Shown here one piece after another: positions 1 through 40,305 of a DNA stretch of 40,305 bases (within the stretch, counting starts at the first letter, position 1; each line of letters begins with the position of its first letter). The notes beneath the pieces are model-generated. The model was not told the origin of the DNA. It did no database searches and worked only from the letters and a program-made list of their open reading frames with translations. The stretch is from Saprospiraceae bacterium (GTDB taxonomy: Bacteria > Bacteroidota > Bacteroidia > Chitinophagales > Saprospiraceae), in contig JAQXAY010000184.1 of NCBI GenBank assembly GCA_029252685.1, positions 1-40,305 of the forward strand, read 5' to 3'. The position numbers and the translations under genes are program-made.

Positions 1-750
1 GTAGTAGGAAGTGAGCGATATATGCCCTTCAGAGATATTAGACCCGAGGAATTATTGACTCAAGCAAACCATCTTCTTGGAAAGGGGCAGACCTCCCTAG
101 CCAAATTTTTGATCATAGGAAATAACAATGACGCGCCTGGACTAAGTGCCAATAATGAACAAGCCTTTTTCCAGCATATTCTAGAGAGAGCGGACTGGAC
201 TAGAGACCTTCACTTTCAGACCAAAACAACCATGGATACGCTTGACTATTCAGGAGATGGCTGGAATACAGGCTCAAAACTCGTGCTTGCAGCATGCGGT
301 GAACCAATACGAACACTTGGGACACAAGTCCCAGCCATTGAGGGCAATGACTTGTTCCACAGTCCTAGATTGATTGGTCCCGGTATCCTTGCTATCCAAG
401 CTCCTAAATTCAATGCAGAAATTGGCTATCAACAAGCCGAAAAAATTGCACTTGAACTAGAGGCTTATGATCTGGACAAATTTCCATTAATTGTACTAAG
501 TGACGATAGCACGTTTATGGCTGAAGACTACTCTAACTTTCTATGGGCAGCCTTTACTAGAACGAATCCATCGCATGACATACATGGAATACAGGCATTT
601 GTAGAGCACAAACACTGGGGCTGTAAAGGTTCATTGATCATGGATGCTCGAATAAAACCGCATCATGCTCCAGAGCTTGTTATGGACAAAAAGGTGGAGC
701 TGGCTGTTGAACGCTTTTTTGAAAAAGGAGCAAGCCTCGAAGGGTATTAA
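1..750 (+). CDS. UbiD-family decarboxylase, C-terminal part (5' end outside window)
   Basis: The frame is open from base 1, so the first visible ATG at 22 is probably internal and the gene starts before the window; 249 residues are seen. The stretch LIVLSDDSTFMAEDYSNFLW followed by TRTNPSHD matches the C-terminal part of UbiD-like decarboxylases, where an acidic cluster is followed by a W(A/V)...TR.(D/N)P segment. UbiD enzymes use prenylated FMN to decarboxylate aromatic acids in ubiquinone or menaquinone synthesis. Members in quinone-producing Bacteroidota are usually annotated as menaquinone biosynthesis decarboxylase, so that role is inferred. The N-terminal cofactor domain and catalytic E-R-E residues lie mostly outside the window and cannot be checked. 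The next gene, an RNA methyltransferase, starts 29 bp downstream behind its own -7 element. Confidence 0.8.
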   Translation, partial: VVGSERYMPFRDIRPEELLTQANHLLGKGQTSLAKFLIIGNNNDAPGLSANNEQAFFQHILERADWTRDLHFQTKTTMDTLDYSGDGWNTGSKLVLAACGEPIRTLGTQVPAIEGNDLFHSPRLIGPGILAIQAPKFNAEIGYQQAEKIALELEAYDLDKFPLIVLSDDSTFMAEDYSNFLWAAFTRTNPSHDIHGIQAFVEHKHWGCKGSLIMDARIKPHHAPELVMDKKVELAVERFFEKGASLEGY

Positions 751-755
751 TTTTT

Positions 756-763
756 TACCTTTG
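756..763 (+). promoter_or_regulatory. Bacteroidota -7 element before the RsmF-like gene
   Basis: TACCTTTG matches the TAnnTTTG -7 consensus of Bacteroidota sigma-70-type promoters and is followed by CA. It lies 16 bp before the ATG at 780, so a transcript from it would have a leader of only about 10 nt. No convincing TTG/TTTG -33 element was found about 20 bp upstream. Confidence 0.5.
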
Positions 764-779
764 CAAAAATATCTATTAC

Positions 780-2144
780 ATGGATGCATTGCACAGCGCT
801 TTCCTCAAACAAATGCAGGAGATCCTTCCGGAGGACAACAGCAGTTTCATTGAAGCAATCAATGGGGAAGTTCCTATTTCAGTGCGCATAAATCCGTATA
901 AAAAAAGTCAACTGGATCTTCCTTTTGACCAGCCTATACCTTGGACTTCTAAGGGACACTATCTAAAAAAGAGACCTATATTCACATTAGATCCAAGTTT
1001 TCATGCTGGCGCTTATTATGTACAGGAAGCTTCTTCCATGTTCATAGAGCAAGCTATTAAACAATTAGTAGACCTTAATGGAACCGTGCGTGCCCTAGAT
1101 CTTTGCGCTGCTCCAGGAGGAAAAAGCACCTTAGTATCTAGCCTACTCAATGAGGAGAGTTTATTGGTATCCAATGAAGTCATCGGTTCGAGGTATAAGA
1201 TCCTGATAGAAAACATGCACAAATGGGGCAACTCTAATCAGTTGATTATCAACCACGATGTTAAGGATCTTGGTCACTTAAATGGTTTTTTCAACTTGAT
1301 TCTTGTTGATGCTCCGTGTTCCGGGGAAGGACTTTTCAGAAAAGATAAAAAGGCCCGTTCAGAGTGGTCAGAAAATAATGTCGCCCTTTGTGCGGCCAGG
1401 CAGAAAAGAATACTCGCTGAAGCGTCTGAATTACTAGCACCTGACGGTATTCTAATCTATTCAACTTGTACGTATAATGAACATGAAAACGAACAAAATG
1501 CAGCCTGGATAGAAGAAACTCTTAGCCTTGAATGTCAAAAAATAAATACAGAAAAATCCTGGGGTTTGACTGAGAAAAAATTTGGTTACCAAGCTTACCC
1601 TCACAAATGCAAAGGAGAAGGATTTTATATGAGTGTATTTAAAGCTGAATCGAATAGGTCTGAAAACAAAATGAAGCTTAAGTCTAAGGGAGGAAAAACA
1701 TTGGAGATCTTGAATGCAAAAGAAAGTGAAAAAGTTGCAGCCTTCCTGGAGAAACCTGAGGCCTACACAATCTATAGAAACCACCTGGATGAGCTCTGTT
1801 TTTTCCCTAAGGCATTAAAAAGAGAATTCCAATTTGTTTGCCAAAGCCTCTACCGCTATCATGCCGGAACTCCCATGGGTACTTTCAAGCATAACAAACT
1901 AATTCCGAATCATGCCTTTGCACTTTCCAATGGAATAAAACATACTTTTCCAAAGCTGGATTTAGATAAAACCACAGCTATATCTTATCTGAGGAAGGAA
2001 ACATTACCTGTGCCAGAAAAAAAGGGTCAGGGCTGGCACCTTATGTGCTACCAAGGCCTCAAACTGGGCTGGGGCAAAGTACTCAAAGACAGAATAAACA
2101 ACTACTTCCCCAAGAATCTTAGAATTCGGATGCAGGACAATTAA
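780..2144 (+). CDS. RsmF-like rRNA (cytosine-5) methyltransferase
   Basis: A 454-residue member of the NOL1/NOP2/Sun (RsmB/RsmF) family, which methylates C5 of cytosine in rRNA using S-adenosylmethionine. An N-terminal RNA-binding segment (about 1-100) is followed by the Rossmann methyltransferase core. The SAM loop LDLCAAPGGKS is at 107-116, and the two family cysteines are both present: Cys180 in DAPCSGEG and catalytic Cys230 in YSTCTYN. The C-terminal part, ending with a GWHLMCYQGLKLGWGK stretch, resembles the PUA-like domain found at the end of RsmF proteins. Length is normal for RsmF. The ATG at 780 is the only sensible start. The gene converges on the JAMM-like gene with only 6 bp between the stops. 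Exact target base is not predictable. Confidence 0.9.
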   Translation: MDALHSAFLKQMQEILPEDNSSFIEAINGEVPISVRINPYKKSQLDLPFDQPIPWTSKGHYLKKRPIFTLDPSFHAGAYYVQEASSMFIEQAIKQLVDLNGTVRALDLCAAPGGKSTLVSSLLNEESLLVSNEVIGSRYKILIENMHKWGNSNQLIINHDVKDLGHLNGFFNLILVDAPCSGEGLFRKDKKARSEWSENNVALCAARQKRILAEASELLAPDGILIYSTCTYNEHENEQNAAWIEETLSLECQKINTEKSWGLTEKKFGYQAYPHKCKGEGFYMSVFKAESNRSENKMKLKSKGGKTLEILNAKESEKVAAFLEKPEAYTIYRNHLDELCFFPKALKREFQFVCQSLYRYHAGTPMGTFKHNKLIPNHAFALSNGIKHTFPKLDLDKTTAISYLRKETLPVPEKKGQGWHLMCYQGLKLGWGKVLKDRINNYFPKNLRIRMQDN

Positions 2145-2150
2145 TTTCCC

Positions 2151-2594
2151 TTAAACCTCTAATGCCTCAACAACATTGATGGAGCACTTTTCAAGTTTCC
2201 CAGCGTCCCTGTAATAGGTATCAACACTAACAAGTTCATTTCCTTGGATAATACCTACAAGAAAATAATTGCTTTGATCAAGGTCATTCATAAATAGTTT
2301 ATCAAGGTCATAAACTTTAGATGAAATAGAAGCATAAATACCAGAAATACGCTGATTTCGTTTTTGGGCATGCTGACCAGATTGCTTAAAATCATACTGG
2401 CTATAAAAAAATTGATTAGGAATTCCCTCTACAATATTAAGAGCAGGTTTGAAGTCTGTAATCTCAGTGCTGCTTTTTTCGCCTATTGGACGACCGAAGA
2501 GAAACCCTCCTGCCACATAAGGGGCTGACACCTCTAGATGGGTCTTTACCGCCTCTAACACACGGTTAGAAATCATTAGTTTGTTCATTTTCAT
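2151..2594 (-). CDS. Small JAMM/MPN-fold-like protein lacking the metal-binding motif
   Basis: A 147-residue protein with no firm family match. The segment APYVAGGFLFGR (24-35) looks like the first strand and helix of JAB/MPN proteins (normally E..GxLxGR), and RISGIYASISSKVYDLDKL (82-100) lies where active JAMM enzymes have GW(Y/H)HSHP...SxxD, followed by a NYFLVGII strand (109-116). In this alignment the two metal-ligand histidines are replaced (A88, I90) and the usual N-terminal glutamate is absent, so it would be a catalytically dead relative. This assignment is inference from pattern only. There are several N-terminal Met codons (residues 1, 3, 7), so the exact start is uncertain. The gene converges on the RsmF-like gene and lies downstream of metK but is separated from it by a terminator. 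Confidence 0.6.
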   Translation of the reverse strand: MKMNKLMISNRVLEAVKTHLEVSAPYVAGGFLFGRPIGEKSSTEITDFKPALNIVEGIPNQFFYSQYDFKQSGQHAQKRNQRISGIYASISSKVYDLDKLFMNDLDQSNYFLVGIIQGNELVSVDTYYRDAGKLEKCSINVVEALEV

Positions 2595-2606
2595 AGTGTT
2601 TTTGCG

Positions 2607-2628
2607 CTCAAAGCAACTTGACTTTGAG
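2607..2628 (-). repeat. Inverted repeat upstream of the JAMM-like gene
   Basis: CTCAAAG and CTTTGAG are separated by 8 bases, giving a 7-bp stem that ends 13 bp before the ATG at 2594. It could be an operator or a leader hairpin near the ribosome-binding region. No function is shown by sequence alone. Confidence 0.4.
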
Positions 2629-2765
2629 TCTTTTAATCTTAAGAAAGTGTAGTGTACTTTGATCTGGAATGATCTAAAGGCGATAGTTTAATTTATGAAT
2701 ATTTTCAATCCAATTCAAGGTGAAAAATGTTAAGAAACAGATATTTGACCCAAATAAATAAAAAA

Positions 2766-2792
2766 CAGGTTTGCCCTTAACGGACAAACCTG
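2766..2792 (-). terminator. Rho-independent terminator after metK
   Basis: CAGGTTTG (2766-2773) pairs with CAAACCTG (2785-2792), with two further G-C pairs after one mismatch and a 5-base loop. Read on the minus strand the stem is followed by TTTTTTATTT. It lies 27 bp after the metK stop, as expected for a terminator of that transcript. Confidence 0.8.
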
Positions 2793-2818
2793 CTCAAATC
2801 ATAGGTATATTATTTTTA

Positions 2819-4075
2819 TTAAAGGCTGAAAGCAGCTTTTACCTGATCCACCATATCTAGCTTCTCCCAAGTAAAGGTCTCCACCTCCATTGTTTTTATA
2901 TTTCCTGATCCATCCTTCAAGGATACCTTTTTTATTTCTGGCTGACGGCCCATATGTCCATAGGCTGCTGAATCTGAATAAATAGGATTTCTTAATTTCA
3001 AACGCTGCTCAATTGCATAAGGAGTCATATCAAAAATATCAATAACCTTGTCTGATATTTCCGAATCATTCATATCCACCTTTGCAGTACCGTAGGTCTG
3101 AATGTATATATTCGTAGGTTGTGCTACACCAATAGCATAAGATACCTGAACAAGAACTTCATCACAAACTCCTGCTGCTACTAAATTCTTTGCAATATGC
3201 CTTGTAGCATAAGCCGCAGAGCGATCTACTTTGGATGGATCTTTCCCAGAAAAAGCGCCACCACCATGTGCACCCTTACCACCGTATGTATCTACAATGA
3301 TCTTTCTACCTGTCAGGCCGGTGTCTCCATGTGGACCTCCAATAATGAACTTACCCGTTGGATTGATGTGATAAGTAATCTCATCATTAAAAAGGGCTTG
3401 TACGGATGCTTTGCAACTTGTTTTAATCCTTGGAATTACAATATTAATGATATCTCTTTTGATTCGCTCTAGCATTGCTGGCTCAGAATCAAAATCATCA
3501 TGTTGAGTAGAAACTACTATAGTATCAATTGCAATAGGCACATTATCATCAGAGTATTTGATGGTAACCTGTGATTTGGAATCTGGTCTAAGATAGTCCA
3601 TACCCAATGAACCATCTTTTCGTATAGCTGCCAACTCCATTAGTATCTTGTGCGAAAGATCTAAAGCCAATGGCATATAGTCTTCTGTTTCATTGGTTGC
3701 ATAACCGAACATCATCCCTTGGTCTCCAGCTCCTTGCTCTTCTGGCTTTGCTCTATCAACCCCTTGATTAATATCAGCGGATTGGCCATGGATAGATGAA
3801 AAAATACCGCAAGAATCTGCGTCAAACTTATATTCTGACTTTGTATATCCTATTCGTTGAATCACATCTCTTGCTATCTGCTGAACATCTAGGTAAGTCT
3901 GTGTCTTCACCTCCCCTGCTAACACCACTTGACCAGTAGTAACTAGCGTTTCACATGCCACCTTAGAGTTTGGATCAAATGCCAAAAAATGATCGACTAA
4001 TGCGTCTGAAATTTGATCTGCTACTTTATCCGGGTGTCCTTCAGAAACGGATTCTGATGTAAATAAATATGGCAT
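2819..4075 (-). CDS. metK: S-adenosylmethionine synthase
   Basis: A full-length 418-residue methionine adenosyltransferase, which makes S-adenosylmethionine from methionine and ATP. All hallmark motifs are present: [20 protein letters not shown] at the N-terminus (His in GHPDK acts in catalysis), [12 protein letters not shown] in the middle, and the glycine-rich [19 protein letters not shown] phosphate loop. The ATG at 4075 gives the usual start. The gene has an 81-bp upstream gap after the FAH-family gene and a terminator downstream. I looked for a SAM riboswitch in the gap and saw none; only a 15-bp palindrome is there. Confidence 0.98.
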
Positions 4076-4116
4076 TAAGTATGATTTTTTTTAATGATCG
4101 TTAAAAATAATAAAAT

Positions 4117-4131
4117 ATGGCATTATGCCAT
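4117..4131. repeat. 15-bp palindrome upstream of metK
   Basis: ATGGCAT T ATGCCAT is a perfect inverted repeat with a one-base centre. It lies 42 bp before the metK ATG, in the only gap between metK and the FAH-family gene. The half-site on the minus strand, ATGCCATATTTTATT, closely repeats the metK start itself (ATGCCATATTTATTT). It may be an operator or a remnant of a small local duplication. Confidence 0.4.
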
Positions 4132-4156
4132 CTAAAAGCATCCCTCGAGTTTGAAT

Positions 4157-4777
4157 TTATTTAACATTAAAACAAAAACTCGATTCTGCCTGATTTCCAA
4201 CGGATAGAAAGCCCTCTAGACAATCATCCATCGAAACAGGACCAACCCCTTCTGGAGTCCCTGTGAAAATAAGATCCCCTTTCTGAAGCTTGAAAAATCT
4301 GCTCAAGTAGCAAATAATTTCATCTATAGAGAATAACATATCTTGAATATGCCCATTCTGTACCTCCACTCCATTCTTCTGAAGTGTGAAATTCAAATCT
4401 TCAAGATCTAATTCACTTTTATCATAGAATTTCCCAATCACTGCCGAATGGTCAAATCCTTTGGCAAGCTCCCATGGTTGACCTTTTTCTTTACACTGCT
4501 TTTGAATATCTCGAGCCGTGAAATCAATTCCAAGACCAATTTGATTGTAATAGGTAGACGCAAAAGCTGGCTGTACATGTTTACCGTTCTTACATATTTT
4601 CACAATCAACTCGACTTCATAATGTATGTCGTCCGAGAAATCTGGAATAAAAAAGGGTTTGTTATTTATTAACAAAGCAGAAGGAGGCTTCATGAATACG
4701 ATAGGAGCCTCTGGCGTCTCAGCGCCCATCTCCTTGGCATGTTTTGCATAATTCCTTCCTATACAAAAAATCTTCAT
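4157..4777 (-). CDS. Fumarylacetoacetate hydrolase family protein (acylpyruvase-like)
   Basis: A 206-residue single-domain member of the FAH family, near the size of FAHD1/YcgM acylpyruvases. The N-terminus KIFCIGRNYAKHAKEMG is the family start. The divalent-metal site is visible as HYEVEL (two glutamates, about 52-57) and the aspartates in GIDFTARD, and the C-terminal segment FTGTPEGVGP is the conserved substrate loop. Such enzymes hydrolyse acylpyruvates or decarboxylate oxaloacetate; the substrate cannot be told from sequence. The ATG at 4777 is 3 bp after the trpS stop, so the two are translationally coupled in one operon. Confidence 0.9.
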   Translation of the reverse strand: MKIFCIGRNYAKHAKEMGAETPEAPIVFMKPPSALLINNKPFFIPDFSDDIHYEVELIVKICKNGKHVQPAFASTYYNQIGLGIDFTARDIQKQCKEKGQPWELAKGFDHSAVIGKFYDKSELDLEDLNFTLQKNGVEVQNGHIQDMLFSIDEIICYLSRFFKLQKGDLIFTGTPEGVGPVSMDDCLEGFLSVGNQAESSFCFNVK

Positions 4778-4780
4778 CGC

Positions 4781-5785
4781 CTAGAATTTAACATTACCTA
4801 ATCCAGCAAGCTCCTTTACCTCTTTCAAGGTTTGTTGAGCTGTCTTTCTAATCTCAGCAGATGATTGCTTGATCTTATATTTTATATCTTTCTTATTCGC
4901 TAAAGCCTCTGTTTTTCTTTCTTTAAAAACACCACAAAGTTTAACTACCTCATCCGCAACTACATCTTTAAACTCCGCATATCTTAAAGCACCCGATTCA
5001 TGGTTATTCATCATAGCTTTATAAGCATCATCTGCACCACAAGCTTTTAAAATCTCAAAAAGATTCTCTACACCTGCACTCATCTCACCCTCGGGTGTAT
5101 CTCCAGAGTCCGTAACCGCTGATCGAATCTGCTTTCTTATTCTCGCCTCATCAGCGAATAAAGATATGAAGTGTTTCTCACCAGCAGATTTACTCATCTT
5201 ACGCATAGGATCAGCCGTAGACATAATCTTAGGCGTTTCAGTAAATAAACATTCTGGTATAGTAAAATACTCTTTTTGAGCTTGATTATTAAAACGCTGA
5301 GCAATAGTTCGTGTTAATTCAAGATGTTGCTCTTGGTCTTTACCTACTGGAACATAATCAGCATTATAGATCAAAATATCAGCTGCTTGAAGGATCGGAT
5401 AAGTAAACAATCCAGCCGAAATGAATCCTTCGGACTTTTCAGAACTTTGATTACTCTTATCTTTAAATTGAGTCATTTGCCCAAGCCTTCCAAATGGCGT
5501 AAAGCAATTAAATATCCAAGAAAGTTCTGCATGCTCAGGCACAAGAGATTGAATAAATAAATTCTCAATGTTCACCCCTGCTCCTATCAAATTGAAGATA
5601 AGATCCCAAACGTTATTCTTTAATTTCTTAGGATCATAAGGCATGGTCATAGCATGGTAATCAACTACGCCATAAAAACATTCGTAATCTGCCTGTAAAT
5701 CCACCCAGTTCTTAACTGCACCAAAATAATTTCCAAGGTGCATATCACCCGTAGGCTGGATACAAGAGAGAATCCGTTTTTTCAT
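4781..5785 (-). CDS. trpS: Tryptophanyl-tRNA synthetase
   Basis: A 334-residue class Ic aminoacyl-tRNA synthetase, the usual length for bacterial TrpRS. The ATP-binding HIGH-type motif appears as PTGDMHLGNYFG (11-22) and the KMSKS loop is intact at 196-200. It charges tRNA-Trp with tryptophan. The ATG at 5785 is 19 bp after the ridA stop, and the FAH-family gene follows after 3 bp, suggesting a ridA-trpS-FAH transcript. Confidence 0.97.
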   Translation of the reverse strand: MKKRILSCIQPTGDMHLGNYFGAVKNWVDLQADYECFYGVVDYHAMTMPYDPKKLKNNVWDLIFNLIGAGVNIENLFIQSLVPEHAELSWIFNCFTPFGRLGQMTQFKDKSNQSSEKSEGFISAGLFTYPILQAADILIYNADYVPVGKDQEQHLELTRTIAQRFNNQAQKEYFTIPECLFTETPKIMSTADPMRKMSKSAGEKHFISLFADEARIRKQIRSAVTDSGDTPEGEMSAGVENLFEILKACGADDAYKAMMNNHESGALRYAEFKDVVADEVVKLCGVFKERKTEALANKKDIKYKIKQSSAEIRKTAQQTLKEVKELAGLGNVKF

Positions 5786-5804
5786 CTTAAAACTATTTTA
5801 TTGG

Positions 5805-6194
5805 TTAATTAGTGAATCCTGCTATTAAAGAAATCTCTACTTGCACGAATTTAGGGAGATTTGCTACTTCAACTAACTCTCTAGCCGGAGCTGTATCTTC
5901 GTTGAAGTACTTCGAATAAACCTCGTTTATACGGCTGTAATTATTCATATCAGCAACGAAAACAGATGCCTTTATTGCATCCTCAAAACTCAGACCTGCC
6001 TCATCGAGAATTGCCTTCAGGTTTTGCATAACCTGCTCTGTCTCCTCCTCTACAGTCAAGCCATTAGGAAGAGCTCCTGTTGCCGGATCAATGGCAACTT
6101 GACCAGAAATAAAAAGCATATCTCCAAATCGTACCGACTGATTATACGGACCCACAGGTGCAGGAGCCTTTTCTGTATTGATGATTGTTTTCAT
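5805..6194 (-). CDS. ridA: RidA family enamine/imine deaminase
   Basis: A 129-residue protein of the YjgF/YER057c/UK114 family, which hydrolyses reactive enamines and imines such as 2-aminoacrylate to ketoacids plus ammonia. Residues PAPVGPYNQSV (11-21), FISGQVAIDP (28-37), the substrate-binding Arg105 in APAREL and Glu120 in VQVEISLIA are all present, so it is likely an active RidA. The open frame extends further upstream to a TTG at 6230, but the ATG at 6194 matches the family N-terminus and is chosen. It follows rpmF after a 90-bp gap with a nested inverted repeat and precedes trpS by 19 bp. Confidence 0.95.
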   Translation of the reverse strand: MKTIINTEKAPAPVGPYNQSVRFGDMLFISGQVAIDPATGALPNGLTVEEETEQVMQNLKAILDEAGLSFEDAIKASVFVADMNNYSRINEVYSKYFNEDTAPARELVEVANLPKFVQVEISLIAGFTN

Positions 6195-6222
6195 GATGAT
6201 CGTTTTGACTTTAAATAGAGAA

Positions 6223-6251
6223 AGCTCCAAATCGTATATACGAAAGGAGCT
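6223..6251 (-). terminator. Nested inverted repeat between rpmF and ridA, possible terminator
   Basis: AGCTCC (6223-6228) pairs with GGAGCT (6246-6251) and encloses a perfect 10-bp palindrome CGTATATACG (6233-6242). On the minus strand the outer stem is followed by TTCTC, a poor T-run. It could be a weak terminator after rpmF or a structured leader of ridA. Confidence 0.4.
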
Positions 6252-6284
6252 GACACTTATATCTTAAATGATAAATTTCTGAGA

Positions 6285-6479
6285 TTATTCCTCGGTAGTT
6301 GCTTTTACCAAGATACGACCACGATACATAGTGTTGCCCTCAGCATCAGTATATGTGCGGTGCATCAAGTGCTTTTCACCTGTATTTTTACAAGTAGCAA
6401 CGTTAGGAGCTGTAGCAACATAGTGTGTTCTACGCTTTCTTTTTCTCTGCTTAGATATCTTACTCTTTGGATGTGCCAT
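6285..6479 (-). CDS. rpmF: 50S ribosomal protein L32
   Basis: A 64-residue bL32 protein, normal length. The basic N-terminus AHPKSKISKQRKRKRRTHY is diagnostic. Only one cysteine is present (ATCKNTGEKH), so the zinc ribbon of the four-cysteine form is absent. It lies 51 bp after yceD, the classical yceD-rpmF order found across bacteria. Confidence 0.97.
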   Translation of the reverse strand: MAHPKSKISKQRKRKRRTHYVATAPNVATCKNTGEKHLMHRTYTDAEGNTMYRGRILVKATTEE

Positions 6480-6530
6480 TTTACACGCTAGTTTAATTTC
6501 CTATAAAGGTGACCTTAATAAAGGCCAAAG

Positions 6531-7055
6531 TTAATCCAATTTTATGTCTTTCAAAGCACTCCAGGTAGAATTTGATGAATTTTCATCTAAATCCTTCTGA
6601 TCGTCCTCATTTGCTTCCAGAATATTCAACATGTCAGGATCACATTCCTCTCCAGCCATATCATGTGTACTTACCATTGGAACTGCTAAATGAATAAACT
6701 CATATAAATATTGAGCCACATCGAAGCTATCTCGATCTCTTCTTATGTAGACGACCTCGAAATCTTCTTTTTCAACCTCAGCATATTTCAATAGTAGTTG
6801 CTCAGTAAATGACAATGGAAGATCGAAATCTCCTAAACATCTATCACAAGACCTTCTTGTTTTACCTGATACCTTGAATTCCAATTCAATATGGGAAGTT
6901 CGTTTTTCTAGAATCAAATCAACAAGTATGTCTCCTTCTGTCAGCTTACTATCTTCAAAAGCTTTAAAAAAAGTAGCATTGATTTCGAAACTGTACTCAT
7001 GAATCCCTTCCATCAATCCTAAAATTGGCAGGGTGTAGGCTTCTAGCTCTTTCAT
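6531..7055 (-). CDS. YceD/DUF177 family protein (23S rRNA accumulation)
   Basis: A 174-residue member of the DUF177/YceD family. The typical motif RRSCDRCLGDFDLPL is at 68-81 with CxxC cysteines at 70 and 73. The protein is acidic near its C-terminus. YceD homologues sit directly upstream of rpmF and are linked to 23S rRNA accumulation and large-subunit assembly; the biochemical role is not settled. The ATG at 7055 lies 28 bp downstream (in transcription direction) of a strong TTG-N20-TACCTTTG promoter, which should drive yceD and rpmF together. Confidence 0.88.
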   Translation of the reverse strand: MKELEAYTLPILGLMEGIHEYSFEINATFFKAFEDSKLTEGDILVDLILEKRTSHIELEFKVSGKTRRSCDRCLGDFDLPLSFTEQLLLKYAEVEKEDFEVVYIRRDRDSFDVAQYLYEFIHLAVPMVSTHDMAGEECDPDMLNILEANEDDQKDLDENSSNSTWSALKDIKLD

Positions 7056-7082
7056 CTTTATGAATATTTTTTAAAGCGGATG

Positions 7083-7117
7083 CAAAGGTAATAATTAATA
7101 TCAATTAACTCAACAAA
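7083..7117 (-). promoter_or_regulatory. Bacteroidota promoter of yceD-rpmF
   Basis: On the minus strand, the -7 element TACCTTTG (7090-7083) is preceded by a TTG -33 element (7113-7111, with TTTG also at 7117-7114) at a spacing of 20 bp. This is a near-ideal Bacteroidota promoter and lies in the 110-bp gap between the HU-SPOR gene and yceD. Confidence 0.75.
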
Positions 7118-7165
7118 CAATCCGAAATTTTAATCAATTTATTTCGTCTTGTAACATTAAAAAAA

Positions 7166-8176
7166 TTACTCCTTAGAATACACCCAAGCTTTCGGATTAA
7201 ATTTTTGTTTTACCCGATCAAATTTTTCATTAAACTCTTGCTCTGTTTCAAAGGCATAACGCACAGCTACAGCGGTCGCTGTACCTCTATCTAATGAAAC
7301 AGCTTCATAGCCACCTTCTATGATTCGCTTAATCAATACTTCAGCATTTTTCTTATCCCCAAAAACTCCAACCACAATCTCTGCTTCTTTCCACAATCTG
7401 ATTTCTTTTTCTCGAATTATTTCTTCTTCCGCATCAACGATATCTCCCTCATCATCCCAACCATCATACTCATCATTTTCTTCCTCCTCAAGCAAAGGCT
7501 CATCAACAAGATCTTCAATGACTTCTGAATCATATGCGGGCATTTGCCCTTTAAACAGTGTATCCTTGAATAGTACTACTGCGAAAAGTATAAACAAAGC
7601 AGTAGCCATAAGGACTGCGAGCAAGATATTACTCTCGGGTTTTTTCTTTGATTTTGACCTCCAATCAGTTGTTGCAACAGGACCAACCTTAATTTGTTCT
7701 TTATCAGGGGTATTTCCTGACGATGCAGCTTTACTTTTATTCGCAGAAGTTGTTCGCAACACAGGACGAGCATGAACATCACCCAAACCAAAAACATCCG
7801 AGTTATGATTCGAGTTGTCTTGTAAGAATTTAAATGTCCCTTGAAAATCTTTATACAATCGTCCTAGGTTGGGAAAAATAATAATCTCTCTATTGTCGAG
7901 TAGTTTATTAGATTTTTTGACAAAATCTTCGATCTCCATTTCAGCAGAAAGCTTTGACAGACTGTACCGCTCCATTAGAAAAGAACCTAGGACACCATCA
8001 TTTACAATTAGATTGTCATTAAAAGTGATTTTCTTTGCTGGCGGACTAATCTTTCCTAAAACTTGATCAACATCTGCACCTACTTCCTCAGCGACAAAAC
8101 CACCAAAACCTGGGACTATAACCAGGTCTTTGGAAAACAACAATTCTGCTATATTATCTGCTACTTTAACTTTCAT
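7166..8176 (-). CDS. Inner-membrane protein with HU/CCDC81-like N-terminus and C-terminal SPOR domain
   Basis: A 336-residue protein. The N-terminal part (1-110), with VIVPGFGGFVAE (19-30) and IIIFPNLGRLYKDFQGTF (98-115), resembles the prokaryotic CCDC81-type HU-like domains found in Bacteroidota. A linker leads to one membrane helix (about 183-203), then an acidic stretch (217-255, rich in D and E), and a C-terminal SPOR-like domain (about 266-336: VVGVFGDKKNAEVLIKRI...). SPOR domains bind denuded peptidoglycan at division sites, so a role linking cytoplasm (perhaps DNA or cytoskeleton) to the cell wall at division is inferred. The open frame begins at a GTG at 8188; the ATG at 8176 is preferred as it starts the conserved domain. 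Confidence 0.8.
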   Translation of the reverse strand: MKVKVADNIAELLFSKDLVIVPGFGGFVAEEVGADVDQVLGKISPPAKKITFNDNLIVNDGVLGSFLMERYSLSKLSAEMEIEDFVKKSNKLLDNREIIIFPNLGRLYKDFQGTFKFLQDNSNHNSDVFGLGDVHARPVLRTTSANKSKAASSGNTPDKEQIKVGPVATTDWRSKSKKKPESNILLAVLMATALFILFAVVLFKDTLFKGQMPAYDSEVIEDLVDEPLLEEEENDEYDGWDDEGDIVDAEEEIIREKEIRLWKEAEIVVGVFGDKKNAEVLIKRIIEGGYEAVSLDRGTATAVAVRYAFETEQEFNEKFDRVKQKFNPKAWVYSKE

Positions 8177-8366
8177 ATCACAATACACTTGCTACCAATA
8201 ATTTAAACAAAAAAAAACTCAAATCAGAGGTACTTTTATGATAACGAATTAAAAGATCCTAATAATTCAATCTCCAATTAAAATTAAGATAAAAAACAAT
8301 TAAATTTATTGATCCCTAACCAACTAATTTAAAAATGTCTACGTCTTGCTATTAAAAAGATATAAA

Positions 8367-9680
8367 ATGAATCGAATTACTCATTTCGTAATTGTAATCA
8401 CCTCAGTATTATTTGTCTTCTCTTGTCAAACGGACAGATGCGAACAATTAGTACACACATTGGATTATGAAACTGTTTTTATAAGTCCAAATCAACTAAG
8501 ATCAGAGATAGAACATCAAGACATTCGAGGACTTAAGGTTCCAGGAAAGATATACTTCTACAACAATCTGTTGCTCATCAATGAGCTTTATGAAGGGATT
8601 CACTTCATCGACAACTCTAATCCAAGTGAGCCTAAGAATTTAAGTTTCTTAAAAATTACTGGGAACACGGACTTTGCAATAAAAGATGGAAAACTATATG
8701 CTAACAACCTATTAGACCTGCTTACCTTCGACATAAGCGATCTTGATGATATAAAACTTGAGCATATCGCCAAAAACACCTTTATAAATTTCTACGACAC
8801 AACCGATGACGAAAATCAGGAATTCTACCTCTGCTCCAAACCAGTGAGAACAACAGAATTAATGTCTTGCAAAGACTTTGAATCAAGCAACAACAATGGA
8901 TCAATAATCGGCCTTGATTTTGGCTTTCGCAATTCCTTTGCACAAGAAGATGTTGTTATGTTATTAGAATCCTCAACTCAATTAACTTCGAATTCATCAA
9001 ACGGAAGCTCAGGGACTAGTGGATCAATGGCTAGCTTCATTATAAGAGGTGATTACTTGTATACACTAGATACAGAAAAAATTTACACCTTCGAATTGAA
9101 CGCAGACAATGACCCTACACTAGTACGTGAAGATTATGTAGGCTGGGGTTTGGAAACCATCTTTGCGCATGAAAATGAGTTATACATAGGATCTACAAAT
9201 GGTATGTACATCTTAACACTTGAGGACCCAGCTGCTCCTCAATATCTTTCATCAGTAAGTCACGTTGGAGCATGTGATCCCGTTTTCGTAAAAGACAACT
9301 TCGCCTATGTAACACTTAGAAGTGGCAATATTTGCGACGGATTCACTAATCAGATGGACCTTATTGATATAAGCTCTAAAAGCAACCCAGTCCTTTTTAA
9401 ATCCTTTAGTATGACCAATCCGCATGGACTTAGCATAAGCTCCGATGAGTTATATCTTTGTGATGGACTTGATGGCTTGAAGGTTTTCGATATCAGTGAC
9501 CCAGAAAACTTACACAAGAATATGATTGAACAACACCAAGGAAAATTTGCTTTTGACGTGATCACGCTGCCAGAAATGAACAACCTACTTATCATGATAG
9601 GCGCACAAGGACTAGTCCAATACGACTTTTCAAATCCTAAAAATTTAGTCGAGCTTAGCTCCATAAATATTGAATGGTAA
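8367..9680 (+). CDS. LVIVD-repeat lipoprotein
   Basis: A 437-residue predicted lipoprotein. Its signal peptide MNRITHFVIVITSVLFVFSC ends with a lipobox-like VFSC, lipidated Cys20. The mature part has repeated segments of the LVIVD type: IHFIDNSNPSEPKNLSFLKI, ILTLEDPAAPQYLSSVSHVG, LIDISSKSNPVLFKSFSM, VFDISDPENLHKN and QYDFSNPKNLVELSSI, which are expected to build a beta-propeller on the cell surface or in the periplasm. Function is unknown for the family. The frame extends to a TTG at 8346 but the ATG at 8367 gives a proper lipoprotein signal. A strong terminator follows, so it is probably transcribed alone. Confidence 0.85.
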   Translation: MNRITHFVIVITSVLFVFSCQTDRCEQLVHTLDYETVFISPNQLRSEIEHQDIRGLKVPGKIYFYNNLLLINELYEGIHFIDNSNPSEPKNLSFLKITGNTDFAIKDGKLYANNLLDLLTFDISDLDDIKLEHIAKNTFINFYDTTDDENQEFYLCSKPVRTTELMSCKDFESSNNNGSIIGLDFGFRNSFAQEDVVMLLESSTQLTSNSSNGSSGTSGSMASFIIRGDYLYTLDTEKIYTFELNADNDPTLVREDYVGWGLETIFAHENELYIGSTNGMYILTLEDPAAPQYLSSVSHVGACDPVFVKDNFAYVTLRSGNICDGFTNQMDLIDISSKSNPVLFKSFSMTNPHGLSISSDELYLCDGLDGLKVFDISDPENLHKNMIEQHQGKFAFDVITLPEMNNLLIMIGAQGLVQYDFSNPKNLVELSSINIEW

Positions 9681-9691
9681 ATCCAATTGTT

Positions 9692-9732
9692 AAAAAAAGA
9701 GGGACTTTCAGCAGAAAGTCCCTCTTTTTTTT
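9692..9732 (+). terminator. Rho-independent terminator after the LVIVD lipoprotein
   Basis: A perfect long stem, A7-GAGGGACTTTC paired with GAAAGTCCCTC-T8, closed by the loop AGCA. The A-tract before and T-tract after mean it could work on both strands, but only the plus-strand lipoprotein gene ends here. Confidence 0.95.
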
Positions 9733-9777
9733 ACCTACACGTTACGCTTCTATACCGTAACAGTTAATTAAAGTTGC

Positions 9778-9785
9778 TATTTTTG
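9778..9785 (+). promoter_or_regulatory. -7 element immediately before hemL
   Basis: TATTTTTG fits TAnnTTTG and is followed by CAC; it ends only 4 bp before the hemL ATG at 9790. If used, transcription would begin at or next to the start codon, giving a leaderless or nearly leaderless mRNA. No clear -33 element is visible. Confidence 0.45.
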
Positions 9786-9789
9786 CACT

Positions 9790-11112
9790 ATGTTTGAAAA
9801 TAGAATAGAAAGATCGAAGTCTGAGGCTTTATTCGAAGAAGCAAAAGCTTATTTCCCTGGTGGGGTAAATTCACCCGTACGGGCATTCAAATCCGTATCA
9901 GGAGCACCACTCTTCATTAAGCATGGGGAGGGATTTACAATCACTGATGAAGACGAAAATACCTATATTGATTTTTGTAACTCTTGGGGTCCATTGATCC
10001 TGGGACACAACAATAAACAAATCAAAGAATCGGTAATTAAGACCATTCACGACGGTATGTCTTTTGGAACGCCTACAACGCATGGTAATGAACTCGGTAA
10101 ATTCATATTGGACAATAACCGGTTTATTGATCAAATGAGATTTGTATCGTCGGGAACAGAAGCTGTAATGTCTGCTATTCGTCTAGCTAGAGGATACACA
10201 AAGAAAGATAAGATTATCAAATTTGAAGGTTGTTACCATGGGCATGTAGATTCTCTAATGGTAAAAGCAGGCTCTGGACTTGCCACCTTCGGAGTAAGTA
10301 CTTCTGCAGGAATACCAGCGTCATTTGCCCAAGAAACAATTGTCCTTCCTTTGGATGATGAGCAAGCGGTAGAAGATTGCCTTAGAGCACATAGCCATGA
10401 AGTCGCTTGTATAATCATTGAACCTGTTCCAGCTAATAATGGACTTTTAATACAGCGAAAAGAATACTTAGCGTATCTAAAAGAAATATGTGCTAAGCAC
10501 AATGTCCTATTAATATTTGATGAAGTAATTTCTGGATTTAGAGTTGGTTTTGAAGGAGCAGCAGGGTATTACAATATCCAACCTGATTTGATCACATATG
10601 GGAAAATCATTGGGGGTGGATTGCCAGTTGGAGCCTTTGGAGGAAAGAAAGAAATCATGGAACATGTAGCACCCCTCGGTGCTGTATATCAAGCAGGAAC
10701 ACTTTCTGCAAACCCTGTAGCTATGACAGCTGGTCTTGCCTGTCTAAAACAACTTGCAGATCCTTCATTTTACAAAAAAATGGAAGCCCAAACGGCTTAC
10801 CTTGCTGAGCAAATTGAAACTCACGCAAAAGAGCAGTCTTATACGCTGAATGTTGCAAGAATCGGTTCTATATTCTGGCTGTGTTTCTCTGATGAGACTA
10901 TCAGAACCTCAGCTGCAATCAAGTCTGAATCTATGGATTATTTCAAGGTTTTACACCACGAACTTCTTCAAACTGGTGTATATCTAGGTCCTTCAGGCTA
11001 TGAAGTTGGATTCTTGAGTAAAGCATTGGCCGATGATCAGGCACATCTTGATCTGGCTATAAGCAAAATGAAAGATGCGCTTGACACGGCCTATGCCTCC
11101 GTAAGCATCTAA
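9790..11112 (+). CDS. hemL: Glutamate-1-semialdehyde 2,1-aminomutase
   Basis: A full-length 440-residue PLP enzyme that converts glutamate-1-semialdehyde to 5-aminolevulinate, the C5 route to haem. Diagnostic motifs include FPGGVNSPVRAF (22-33), VSSGTEAVMSAIRLAR (119-134), GCYHGH (147-152), DEVISGFR (244-251) and the PLP lysine Lys272 in TYGKIIGGGLPVGAFGG. The start is fixed by FENRIERSKSEALFEEA. The stop overlaps the pdxJ stop in the shared bases CTAA (11109-11112). No other haem gene is in the window. Confidence 0.98.
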   Translation: MFENRIERSKSEALFEEAKAYFPGGVNSPVRAFKSVSGAPLFIKHGEGFTITDEDENTYIDFCNSWGPLILGHNNKQIKESVIKTIHDGMSFGTPTTHGNELGKFILDNNRFIDQMRFVSSGTEAVMSAIRLARGYTKKDKIIKFEGCYHGHVDSLMVKAGSGLATFGVSTSAGIPASFAQETIVLPLDDEQAVEDCLRAHSHEVACIIIEPVPANNGLLIQRKEYLAYLKEICAKHNVLLIFDEVISGFRVGFEGAAGYYNIQPDLITYGKIIGGGLPVGAFGGKKEIMEHVAPLGAVYQAGTLSANPVAMTAGLACLKQLADPSFYKKMEAQTAYLAEQIETHAKEQSYTLNVARIGSIFWLCFSDETIRTSAAIKSESMDYFKVLHHELLQTGVYLGPSGYEVGFLSKALADDQAHLDLAISKMKDALDTAYASVSI

Positions 11113-11822
11113 TCCAATTTTGCTCTATACATTTGAATCGTATTTTTCAAGCCAAAATATAAGGCATCAGAAATAAGAGCGTGTCCGATGGAAACTTCCA
11201 GTAAACCGGGCACGCTTTCTTTATAGTAATTGAGATTATCTAAATTCAAATCGTGCCCCGCATTGATACCAATTCCAATCTCATTTGCTTTTTTTGCTGC
11301 TTCAACATGTGCCTTTACTGCCCCTTCAGGGTTTGAACTAAAGGCTCTCGCAAAATCTCCTGTATAAAATTCAATGCGATCAGCACCAACAGCTTTTGCA
11401 CCCTCAACAAATTTCTCGTCAGCATTTACAAATATAGATACGCGAATACCCGCATCTTGAAGTTTAGCTGTTATGGACTTTAAGAAAGTGGCGTGCTCAA
11501 TAGTATCCCATCCCGAATCAGAAGTCAAGGCGGCTGGTTTATCTGGAACTAGCGTAGCTTGATGTGGCTTGTGCTCTAACACCAGCTCCATAAATCGATC
11601 CGTTGGATTACCTTCAATGTTAAACTCTGTTGTAACAACCTCCTTCAAAGCTGGTATATCCGAATAACGAATATGACGCTCATCCGGTCTTGGATGCACA
11701 GTAATCCCCATTGCCCCAAATGATTCACAATCTTTTGCCACTTGTACTAAGTCTGGCAAATCTTCCCCTCTTGCATTACGAATCAATGCAACTTTATTGA
11801 TATTTACACTAAGTCTTGTCAT
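11109..11822 (-). CDS. pdxJ: Pyridoxine 5'-phosphate synthase
   Basis: A full-length 237-residue TIM-barrel enzyme that condenses 1-deoxyxylulose-5-phosphate with 3-amino-2-oxopropyl phosphate to make pyridoxine 5'-phosphate (DXP-dependent vitamin B6 route). Seen motifs: LSVNINKVALIRNARG at the start, GITVHPRPDERHIR (39-52), IRVSIFVNAD in the middle, RIEFYTGDFA and GIGINAGHDLNLDNL near the end. The product is the precursor of PLP, the cofactor of the convergent hemL product, though the two genes are not co-transcribed. Their stop codons overlap by 4 bp. A -7 element lies 15 bp before the ATG. Confidence 0.98.
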   Translation of the reverse strand: MTRLSVNINKVALIRNARGEDLPDLVQVAKDCESFGAMGITVHPRPDERHIRYSDIPALKEVVTTEFNIEGNPTDRFMELVLEHKPHQATLVPDKPAALTSDSGWDTIEHATFLKSITAKLQDAGIRVSIFVNADEKFVEGAKAVGADRIEFYTGDFARAFSSNPEGAVKAHVEAAKKANEIGIGINAGHDLNLDNLNYYKESVPGLLEVSIGHALISDALYFGLKNTIQMYRAKLD

Positions 11823-11836
11823 CTCAAAAATTTTAA

Positions 11837-11844
11837 CAAAAATA
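11837..11844 (-). promoter_or_regulatory. Possible -7 element of pdxJ
   Basis: On the minus strand TATTTTTG matches TAnnTTTG and ends 14 bp before the pdxJ ATG at 11822. The expected leader would be about 8 nt. No matching -33 element was found, so confidence is limited. Confidence 0.4.
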
Positions 11845-11913
11845 AAGGTATTTACTATATAGAAAAGACTTTTCAGGAATTTGTATTTTGTGGATGAAAC
11901 TCAACACTAAATT

Positions 11914-12843
11914 ATGACTAATAAAGAACAGCAAAAGTACTTTATAAACACTGTAACTCCTGGTTTTAGAATCTTCGCCTGGTTATTAATTCTGTTTTTC
12001 GGAATTGGCCTTGGACAGATGGCCAGTGTGGGAGTAATCATGGGCCTAGGCTATGACATCCAAAGCCTTACCACCCCTGATTTTGCACCAGATAAAACTG
12101 CAGTGCGGCTTATGGCTTTTGCAAATCAATTATTCTCCTTTTTAATTCCAGCAATCTTCTTAGGCTTTGTCCTATTCAAAAACAAGTGGTCAGCCTTTAC
12201 AGGCCTAAAAACAGATCCTGAATTTCCTCAAAATAAATCGACTAAGCCAAAAGATCTTCTGCTTGCAGGCTTAATAATAATACTTTCCTGGCCACTCACT
12301 CAATTCTTGTACCTTGTAAACATGGAGATTCCGATGCCAGAAATCCTGATCAACATGGAGAATTCTACAAATGGTATCATAGAGCAAATGCTAAACATAA
12401 ACAGTTTACCAGAGTTGCTATTTGTATTGATCATCATGGCTGTAACACCTGCAATAGGTGAAGAATTAATGTTTCGAGGTCTTTTTCAAAGAATCCTCAG
12501 ATACAACAAGGTAAACATGCACCTCGCTGTCATTCTGTCGGCTCTTGTGTTTAGTACGATACACATGCAATTTCAGGGATTCCTTCCTAGGTTCTTTTTA
12601 GGGCTTATCCTTGGCTATTTATTGGCATTTGGAGGTAGTCTTTGGATTGCTATCTTTGCGCATTTTATCTTTAACGGAACACAAGTAGTCGTTACCTATT
12701 TTGCAAAAGGCCAAATGGATCTATCAGCAACGCCACAGTGGAGTGACTTCAATTTTATTTTATTTGCCGTAGGCACTGTATTGTTTGGTATTGTTACTTA
12801 TTATTTTTGGAATCAAAATCAACTAGAACCTCAGGATAATTAA
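11914..12843 (+). CDS. CPBP-family intramembrane metalloprotease
   Basis: A 309-residue membrane protein of the CAAX protease/bacteriocin-processing (CPBP, Abi) family. Motif 1 is GEELMFRGLFQR with Glu183, Glu184 and Arg188; motif 2 is FSTIHMQF with His217; a third histidine lies in IFAHFIFNG. These are the glutamate and histidine residues expected for an active metal site within the membrane. Several hydrophobic helices surround them. The substrate is unknown. It is followed after 9 bp by cdsA, so the two are probably co-transcribed. Confidence 0.9.
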   Translation: MTNKEQQKYFINTVTPGFRIFAWLLILFFGIGLGQMASVGVIMGLGYDIQSLTTPDFAPDKTAVRLMAFANQLFSFLIPAIFLGFVLFKNKWSAFTGLKTDPEFPQNKSTKPKDLLLAGLIIILSWPLTQFLYLVNMEIPMPEILINMENSTNGIIEQMLNINSLPELLFVLIIMAVTPAIGEELMFRGLFQRILRYNKVNMHLAVILSALVFSTIHMQFQGFLPRFFLGLILGYLLAFGGSLWIAIFAHFIFNGTQVVVTYFAKGQMDLSATPQWSDFNFILFAVGTVLFGIVTYYFWNQNQLEPQDN

Positions 12844-12852
12844 TTAAACACT

Positions 12853-13668
12853 ATGTCTAAACTTAAACAAAGGACTCTTTCGGCAGCTTTATTTGCGCCC
12901 ATTGTTTTAGGGTCTATCTATTTCTCGGATTGGACATTTCAAGGACTATGGCTTTTTGTAGCCATCGTTTGTGCGTATGAACTGTCATCAATATTAGACC
13001 ACAAATACGGAAAATCTTCCGGGTTTTCAACACTATTAAAAACAACAATTCCTGCAATAATTTTCTTTGCAGGCATTATGTACCTCAATGATTATTTGAG
13101 CCTTAATGCATTGTTGTCTACAATCCTGATTTGTATACTAATCATCTTTATACACGGAACATTCACGGATGTGAAAAATCCTATTAAGAACATATTTGCC
13201 CCAGTTGTCAGTATAACTTATGTTAGTATCCCTCTTATACTGCTTGCGGATTTAGTAGGTATCAATGGAACATATAATAATCTCTTTGCAATTGGACTTA
13301 TACTCTTGATTTGGGCCAATGACACTGGAGCATATTTCGTTGGATCAAAGCTTGGAAAACGAAAACTAGCACCTGATGTATCTCCTAACAAAACATGGGA
13401 AGGTTTCTTTGGAGGACTTATACTCAGCGGAAGTGTCGCCCTTCTAATTGCGAGTATATTAGAATTTGATAGTTTAACCTGGGGATTACTTGGACTTTCA
13501 GCAGGGGTATTTGGCACCCTAGGTGACCTCTTTGAATCAAGTTTAAAAAGATACACTGGGGTAAAAGACTCTGGTAATATTATGCCTGGACATGGTGGAC
13601 TTTTGGACAGGTTTGATGGCTTCTTTTTCCTCATACCAGTAGCATGGATTATTGAGCAACTGGTATAA
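12853..13668 (+). CDS. cdsA: Phosphatidate cytidylyltransferase
   Basis: A 271-residue polytopic membrane enzyme that makes CDP-diacylglycerol from phosphatidic acid and CTP, the branch point of phospholipid synthesis. The family signature is clear in the C-terminal third: DVSPNKTWEGFFGGL, GTLGDLFESSLKR, then KDSGNIMPGHGGLLDRFDG. Length is normal. It ends at a bidirectional terminator shared with the convergent unknown gene. Its position 9 bp after the CPBP gene suggests one operon. Confidence 0.97.
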   Translation: MSKLKQRTLSAALFAPIVLGSIYFSDWTFQGLWLFVAIVCAYELSSILDHKYGKSSGFSTLLKTTIPAIIFFAGIMYLNDYLSLNALLSTILICILIIFIHGTFTDVKNPIKNIFAPVVSITYVSIPLILLADLVGINGTYNNLFAIGLILLIWANDTGAYFVGSKLGKRKLAPDVSPNKTWEGFFGGLILSGSVALLIASILEFDSLTWGLLGLSAGVFGTLGDLFESSLKRYTGVKDSGNIMPGHGGLLDRFDGFFFLIPVAWIIEQLV

Positions 13669-13702
13669 AAAAAAGCCTGATGATAATCATCAGGCTTTTT
13701 TT
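13667..13702. terminator. Bidirectional terminator between cdsA and the 461-residue protein gene
   Basis: A perfect stem GCCTGATGA / TCATCAGGC with loop TAA, flanked by A8 and T7. The symmetry lets it end both the plus-strand cdsA transcript and the convergent minus-strand transcript. The A-tract begins inside the cdsA stop codon. Confidence 0.95.
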
Positions 13703-13715
13703 ATGCTTACTATTT

Positions 13716-15101
13716 TTATTCTGGCTTTTTCTTGCGCTTTGTTTTAAACAAGGCAACAACTTCTTTATCCTTCATAAAGCCGATGTCAACAAAGTTTGTA
13801 GCAACAAACTTTTTAACATCCTGATAGTCTCTTCCGCGCTTATCCGTAAATGTTCTGATACAACTTCTTACGAATTTCAAACATAGATCCTTAAGGTTCT
13901 GGTTGAAACGCTGATTTCTAAAACTTTCAACATAAGGAATCATCTGCTTGAATACATTGAAGAACGAAGCATATTGTAGAGGTGCTAGATCTTTCATTTC
14001 AACCTCAAACACTCTATATATTGCTGTTCGTAGAGCTACATTCTGCTTCGATAGGCCTTCGTAAGAACTATGAAAACCTTTAACAGCCTCAATTGTCTTT
14101 TCCTCATTAATACCCTTAGAAGAAATAACCTTTATTAGCTCATAATATTTTTTAAACAAATCATTCTTGTCTCCAACAAGGTCCATGGATTTTTTTGCAT
14201 TATCTGCAGAAATTTCAACCCCTTTGATATACAATTCATCCAAATAGGCAAACCATTTTTTATCAAACCCTTCATCCGCTTTCATAGAAGCATCTATTGA
14301 TGTAGAAAGAAGGTTTTTGATTGACTTGTTGTAACTAAAGTATTTTCCAAAGATCATCAAGATGTAGATCAACTTCTCGTTACCCTGAATTTCATCTAGC
14401 TTTAAAAAAGCTTTTATGTGAGGTAAAATCGAACTATTGTCAACATCCTCCATCATAGCACGCTCAAGCAGGAAATGACGGAGTGGCAAATGCATCACCT
14501 GAAACTCTCCAAAAGTCTTTGGAAAACTTGCTGAACTAAAGATCTCTCCCTTGAACTGTTTATTATATCTAAAATGAAGCGCTCTTCTATTCTCAAAGAT
14601 TCTATACTCAGGCATCTTCTGAGTCATCAAAAAGCTTTTCACACGCTTATTTACGATTGTTTCAATCAATGAAGTAACCCAAATATCCGAACTCAAAGCA
14701 AACCCCAACTGAACGGTCTGTCCTATTCTTTTAGAAAGAATCTCAAAATTTGCTGAATTACAAATCTCAAGTAGGATAGCTCTAAACTGATCTTGTGAAA
14801 CTAAGTATTTATAGTTCTCACTTATTTCTCCTCTAAGAACAGCATATCCGAGAATTTTAGGAAGAAACAATCCTTCGTATCCTTCATCCAACAAATACCG
14901 TTCGAAAGACATCAATTGCAAAGGATTTTCTTTTGCAACCTGCTCATACAAGGCAAATATACGAGGTTCAAATTGATTTCTCATTTCAAGGTAAAAAGAC
15001 TCTTCCTCCTCCTCAAGATACTGAGCGAGTGCATCTGAGGCCTGAACTTCTTCCTTTATTTGGTCCAACTCAGACGCATAAAGTTTATCCAATGCAAGCA
15101 T
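13716..15101 (-). CDS. Unrecognised 461-residue, mostly helical cytoplasmic protein
   Basis: I do not recognise a family. The protein has no signal peptide or membrane helix. It begins with an acidic segment (EEEEESFYLEMRNQFEPRI, about 31-49), has many regularly spaced hydrophobic and charged residues suggesting a helical repeat or all-helical fold, and ends in a basic tail (FKTKRKKKPE). Segments such as RALHFRYNKQFKG and LRHFLLERAMMEDVD give no known motif. The ATG at 15101 is 18 bp after a strong hairpin. It lies between the rpsP terminator and cdsA and appears to be a single-gene unit ending in a bidirectional terminator. Confidence 0.75.
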   Translation of the reverse strand: MLALDKLYASELDQIKEEVQASDALAQYLEEEEESFYLEMRNQFEPRIFALYEQVAKENPLQLMSFERYLLDEGYEGLFLPKILGYAVLRGEISENYKYLVSQDQFRAILLEICNSANFEILSKRIGQTVQLGFALSSDIWVTSLIETIVNKRVKSFLMTQKMPEYRIFENRRALHFRYNKQFKGEIFSSASFPKTFGEFQVMHLPLRHFLLERAMMEDVDNSSILPHIKAFLKLDEIQGNEKLIYILMIFGKYFSYNKSIKNLLSTSIDASMKADEGFDKKWFAYLDELYIKGVEISADNAKKSMDLVGDKNDLFKKYYELIKVISSKGINEEKTIEAVKGFHSSYEGLSKQNVALRTAIYRVFEVEMKDLAPLQYASFFNVFKQMIPYVESFRNQRFNQNLKDLCLKFVRSCIRTFTDKRGRDYQDVKKFVATNFVDIGFMKDKEVVALFKTKRKKKPE

Positions 15102-15119
15102 GTTTATCTATATTTTAAG

Positions 15120-15154
15120 ATGAACCTGACAGGAACATTTCCTGCCAGGTTCAT
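15120..15154 (-). repeat. Long hairpin just upstream of the 461-residue protein gene
   Basis: ATGAACCTG pairs with CAGGTTCAT, one A/C mismatch, then CAGGAA pairs with TTCCTG around a 3-base loop: 15 base pairs in all. On the minus strand it ends 18 bp before the ATG at 15101 and has no T-run after it (CTTAAAATATAG), so it is more likely a leader structure or protein-binding site than a simple terminator. Confidence 0.6.
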
Positions 15155-15199
15155 TTATTACTTAAAAACAATAATTTCTAATCTGTGCTGTAAAAATAT

Positions 15200-15231
15200 A
15201 AAAAAAGCTAGACAATTGCCTAGCTTTTTTT
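15200..15231 (-). terminator. Rho-independent terminator after rpsP
   Basis: A7-GCTAG (15200-15211) pairs with CTAGC-T7 (15220-15231) around an 8-base loop. On the minus strand the stem runs directly into TTTTTTTATATTTTT. It is 17 bp after the rpsP stop. Confidence 0.9.
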
Positions 15232-15248
15232 CTTTTTGTGCATTAAGC

Positions 15249-15875
15249 TTATTCTGCGTCAGCTTTAGGAGCATCTCCCTCTTCAGCTGCTGGCTCTTCA
15301 GCCTTAGGCTCTTCGGTAGCTTCTTCTGTAGTTTCAGCAACCGCCTCAGTAGTTTCTTCTGTAGCTTCAGCAACCGCTTCGGTAGCTTCTTCTGCAGTTT
15401 CAACAACCTCTTCTGCTTCTTCAGCAGCTGGCGCTTCTACTACAACTTCCTCTTTGAATATCTCAGGCACCACACCAAAACGCTCTTTCTTAAGCGCTTC
15501 AACAGATGCCACTTCCTTTTCAATAGCTTTTGAAACTGAAGCTTCCTTGTGCTCAATCCAAGCTGCAAATTTCTTATCTGCTTCTTCCTGAGTAAATGCA
15601 CCTTTAGCAACACCTCTTTGAAGGTGCTTCATGTACATTACTCCTTTGTAACGAAGAATCGCTCCTACAGTATGTGTAGGCTGTGCTCCATTCCCCATCC
15701 AATCTAGCGCTTTCTGACGATCAACGTCAATAGTTGCTGGATTAGTCATTGGGTTATAAACACCGATCTTCTCAATGAATCTACCATCACGTGGAGATCT
15801 AGAATCTGCGACAACAATGTGATAGAAAGGTCTTTTCTTACGACCTCTACGCTGCAAACGAATTTTTACTGGCAT
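15249..15875 (-). CDS. rpsP: 30S ribosomal protein S16 with long acidic C-terminal tail
   Basis: The first ~80 residues are a normal bS16 ([20 protein letters not shown], then [11 protein letters not shown] and [16 protein letters not shown]), a primary binder of 16S rRNA in small-subunit assembly. The protein continues to 208 residues, more than twice the usual length. A helical segment (about 95-145) leads to a low-complexity tail made almost only of A, E, T and V (about 145-200), with repeated [10 protein letters not shown]-like units that are also visible as near-repeats in DNA. Extended S16 proteins are known in Bacteroidota. The open frame starts at a TTG at 15902, but the ATG at 15875 is the true start. 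It has its own promoter and terminator. Confidence 0.95.
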
Positions 15876-15891
15876 AAAGCTAAATTTATAT

Positions 15892-15925
15892 GGTTTGACC
15901 AAACCCGAATAACCTGTAAATCAGG
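15892..15925 (-). promoter_or_regulatory. Structured leader of rpsP
   Basis: The predicted rpsP leader, about 65 nt, holds two small inverted repeats: GGTTTG-AC-CAAACC (15892-15905) and CCTG-taaat-CAGG (15913-15925). Ribosomal protein genes often carry autoregulatory leaders, so this may be one, but I cannot match it to a known class. Confidence 0.35.
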
Positions 15926-15945
15926 CATCAGGCTTTTAACGAGTG

Positions 15946-15976
15946 CAAAATTATAGTTTTAGGAAGAATAAAACAA
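15946..15976 (-). promoter_or_regulatory. Bacteroidota promoter of rpsP
   Basis: On the minus strand, TAATTTTG (15953-15946) fits the TAnnTTTG -7 element and TTG (15976-15974) lies 20 bp upstream as the -33 element. The same TTG-N20-TAnnTTTG layout is seen before yceD, the other ribosome-related promoter here. Confidence 0.7.
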
Positions 15977-16037
15977 CATAAACCCACTTTTTCTTAAAAT
16001 AAGTTGATATTCCTTAAACCCATGCAAAACCTCGCAT

Positions 16038-18566
16038 TTAAAAATCAAAGCGCATCCTTAGGTTTAACCTTCTAGACGTTAAGAAATTAGGTATTGCATA
16101 CTGCTGTTTAAAGACAGTCTTTATCCAGGTTCTTGAAGCTTCATTTTTTGTATTCATCATATTAAAAACCTCTAGACTGATCCATGCATTTTCTGTAAAC
16201 CGCAATGGATGCTTGGCATTTTTAACAACCTTACCTCCTCCAAAAAGCTGGTAAGCAAAGCCAATATCAACTCTGTGATAGGGACGAAATCGATAGGTGT
16301 TTCGATAAATCAAATTATTGTCCTTTAATCCGAAAGGAAGACCGGTACCTATACTGAGATTCAGGTTCATCTTAAAATTCTCATTATTTGGCAGATAATC
16401 CTGAAAGAAAATGGACATGTTCATAAGTCGATCAGTAGGCCTAGGTACGTCATTTACCTCAGTACCTTCAGTGGATCCTAATTCTCGAATCATATGTTGC
16501 ACATCATCCAGGGATTCTCTAGCTCTAAGGAATGATAGATTAAACCACGACTCTGCTCCTTTTACAAAATTACCGTTCAGCCTAAAATCTATACCAGTCA
16601 CATAACCACTAGCATCATTTAATCCTGAATATCTAATTTTTACATTATCGACATCATAAGAAACCAAATCCCAAAGCTTCTTGTAATATGCTTCCATTAT
16701 GAATCGAAAATCATTTCCACCAAATCGCTTTGGATTAAAGTCATATGTAAAACCTCCAACGAGATGAGCAGACTTCTGTGCGGAAAGATTTGAATTCAAA
16801 CTACCATCAAGCCGTCTCAACTCTCGGTAAAAAGCTGGTTGAAAATAGTATCCGGCTGCTAAGCGATAAGAAATATTCTTTTTTCGATTTAGGGGTTTAT
16901 ATAAAAATTGCATCCTTGGAGATACAAAGGTTTCTTTGTTAAGCGTCCAATGATTCAATCGAACCCCAGCTGTAAGTTTCAATTCTCCTTTATCCTCCTT
17001 ATACCAAGAATACGTATCCTGAATATATGCAAAGAGTCGATCAGAACGTAGTTCATTCTCGGACTTGAGTACATAATATAAGAGGACTTCTGAAGTATCA
17101 TAGTTAAGAGAATAACCAGCTGAATCTAGACGTTCCCACTCATTAATCCTATCGTTGATTTGTTCATTCTGATATTTCACACCCCAAAGCAAAAAGTGAC
17201 TTGTTTCTTTAGATTCATCTTTGGGCTCCAATTGAAATTCAATCCCACCCTTATGCTGAATATTAGTAACCTGCGCATTGAACGAATTTCTCGCATACAG
17301 ATGCTGTGTACCAGAACCTAGTTCACCGAGTACTTCTCCGAAATTTGATGAATTGAAATCAGCTTCAATCTCCCGAAGACTATAGAATCCTAAAATATCA
17401 AATCGCTCATTTTCATCAGAGGTATACCTTGATGCTAAAAGCTTTAAAAAATATGGATTCTTATCTCTATCTGGAACATAGGTTAGAGATAGGCCATTCG
17501 TGTAATTTGTAAAATCATCAACCTCCTGGCCCTCAAATTCAGAATACAGTTGTAAAGAGAAATCAATCAAACCAATGGCAGTAGATCTAATATTGGGTTG
17601 AAACTGATACACAGAACGATTGTAATTACTCAAGTATCCGAGCTGGAGATCTTTTGTTATATCGAAGGTAAAATACCCTTGAATATCTGTAAAACTAGGA
17701 TTGTACTCACCAGAAAGGTCTAAACTACCGAGCAGGTAAGTTGTCGTCTTAAACCTAGCACCTACAAGATATCGGAATCGTCTATATTTCGAACCTCCTA
17801 TCAGGCGGCTACCTTCAATATGGGTAGACCCTCCAAGTAGCGACATGGAAACTGAAGACTTAAACTTATTTGGTCTTTTATACTTGATATCCAATACAGA
17901 GGATAACTTATCTCCATACTTTGCGGCATATCCCCCTGAAGAAAAAGAAAGGTCTCTGATTAGATCAGCATTGGGGAAGGTTAAGCCTTCTTGTTGACCC
18001 GCTCGTATCAATTGAGGTCTGTAGATCTCAAAATCATTTATATAAACCAGGTTCTCATCATAATTACCACCACGAACTTGATACTGGGAACTCAATTCAC
18101 CCCCAGAACCCGAATTCGCACCCAAAGCAATGTGAGGAAGCACACTTTCCAAATTTCCAGAAGCTGTAGGCAATCTTTTAAATGCCTCTGAATCCTCTCG
18201 AATTAGACCGTCTTCATCAATTGCATCTGCCTTTAGCTCAAATTCAAGCCCTAGGTCAGATGGTTCAAGCGTGACAACTCTATAAATCGAATCTCCAGCT
18301 ACTAAAGGACCTAAATCAATTCCCTTTTCCTCGTAACCAACTCTTCTAAATACAAGTTCAAAGGATTGCCCAGCAGAAACTTCAATACTAAATGAACCAT
18401 CGATCTTAGATTCTGATGCGATGTTTTCTCCACGAACGAATACAGTTACGAAATCTAATGGCTGCAGACTGGCAGCATCATTAATAGTCCCTGAAACGAC
18501 CTGAGCCTCTCCGTTAAGATAGAAGAGGCTTAAAATCAGGGCAAGTAAGATTTTTTGCATTTGCAT
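16038..18566 (-). CDS. TonB-dependent receptor with carboxypeptidase-regulatory-like N-terminal domain
   Basis: An 842-residue outer-membrane protein. A signal peptide (MQMQKILLALILSLFYLNGEAQ) is followed by a CarboxypepD_reg-like domain (about 23-105: VVSGTINDAASLQPLDFVTV...), a plug domain (about 120-230, with YQVRGGNYDENLVYINDFEI and SFSSGGYAAKYGDKLSS) and a beta-barrel ending in an aromatic residue (LNLRMRFDF), as needed for barrel assembly. It should import a substrate using TonB energy; the ligand is unknown. No SusD-like partner lies next to it, so it is not a typical polysaccharide SusCD unit. Its ATG is 19 bp after the rpe stop, making it the last gene of an exonuclease-rpe-receptor series. 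Confidence 0.93.
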   Translation of the reverse strand: MQMQKILLALILSLFYLNGEAQVVSGTINDAASLQPLDFVTVFVRGENIASESKIDGSFSIEVSAGQSFELVFRRVGYEEKGIDLGPLVAGDSIYRVVTLEPSDLGLEFELKADAIDEDGLIREDSEAFKRLPTASGNLESVLPHIALGANSGSGGELSSQYQVRGGNYDENLVYINDFEIYRPQLIRAGQQEGLTFPNADLIRDLSFSSGGYAAKYGDKLSSVLDIKYKRPNKFKSSVSMSLLGGSTHIEGSRLIGGSKYRRFRYLVGARFKTTTYLLGSLDLSGEYNPSFTDIQGYFTFDITKDLQLGYLSNYNRSVYQFQPNIRSTAIGLIDFSLQLYSEFEGQEVDDFTNYTNGLSLTYVPDRDKNPYFLKLLASRYTSDENERFDILGFYSLREIEADFNSSNFGEVLGELGSGTQHLYARNSFNAQVTNIQHKGGIEFQLEPKDESKETSHFLLWGVKYQNEQINDRINEWERLDSAGYSLNYDTSEVLLYYVLKSENELRSDRLFAYIQDTYSWYKEDKGELKLTAGVRLNHWTLNKETFVSPRMQFLYKPLNRKKNISYRLAAGYYFQPAFYRELRRLDGSLNSNLSAQKSAHLVGGFTYDFNPKRFGGNDFRFIMEAYYKKLWDLVSYDVDNVKIRYSGLNDASGYVTGIDFRLNGNFVKGAESWFNLSFLRARESLDDVQHMIRELGSTEGTEVNDVPRPTDRLMNMSIFFQDYLPNNENFKMNLNLSIGTGLPFGLKDNNLIYRNTYRFRPYHRVDIGFAYQLFGGGKVVKNAKHPLRFTENAWISLEVFNMMNTKNEASRTWIKTVFKQQYAIPNFLTSRRLNLRMRFDF

Positions 18567-18585
18567 TAAAGTCTTTTATATAAGA

Positions 18586-19242
18586 TTAGCGTCCAATATT
18601 CTTTAGCCTATCAATAGTATCGATTGGGTCTTCTGACTTGAACACAGAACTACCTGCTACGAGTACATCAGCACCAGCTTTTAAGATTTCCTCTGCATTC
18701 TGCAAGCCGACTCCACCGTCAATTTCAATCAATGTATCGAGATTACGCTCGATAATCTTTGCTTTTAAACGTTTAATTTTAGAAAGGGTTTGATAGATGA
18801 ATTTTTGTCCTCCAAAACCAGGATTAACAGACATGATACAAACCATATCAGTCAACTCAAGAACATCATCCAATAAATCAACTGGCGTATGTGGATTGAT
18901 TGCTACCCCTGCTTTTGCACCAAGCTCCTTGATATAGCCCAGTGTTCTGTGCAAATGCGGACTTGCTTCATAATGCACAGTTAGTACATCAGCCCCTGCA
19001 TTTCGAAATTCTTCTAGGTATTTATCCGGCTCAACGATCATTAGGTGAACATCTAATGGCTTTTCTGCCATTTGCTTCATCGTTTTAACTATGTTCATTC
19101 CAAACGAGATATTCGGAACAAAGCGACCATCCATGACATCAACATGATACCAATCGGCATTGCTTTGATTGATCATGTCAAAATCCTTCTTCAGGTTTGA
19201 AAAATCTGCAGCAAGTACAGACGGAGCAATCAGGTGTTTCAT
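18586..19242 (-). CDS. rpe: Ribulose-phosphate 3-epimerase
   Basis: A complete 218-residue TIM-barrel enzyme that interconverts ribulose-5-phosphate and xylulose-5-phosphate in the pentose phosphate pathway. Conserved motifs are all present: IAPSVLAADFSNL (5-17), WYHVDVMDGRFVPNISFG (32-49), DVHLMIVEP, MSVNPGFGGQKFI and the C-terminal IEIDGGVG with the phosphate-binding VAGSSVFK. It follows the exonuclease gene after 18 bp and precedes the TonB receptor by 19 bp, suggesting one transcript of functionally unlike genes. Confidence 0.97.
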   Translation of the reverse strand: MKHLIAPSVLAADFSNLKKDFDMINQSNADWYHVDVMDGRFVPNISFGMNIVKTMKQMAEKPLDVHLMIVEPDKYLEEFRNAGADVLTVHYEASPHLHRTLGYIKELGAKAGVAINPHTPVDLLDDVLELTDMVCIMSVNPGFGGQKFIYQTLSKIKRLKAKIIERNLDTLIEIDGGVGLQNAEEILKAGADVLVAGSSVFKSEDPIDTIDRLKNIGR

Positions 19243-19260
19243 TGAATTTGTAATTTATAA

Positions 19261-20013
19261 TTATGATACATGTACTACACTATCCGTATTCAATAATGGT
19301 TTTAAAGACAAGCGTAAATATAATTGGGCAGTAGCCAGAACATCTTTCTCGCAATACAGACTGATTCGATCTATATCACTTTCCTCCCAATAAACCCGAC
19401 CCACCTCTGAACCATCAATATCATCTTTGGGTGAAGGAAATCCTAAGACAGCTGCCAACAACTTGAGTGAGGTAAAACTCTTTCGATCTCCAAACTTCCA
19501 CATCTCCATTGTATCCAAAAAATGAGCCGTTTCCCATGGCTTTTTACCCGCAACATCAATAATCGCTGGCAGTTCAATACCATTAACTAGCATTCGCCTG
19601 CAAATATATGGAATATCAAACTCCTTGATGTTGTGGCCACATATAAAAGATTTATTTGCATCTGGGTAATATTGTGCCAAAAGACCTGCAAAATCTTGAA
19701 GCAATATCATCTCATCGGGCCCAGCAAAGGATTTTAATTTTATACTTTTTGTATTATTGGCCTTATCCAAAAAGATAAAACCAACTGATATACAAACTAT
19801 CTTGCCGAACTCAGCATAGATTCCGGCATTGTTTTTGTAAGCTTCTGATGCCTCCTCTTCCGTGAATTCACTCGTTCTAAGAATACTCTTAGTCTTATGC
19901 CTCCAAAGGGCTTGCATATCTGGTGATAACAATTCATAATCAGACTCTCCACTCACACACTCTGCATCCAGAAATAAAATTTTCGAATCATCGATCGATC
20001 TGGTCAACTGCAT
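19261..20013 (-). CDS. Predicted 3'-5' exonuclease (PolB-like, DEDDy type)
   Basis: A 250-residue protein of the family of stand-alone exonucleases related to the proofreading domain of PolB. The DEDDy acidic residues can be placed: Asp16 and Glu18 in LFLDAEC, Asp133 in CGHNIKEFD (125-133), and the Y220...D224 pair in YCEKD. These should bind two metal ions for removal of nucleotides from a 3' end. Whether the natural substrate is DNA or RNA is unknown. It is the first gene of the apparent exonuclease-rpe-receptor operon; a 300-bp AT-rich gap upstream should hold its promoter. Confidence 0.88.
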   Translation of the reverse strand: MQLTRSIDDSKILFLDAECVSGESDYELLSPDMQALWRHKTKSILRTSEFTEEEASEAYKNNAGIYAEFGKIVCISVGFIFLDKANNTKSIKLKSFAGPDEMILLQDFAGLLAQYYPDANKSFICGHNIKEFDIPYICRRMLVNGIELPAIIDVAGKKPWETAHFLDTMEMWKFGDRKSFTSLKLLAAVLGFPSPKDDIDGSEVGRVYWEESDIDRISLYCEKDVLATAQLYLRLSLKPLLNTDSVVHVS

Positions 20014-20314
20014 ACTTTATATATTATTGGTAATTAAGGAATCTATCGCTCAAATACATTGTTTAGATGTATTGATTTATAAATGTACTATTAATCTAAT
20101 TTAAAACGTTTAGCTGTAAGCTTTTGGTTTTTTGTCTCTCAAAAGGCATTCAAAGCCCAAAAAAAATAAAATTATTCATTTTATCGAACATTTTTCTAGT
20201 GTAAAACTTAACCCTATTGAATCAAATATTAAATTTGTAAATTATAATGTGAATTGATGATAATAAAATAAACACCTTTCATACATTCTATTACTAAATT
20301 GAAATTGTTTTATC
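20014..20314. other. AT-rich intergenic gap between divergent genes
   Basis: About 300 bp separate the divergent exonuclease and coiled-coil genes. An inverted repeat AATACAT-N7-ATGTATT (20053-20073) lies 40 bp before the exonuclease ATG. TAAATTTG (20230-20237) fits the -7 consensus on the plus strand and could serve the coiled-coil gene, but without a clear -33 element. No open frame or RNA gene was seen. Confidence 0.4.
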
Positions 20315-21307
20315 ATGACTGAAAATCAGAATTTAAAAAATAACCCGAACTCAGAAGAGAATCAAAGTAAAAAAGTTTACATAGTTGGTGGCGTCATCAT
20401 TGCAGCTTTGCTTGTATTGTGTTGTACACTAGCAGCCTTCCTAATAAAGGCAAACAACGTAAACGAACTTCAGGATCAAAACAATATTGATCTTACAGAA
20501 GAAAATGAAACGTTCAAAGAAGACCTAGATAAACTTAATGAAGATTACGCTGAGTTAATTGCCGAAAACGGTGATCTAAATAGTGTAAATGAAGAACAAT
20601 TAGCTGAATTGGAGGCTAAAAAAGCTGAAATCGAAGAGCTTTACAGATACAAAAAGGATTTCCGTAAAGCAAAGAAGAAGCTTGACTCTCTTAAAGTTGA
20701 GGTCAATGGATATCTTTCAGAGATTGCTATACTTAAGGAGCAAAATGAAAAGCTTAACGAAGAGAACATGGTTCTAAACTCAGATTTAGACCAGGAAAAA
20801 TCTGTTAATTCTGAGCTTTCTCAGGCTAAGGCAATGCTTACAGCTGAAAAAGAAGAGCTTTCTTCAAAGAACTCTGGCTTATCCAAAACAGTCTATTTTG
20901 CTTCTGTTGTAAAAGTGGAAAATATTGTAGCAACTGGTTACAGAGCAAAATCTAATGGAAAGATGGTTGACCAAAAGAAAGCCAAAAACATTGAGAACCT
21001 TGAGGTTTGCTTTGAAACTACAGTAAATGAAGTTGCAAATGCAGGATCAGAAGATTTCTTCGTAAGAATTATCACCCCTCAAGGTGAGACGATTGCAAAT
21101 GACTCTAAAGGGTCAGGTGTACTTACAAACAGCAGAAATAAAGAGAAGATTCGTTATACAACCGTTAAGGCTTATGACTACGCAAATGACAAGACCAATC
21201 TTTGCATCACTTGGAAGCCAGATGGCACCTTCAATGCTGGAAATTATGCAGTAGAAGTGTACAACAAAGGCTACTTGTGTGGAATTGGTTCTTTCCAACT
21301 AAAATAA
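20315..21307 (+). CDS. Membrane-anchored coiled-coil protein of unknown function
   Basis: A 330-residue protein. A short polar N-terminus is followed by one membrane helix (about 21-45), then a long coiled coil rich in E, L, K and N (about 50-190), and a C-terminal globular domain (about 194-330) that starts YFASVVKVENIVATGYR and looks beta-rich (for example DFFVRIITPQGETIA, GTFNAGNYAVEVYNKGYL). No enzyme motif is seen. Proteins of this layout occur in many Bacteroidota and are sometimes loosely labelled chromosome-partition-like; I do not adopt that. The coiled coil probably drives multimerisation and holds the C-terminal domain in the periplasm. A terminator follows 25 bp after the stop. 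Confidence 0.8.
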   Translation: MTENQNLKNNPNSEENQSKKVYIVGGVIIAALLVLCCTLAAFLIKANNVNELQDQNNIDLTEENETFKEDLDKLNEDYAELIAENGDLNSVNEEQLAELEAKKAEIEELYRYKKDFRKAKKKLDSLKVEVNGYLSEIAILKEQNEKLNEENMVLNSDLDQEKSVNSELSQAKAMLTAEKEELSSKNSGLSKTVYFASVVKVENIVATGYRAKSNGKMVDQKKAKNIENLEVCFETTVNEVANAGSEDFFVRIITPQGETIANDSKGSGVLTNSRNKEKIRYTTVKAYDYANDKTNLCITWKPDGTFNAGNYAVEVYNKGYLCGIGSFQLK

Positions 21308-21331
21308 TTAATCTTATATAGATTTAGTAAG

Positions 21332-21359
21332 AAGGCACTCTTTTTGAGTGCCTTTTTGC
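21332..21359 (+). terminator. Rho-independent terminator after the coiled-coil gene
   Basis: AAGGCACTC pairs with GAGTGCCTT around a T5 loop, followed by TTTG. A clear terminator for the plus-strand coiled-coil gene. Confidence 0.9.
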
Positions 21360-21402
21360 GTTGTATTATCAAAATCACAAAACAATTTCAGCCCTATTCC
21401 GT

Positions 21403-21410
21403 TATTTTTG
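21403..21410 (+). promoter_or_regulatory. -7 element next to the DUF2452 start codon
   Basis: TATTTTTG matches TAnnTTTG and ends 4 bp before the ATG at 21415, the same arrangement as at hemL. It would give a leaderless or very short-leader mRNA for the DUF2452-DUF1573 pair. Confidence 0.45.
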
Positions 21411-21414
21411 CCAT

Positions 21415-21858
21415 ATGAACAATGAAATGGAAAATTTTATCAACCCTATTGACAAGGACTCTATAACAGAAAATCCTTCTACCCTTCCCTACCCTCATGA
21501 ACGCGGTGGACAGCTTATAAAGCCACTTGACAAAGGAAGAATAAAAGGAAATGCCTTGGCTGCCATGTACGAACAATCGGACATGCAATTGGACCAAATC
21601 AAGGAACAAATTGAACTACTTGCAAGACAGGCACAGGCTATACAAGATCGCATTACTGTAAGTGAACGCATCTACCAAGCAGACATGAGCATAAAGCCTC
21701 TTGTTAGTAAGGTATACCATCTTTACAAGCGCCCCCAAGGAAAAGAAATACTTTCACTTGTGGCACCCGAAGAATGGGGAAAATCCAGTAAACTAGAATT
21801 TATTGCAACTGTAAAATTGTTAGCTGATCATACCTGGGAAATCATTTCGAATGAATAA
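21415..21858 (+). CDS. DUF2452 family protein
   Basis: A 147-residue cytoplasmic protein that matches the DUF2452 pattern: a central helix YEQSDMQLDQIKEQIELLAR, then IYQADMSIKPLVSKVYHLYK and SLVAPEEWG. The function of this family is unknown; it occurs in bacteria and some eukaryotes. The open frame extends upstream to a TTG at 21361, but the ATG at 21415 lies right after a -7 element and fits the family better; a further ATG at 21424 is also possible. Its 3' end overlaps the DUF1573 gene by 8 bp, so the two are coupled. Confidence 0.85.
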   Translation: MNNEMENFINPIDKDSITENPSTLPYPHERGGQLIKPLDKGRIKGNALAAMYEQSDMQLDQIKEQIELLARQAQAIQDRITVSERIYQADMSIKPLVSKVYHLYKRPQGKEILSLVAPEEWGKSSKLEFIATVKLLADHTWEIISNE

Positions 21859-22234
21859 TCGCATTTTTAGTCTAATTTTTTGGTGCATCCTATTTACTTT
21901 ACCTAGATTAAACGCTCAGGAACAAGTCATATGGCAAGACAGTACACTGGTTTATGACTTTGGAGACATTGATTATGGTAAAGAATACAAACACGCATTT
22001 GTTTTCACGAACAATACGACAGATACTTTAAACATTGAAACGATTCGAGCAGATTGCGGATGTACAGTTCCTGACTGGGAAGACACCTTCACATTACCAG
22101 GATCAAATGGAGAGATTTCAGTAAGCTATACCCCTAAAAAACATGGGTATTTCTCAGAAAAAATAAGAGTCTTTTTCTACGAACAAAAGAAATCCATCAC
22201 GCTATCTGTAGAAGGTTATGTTTTTAAGGACTAG
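21851..22234 (+). CDS. DUF1573 secreted protein
   Basis: A 127-residue protein with a signal peptide (MNNRIFSLIFWCILFTLPRLNAQ) and a single beta-sandwich DUF1573 domain. The typical core FDFGDIDYGKEY-like entry (here YDFGDIDYGKEYKHAF), FTNNTTDTLNI and the DCGCTVPDW cysteine motif are present, as is the GEISVSYTPKKHGYFSE end. DUF1573 is Ig-like and common in Bacteroidota periplasmic proteins; its role is unknown. The start overlaps the DUF2452 gene by 8 bp. Confidence 0.9.
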   Translation: MNNRIFSLIFWCILFTLPRLNAQEQVIWQDSTLVYDFGDIDYGKEYKHAFVFTNNTTDTLNIETIRADCGCTVPDWEDTFTLPGSNGEISVSYTPKKHGYFSEKIRVFFYEQKKSITLSVEGYVFKD

Positions 22235-22326
22235 TGTATTTTGAATTCCTGATTAGTTTTTTCCTTGTATTGCAAAAATTAATTTTAATTTAGGGCACTT
22301 TTTGATTACTCAAATTACACTATAAA

Positions 22327-23946
22327 ATGGAGATCCTCATTTTTTTGATCATTAGCTATATTTTGTTTAGCATAAGTATGTATATGCTATTTCCTAAAGC
22401 TGAAAAAGCAGCTTGGAAAGGACTTGTTCCTGTGCTAAATTTCATGACACTTCAGGAAATTGCGGGCAGAAAAACATGGAAGGTTATTTATCTGTTCATA
22501 CCTATTGTAAATATCTTCTACATTACCTCGCTCAATGTTGAAGTAGTACGTTCCTTCAAACAATATGAACTTAAGGATACCCTCTGGGCTGTATTCTTTG
22601 CTCCAGTAATATTTTTTAGAATAGCGAAAGATGCACAGATAAGCTATAAAGGTCCTAATGAATTAGAGGAAGAAGCTTATAAAAAAGAAATCACAAGACT
22701 TCAACTTGCAGGTAAAAAGATCGAAGCTAACAGGCTAATCGGAAAATCTCCATACAAAAAAGGACAATTCAGAGAATGGGTAGAGGCAGTAGGGTTTGCT
22801 GTATTTGCGGCAGCCTTTATTCGTATGTTCCTTATTGAAGCGTATACAATACCAACCTCCTCTATGGAAGGATCGCTCAATGTAGGCGATTATCTTTTTG
22901 TGTCTAAGGCTCATTATGGGATTAGAACACCAAAGACAGTCTTGATGATACCTTTACTTCACAATAGGATCCCTGGCTTGAATGTAGAATCTTACATTGA
23001 AAAACCAAATATTGAGGATACTAGACTACCTGCAATATCACCTGTAAAGCGATATGATCCTGTAGTTTTCAACTATCCAGAAGGGGACAGTGTTTACGTC
23101 AATCCGAGAAGAACATTTAGCATACATGATGTTAGAAGAGCGCCTAATAATGCCTTTATAAAGGAAACTATTGCAGGAAAAAAGCTGGTAACAAGACCAA
23201 TAGACAAGCGTGATCACTATATCAAACGCTGTATAGGCATGCCTGGGGATTCATTGAAAATTATCGATAGGCAAGTTTATATCGATAATGAGAAAGCAGA
23301 AAATCCAGAAAACATACAATTCAGATACTTTATTCCAAATATCAATGAGTTCCAAGGCATACTTGGAATTCGCGAAAAACTTCGAGATGAAGGGGTTTCT
23401 CTTGAAGATATGATGTATCTAAACAATGGAATTGTAGTACTTAATGCCAAGCAAAAAACTTATTTAGAACGTGCTTTTCCTGGTATACAGGTTGATCACT
23501 TCACAAAGGATATCCAAGAGTCAATAAATTGGCCAGGGCAAGAAACTTATCCTCATGATGGCAAACTATCCAAGCAATGGGACAATGATAATTTTGGACC
23601 CATTTATATTCCTCAAAAAGGGGCTACTATAAAACTGACCAAGGATAACTGGGCTTTCTTTGAGCGAGTTATAAGCGTTTATGAAGAAAACGAAGTGGTT
23701 AAGGAGAACGATGGTACTTTCCGAATCAACGGTGAAATTACTGATTCTTATACCTTCAAATTGAACTATTACTTTATGATGGGAGACAATAGACACAATT
23801 CTGAAGATTCCAGAATTTGGGGTTTTGTTCCAGAGGATCATATTGTTGGAAAGCCTTTATTCATTTTCTTCTCAACCAAAGAAGGATCACTATTTGGTAA
23901 TGGGATAAACTTCGATAGAATATTCAAATCTGCTTCGGAGATGTAG
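22327..23946 (+). CDS. lepB: Signal peptidase I with N-terminal membrane extension
   Basis: A 539-residue S26A protease, far longer than the ~325-residue E. coli LepB but typical of Bacteroidota. It removes signal peptides from exported proteins. An N-terminal membrane region (1-105, two or more helices around KAAWKGLVPVLNFMTLQEIA) precedes a membrane helix at about 154-171 and the catalytic Ser179 in YTIPTSSMEGS. The general-base Lys300 is in DHYIKRCIGMPGD, about 120 residues after the serine instead of the usual ~55, showing a large insertion. The last box MMGDNRHNSEDSRIWGFVP is intact. It ends before a terminator and is the likely processing enzyme for the secreted proteins encoded nearby. 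Confidence 0.95.
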   Translation: MEILIFLIISYILFSISMYMLFPKAEKAAWKGLVPVLNFMTLQEIAGRKTWKVIYLFIPIVNIFYITSLNVEVVRSFKQYELKDTLWAVFFAPVIFFRIAKDAQISYKGPNELEEEAYKKEITRLQLAGKKIEANRLIGKSPYKKGQFREWVEAVGFAVFAAAFIRMFLIEAYTIPTSSMEGSLNVGDYLFVSKAHYGIRTPKTVLMIPLLHNRIPGLNVESYIEKPNIEDTRLPAISPVKRYDPVVFNYPEGDSVYVNPRRTFSIHDVRRAPNNAFIKETIAGKKLVTRPIDKRDHYIKRCIGMPGDSLKIIDRQVYIDNEKAENPENIQFRYFIPNINEFQGILGIREKLRDEGVSLEDMMYLNNGIVVLNAKQKTYLERAFPGIQVDHFTKDIQESINWPGQETYPHDGKLSKQWDNDNFGPIYIPQKGATIKLTKDNWAFFERVISVYEENEVVKENDGTFRINGEITDSYTFKLNYYFMMGDNRHNSEDSRIWGFVPEDHIVGKPLFIFFSTKEGSLFGNGINFDRIFKSASEM

Positions 23947-23980
23947 AATAGCACCATATTGGATTAAATTATATAAATTA

Positions 23981-24013
23981 GATGTCGTAGCTTGATGCTA
24001 CGGCATCTTTTTT
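23981..24013 (+). terminator. Rho-independent terminator after lepB
   Basis: GATGTCGTAG pairs with CTACGGCATC (one G-T pair) around a 7-base loop, followed by T6. It separates lepB from the ftsX cluster. Confidence 0.9.
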
Positions 24014-24038
24014 ATTTCAAGCGACCAAAGAAAATTGA

Positions 24039-24914
24039 ATGATGAGCAATAAAAGCGATAGAGCAGTTAAGAAAAATTCAGGCCTCCTTCGGACTACAAT
24101 ATTAGGTAGTCTGATCCTTTTGGTCACCGGAATATTTCTGTGGCTTATGTTTGAAACGAGGTGCTTATTAAGTAATACCAAAGAAAATATTGACCTTTTT
24201 GCCGAACTCGCTATCGAGAACTCAGAAAATGAAAATCAGGCGGCCATTGAATTACTTATGGAACATCCCTTTGTAATATCAAACTCTGTTCGGTATCTAC
24301 CCAAAGAAGAAGCCATAAAGGAGTTTGAAGAAGAACTCGGAGAAGATTTCGTAAAGCTTGGTATAGATAACCCATTACCCAATGTTGTAGTATTCAACCT
24401 CAAGTCTGAATACCTATCCATTGATAGTATCAACATATTCAAAGATGGCCTTTTGACAGACTCTAAAATTGAAGCTGTACTTTTTCAGGAAAACATGTGG
24501 GTTAACCTAGGCGCTAACTTTCGCTCTCTAAACCTTATAGCCCTTGGCTTTTGCATCTTATTTCTTGCCGTTGCCTTTTTCACAATTGGCAATACCACTC
24601 GAATTATGATGTATAATGATCGATTCCTGATTAGAAATATGGAACTGGTTGGAGCAAAGCGGAATTTTATTCAAAAACCATATCTAATCAGAGCTTTCAC
24701 ATCTGGTCTTATAAGCAGCGGAATAGCAATACTTGGAATATTGGCAGTTCAAGGTATTATTTCCAACCAACTGGATCAGGCTCAATTTTGCAGCAACAAT
24801 AATTTATTATTGCTTATTGTGTTTTTTGTAGGTCCGTTTATTAGCTTTGTATCTAGCTATTCTGCAGTTCAAAAGTATCTGAACGCTGAAGTAGATGAGC
24901 TTTATAAAAATTAA
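24039..24914 (+). CDS. ftsX: FtsX-like cell division permease
   Basis: A 291-residue protein with the FtsX layout: one N-terminal membrane helix (about 18-38), an extracytoplasmic domain (about 40-160, with ISNSVRYLPKEEAIKEFEEE), and three further helices including LNLIALGFCILFLAVAFF. The MELVGAKRNFIQKPYLIRA stretch is the conserved cytoplasmic loop of FtsX/MacB permeases. With the ATPase FtsE it controls cell-wall hydrolases at division; ftsE is not in this window. A second ATG lies one codon later. The DUF3098 gene follows after 7 bp, then uppP and truB. Confidence 0.92.
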   Translation: MMSNKSDRAVKKNSGLLRTTILGSLILLVTGIFLWLMFETRCLLSNTKENIDLFAELAIENSENENQAAIELLMEHPFVISNSVRYLPKEEAIKEFEEELGEDFVKLGIDNPLPNVVVFNLKSEYLSIDSINIFKDGLLTDSKIEAVLFQENMWVNLGANFRSLNLIALGFCILFLAVAFFTIGNTTRIMMYNDRFLIRNMELVGAKRNFIQKPYLIRAFTSGLISSGIAILGILAVQGIISNQLDQAQFCSNNNLLLLIVFFVGPFISFVSSYSAVQKYLNAEVDELYKN

Positions 24915-24921
24915 ACAATTC

Positions 24922-25188
24922 ATGAGTAAGAAGAAAATTGTAAAGAAAAAGGTCGACTCCAAAAAAGCAGCAGTTTCTAAGGAAATGCTTTTTAACAAAA
25001 AGAACTATACGCTGATGGCAGCAGGAGCTATTTTAGTACTTCTTGGAATACTTTTGATGTCAGGAGGAGCACAGGAAGCAAATGAATGGAATGCGGACGA
25101 AATATATTCTACTAGAAGAACCGTATTAGCGCCTATCGTTATACTTGCTGGGCTTGGTTTAGAAATATTTGCCATTTTTAAAAAATAA
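24922..25188 (+). CDS. DUF3098 small membrane protein
   Basis: An 88-residue protein with a basic N-terminus (MSKKKIVKKKVDSKKA), two hydrophobic helices (YTLMAAGAILVLLGILLM and APIVILAGLGLEIFAIF) and the typical loop DEIYSTRRTVLAPI. It matches DUF3098, a Bacteroidota family usually placed next to ftsX; function unknown. An in-frame ATG at 24895 overlapping ftsX is possible, but the ATG at 24922 fits the family length. Confidence 0.88.
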   Translation: MSKKKIVKKKVDSKKAAVSKEMLFNKKNYTLMAAGAILVLLGILLMSGGAQEANEWNADEIYSTRRTVLAPIVILAGLGLEIFAIFKK

Positions 25189-25198
25189 GCACTAAACT

Positions 25199-25993
25199 AT
25201 GTCTGCTTTTCTTGAAGCAATAATCCTTGGTATCATTCAAGGACTTACCGAATTTCTACCCGTTAGTAGTAGTGGCCATCTAGAACTTGCAAATGCAATT
25301 TTGGGCAAACAACAAGTTGGCGGAGAAAATATGCAAATGACTGTCGTGCTGCACTTCGCTACTGCTCTAAGCACTATTGTTATCTTTCGTAAAGATATTT
25401 TGGATATCATCAAGGGTCTTTTCGATAATAAGGATCGATCCCACCAATATTTTTCACTTAAGATCATCCTTTCAATGATTCCTGCAGCAACCGTAGGATT
25501 ACTATTTGAAGATCAACTGGAACAATTATTTACGGGGAACACCCTTTTTGTTGGTATGATGCTAATCCTAACAGGAGCGCTGCTATACCTGGCAGACAAA
25601 GCAAAATCTACAGGTAAAGAGGTGGGCTGGAAAGATTCTGTGCTCATAGGTCTTGCGCAAGCGATTGCCATACTTCCTGGAATCTCTAGATCTGGTGCTA
25701 CCATTTCTACCTCTGTATTACTAAAAATTGATCGAACAAAAGCTGCACGTTTTTCATTTCTAATGGTAGTACCATTGATTTTCGGAAAGATGGCTAAGGA
25801 TTTGATGGACCCTACTTTCTTTGAACAAGGACAATCATTGACTTATTTAGGCACTGGTTTTATAGCCTCTTTTCTTACCGGTTTATTGGCATGCAGTTGG
25901 ATGATTAAACTGGTCAAACAAAGCAAATTGATTTATTTTGCAATTTATTGCATGCTAATAGGAGCACTTGCAATAGCGATTAATATTTTATAA
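25199..25993 (+). CDS. uppP: Undecaprenyl-diphosphatase (BacA type)
   Basis: A full-length 264-residue polytopic membrane enzyme that dephosphorylates undecaprenyl pyrophosphate so that the lipid carrier can be reused for peptidoglycan and surface glycan synthesis. The two signature regions are GIIQGLTEFLPVSSSGHLEL (11-30) and LPGISRSGATIS in the second half. It lies 10 bp after DUF3098 and 39 bp before truB, in a compact plus-strand cluster. Confidence 0.97.
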   Translation: MSAFLEAIILGIIQGLTEFLPVSSSGHLELANAILGKQQVGGENMQMTVVLHFATALSTIVIFRKDILDIIKGLFDNKDRSHQYFSLKIILSMIPAATVGLLFEDQLEQLFTGNTLFVGMMLILTGALLYLADKAKSTGKEVGWKDSVLIGLAQAIAILPGISRSGATISTSVLLKIDRTKAARFSFLMVVPLIFGKMAKDLMDPTFFEQGQSLTYLGTGFIASFLTGLLACSWMIKLVKQSKLIYFAIYCMLIGALAIAINIL

Positions 25994-26032
25994 TTTACTG
26001 TAATAAAATTATTTAGATTAACATATCACCTA

Positions 26033-26776
26033 ATGAATACCGACGATCCTCTGCCTTCCTTGTCAGAAAAAAAATTCAACTTCCTTGAAGGGGAAGTCCT
26101 TCTAATAGACAAGCCATTCGATTGGACCTCATTCGATGTTGTCAATAAAATTCGCTCTAGACTAAAAAGAGCACTTGGCATAAAAAAAATAAAAGTTGGA
26201 CATGCTGGCACACTAGATCCCATGGCCACTGGACTTTTGATAATTTGCACAGGTCGAGCAACCAAGACTATAGAATCCTATCAGGCTCAGAAAAAAACCT
26301 ATACCGGATCTATATGCTTTGGAGGAACGACAGCTTCCTATGATAAAGAGACAGAAGTAGATCAAACCTATCCCTTTGAACATATCGATGAAGCACAAAT
26401 AAGTAAGGTGATCGAGGATAAGTATATGGGAAAGATACAACAGATTCCACCGATGTTTTCTGCAATAAAAGTTGATGGACAGCCACTCTACAAGAAAGCT
26501 AGAAAAGGCGAAGTTGTTGAGATAAAACCACGAACTGTAGAAATCTTTAAATTTGAGAATACTGGATTAGAGCTTCCTGAAATGAATTTCGAGATAAGTT
26601 GTAGCAAAGGAACATATATCCGCTCAATTGCTAATGATATAGGCAAAGACCTAAACTCCGGGGGACACTTAACAGCCTTAAGGAGAACTATGATTGGTGA
26701 TTACCATGTCGATAATGCTTATGGTGTAAATGAGTTTTGCGATTGGTTAGAAAACAATTTTACTCCGGAGCCGTAA
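26033..26776 (+). CDS. truB: tRNA pseudouridine(55) synthase
   Basis: A 247-residue TruB that makes pseudouridine at position 55 in the T-loop of tRNAs. The conserved [16 protein letters not shown] (22-37) and the catalytic loop [16 protein letters not shown] with Asp62 are intact, as are the [21 protein letters not shown] stretch and [15 protein letters not shown]. It is the last gene of the ftsX cluster. Its 3' end overlaps the convergent alpha/beta hydrolase gene by 17 bp. Confidence 0.97.
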
Positions 26777-27776
26777 CTAGGCTATCGGAATGTATTATAA
26801 ACAAATCGTCAAGGCCTTCTTTATCATCTGTGCTTATAGGAAAATCCGTCTTGTCATATATGAGAGAGAAGGCTTTTTCATTGCCTATACTCAATAGGTC
26901 AAACAACCTCCAATACAGGTTGTAATCCAACTCATCCGTTTGCCCTACTTCAAGTGCCCTATTCGTAGTATAATTGCGGAGATCTGAATCAAAGGCATTG
27001 TCCAAAGCATAACAGACATTATGATGGGCATCATAATAGCGTGAATATAGTGCCTGAGAATAATTTATGATCAATGCTTTATCCATCTTCTCTGAGGCTT
27101 CCTTGAATACCTTTCTCGAAAATTCGTTACCCACTACTCGATCATTATTTTCTTCAACAATCAATAGTTTAATAGATGGATCGATAGCCTCGTAAGAGTC
27201 TAGTCTTCCACCCTGTAAAGCAGAGGTCCCAGGGGCACATAACATAGCAATACTTGGCTTAGGCACATCATAATCTGCATGTCGAATAAGTAATTCACTA
27301 ATTATTGTACCTCCGTAAGAATGGCCTACATATTTGGCAGACTCTGGAACTTGATATTCGAAATTAGTTTTCAAGTATTCCAAGGCATCTTGAATCCCTT
27401 GAGAAGCTTTTGCTGCGAATTTATTAGCTTTTGGAAATATTATATTCCTCTGATAGCGTGGATATATCACAATATTCCCCTGACGAGCAATATGTCTTAT
27501 CCATGCACCATAAATCAATGGATTATATCCTCCGTATCCATGCATAAAAATGACTAGAGGCGCATCTTTCAGCTCTGCATCTACACTATAATAAATCCAA
27601 TAACCTGTTGCTAATTCAGCTTGATTCACCTCTATGATTTCAGAAGAATAAGGATAGCTTATGTCTGATAGTTCGTCAATTGTGATAAAAGGGTATTCAG
27701 GCTCTTGGCCCTCAGAAGAATAAAAAACAAAACACAACATGCAAACAATTAAGGAAGCTCGAACTAATTGAATCAT
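26760..27776 (-). CDS. Secreted alpha/beta hydrolase (chlorophyllase/dienelactone-hydrolase-like fold)
   Basis: A 338-residue protein with a signal peptide (about 1-24, MIQLVRASLIVCMLCFVFYSSEGQ). The alpha/beta-hydrolase elements are visible: oxyanion HGYGG (79-83), nucleophile Ser153 in GHSYGG (151-156), likely acid Asp212 in VEENNDRVVG and likely base His251 or His252 in YDAHHNV. It probably acts outside the inner membrane on an ester or small amide; the substrate is unknown. Its 3' end overlaps truB by 17 bp, so its transcript must end inside truB or vice versa. Confidence 0.85.
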   Translation of the reverse strand: MIQLVRASLIVCMLCFVFYSSEGQEPEYPFITIDELSDISYPYSSEIIEVNQAELATGYWIYYSVDAELKDAPLVIFMHGYGGYNPLIYGAWIRHIARQGNIVIYPRYQRNIIFPKANKFAAKASQGIQDALEYLKTNFEYQVPESAKYVGHSYGGTIISELLIRHADYDVPKPSIAMLCAPGTSALQGGRLDSYEAIDPSIKLLIVEENNDRVVGNEFSRKVFKEASEKMDKALIINYSQALYSRYYDAHHNVCYALDNAFDSDLRNYTTNRALEVGQTDELDYNLYWRLFDLLSIGNEKAFSLIYDKTDFPISTDDKEGLDDLFIIHSDSLVTAPE

Positions 27777-27897
27777 TTATTTATTTTGCAATTATTAAAA
27801 CTTAATTTAAAGTAGTTTACTTTATATTAAAGATTTAATCAAGTTATTAAGAGAATTATATACTCTCCTAACGACTTTCAATAAAAATAATTTCATT

Positions 27898-28926
27898 TTG
27901 CAAAAAATAGGTGTACTCGGATCAGGTAGTTTTGGAACTGCAGTTGCTTCTTTGGCAGCCCATAATTCTAATGTATTGCTTTTAAGCAGAAATACAGAAA
28001 CAATAGCTGCCATAAACGATAATCATAGACATTTGGGGTATGACCTAGCAGAGAATATTACTGCTATCACATCAATGAAAGAACTGGCAGAAGCATGCAA
28101 ATTAATTTTTCTTGCAGTGCCCTCTTCGCAGTTTAGACAAATGATGAAAGACTTTTCGCCTTATCTAACACCAGAACACTTTTTAATTCACTGTACCAAA
28201 GGATTTGATACCAACTTCGATATTTCTAAAGGTGATGAATTAAATATAACCAAGGAGAACTTTCATGTCATGAGTGAGGTCATCCGACAAGAAAGTGTGG
28301 TCATTAGAATTGGCGTACTCTCTGGTCCTAATCTAGCAAAAGAAATCATGGACGGTAAACCAACGGCCTCTGTAGTTTTCTCTGATTTTGATGAAGTTAT
28401 AGCTGCTGGAATTAAAGCCTTATCCTCTGATTATTTTTCAATCTTTGGATCCTACGAACTACTCGGTGCAGAAATAGCCGGAGCACTAAAGAATGTAATT
28501 GCAATTGGAGCAGGAATACTAAAAGGAAAAGACTTGGGTAAAAACATTCAAGCCGTTCTTATCAATAGAGGTATGGTGGACATGATCGCCCTAGGTCAAG
28601 CCTTGGGATGTTCCCCCAAAGCATTTCTTGGTACTGCGGGAATGGGAGACCTGATATGTACAGCAACCTCGAAGAATAGCCGAAACTTTAAATTTGGCTA
28701 TGAGCTTGGAAGTGGCAAATCTATTGAAGATGCAAAGAAGAGTAGTCCTGAGCTTGCTGAAGGCTATAGAACAGCCTGGATAGTAGAAGGTCTTGCAAAA
28801 TCTCTTGGAATCAGCCTTCCAATCTTCAGCACCATATACAAAGTACTATACAACGGATACGAGATTGAAGCAGCTTTAAAATTCTTGATGAAATTTCCGA
28901 ACTATACGGATGTTGACTTTATCTAA
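27898..28926 (+). CDS. gpsA: Glycerol-3-phosphate dehydrogenase (NAD(P)+)
   Basis: A 342-residue enzyme that reduces dihydroxyacetone phosphate to sn-glycerol-3-phosphate for phospholipid synthesis. The Rossmann loop GVLGSGSFGTAVASLAA (5-21), HCTKGFD, LSGPNLAKEI, the catalytic AGALKNVIAIGAGI and GTAGMGDLICTATSKNSRN stretches are intact. The coding start is TTG at 27898 (TTGCAAAAAATAGG): no ATG lies upstream in frame that would fit, and the TTG gives the exact family N-terminus. It feeds the same pathway as cdsA. Its stop overlaps the stop of the convergent glycosyltransferase gene (CTAA, 28923-28926). Confidence 0.95.
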   Translation: MQKIGVLGSGSFGTAVASLAAHNSNVLLLSRNTETIAAINDNHRHLGYDLAENITAITSMKELAEACKLIFLAVPSSQFRQMMKDFSPYLTPEHFLIHCTKGFDTNFDISKGDELNITKENFHVMSEVIRQESVVIRIGVLSGPNLAKEIMDGKPTASVVFSDFDEVIAAGIKALSSDYFSIFGSYELLGAEIAGALKNVIAIGAGILKGKDLGKNIQAVLINRGMVDMIALGQALGCSPKAFLGTAGMGDLICTATSKNSRNFKFGYELGSGKSIEDAKKSSPELAEGYRTAWIVEGLAKSLGISLPIFSTIYKVLYNGYEIEAALKFLMKFPNYTDVDFI

Positions 28927-29696
28927 TAGCTTGGTTTTCCTATCCTAGAGACTTTAAAAGCAATTGCTCTCCATAAGATAAAAATATGTGCAAACAGCGT
29001 ATTTAGTAATCCAAAGTGATGACGCAATACCTTGAACCTGCTACCCATGGATTGCTTAAATTGCTGTTTAGATAAACCACCTTGCAAATAAGAAGCTAGT
29101 ATAGAATCTAAACACTTGACTGATTGCGCTGACTTCAGGCATTCAATCACCCAGTCAATATCTGCAGTTAGTCCAAAATCAGATTTATACTTTGGAGCTA
29201 TCGATTTATTTACAACAAAGCCTTGATGACAAACAACCATTCCAAAACGCATTGATCTCCAACTTAGCTTTGCTGGTAGTTGCTGAGTGGTAAGTTTCGA
29301 TCGAATACCCATTTCAAGCCTATCCTCGTTTACAAGCATTACCTCTCCATACACAACATCTGTATCACTATCTATTGCATCAACAAGCTTGTTTAGCGTA
29401 TCATCACCATATATATGATCCCCTTCATTTACAAACCATATCATTTGTCCCTCTGCAAAATCAATAGCCTTATTCATTGCATCATACAAACCTTTATCAG
29501 GCTCAGAAATATATCTGTCCACAGTATTAGAGCCTTCTAAGAACGCTCTTGTTCCATCGGAAGAGTTACCATCAATAACCAAATACTCTACACCTGCGCA
29601 TTTTTGCCTTTCAACAGATGAAGCTGTTCCCTTAAGCAAAGGCAGTGCATTGTAAGTAACTGTGATTATGCTGAGTTTTATTGAATTCGATTGCAT
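28923..29696 (-). CDS. Family 2 glycosyltransferase (WfgS/WcaE-like)
   Basis: A 257-residue GT-A-fold enzyme, likely adding a sugar to a surface glycan. The start LSIITVTYNALPLLKGTASS, then LVIDGNSSDGTRAFLE (44-59) and ISEPDKGLYDAMNKAIDFA (75-93) match the WfgS/WcaE-like subgroup. The usual LNSDD metal-binding segment reads FVNEGDHIYGDD here. No other glycan-synthesis gene is adjacent. A C-terminal hydrophobic helix (TLFAHIFILWRAIAF) may bind the membrane. The stop overlaps that of gpsA. Confidence 0.9.
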   Translation of the reverse strand: MQSNSIKLSIITVTYNALPLLKGTASSVERQKCAGVEYLVIDGNSSDGTRAFLEGSNTVDRYISEPDKGLYDAMNKAIDFAEGQMIWFVNEGDHIYGDDTLNKLVDAIDSDTDVVYGEVMLVNEDRLEMGIRSKLTTQQLPAKLSWRSMRFGMVVCHQGFVVNKSIAPKYKSDFGLTADIDWVIECLKSAQSVKCLDSILASYLQGGLSKQQFKQSMGSRFKVLRHHFGLLNTLFAHIFILWRAIAFKVSRIGKPSY

Positions 29697-29809
29697 AGCC
29701 TCTAAACTAAAGTAATTTTTTTAAAAATATATAGCTGATTTTGTGCTTTGTCATTCGTGTAATAAGTATATTTTGCTCCTAATTTAAGAGATTCAAGCGC
29801 AAAGAACTT

Positions 29810-32272
29810 ATGAATACCATAATTAAGAAAGTCATTCCTCATGCAGTTGCAATAGGAATATTCGCCATAATAGCAATTCTTACATTCAAGCCAACACTTG
29901 AAAGCCCTCCCAAAGAATTGTTTCAATCAGATAATATCCAAGCTGAAGGAAATTCAGCAGAGATCAAAAAATACGATAAAGAAACTGGAGATTGGCCTTT
30001 ATGGACCAATGGTGTCTTCGGAGGAATGCCTAGTTACCAAATCAATTACAAGGCAAAAAACCTTTTGAGCACAGTATACAAAGCATTTCTATTTGGAAAC
30101 GGTGCAAGGCCACCTGTCACTTCCTTGTTATTACTCATGTCTGGAATGTATCTCTTGCTTATACTAATTGGCCTAGATTGGAGGTTAAGCATTTGTTTGG
30201 CGGCAGGTTTTGGGTTTACGTCGAACTATATGGACCTATATCAAGCCGGCCACTCTACCAAATTGATAGCTATTGCCTATATGGCTCCAGCACTTGCCGG
30301 AATACTGCTAACCTACAGAGGAAAAATTCTTTTAGGGGGAAGTATGACCGCACTTTTCATGGGTCTTCAGCTTTTCGCCAATCACTTTCAAATAAGTTTT
30401 TACTTCTTTATCGTTTGCTTATTCATTGGAATAGTATACTTCATAGATGCTCTAAAAAACAAGGAACTTCCTTCTTTTGGAAAGCAAACGGGTGTATTGA
30501 TACTTGCTGGAGTTATGGCCCTTGGAGCAAACCTTGGAAAGATCTGGACAACGCAGGAATATGCTGAAGAAAGTATAAGAGGAAAATCTGAGCTTACCAG
30601 CGCTAGTAAAGATAGTGGTTCTTCCTCCTCCACAGATGGACTATCAAAAAGTTATGCTTTTGATTTTAGTATGGGCATAAACGAATCTATGACCTTTTTG
30701 ATCCCAGATTATATCGGTAGTAGTTCAGGAGCCTTGTTTTACAACAATAAAGAATCCGAGAGTTTCAAAGTACTTCGCGGTCTAAGGAATGCTCAATTGA
30801 TCGAACAGTTAAAGGGGGTTACTTCTCAATACTGGGGCAAGCAACGCTTTGTTGGTGGCCCTATATACATGGGCGCAATTATACTGTTTTTGGCTTTACT
30901 AGGAATGGCCTTATTAAAAGACAAAAATAAATACTGGCTCTTTGGAGCTGCTATACTTACAATGATAATGAGTTGGGGATCTAACTTTGAAGGTTTCAAC
31001 TACTTCCTCTTCGACAATGTCCCATTGATGAATAAGTTCAGAGCTGTTTCAATGGCACTGAATATTACTGCTTTCCTATTTCTAGTGTTAGCAGCAATGA
31101 CTTTAAAGGATTTCTTTTCAGATAAATTTAGTACGCAAGAAAAACAAAAAGCACTTTATATTTCTGGCGGAATCATGCTGTGTCTCCTACTTGGCGCTGT
31201 AATTCTCAGTGATCCAACAGGACTAAGTACTGACCTTAGAGGTCGCATTGCCGCAGCCATCGGAGAAGCTTCTACCAGCTCTATTGACCGTGCATTGATT
31301 GCTGATCGAAAAGCACTTATTACTGGAGATGCACTAAGAAGCTTTCTGCTTATAGGTTTGAGTTTTGGAGTTTTATTTTATGGCCTCAAAGCAAAAAATA
31401 CAAATCAATTATACCTAGGGATACTCGTTGCAGTTCTTGCAGGAGGAGATCTTATCAGTGTGGGATCAAGAGCAATAGACGAGGGCGACTTCCAAGCTCA
31501 ATCACTTCTAAGTGCTCAATTCTCCAACCCAAAACCGGTAGATCAAAAAATTCTTTCAGACAGTGATCCGCATTTCAGAGTTTTAGACCTTAGGTCTAAT
31601 CCATTCTCAAATGCCTCGGCATCCTATTTCCATCATTCTATGGGAGGATACCATGCTGCCAAAATGATGAAATATCAAGAAATGATTGAAACATACCTTA
31701 ATGATATACAGTCAAACCTTCATATTTATGGGATGTTCAATACGAAGTATATTATTCAGGATAACGAACAAGCAAGTCCAAACCGATATGCACTTGGTAA
31801 TGCTTGGTTTGTGAATCAAATCAGATCAGTTAACACCGCTGACGAGGAGCTGGCTGCATTAGCCGATTTTGAACCTGCATCGGAAGTAATTATTCAGAGT
31901 AAAAATGCTGCTGGCCTTGAAAATTGGCAACCACAAGCAGATCCATCTGCTACGATAAACTTAACAAGTTATCATCCAGATGAAATGGTATATAACTATA
32001 CTTCAAACTCCGATCAATTTGTGGTATTCTCTGAAATGTACTATCCTCCTTCAAAAGGTTGGAAATTGTACCTAGACGGTGCCCCATATGATGATTTTAG
32101 GCAAGTTAACTTCACGCTAAGAGGCGTTAAACTACCAAAAGGTCAAAACAGAGAACTTAAGATGGTCTTTAAACCCAAAGCATTCTACCTGGGAGAAACA
32201 ATCGCCATGATTTTCTCAATACTTATAATCGGTGGACTCGGAGCAGGACTATATTTTGAAAATAAAAAGTAA
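29810..32272 (+). CDS. YfhO-like polytopic membrane protein
   Basis: An 820-residue protein with an N-terminal helix, about a dozen hydrophobic segments to residue ~560 and a large C-terminal soluble part (about 570-790) followed by one last helix (FYLGETIAMIFSILIIGGLG). It has the YfhO-family pattern, including NGVFGGMPSYQI early on, DLYQAGHSTKLIAIAYMAPA, PLMNKFRAVSMAL and FSEMYYPPSKGWKLYLDG near the end. YfhO proteins resemble GT-C glycosyltransferases and in some bacteria help glycosylate wall polymers; the role here is not known. It has its own start after a 112-bp gap and a strong terminator. Confidence 0.85.
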   Translation: MNTIIKKVIPHAVAIGIFAIIAILTFKPTLESPPKELFQSDNIQAEGNSAEIKKYDKETGDWPLWTNGVFGGMPSYQINYKAKNLLSTVYKAFLFGNGARPPVTSLLLLMSGMYLLLILIGLDWRLSICLAAGFGFTSNYMDLYQAGHSTKLIAIAYMAPALAGILLTYRGKILLGGSMTALFMGLQLFANHFQISFYFFIVCLFIGIVYFIDALKNKELPSFGKQTGVLILAGVMALGANLGKIWTTQEYAEESIRGKSELTSASKDSGSSSSTDGLSKSYAFDFSMGINESMTFLIPDYIGSSSGALFYNNKESESFKVLRGLRNAQLIEQLKGVTSQYWGKQRFVGGPIYMGAIILFLALLGMALLKDKNKYWLFGAAILTMIMSWGSNFEGFNYFLFDNVPLMNKFRAVSMALNITAFLFLVLAAMTLKDFFSDKFSTQEKQKALYISGGIMLCLLLGAVILSDPTGLSTDLRGRIAAAIGEASTSSIDRALIADRKALITGDALRSFLLIGLSFGVLFYGLKAKNTNQLYLGILVAVLAGGDLISVGSRAIDEGDFQAQSLLSAQFSNPKPVDQKILSDSDPHFRVLDLRSNPFSNASASYFHHSMGGYHAAKMMKYQEMIETYLNDIQSNLHIYGMFNTKYIIQDNEQASPNRYALGNAWFVNQIRSVNTADEELAALADFEPASEVIIQSKNAAGLENWQPQADPSATINLTSYHPDEMVYNYTSNSDQFVVFSEMYYPPSKGWKLYLDGAPYDDFRQVNFTLRGVKLPKGQNRELKMVFKPKAFYLGETIAMIFSILIIGGLGAGLYFENKK

Positions 32273-32302
32273 AAAAAGGAGCAATATTGCTCCTTTTTTA
32301 CT
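32265..32302 (+). terminator. Rho-independent terminator after the YfhO-like gene
   Basis: AAAGT-A7-GGAGC pairs with GCTCC-T6-ACTTT around the loop AATATT, partly overlapping the stop codon. A second small inverted repeat AACCTT-TTT-AAGGTT (32309-32323) followed by A7 lies just after. Confidence 0.9.
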
Positions 32303-32381
32303 TTCGTAAACCTTTTTAAGGTTAAAAAAATCGCCTGTAAATCAAAGAGTAAATATATTGTGAGGTAAATGTTCTTTCAAT

Positions 32382-34004
32382 ATGAAAAATTACTTATTAC
32401 TATCCTTTTACTCAATCTTTTCCATAGCAACATTAAATGCACAGTTCATTCTAAATGGGAGTGCGCTAAAAATAGATGAAGATTGCTTCGAATTGACGCA
32501 AGATGCCTTGAACCAAAGTGGATCTGCATGGTTTGAAGACAAAATCAATCTCAACCAGTCCTTTGATGTTCGTATGAGTCTTAATTTTGGCTGTAAAGAT
32601 GATAATGGTGCTGATGGTATGGTCTTCATCCTACAACCCATAAGTACTTCTATCGGTAGTACAGGAAGTGGAATAGGATATGAAGGTATTAATCCATCTA
32701 TTGGAATAGAATTCGACACTTGGCAAAATGGCTCAAATAATGATCCAAGCTTTGATCACATCGGAATATTAAAGAATGGGATACCGAACCATAACAATAG
32801 CCTTTCCGGACCAATTCAGGCATCTATAAACTCCCTAAACATTGAGGATTGTAATGATCATTCTGTACGTATAAGCTGGGATGTAAATACACAAATGCTG
32901 AGTGTCTATTTTGATTGTCAACTTAGATTAAGCGTTGAGATCGACCTAATAAATGATATATTCAATGGTGACCCATCCGTATTCTGGGGTTTTTCTTCTG
33001 CTACTGGCGGCTTTGCAAACAAGCATTTATTGTGTTTCGAGCTGATTGAATTCAATCAACAACTAGAAAATTTTACACTTTGCCCAAATGGTGCCTACCC
33101 TATCGAAGGACCAATAGGAAATTACAGCTACGAATGGTCTCCTGCTGAAGGCTTAAGTGAAACTGATATACCAAATCCTATTGCTACTCCAACAGAAACA
33201 ACAACATACATTCTTAGCCTTACAGATGATTGTGGGTATATTTTTAATGATACAATTACAATCAGTGTGGGAGAAGATAGCAGTTTCGTTGACCTTGGGC
33301 CAGACTTGACAATTTGTGATCAAGCTAGCATTACACTAGACGCAACAACACCTAATGCTACCTATTTTTGGAATACTGGAAGTTCAGAACCTACTCAAGA
33401 AGCATTGGGCAGTGGCCTATATAGTGTCACTGTAGAGATCAATGAGGACTGCTTCGATTGGGATGAGGTCGCTTTGGAATTTAAAGAAACGCCTCAACTA
33501 CCAAGTATTGGAAACTTTGAGGACAAATGTATGGGTACAGACTTGGAAATTGATGGTACCAGCCCTACTCCAGCTGTTGAATATTTATGGAGCAACGGCT
33601 CTACCGATGCCCAAGCTTCAATAAATACCGGGGGATCTCAAAGCCTAAGTATAAGTAATGTATGCGGCACAAGCACCCTTGATTTCTCTATAGCTGAGAT
33701 AGATTGTTCTATTTACTATGCTCCAAATGTATTCTCGCCAAACAATGATGGAATTAATGACGTATTCACACTCTACAGTACGGTAATTGAAGAGATCATT
33801 TCACTATCTATTTTTGACCGCTGGGGTAACAAGGTTTTTGAACGTAAAAACTTCAAAGCATCCGAAGAATTATTAGGCTGGAACGGCACCCACAGCAAAA
33901 ATAACTGTGCACCAGGAACTTACGCATGGTCGGCAGAAATTCTATTTCAAAACAACCAAAAAAAGGTAAAAACGGGCTCAATCACTTTAATTCAGAATAA
34001 ATAG
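32382..34004 (+). CDS. Secreted L-type lectin-domain protein with T9SS type-B sorting domain
   Basis: A 540-residue protein. A signal peptide (MKNYLLLSFYSIFSIATLNA) precedes an L-type (legume-lectin-like) domain, about 22-225, with the metal-site pattern GADGMVFIL and IEFDTWQN....DPSFDHIGI. Next come a PKD-like domain with PNPIATPTETTTYIL (about 230-310), an Ig-like segment (LTICDQASITLDATTPNATY..., 320-385) and a short Ig-like domain. The last ~90 residues (from YYAPNVFSPNNDGINDVF through IFDRWGNKVFERKNF to GTYAWSAEILF) are a gliding-motility-associated C-terminal domain, a type IX secretion signal. It is thus exported to the surface or medium and may bind glycans. The next gene begins with the same lectin domain. 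Confidence 0.92.
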   Translation: MKNYLLLSFYSIFSIATLNAQFILNGSALKIDEDCFELTQDALNQSGSAWFEDKINLNQSFDVRMSLNFGCKDDNGADGMVFILQPISTSIGSTGSGIGYEGINPSIGIEFDTWQNGSNNDPSFDHIGILKNGIPNHNNSLSGPIQASINSLNIEDCNDHSVRISWDVNTQMLSVYFDCQLRLSVEIDLINDIFNGDPSVFWGFSSATGGFANKHLLCFELIEFNQQLENFTLCPNGAYPIEGPIGNYSYEWSPAEGLSETDIPNPIATPTETTTYILSLTDDCGYIFNDTITISVGEDSSFVDLGPDLTICDQASITLDATTPNATYFWNTGSSEPTQEALGSGLYSVTVEINEDCFDWDEVALEFKETPQLPSIGNFEDKCMGTDLEIDGTSPTPAVEYLWSNGSTDAQASINTGGSQSLSISNVCGTSTLDFSIAEIDCSIYYAPNVFSPNNDGINDVFTLYSTVIEEIISLSIFDRWGNKVFERKNFKASEELLGWNGTHSKNNCAPGTYAWSAEILFQNNQKKVKTGSITLIQNK

Positions 34005-34069
34005 CAAACTAATTATTAACTTCATAGTACAAAATTCTATAAAAAAGTATACCTAAGAATTTAATTATT

Positions 34070-37000
34070 ATGGGGTCTAGAAAACTAATATCAAGTGCTA
34101 TTTGCATTTTGTTTAGCTTAAATTCGTTTGCACAGCTGCAAACAATGGGAACTGCAACGGCTGATGCAACTAATACGTGTTTTACGTTAACACAAAATGT
34201 TGGTAATAGTGCAGGTGCAGTATGGGAACAAACCCCAATTGACCTAACTCAATCTTTTTCATTTGATTTAACTATGAATCTTGGTTGTAGTAATGGTGGA
34301 GCTGACGGTATAGTTTTTGCATTACATAACACACCTAATGCAATTGGAAACACTGGGGGGTCAATAGGATATAATACCTTAAATCCTTCTTTAGTTATTG
34401 AATTTGACACCTATCAAAACGGGGATAGAAACGACCCCACATATGACCATTTAGGATTAATGGTTGATGGAAACGGAAATCACAATGCAGACCTTGTAGG
34501 ACCTATACAAATCAGTGCCACATCAGGAAACGTTGAGGATTGTAATGATTATCCAGTCACTATAGACTGGAATGCTACTACGCAAGTTTATAGCGTTTAC
34601 TATGACTGTGTACTTCGTTTTTCCCATACAATAGATATTACAAATACTATTTTTGGTGGTAACCCGATTGTTTATTGGGGTTTTATCGCAACAACCGGTG
34701 GAGCAACCAATATCCAGTCTATTTGTTTTGATGTCCCTCCTCCTCCACCGATTACCTTGGCAGATGCTACCATATGTGCAGGTGATAGTTATCAATTAAA
34801 TGCACCAACTGGATTTGAGACCTATTTATGGACACCTTCGACGGGGCTTAATAACCCAAACATTGCTAACCCTATAGCTACACCAAATCTTACAACAACA
34901 TATACTCTTGTTGCTACTGAATTATGTGGAGGAACTTCTTCCGATTCAATGACACTAACAATACTAGATCTTCCAGGTGCAACAATTAGCGGAACAGGAA
35001 CAGTTTGTGATGAAGGTGGATCTGATGTGGATTTGACAGTTAATTTTACGGGAACCGCACCATGGACATTTACCTATACAGATGGTACTACTCCTGTTAC
35101 TATTACAACGAGTACAAATCCATACATAATAACTGTAACAGAGGCAGGAACATATACACTTGTTGATATTGAGTCTAGTGGATGTCTGGGAACAGTTAGT
35201 GGATCATCAGATGTGACAATAACAACGATTACAATATCAGATACTACAGCGGACCCTTTGTGTAATGGGGAAAGTAGTGGTTCAATAACAGTTACTGGGG
35301 AAGGAGGTACAGCGCCTTATACCTATAGCTGGTCAGATCCTGCATTGTCAGGAAATGTATTAACGGATCTTCCCGCAGGAACATATGATGTAACTGTCTT
35401 AGATGATAACGGCTGTGAAGAAATAAGTTCAATAACTTTAGTTGATCCACCTGCTATATCAGTAAGTGTTGGCACACCGACTCCAATTGATTGCATTAAC
35501 ACAACATCTTCAGTGGATGCAACAGGATCCGGTGGATCTCCTTCATACTCCTATAGTTGGAGTAACGGGGATACAGGATCTACATTAAATACTACAATAG
35601 CAGGAACATATACTGTTACGGTAACAGACACAAATGGTTGTACAGATGAAACAGATGTAACCATAGTCGACAATTCTTTGCCTCCACCAGATGCAACAAT
35701 AGCAGGCTCAGGAATTATATGTCCCGGAACTGGAACAACTGTTGATATAACTGTAACTTTTGTAGGAACAGGTCCTTGGACATTTACTTACACAGATGGA
35801 ACAACTCCAGTAACTATAACAACAAGTGACAATCCATATACAATAACAGTAGACGAACCGGGTACATATGTTTTAGTCGATGTGGAGGAAAGTGGATGTG
35901 TGGGTAATGTAAACGGTTCTGCAGATATTACGACTTCAATTGTTTCTATTGATGTGACTGAATCAGATCTTTTATGTAATGGAGATACAAATGGTAGCAT
36001 AACAGTGAACGGTACTGGTGGCTTATCACCATATACCTATACTTGGTCTGACCCGGCTCTCTCAGGCAATGTATTAACAAATTTAAGTGCAGGAACCTAT
36101 GATGTCACTGTTGCAGACTCAAATGGTTGTGAGGATGAAACCTCAATCACAATAGATGAACCTTCGGTTCTAGTGGCTTCTATGGGAAGTCCGACACTAA
36201 TAGATTGTAATAATGCAAGTGGTAGTGCTACAGTATCCGTTTCTGGAGGTACTGCTTCCTATTCTTATAGCTGGAGTAACGGCAATACTGGCGCAACTAT
36301 CTCAACGAATATAAGTGGCACATACACCGTAACTGTTACAGATACAAATGGTTGTACAGATGATGCAACGGTGACTATCAATGAGGATCTTGTAGCTCCA
36401 ACAGCTGTGGCAACCACCAATGGTGCAATCGATTGTATTAATACAAGCATAAGCCTATCAGGATCAGGATCAAGTACAGGAATAGAATTCACTTATCTAT
36501 GGACAACTAATGATGGCAATATCGATAGTGGAGAAATAACGCTTAACCCTGTTGTGAGTTCAGGAGGAACTTACACCCTTACCGTAACCAATACTAATAA
36601 TGGTTGTGAAGATATGATAAGTGTTACTGTTGTAGAAGAAACAGATCTACCTACGGCAGATGCAGGTACTGGTGATGAACTTACCTGTGACGTAACACAA
36701 GTTGTATTATTAGGTACAAACTCTGATACGGGACCTGATTACACCTATTCTTGGTCAACCACGGATGGAAATATTGTAAGTGGTGGTACAACATTGACAC
36801 CAGTCGTTGATGAACCTGGCACCTACACTATTACGGTAACAAATTCAACTAACGGTTGTACAGAAACAGATGATGTAATCGTAACCGAGGATGCGAATAC
36901 TCCTGTTGCAAATGCAGGACCTCCACAAACGATTAATTGTGATAACCCTACAGTTGAACTTGACGGAACAGGATCCTCTGGAGGATCAAATATGTTCTAT

Positions 37001-40000
37001 GAATGGACGACAAGCAATGGAAATATTATTAATGGAGCAAATACACTTACACCAACCGTAAATGCTGGTGGATCATATTTCTTGACGATAATGAATATCT
37101 CAAATGGTTGTGAGGCGAATTCGTCTGTATTGGTAGATGCTAACTTTGACCAACCAACTGCGGCAATTACTCCTCCTCCAACTATTGATTGTGATAATCC
37201 TATTATTCAATTGGATGGAAGTGCTTCTTCTCAAGGTCCGGATATTAGCTATTTTTGGTCAACTATTGGTGGAAATATTGTTTCTGGGCAAACGACAGAT
37301 TCACCATCGGTGGATGAAGATGGGACATATATTTTGACTGTATTTAATGACTTGAGTGAATGTATTGATGTATTCTCAGTGATAGTTACTGATCTTTCCA
37401 TTTTCCCAGACGCTGACGGTGTAGCTACGGATCTTATTGACTGTGTAACACCAACAGTGATGCTTGACGGAACAGGATCTAGTACAGGTTCAAGTTATAC
37501 GTATTTATGGACAACCAATAACGGGACCATTGTTTCTGATGAAACGACTTTGTTTCCGGTGGTAGGATCAGCGGGAGAGTATACACTGACAGTTCTTAAT
37601 ACAGTTAATAACTGTGCTACAGATGTGGAGGTGGATGTATTTGATTTTTTAGTAGATCCGACGATTAACATACCTGATCCTGGAAGTATTAATTGCGTAG
37701 ACTCACTTGTCGAAATCATAGCTACAGTATCGGATGCTAGTAACTTTGACTTTGAATGGACTACTCCAAATGGAAATTATGTAGCTGATACATTTACACT
37801 ATCTCCAATTGTCGATACTGAAGGATTCTATGAATTATCTGTGATCAATAATGTAAATGGTTGTTCTTCTTCTTTGACCATACCAGTTATTGAAGATTAT
37901 GATTATCCGATTGTGGATATGGGACCTCCTGGGGAATTGAATTGTTATGATCCTCAATACACTATTGATGCAACAAGTTCATCTGGTGGCCCTAATTTTG
38001 ATTATGATTGGGCTACTGCTGATGGTAATATTGTTTCTGGGAATGGCACTTTGGAGCCTGTCGTTGATGAAGGGGGTTTATATACCTTGATTATTACAAA
38101 CACCGACAATCAATGTAAAGATACTTCATCGATTCAGATAACAGTTAATCAATTTGACCCGATTGCAATTGCCGGTCCAGACGATCTTTTGGGTTGTTGG
38201 TCACCAACAATTATAATTGACGGTTCAGAATCAAGCTCAGGTCATTCTATAGTTTTCGAGTGGGTTACTGATGATGGTACTATAGTGGGAGCTACAAATA
38301 ATAGTATTATTGAAATCTCTGCAGGAGGTAACTTTACCCTAACTGTTACTGATACACTCAATGGCTGTAAAGATATAGATGAAGTTTTCGTTCTTGAAGA
38401 TTTTGTTGCTCCAGAGATTGGAACAGGACCTGGTGGAGAAATAAATTGTACTGATTTATCTATTCCACTTGATGGGACTGCAAGCGGAGATACACTAAAT
38501 TTGGTGTATGAGTGGCAATTCTACGGAACAGGTTCAATTTCTACTGGACAGGGGACTTTAAATGCCGTAGCTATTCAGCCAGATTTGTATTACCTATACG
38601 CGCAGGACACAATAAATGGTTGTGCTGCCATAGATTCTATTCTGGTTACTAAAGATGATAATGTTCCCTCTATAGACATGTCTGCATTGGATACACTTGA
38701 TTGTGTAACTAGCTCTTTAACAATTGACGCTTCTGCTTCTTCGCAGGGTGGTGACATTGTTTTTGAATGGTCTACCGTAGATGGGGAGATTGAATCTGGT
38801 GCTACAACACTTACTCCTGTCATTAGTAGTCCTGGATCTTATGAGTTGATTCTAAGCGATACAGTCAATAATTGTGTGACGAATTCAGTTTTAAGCATTG
38901 AACCAGATACTATTCATCCTTCGGTAAGTTTACTTAGCCCTGGGGTGATAAATTGTAATAATGCAACTGTGCCAGTTGAAGCTTCTATTGGTGCCGTAGG
39001 TTCAGACTATACAATAAACTGGACTAGTCCTGATGGTGGTGTATTTAACAGTGGACAATCAGATTTAATTATTGACGTTTCTGCTCAGGGAACCTTTGAT
39101 TTTACTATCACTAATACAATAAACGGTTGTCTAACTGATGCAAGTATTGGGGTTACAGAGGATTTAGATTTCCCTCAACTATCCGGAGCATTCCCAGATA
39201 CAATCACCTGTGATAATCCTAATATTCTGCTTGAGGCCACTGTAGATACACAAGGCGATCCATATACATTCAATTGGACCACAGATTCTTCAGGCTCATT
39301 AGACAACAATATATTCACCTTATCTCCGATAGTAAGTGGCGCATCTATTTATACACTCTACGTTCAGAATGACATCAATGGCTGTGCTGAATCAATTGAT
39401 ATATCCGTAGGACAAAATGTTGAATTCCCGGATGCATTAGCTCAAGTGAGTGCATTCTTAAGCTGTGATAGCCTAGACCTTCAAATCGACGGAACTTCAA
39501 GTTCTGCCGGATCAAACTATCTATACCTTTGGACTACATTGAATGGTAATATTCTTTCAGGAAGTAATGGTTTGACCCCAATGGTTGATGAACCGGGTAT
39601 ATATACTCTGATCGTAGAGAATACGGACAACAACTGTAAATCAGATGTAGATGTTGAGGTTACTCAAAACCTTACAGAACCTCCCTTGGCAATTGCCCTG
39701 CCGGACACGCTGACATGTGGGGTTCTCGAAATTGATATATTTGGAGATGCGGGAATAGATTCATTAGGGACTTATGTATATGCATGGAATACAACAGGTG
39801 GAAATATAACATCATCTGCAAGTGCACAAAACATTTCAGCTAGTTTACCTGGATCCTATACTTTCGAAGTATTGGATACGTACAATGGCTGTTCAACATT
39901 TATTAATACGCAAGTTATCCAGGACATTGTGATTCCTAATGCAGATGCAGGAGCTGCTCAAATCTTAAATTGTATCGTGCTTGATCAACAGCTCGATGCT

Positions 40001-40305
40001 TCTGACTCATCTACAGGATCTATTTACGAGTATACTTGGAGTACTACAGACGGTTCTATTGTAGGACCTTCAAATGTTATTAATCCGGTTATTGATGAAC
40101 CTGGAACATACACAGTTACAGTGTTCAATGCTATAAATGAATGTTCAAATACTTCTGACATTACTATTTCTCAGGATATTGTTGATCCGGACGTTGAGGC
40201 CGGCATTACAGATACTCTAGATTGTTATTCAGCAGCTCTAAACTTAAATGGGCTTGGATCAAGTACTGGAGCTAACTTTGCGTATAACTGGATCAGTGTT
40301 GATGG
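34070..40305 (+). CDS. Giant lectin/SprB-repeat/Ig-repeat surface adhesin (3' end outside window)
   Basis: Starting at ATG 34070 the frame is open for 2078 codons to the window end with no stop, so the gene is cut. A signal peptide (MGSRKLISSAICILFSLNSFAQ) precedes an L-type lectin domain (about 24-222; ADGIVFAL, IEFDTYQN....DPTYDHLGL), then a PKD-like domain with NPIATPNLTTTYTL. Two copies of a 238-residue cassette follow, each with a TFTYTDGTTPVTITTS domain, a SprB-like repeat (LCNG...GSITV, PYTYSWSDPALSGNVLT, AGTYDVTV) and a related repeat (YSWSNG, GTYTVTVTDTNGCTD). At least sixteen Ig/PKD-like repeats of 83-85 residues fill the rest. By analogy with SprB and similar proteins it is probably a T9SS-exported adhesin; a C-terminal sorting domain is expected beyond the window. 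Confidence 0.9.
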   Translation, partial: MGSRKLISSAICILFSLNSFAQLQTMGTATADATNTCFTLTQNVGNSAGAVWEQTPIDLTQSFSFDLTMNLGCSNGGADGIVFALHNTPNAIGNTGGSIGYNTLNPSLVIEFDTYQNGDRNDPTYDHLGLMVDGNGNHNADLVGPIQISATSGNVEDCNDYPVTIDWNATTQVYSVYYDCVLRFSHTIDITNTIFGGNPIVYWGFIATTGGATNIQSICFDVPPPPPITLADATICAGDSYQLNAPTGFETYLWTPSTGLNNPNIANPIATPNLTTTYTLVATELCGGTSSDSMTLTILDLPGATISGTGTVCDEGGSDVDLTVNFTGTAPWTFTYTDGTTPVTITTSTNPYIITVTEAGTYTLVDIESSGCLGTVSGSSDVTITTITISDTTADPLCNGESSGSITVTGEGGTAPYTYSWSDPALSGNVLTDLPAGTYDVTVLDDNGCEEISSITLVDPPAISVSVGTPTPIDCINTTSSVDATGSGGSPSYSYSWSNGDTGSTLNTTIAGTYTVTVTDTNGCTDETDVTIVDNSLPPPDATIAGSGIICPGTGTTVDITVTFVGTGPWTFTYTDGTTPVTITTSDNPYTITVDEPGTYVLVDVEESGCVGNVNGSADITTSIVSIDVTESDLLCNGDTNGSITVNGTGGLSPYTYTWSDPALSGNVLTNLSAGTYDVTVADSNGCEDETSITIDEPSVLVASMGSPTLIDCNNASGSATVSVSGGTASYSYSWSNGNTGATISTNISGTYTVTVTDTNGCTDDATVTINEDLVAPTAVATTNGAIDCINTSISLSGSGSSTGIEFTYLWTTNDGNIDSGEITLNPVVSSGGTYTLTVTNTNNGCEDMISVTVVEETDLPTADAGTGDELTCDVTQVVLLGTNSDTGPDYTYSWSTTDGNIVSGGTTLTPVVDEPGTYTITVTNSTNGCTETDDVIVTEDANTPVANAGPPQTINCDNPTVELDGTGSSGGSNMFYEWTTSNGNIINGANTLTPTVNAGGSYFLTIMNISNGCEANSSVLVDANFDQPTAAITPPPTIDCDNPIIQLDGSASSQGPDISYFWSTIGGNIVSGQTTDSPSVDEDGTYILTVFNDLSECIDVFSVIVTDLSIFPDADGVATDLIDCVTPTVMLDGTGSSTGSSYTYLWTTNNGTIVSDETTLFPVVGSAGEYTLTVLNTVNNCATDVEVDVFDFLVDPTINIPDPGSINCVDSLVEIIATVSDASNFDFEWTTPNGNYVADTFTLSPIVDTEGFYELSVINNVNGCSSSLTIPVIEDYDYPIVDMGPPGELNCYDPQYTIDATSSSGGPNFDYDWATADGNIVSGNGTLEPVVDEGGLYTLIITNTDNQCKDTSSIQITVNQFDPIAIAGPDDLLGCWSPTIIIDGSESSSGHSIVFEWVTDDGTIVGATNNSIIEISAGGNFTLTVTDTLNGCKDIDEVFVLEDFVAPEIGTGPGGEINCTDLSIPLDGTASGDTLNLVYEWQFYGTGSISTGQGTLNAVAIQPDLYYLYAQDTINGCAAIDSILVTKDDNVPSIDMSALDTLDCVTSSLTIDASASSQGGDIVFEWSTVDGEIESGATTLTPVISSPGSYELILSDTVNNCVTNSVLSIEPDTIHPSVSLLSPGVINCNNATVPVEASIGAVGSDYTINWTSPDGGVFNSGQSDLIIDVSAQGTFDFTITNTINGCLTDASIGVTEDLDFPQLSGAFPDTITCDNPNILLEATVDTQGDPYTFNWTTDSSGSLDNNIFTLSPIVSGASIYTLYVQNDINGCAESIDISVGQNVEFPDALAQVSAFLSCDSLDLQIDGTSSSAGSNYLYLWTTLNGNILSGSNGLTPMVDEPGIYTLIVENTDNNCKSDVDVEVTQNLTEPPLAIALPDTLTCGVLEIDIFGDAGIDSLGTYVYAWNTTGGNITSSASAQNISASLPGSYTFEVLDTYNGCSTFINTQVIQDIVIPNADAGAAQILNCIVLDQQLDASDSSTGSIYEYTWSTTDGSIVGPSNVINPVIDEPGTYTVTVFNAINECSNTSDITISQDIVDPDVEAGITDTLDCYSAALNLNGLGSSTGANFAYNWISVD
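34979..36400 (+). repeat. Two tandem ~714-bp SprB-type cassettes
   Basis: The first unit begins at GCAACAATTAGCGG (34979) and the second at GCAACAATAGCAGG (35693), 714 bp or 238 residues later. Shared stretches include TTTACnTAnACAGATGG, CTATGATGTnACTGT and ACAAATGGTTGTACAGATGA. The second copy runs to about 36400. The unit is in-frame and lies within the giant adhesin gene. Confidence 0.85.
36401..40305 (+). repeat. Array of at least sixteen ~252-bp Ig/PKD-like coding repeats
   Basis: The first Cys codon of each unit ((D/N)C or similar) falls at 36434, 36686, 36938, 37190, 37442, 37694, 37943, 38195, 38447, 38702, 38954, 39209, 39464, 39716, 39971 and 40223: spacings of 249, 252 or 255 bp. 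The protein pattern is C...LDGTxSSxG...YxWxTxxGxIxSG..TLxPxVxxxGxYTLTVxNTxNGC. Units differ a lot in sequence, so the array is old or diversified. The last unit is cut by the window end. Confidence 0.9.

Follow-up and report, generated by a model that had tools for sequence, protein, structure and literature searches.

A lectin-headed giant protein of a Saprospiraceae bacterium, probably a fibrillar adhesin exported by type IX secretion

The giant frame and its continuation on a second contig

The window analysed here, a stretch of 40,305 nucleotides from a Saprospiraceae bacterium, ends inside a giant open reading frame, which raises the question of what protein this frame encodes when it is followed to its end. 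On the plus strand the frame occupies 34070-40303 and is still open at the window end after 2,078 codons, as the initial annotation had described and as the ORF call and the contig end confirm. The window is the entire contig (C285) of an assembly of 297 contigs and 3.44 Mb, and therefore the truncation of the giant gene is the end of the contig. The terminal 119 bases of the frame recur without a mismatch at the end of contig C148 of the same genome (40187..40305 on the plus strand against L006:14195-14077 on the minus strand, by contig comparison), and this overlap is the sole one of its kind among the own-genome contigs compared. When the two contigs are joined on this overlap of contig ends, not on a spanning read, the frame meets no stop or frameshift soon after 40305, goes on for 638 codons beyond the window into a TIGR04131/CHU_C sorting domain and stops at L006:12162. 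The joined protein has 2,716 aa, with a computed mass of 285 kDa and a pI of 4.05.

The assembly is fragmented, several paralogues are present and the giant gene is split between two contigs, all of which could favour an artefact in which the head, stalk or tail of paralogues have been misjoined. Such a misjoin is unlikely, and indeed very improbable in our estimate, because the own-genome contigs compared, paralogous ones included, contain no identical run of at least 25 bases in common with the ORF besides the 119-base overlap, and because the protein of a paralogue on contig C203 is unbroken at the matching join position and keeps its register across the join. The head of the giant is also syntenic in G002, a genome of the same genus.

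Domain organization

The giant begins with a predicted Sec-type signal peptide, MGSRKLISSAICILFSLNSFA followed by Q (34070..34132, plus strand, from the translation; residues 1-21), and this start is backed by the syntenic orthologue in G002, which begins MGARKLILGAICIL. Gln after the cleavage site is the Bacteroidetes Q-rule (PMC5837995), to which the leader conforms. The following segment is the L-type (legume) lectin head (34133..34732, plus strand; residues 22-221). It matches the Pfam family PF18483 (Lectin_L-type_dom) with an E-value of 1.7e-44 and 152.7 bits against a curated cut-off of 78.3, and the PDB entry 7elv with an E-value of 7e-29. A GADG motif lies at residues 77-80, and the metal-site residues E111, D113, Y115, N117, D122 and H127 all stand at ConA spacing in a gap-free match to ConA, whose own metal site consists of E8, D10, Y12, N14, D19 and H24. 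The metal site, intact as judged by these residues, supports sugar binding without proving it. Among the 37 genomes searched, 20 have PF18483 above cut-off, while a plasmid search for the lectin head returned distant lectins only, with less than 60% identity, and a literature search for an L-type lectin with type IX secretion found no paper. An AlphaFold2 model of the lectin head made from two sequences reached a mean pLDDT of 40.6 and was discarded.

Behind the head comes a PKD-like/Ig-like domain that is common to the adjacent short lectin (34775..34948, plus strand; residues 236-293 by the iterated repeat profile), and then two cassettes, each composed of an Ig-like and two SprB-type domains (35006..36388, plus strand; residues 313-773, from four stretches of PF13573 and the repeat profile). 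The rest of the window (36428..40303, plus strand) is filled with Ig-like repeats of about 84 aa, of which the iterated profile finds 1-15 whole and 16 in part. Repeats 17-20, a SprB-like domain, an Ig-like domain and the CHU_C tail lie on C148 (L006:14076-12162, minus strand; repeat profile in the joined frame). In the joined protein, the 20 Ig-like repeats occupy residues 787-2455 in steps of 83-85 aa, with two Cys per repeat about 57 apart (Cys-57-Cys), and are succeeded by the SprB-like domain at 2469-2533, the Ig-like domain at 2551-2616 and the tail at 2617-2716. A Pfam scan matches several PKD/Ig-like families in the ORF, and an AlphaFold2 model of a two-repeat stalk unit is all beta with a mean pLDDT of 95.6. 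Judged from its sequence, the giant contains about 29 small domains of beta-sandwich type strung in a row. A chance origin of the domain calls is excluded by the profile scores together with length-wide conservation in orthologues and paralogues. On the whole, the architecture proposed in the initial annotation stands: the lectin domain, the SprB cassettes and the Ig-like stalk are recovered by Pfam and the iterated profile, the signal peptide agrees with the leader and its G002 orthologue, the PKD-like domain is now placed, and the count of at least 16 Ig-like repeats is essentially right.

Sorting tail and secretion machinery

The initial annotation had proposed to look for a sorting domain beyond 40305, and one is found on C148 at the extreme C terminus of the joined protein. 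It is of T9SS type B, with 49 bits for CHU_C (cut-off 27) and 36.8 bits for TIGR04131, barely over the cut-off of 35; together with the lectin head at the other end, it bears out the description of a lectin-tipped T9SS-type giant. Profile searches of its own genome find full-length SprA, GldM and 13 PorP/SprF proteins, as well as a GldJ-like protein whose best match of 380 bits is below the 458-bit cut-off. The same genome has 36 TIGR04131 matches (31 over cut-off), so that, with 13 PorP/SprF, many type B substrates must do without a dedicated shuttle.

C285 and C148 carry no PorP/SprF gene, so that the giant has none as its neighbour. An adjacent PorP/SprF is usual for type B substrates yet not obligatory, and orphans exist; in F. 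johnsoniae three orphan type B substrates use one orphan shuttle, and a PorP/SprF shuttle can serve a highly similar non-cognate tail (PMC12618676). Since such sharing and non-cognate service are known in F. johnsoniae, one shuttle common to the stalk family of the giant is plausible by analogy. Also on L006 (3-8498, minus strand), we observed two tandem reprolysin-like metallopeptidases of 1,388 and 1,367+ aa, which carry P-domain, SprB and PKD domains; a type A tail closes the first of them.

Different heads on one stalk family

What deserves notice in this study is that heads have been exchanged while a single stalk and tail were conserved. The C203 paralogue, whose contig ends near the 5' end of the gene, has at least 2,883 aa, and from about residue 300 of the giant to the end the two proteins align gap-free over about 2,417 residues with 75% identity and a constant offset of 176 residues. 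Its head is a choice-of-anchor L domain (NF038133, E 1.6e-67), unrelated to the lectin. The tail of the giant is 86% identical to that of C203 (last 100 residues), 58% to that of C113 and 51% to that of C17. A further paralogue, on contig C2, has a stalk about 50% identical to that of the giant within the repeat region and bears a third head, which matches no NCBIfam family and which we read by eye in the translation as P-domain-like. In genome G001 there are two copies, and a four-point argument from pairwise identities, not a tree, puts C1 with C203 and C185 with the giant gene; C185 is the orthologue of the giant by its stalk, the part compared.

Most blocks compared between the giant and C203 have a dS of about 1 or more, which makes the duplication old; dN (mostly 0.05-0.3) is well below dS, which places the stalk under purifying selection. 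No block has a low dS, and a recent gene conversion between the two stalks was therefore rejected. The idea that the gap-free stalk is an exact-length ruler is weakened, since alignments of ordinary genes from both genomes likewise lack gaps, at 70-91% identity.

The paralogues might form one interchangeable-head system, in which a stalk and tail of fixed length would share an orphan shuttle, perhaps bundle in the manner of GhpA (see below), and receive lectin, choice-of-anchor L or P-domain-like heads by recombination. We hold this to be improbable; if true, head swaps in the paralogue family would alter what the cell catches. The giant and C203 are in any case a clean natural pair, with a common stalk and tail of about 2,400 residues and different heads, suited to asking whether head, stalk or tail sets target, reach and surface placement.

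The adjacent short lectin and the locus

Directly upstream of the giant, 65 bases apart, lies a gene for a short lectin protein of 540 aa (32382..34004, plus strand), for which profile matches give an L-type lectin, a PKD-like domain and CHU_C. The heads of the two window lectins are 44-45% identical and their tails only 33%, as against 86% for the C203 tail; the giant therefore has the head type of its neighbour, and a stalk and tail in common with genes elsewhere. We considered whether the head of the giant had been copied recently from the short lectin and rejected this at 44-45% identity, the two being non-sisters in the head tree. The genes further upstream are syntenic in G002, where the head of the giant comes directly after orf820 (84% identity over 167 aa, up to the contig end). 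The short lectin gene is absent from this syntenic locus, L249 (G002:C4), so that either one lineage gained it or the other lost it. The window locus was not found in the G001 assembly, where its neighbour orf820 and the flippase are unmatched. Upstream of the lectin pair, a 12-bp inverted repeat with A/T runs resembles a terminator (32272..32299, no strand assigned), with weak support, as one such repeat was found against 1.2 expected by chance. Rfam and PADLOC searches gave no matches.

Relatives in other genomes and known systems

The initial annotation could not match the domain order to a described protein. This is not upheld, as a lectin, a long region and a type B tail are combined in at least five related genomes: G003:C112 (2,166 aa), G014 (1,287), G009 (1,590), G044 (1,408) and G043 (1,771). 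In these long relatives the lectin is near the N terminus and the tail is of CHU_C type, by Pfam for four of the five. They differ from the giant in repeat number and kind: between lectin and tail, G003 has PKD/Ig-like repeats and G044 SprB repeats, while G014 and G009 have no repeat family over threshold. For the stalk of the giant, the C203/G001 family is a closer relative than these long lectin proteins. Lectin and CHU_C-type tail also occur together in short proteins of about 540-700 aa. The long forms are not one clade in the head tree, which needs five changes, at least two of them forced by supported branches; thus the joining of lectin heads to long regions, or the loss of stalks, probably happened more than once.

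All three marks of a fibrillar adhesin-like protein, namely an adhesive domain, repeated stalk domains and a surface anchor, are present in the giant by sequence. The CHU_C-anchored fibrillar adhesin-like proteins of Bacteroidetes (PMC8286594) have an adhesive domain, a repeated beta-sandwich stalk and CHU_C, as the giant does; it fits this described class as a good example and is not new in kind. In the passages of PMC8286594 consulted, no stalk of GhpA type topped by an L-type lectin was found. Two well-known proteins are also partly alike. The SprB of F. johnsoniae has SprB repeats and a type B tail like the giant, but with an adjacent sprF (PMC12618676), which the giant lacks. RemA is likewise a T9SS adhesin bearing a lectin; however, its tail is of type A (PMC10202324), and it binds rhamnose and galactose (PMC11205867), whereas the head of the giant is PF18483.

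Function and alternative explanations

We consider it probable that the giant is an exported fibrillar adhesin, a type B substrate of T9SS with a glycan-binding tip, with sugar binding and surface display inferred from its domains. It would then stand as a type B T9SS substrate with a lectin head that is seen at full length. The protein would cross the inner membrane via Sec and exit through SprA, and its tail, as that of an orphan substrate, would keep it at the surface via one of the 13 PorP/SprF encoded elsewhere. The Ig-like stalk, likely with a disulfide in each repeat, would keep the lectin at a distance of at least tens of nanometres from the cell, where the tip may bind glycans of algae, particles, neighbouring cells or prey. 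Because the stalk and tail family is common and the heads differ, the head type would set the target, and the stalk/tail module the reach and export.

Besides this fibrillar adhesin, the giant may be a mobile, SprB-like gliding adhesin carried on a GldLM-driven track while its lectin grips the substrate. This is possible though rather unlikely. Its SprB repeats and type B tail, and the presence of SprA, GldM and a GldJ-like protein, point in that direction, and the tails of SprB and some other type B substrates do send cargo to the gliding track (PMC12618676). Other type B tails, however, anchor cargo statically, also in the case of non-gliding adhesins (PMC12618676), and the genome has about 30 type B tails, which cannot all be taken for those of gliding adhesins; moreover the giant is without an adjacent sprF, and the GldJ-like match falls short of its cut-off.

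GhpA of Aureispira offers another comparison: among solved structures it is the one nearest to the stalk, with homologous Ig-like repeats (PDB 9flp and fragments). By profile the stalk matches GhpA with an E-value of 3e-63 in 11 stretches, and by fold its model has the GhpA fragments 9fls and 9g8b as top matches (TM 0.60 and 0.55). The stalk family of the giant is thereby linked to a T9SS-exported filament (PMC11205867) with solved structures, and several copies of the giant could be imagined to bundle into a prey-catching, grappling-hook-like fibre. This we regard as quite improbable. The repeat fold is generic, with KIAA0319L also matching by sequence and titin by fold; GhpA, which is heptameric, has 5,898 aa (PMC13319060), so that the giant is half its length; a single-sequence search of the PDB with the terminal 676 aa of the giant gave no match, GhpA included; and the T6SS sheath family PF05943 was not found in the incomplete assembly to which the giant belongs.

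Other giant frames

Giant frames were also observed at further loci. At L187/L188 (G000:C48:22000-48999) there are four successive giant frames of 1,481, 2,104, 2,348 and 2,342+ aa whose ends match TIGR04131, in two cases below cut-off, and at L190 (G000:C236) two neighbouring giants of 2,504 and 2,466 aa have type B tails. At L179/L180, G001:C302 is a tandem cluster of giants, where a protein of 4,374 aa, whose head is 45% similar to that of G001:C164 (choice-of-anchor L), stands immediately behind the tail of a further giant and is followed by a frame of 1,728 aa with a similar kind of tail.
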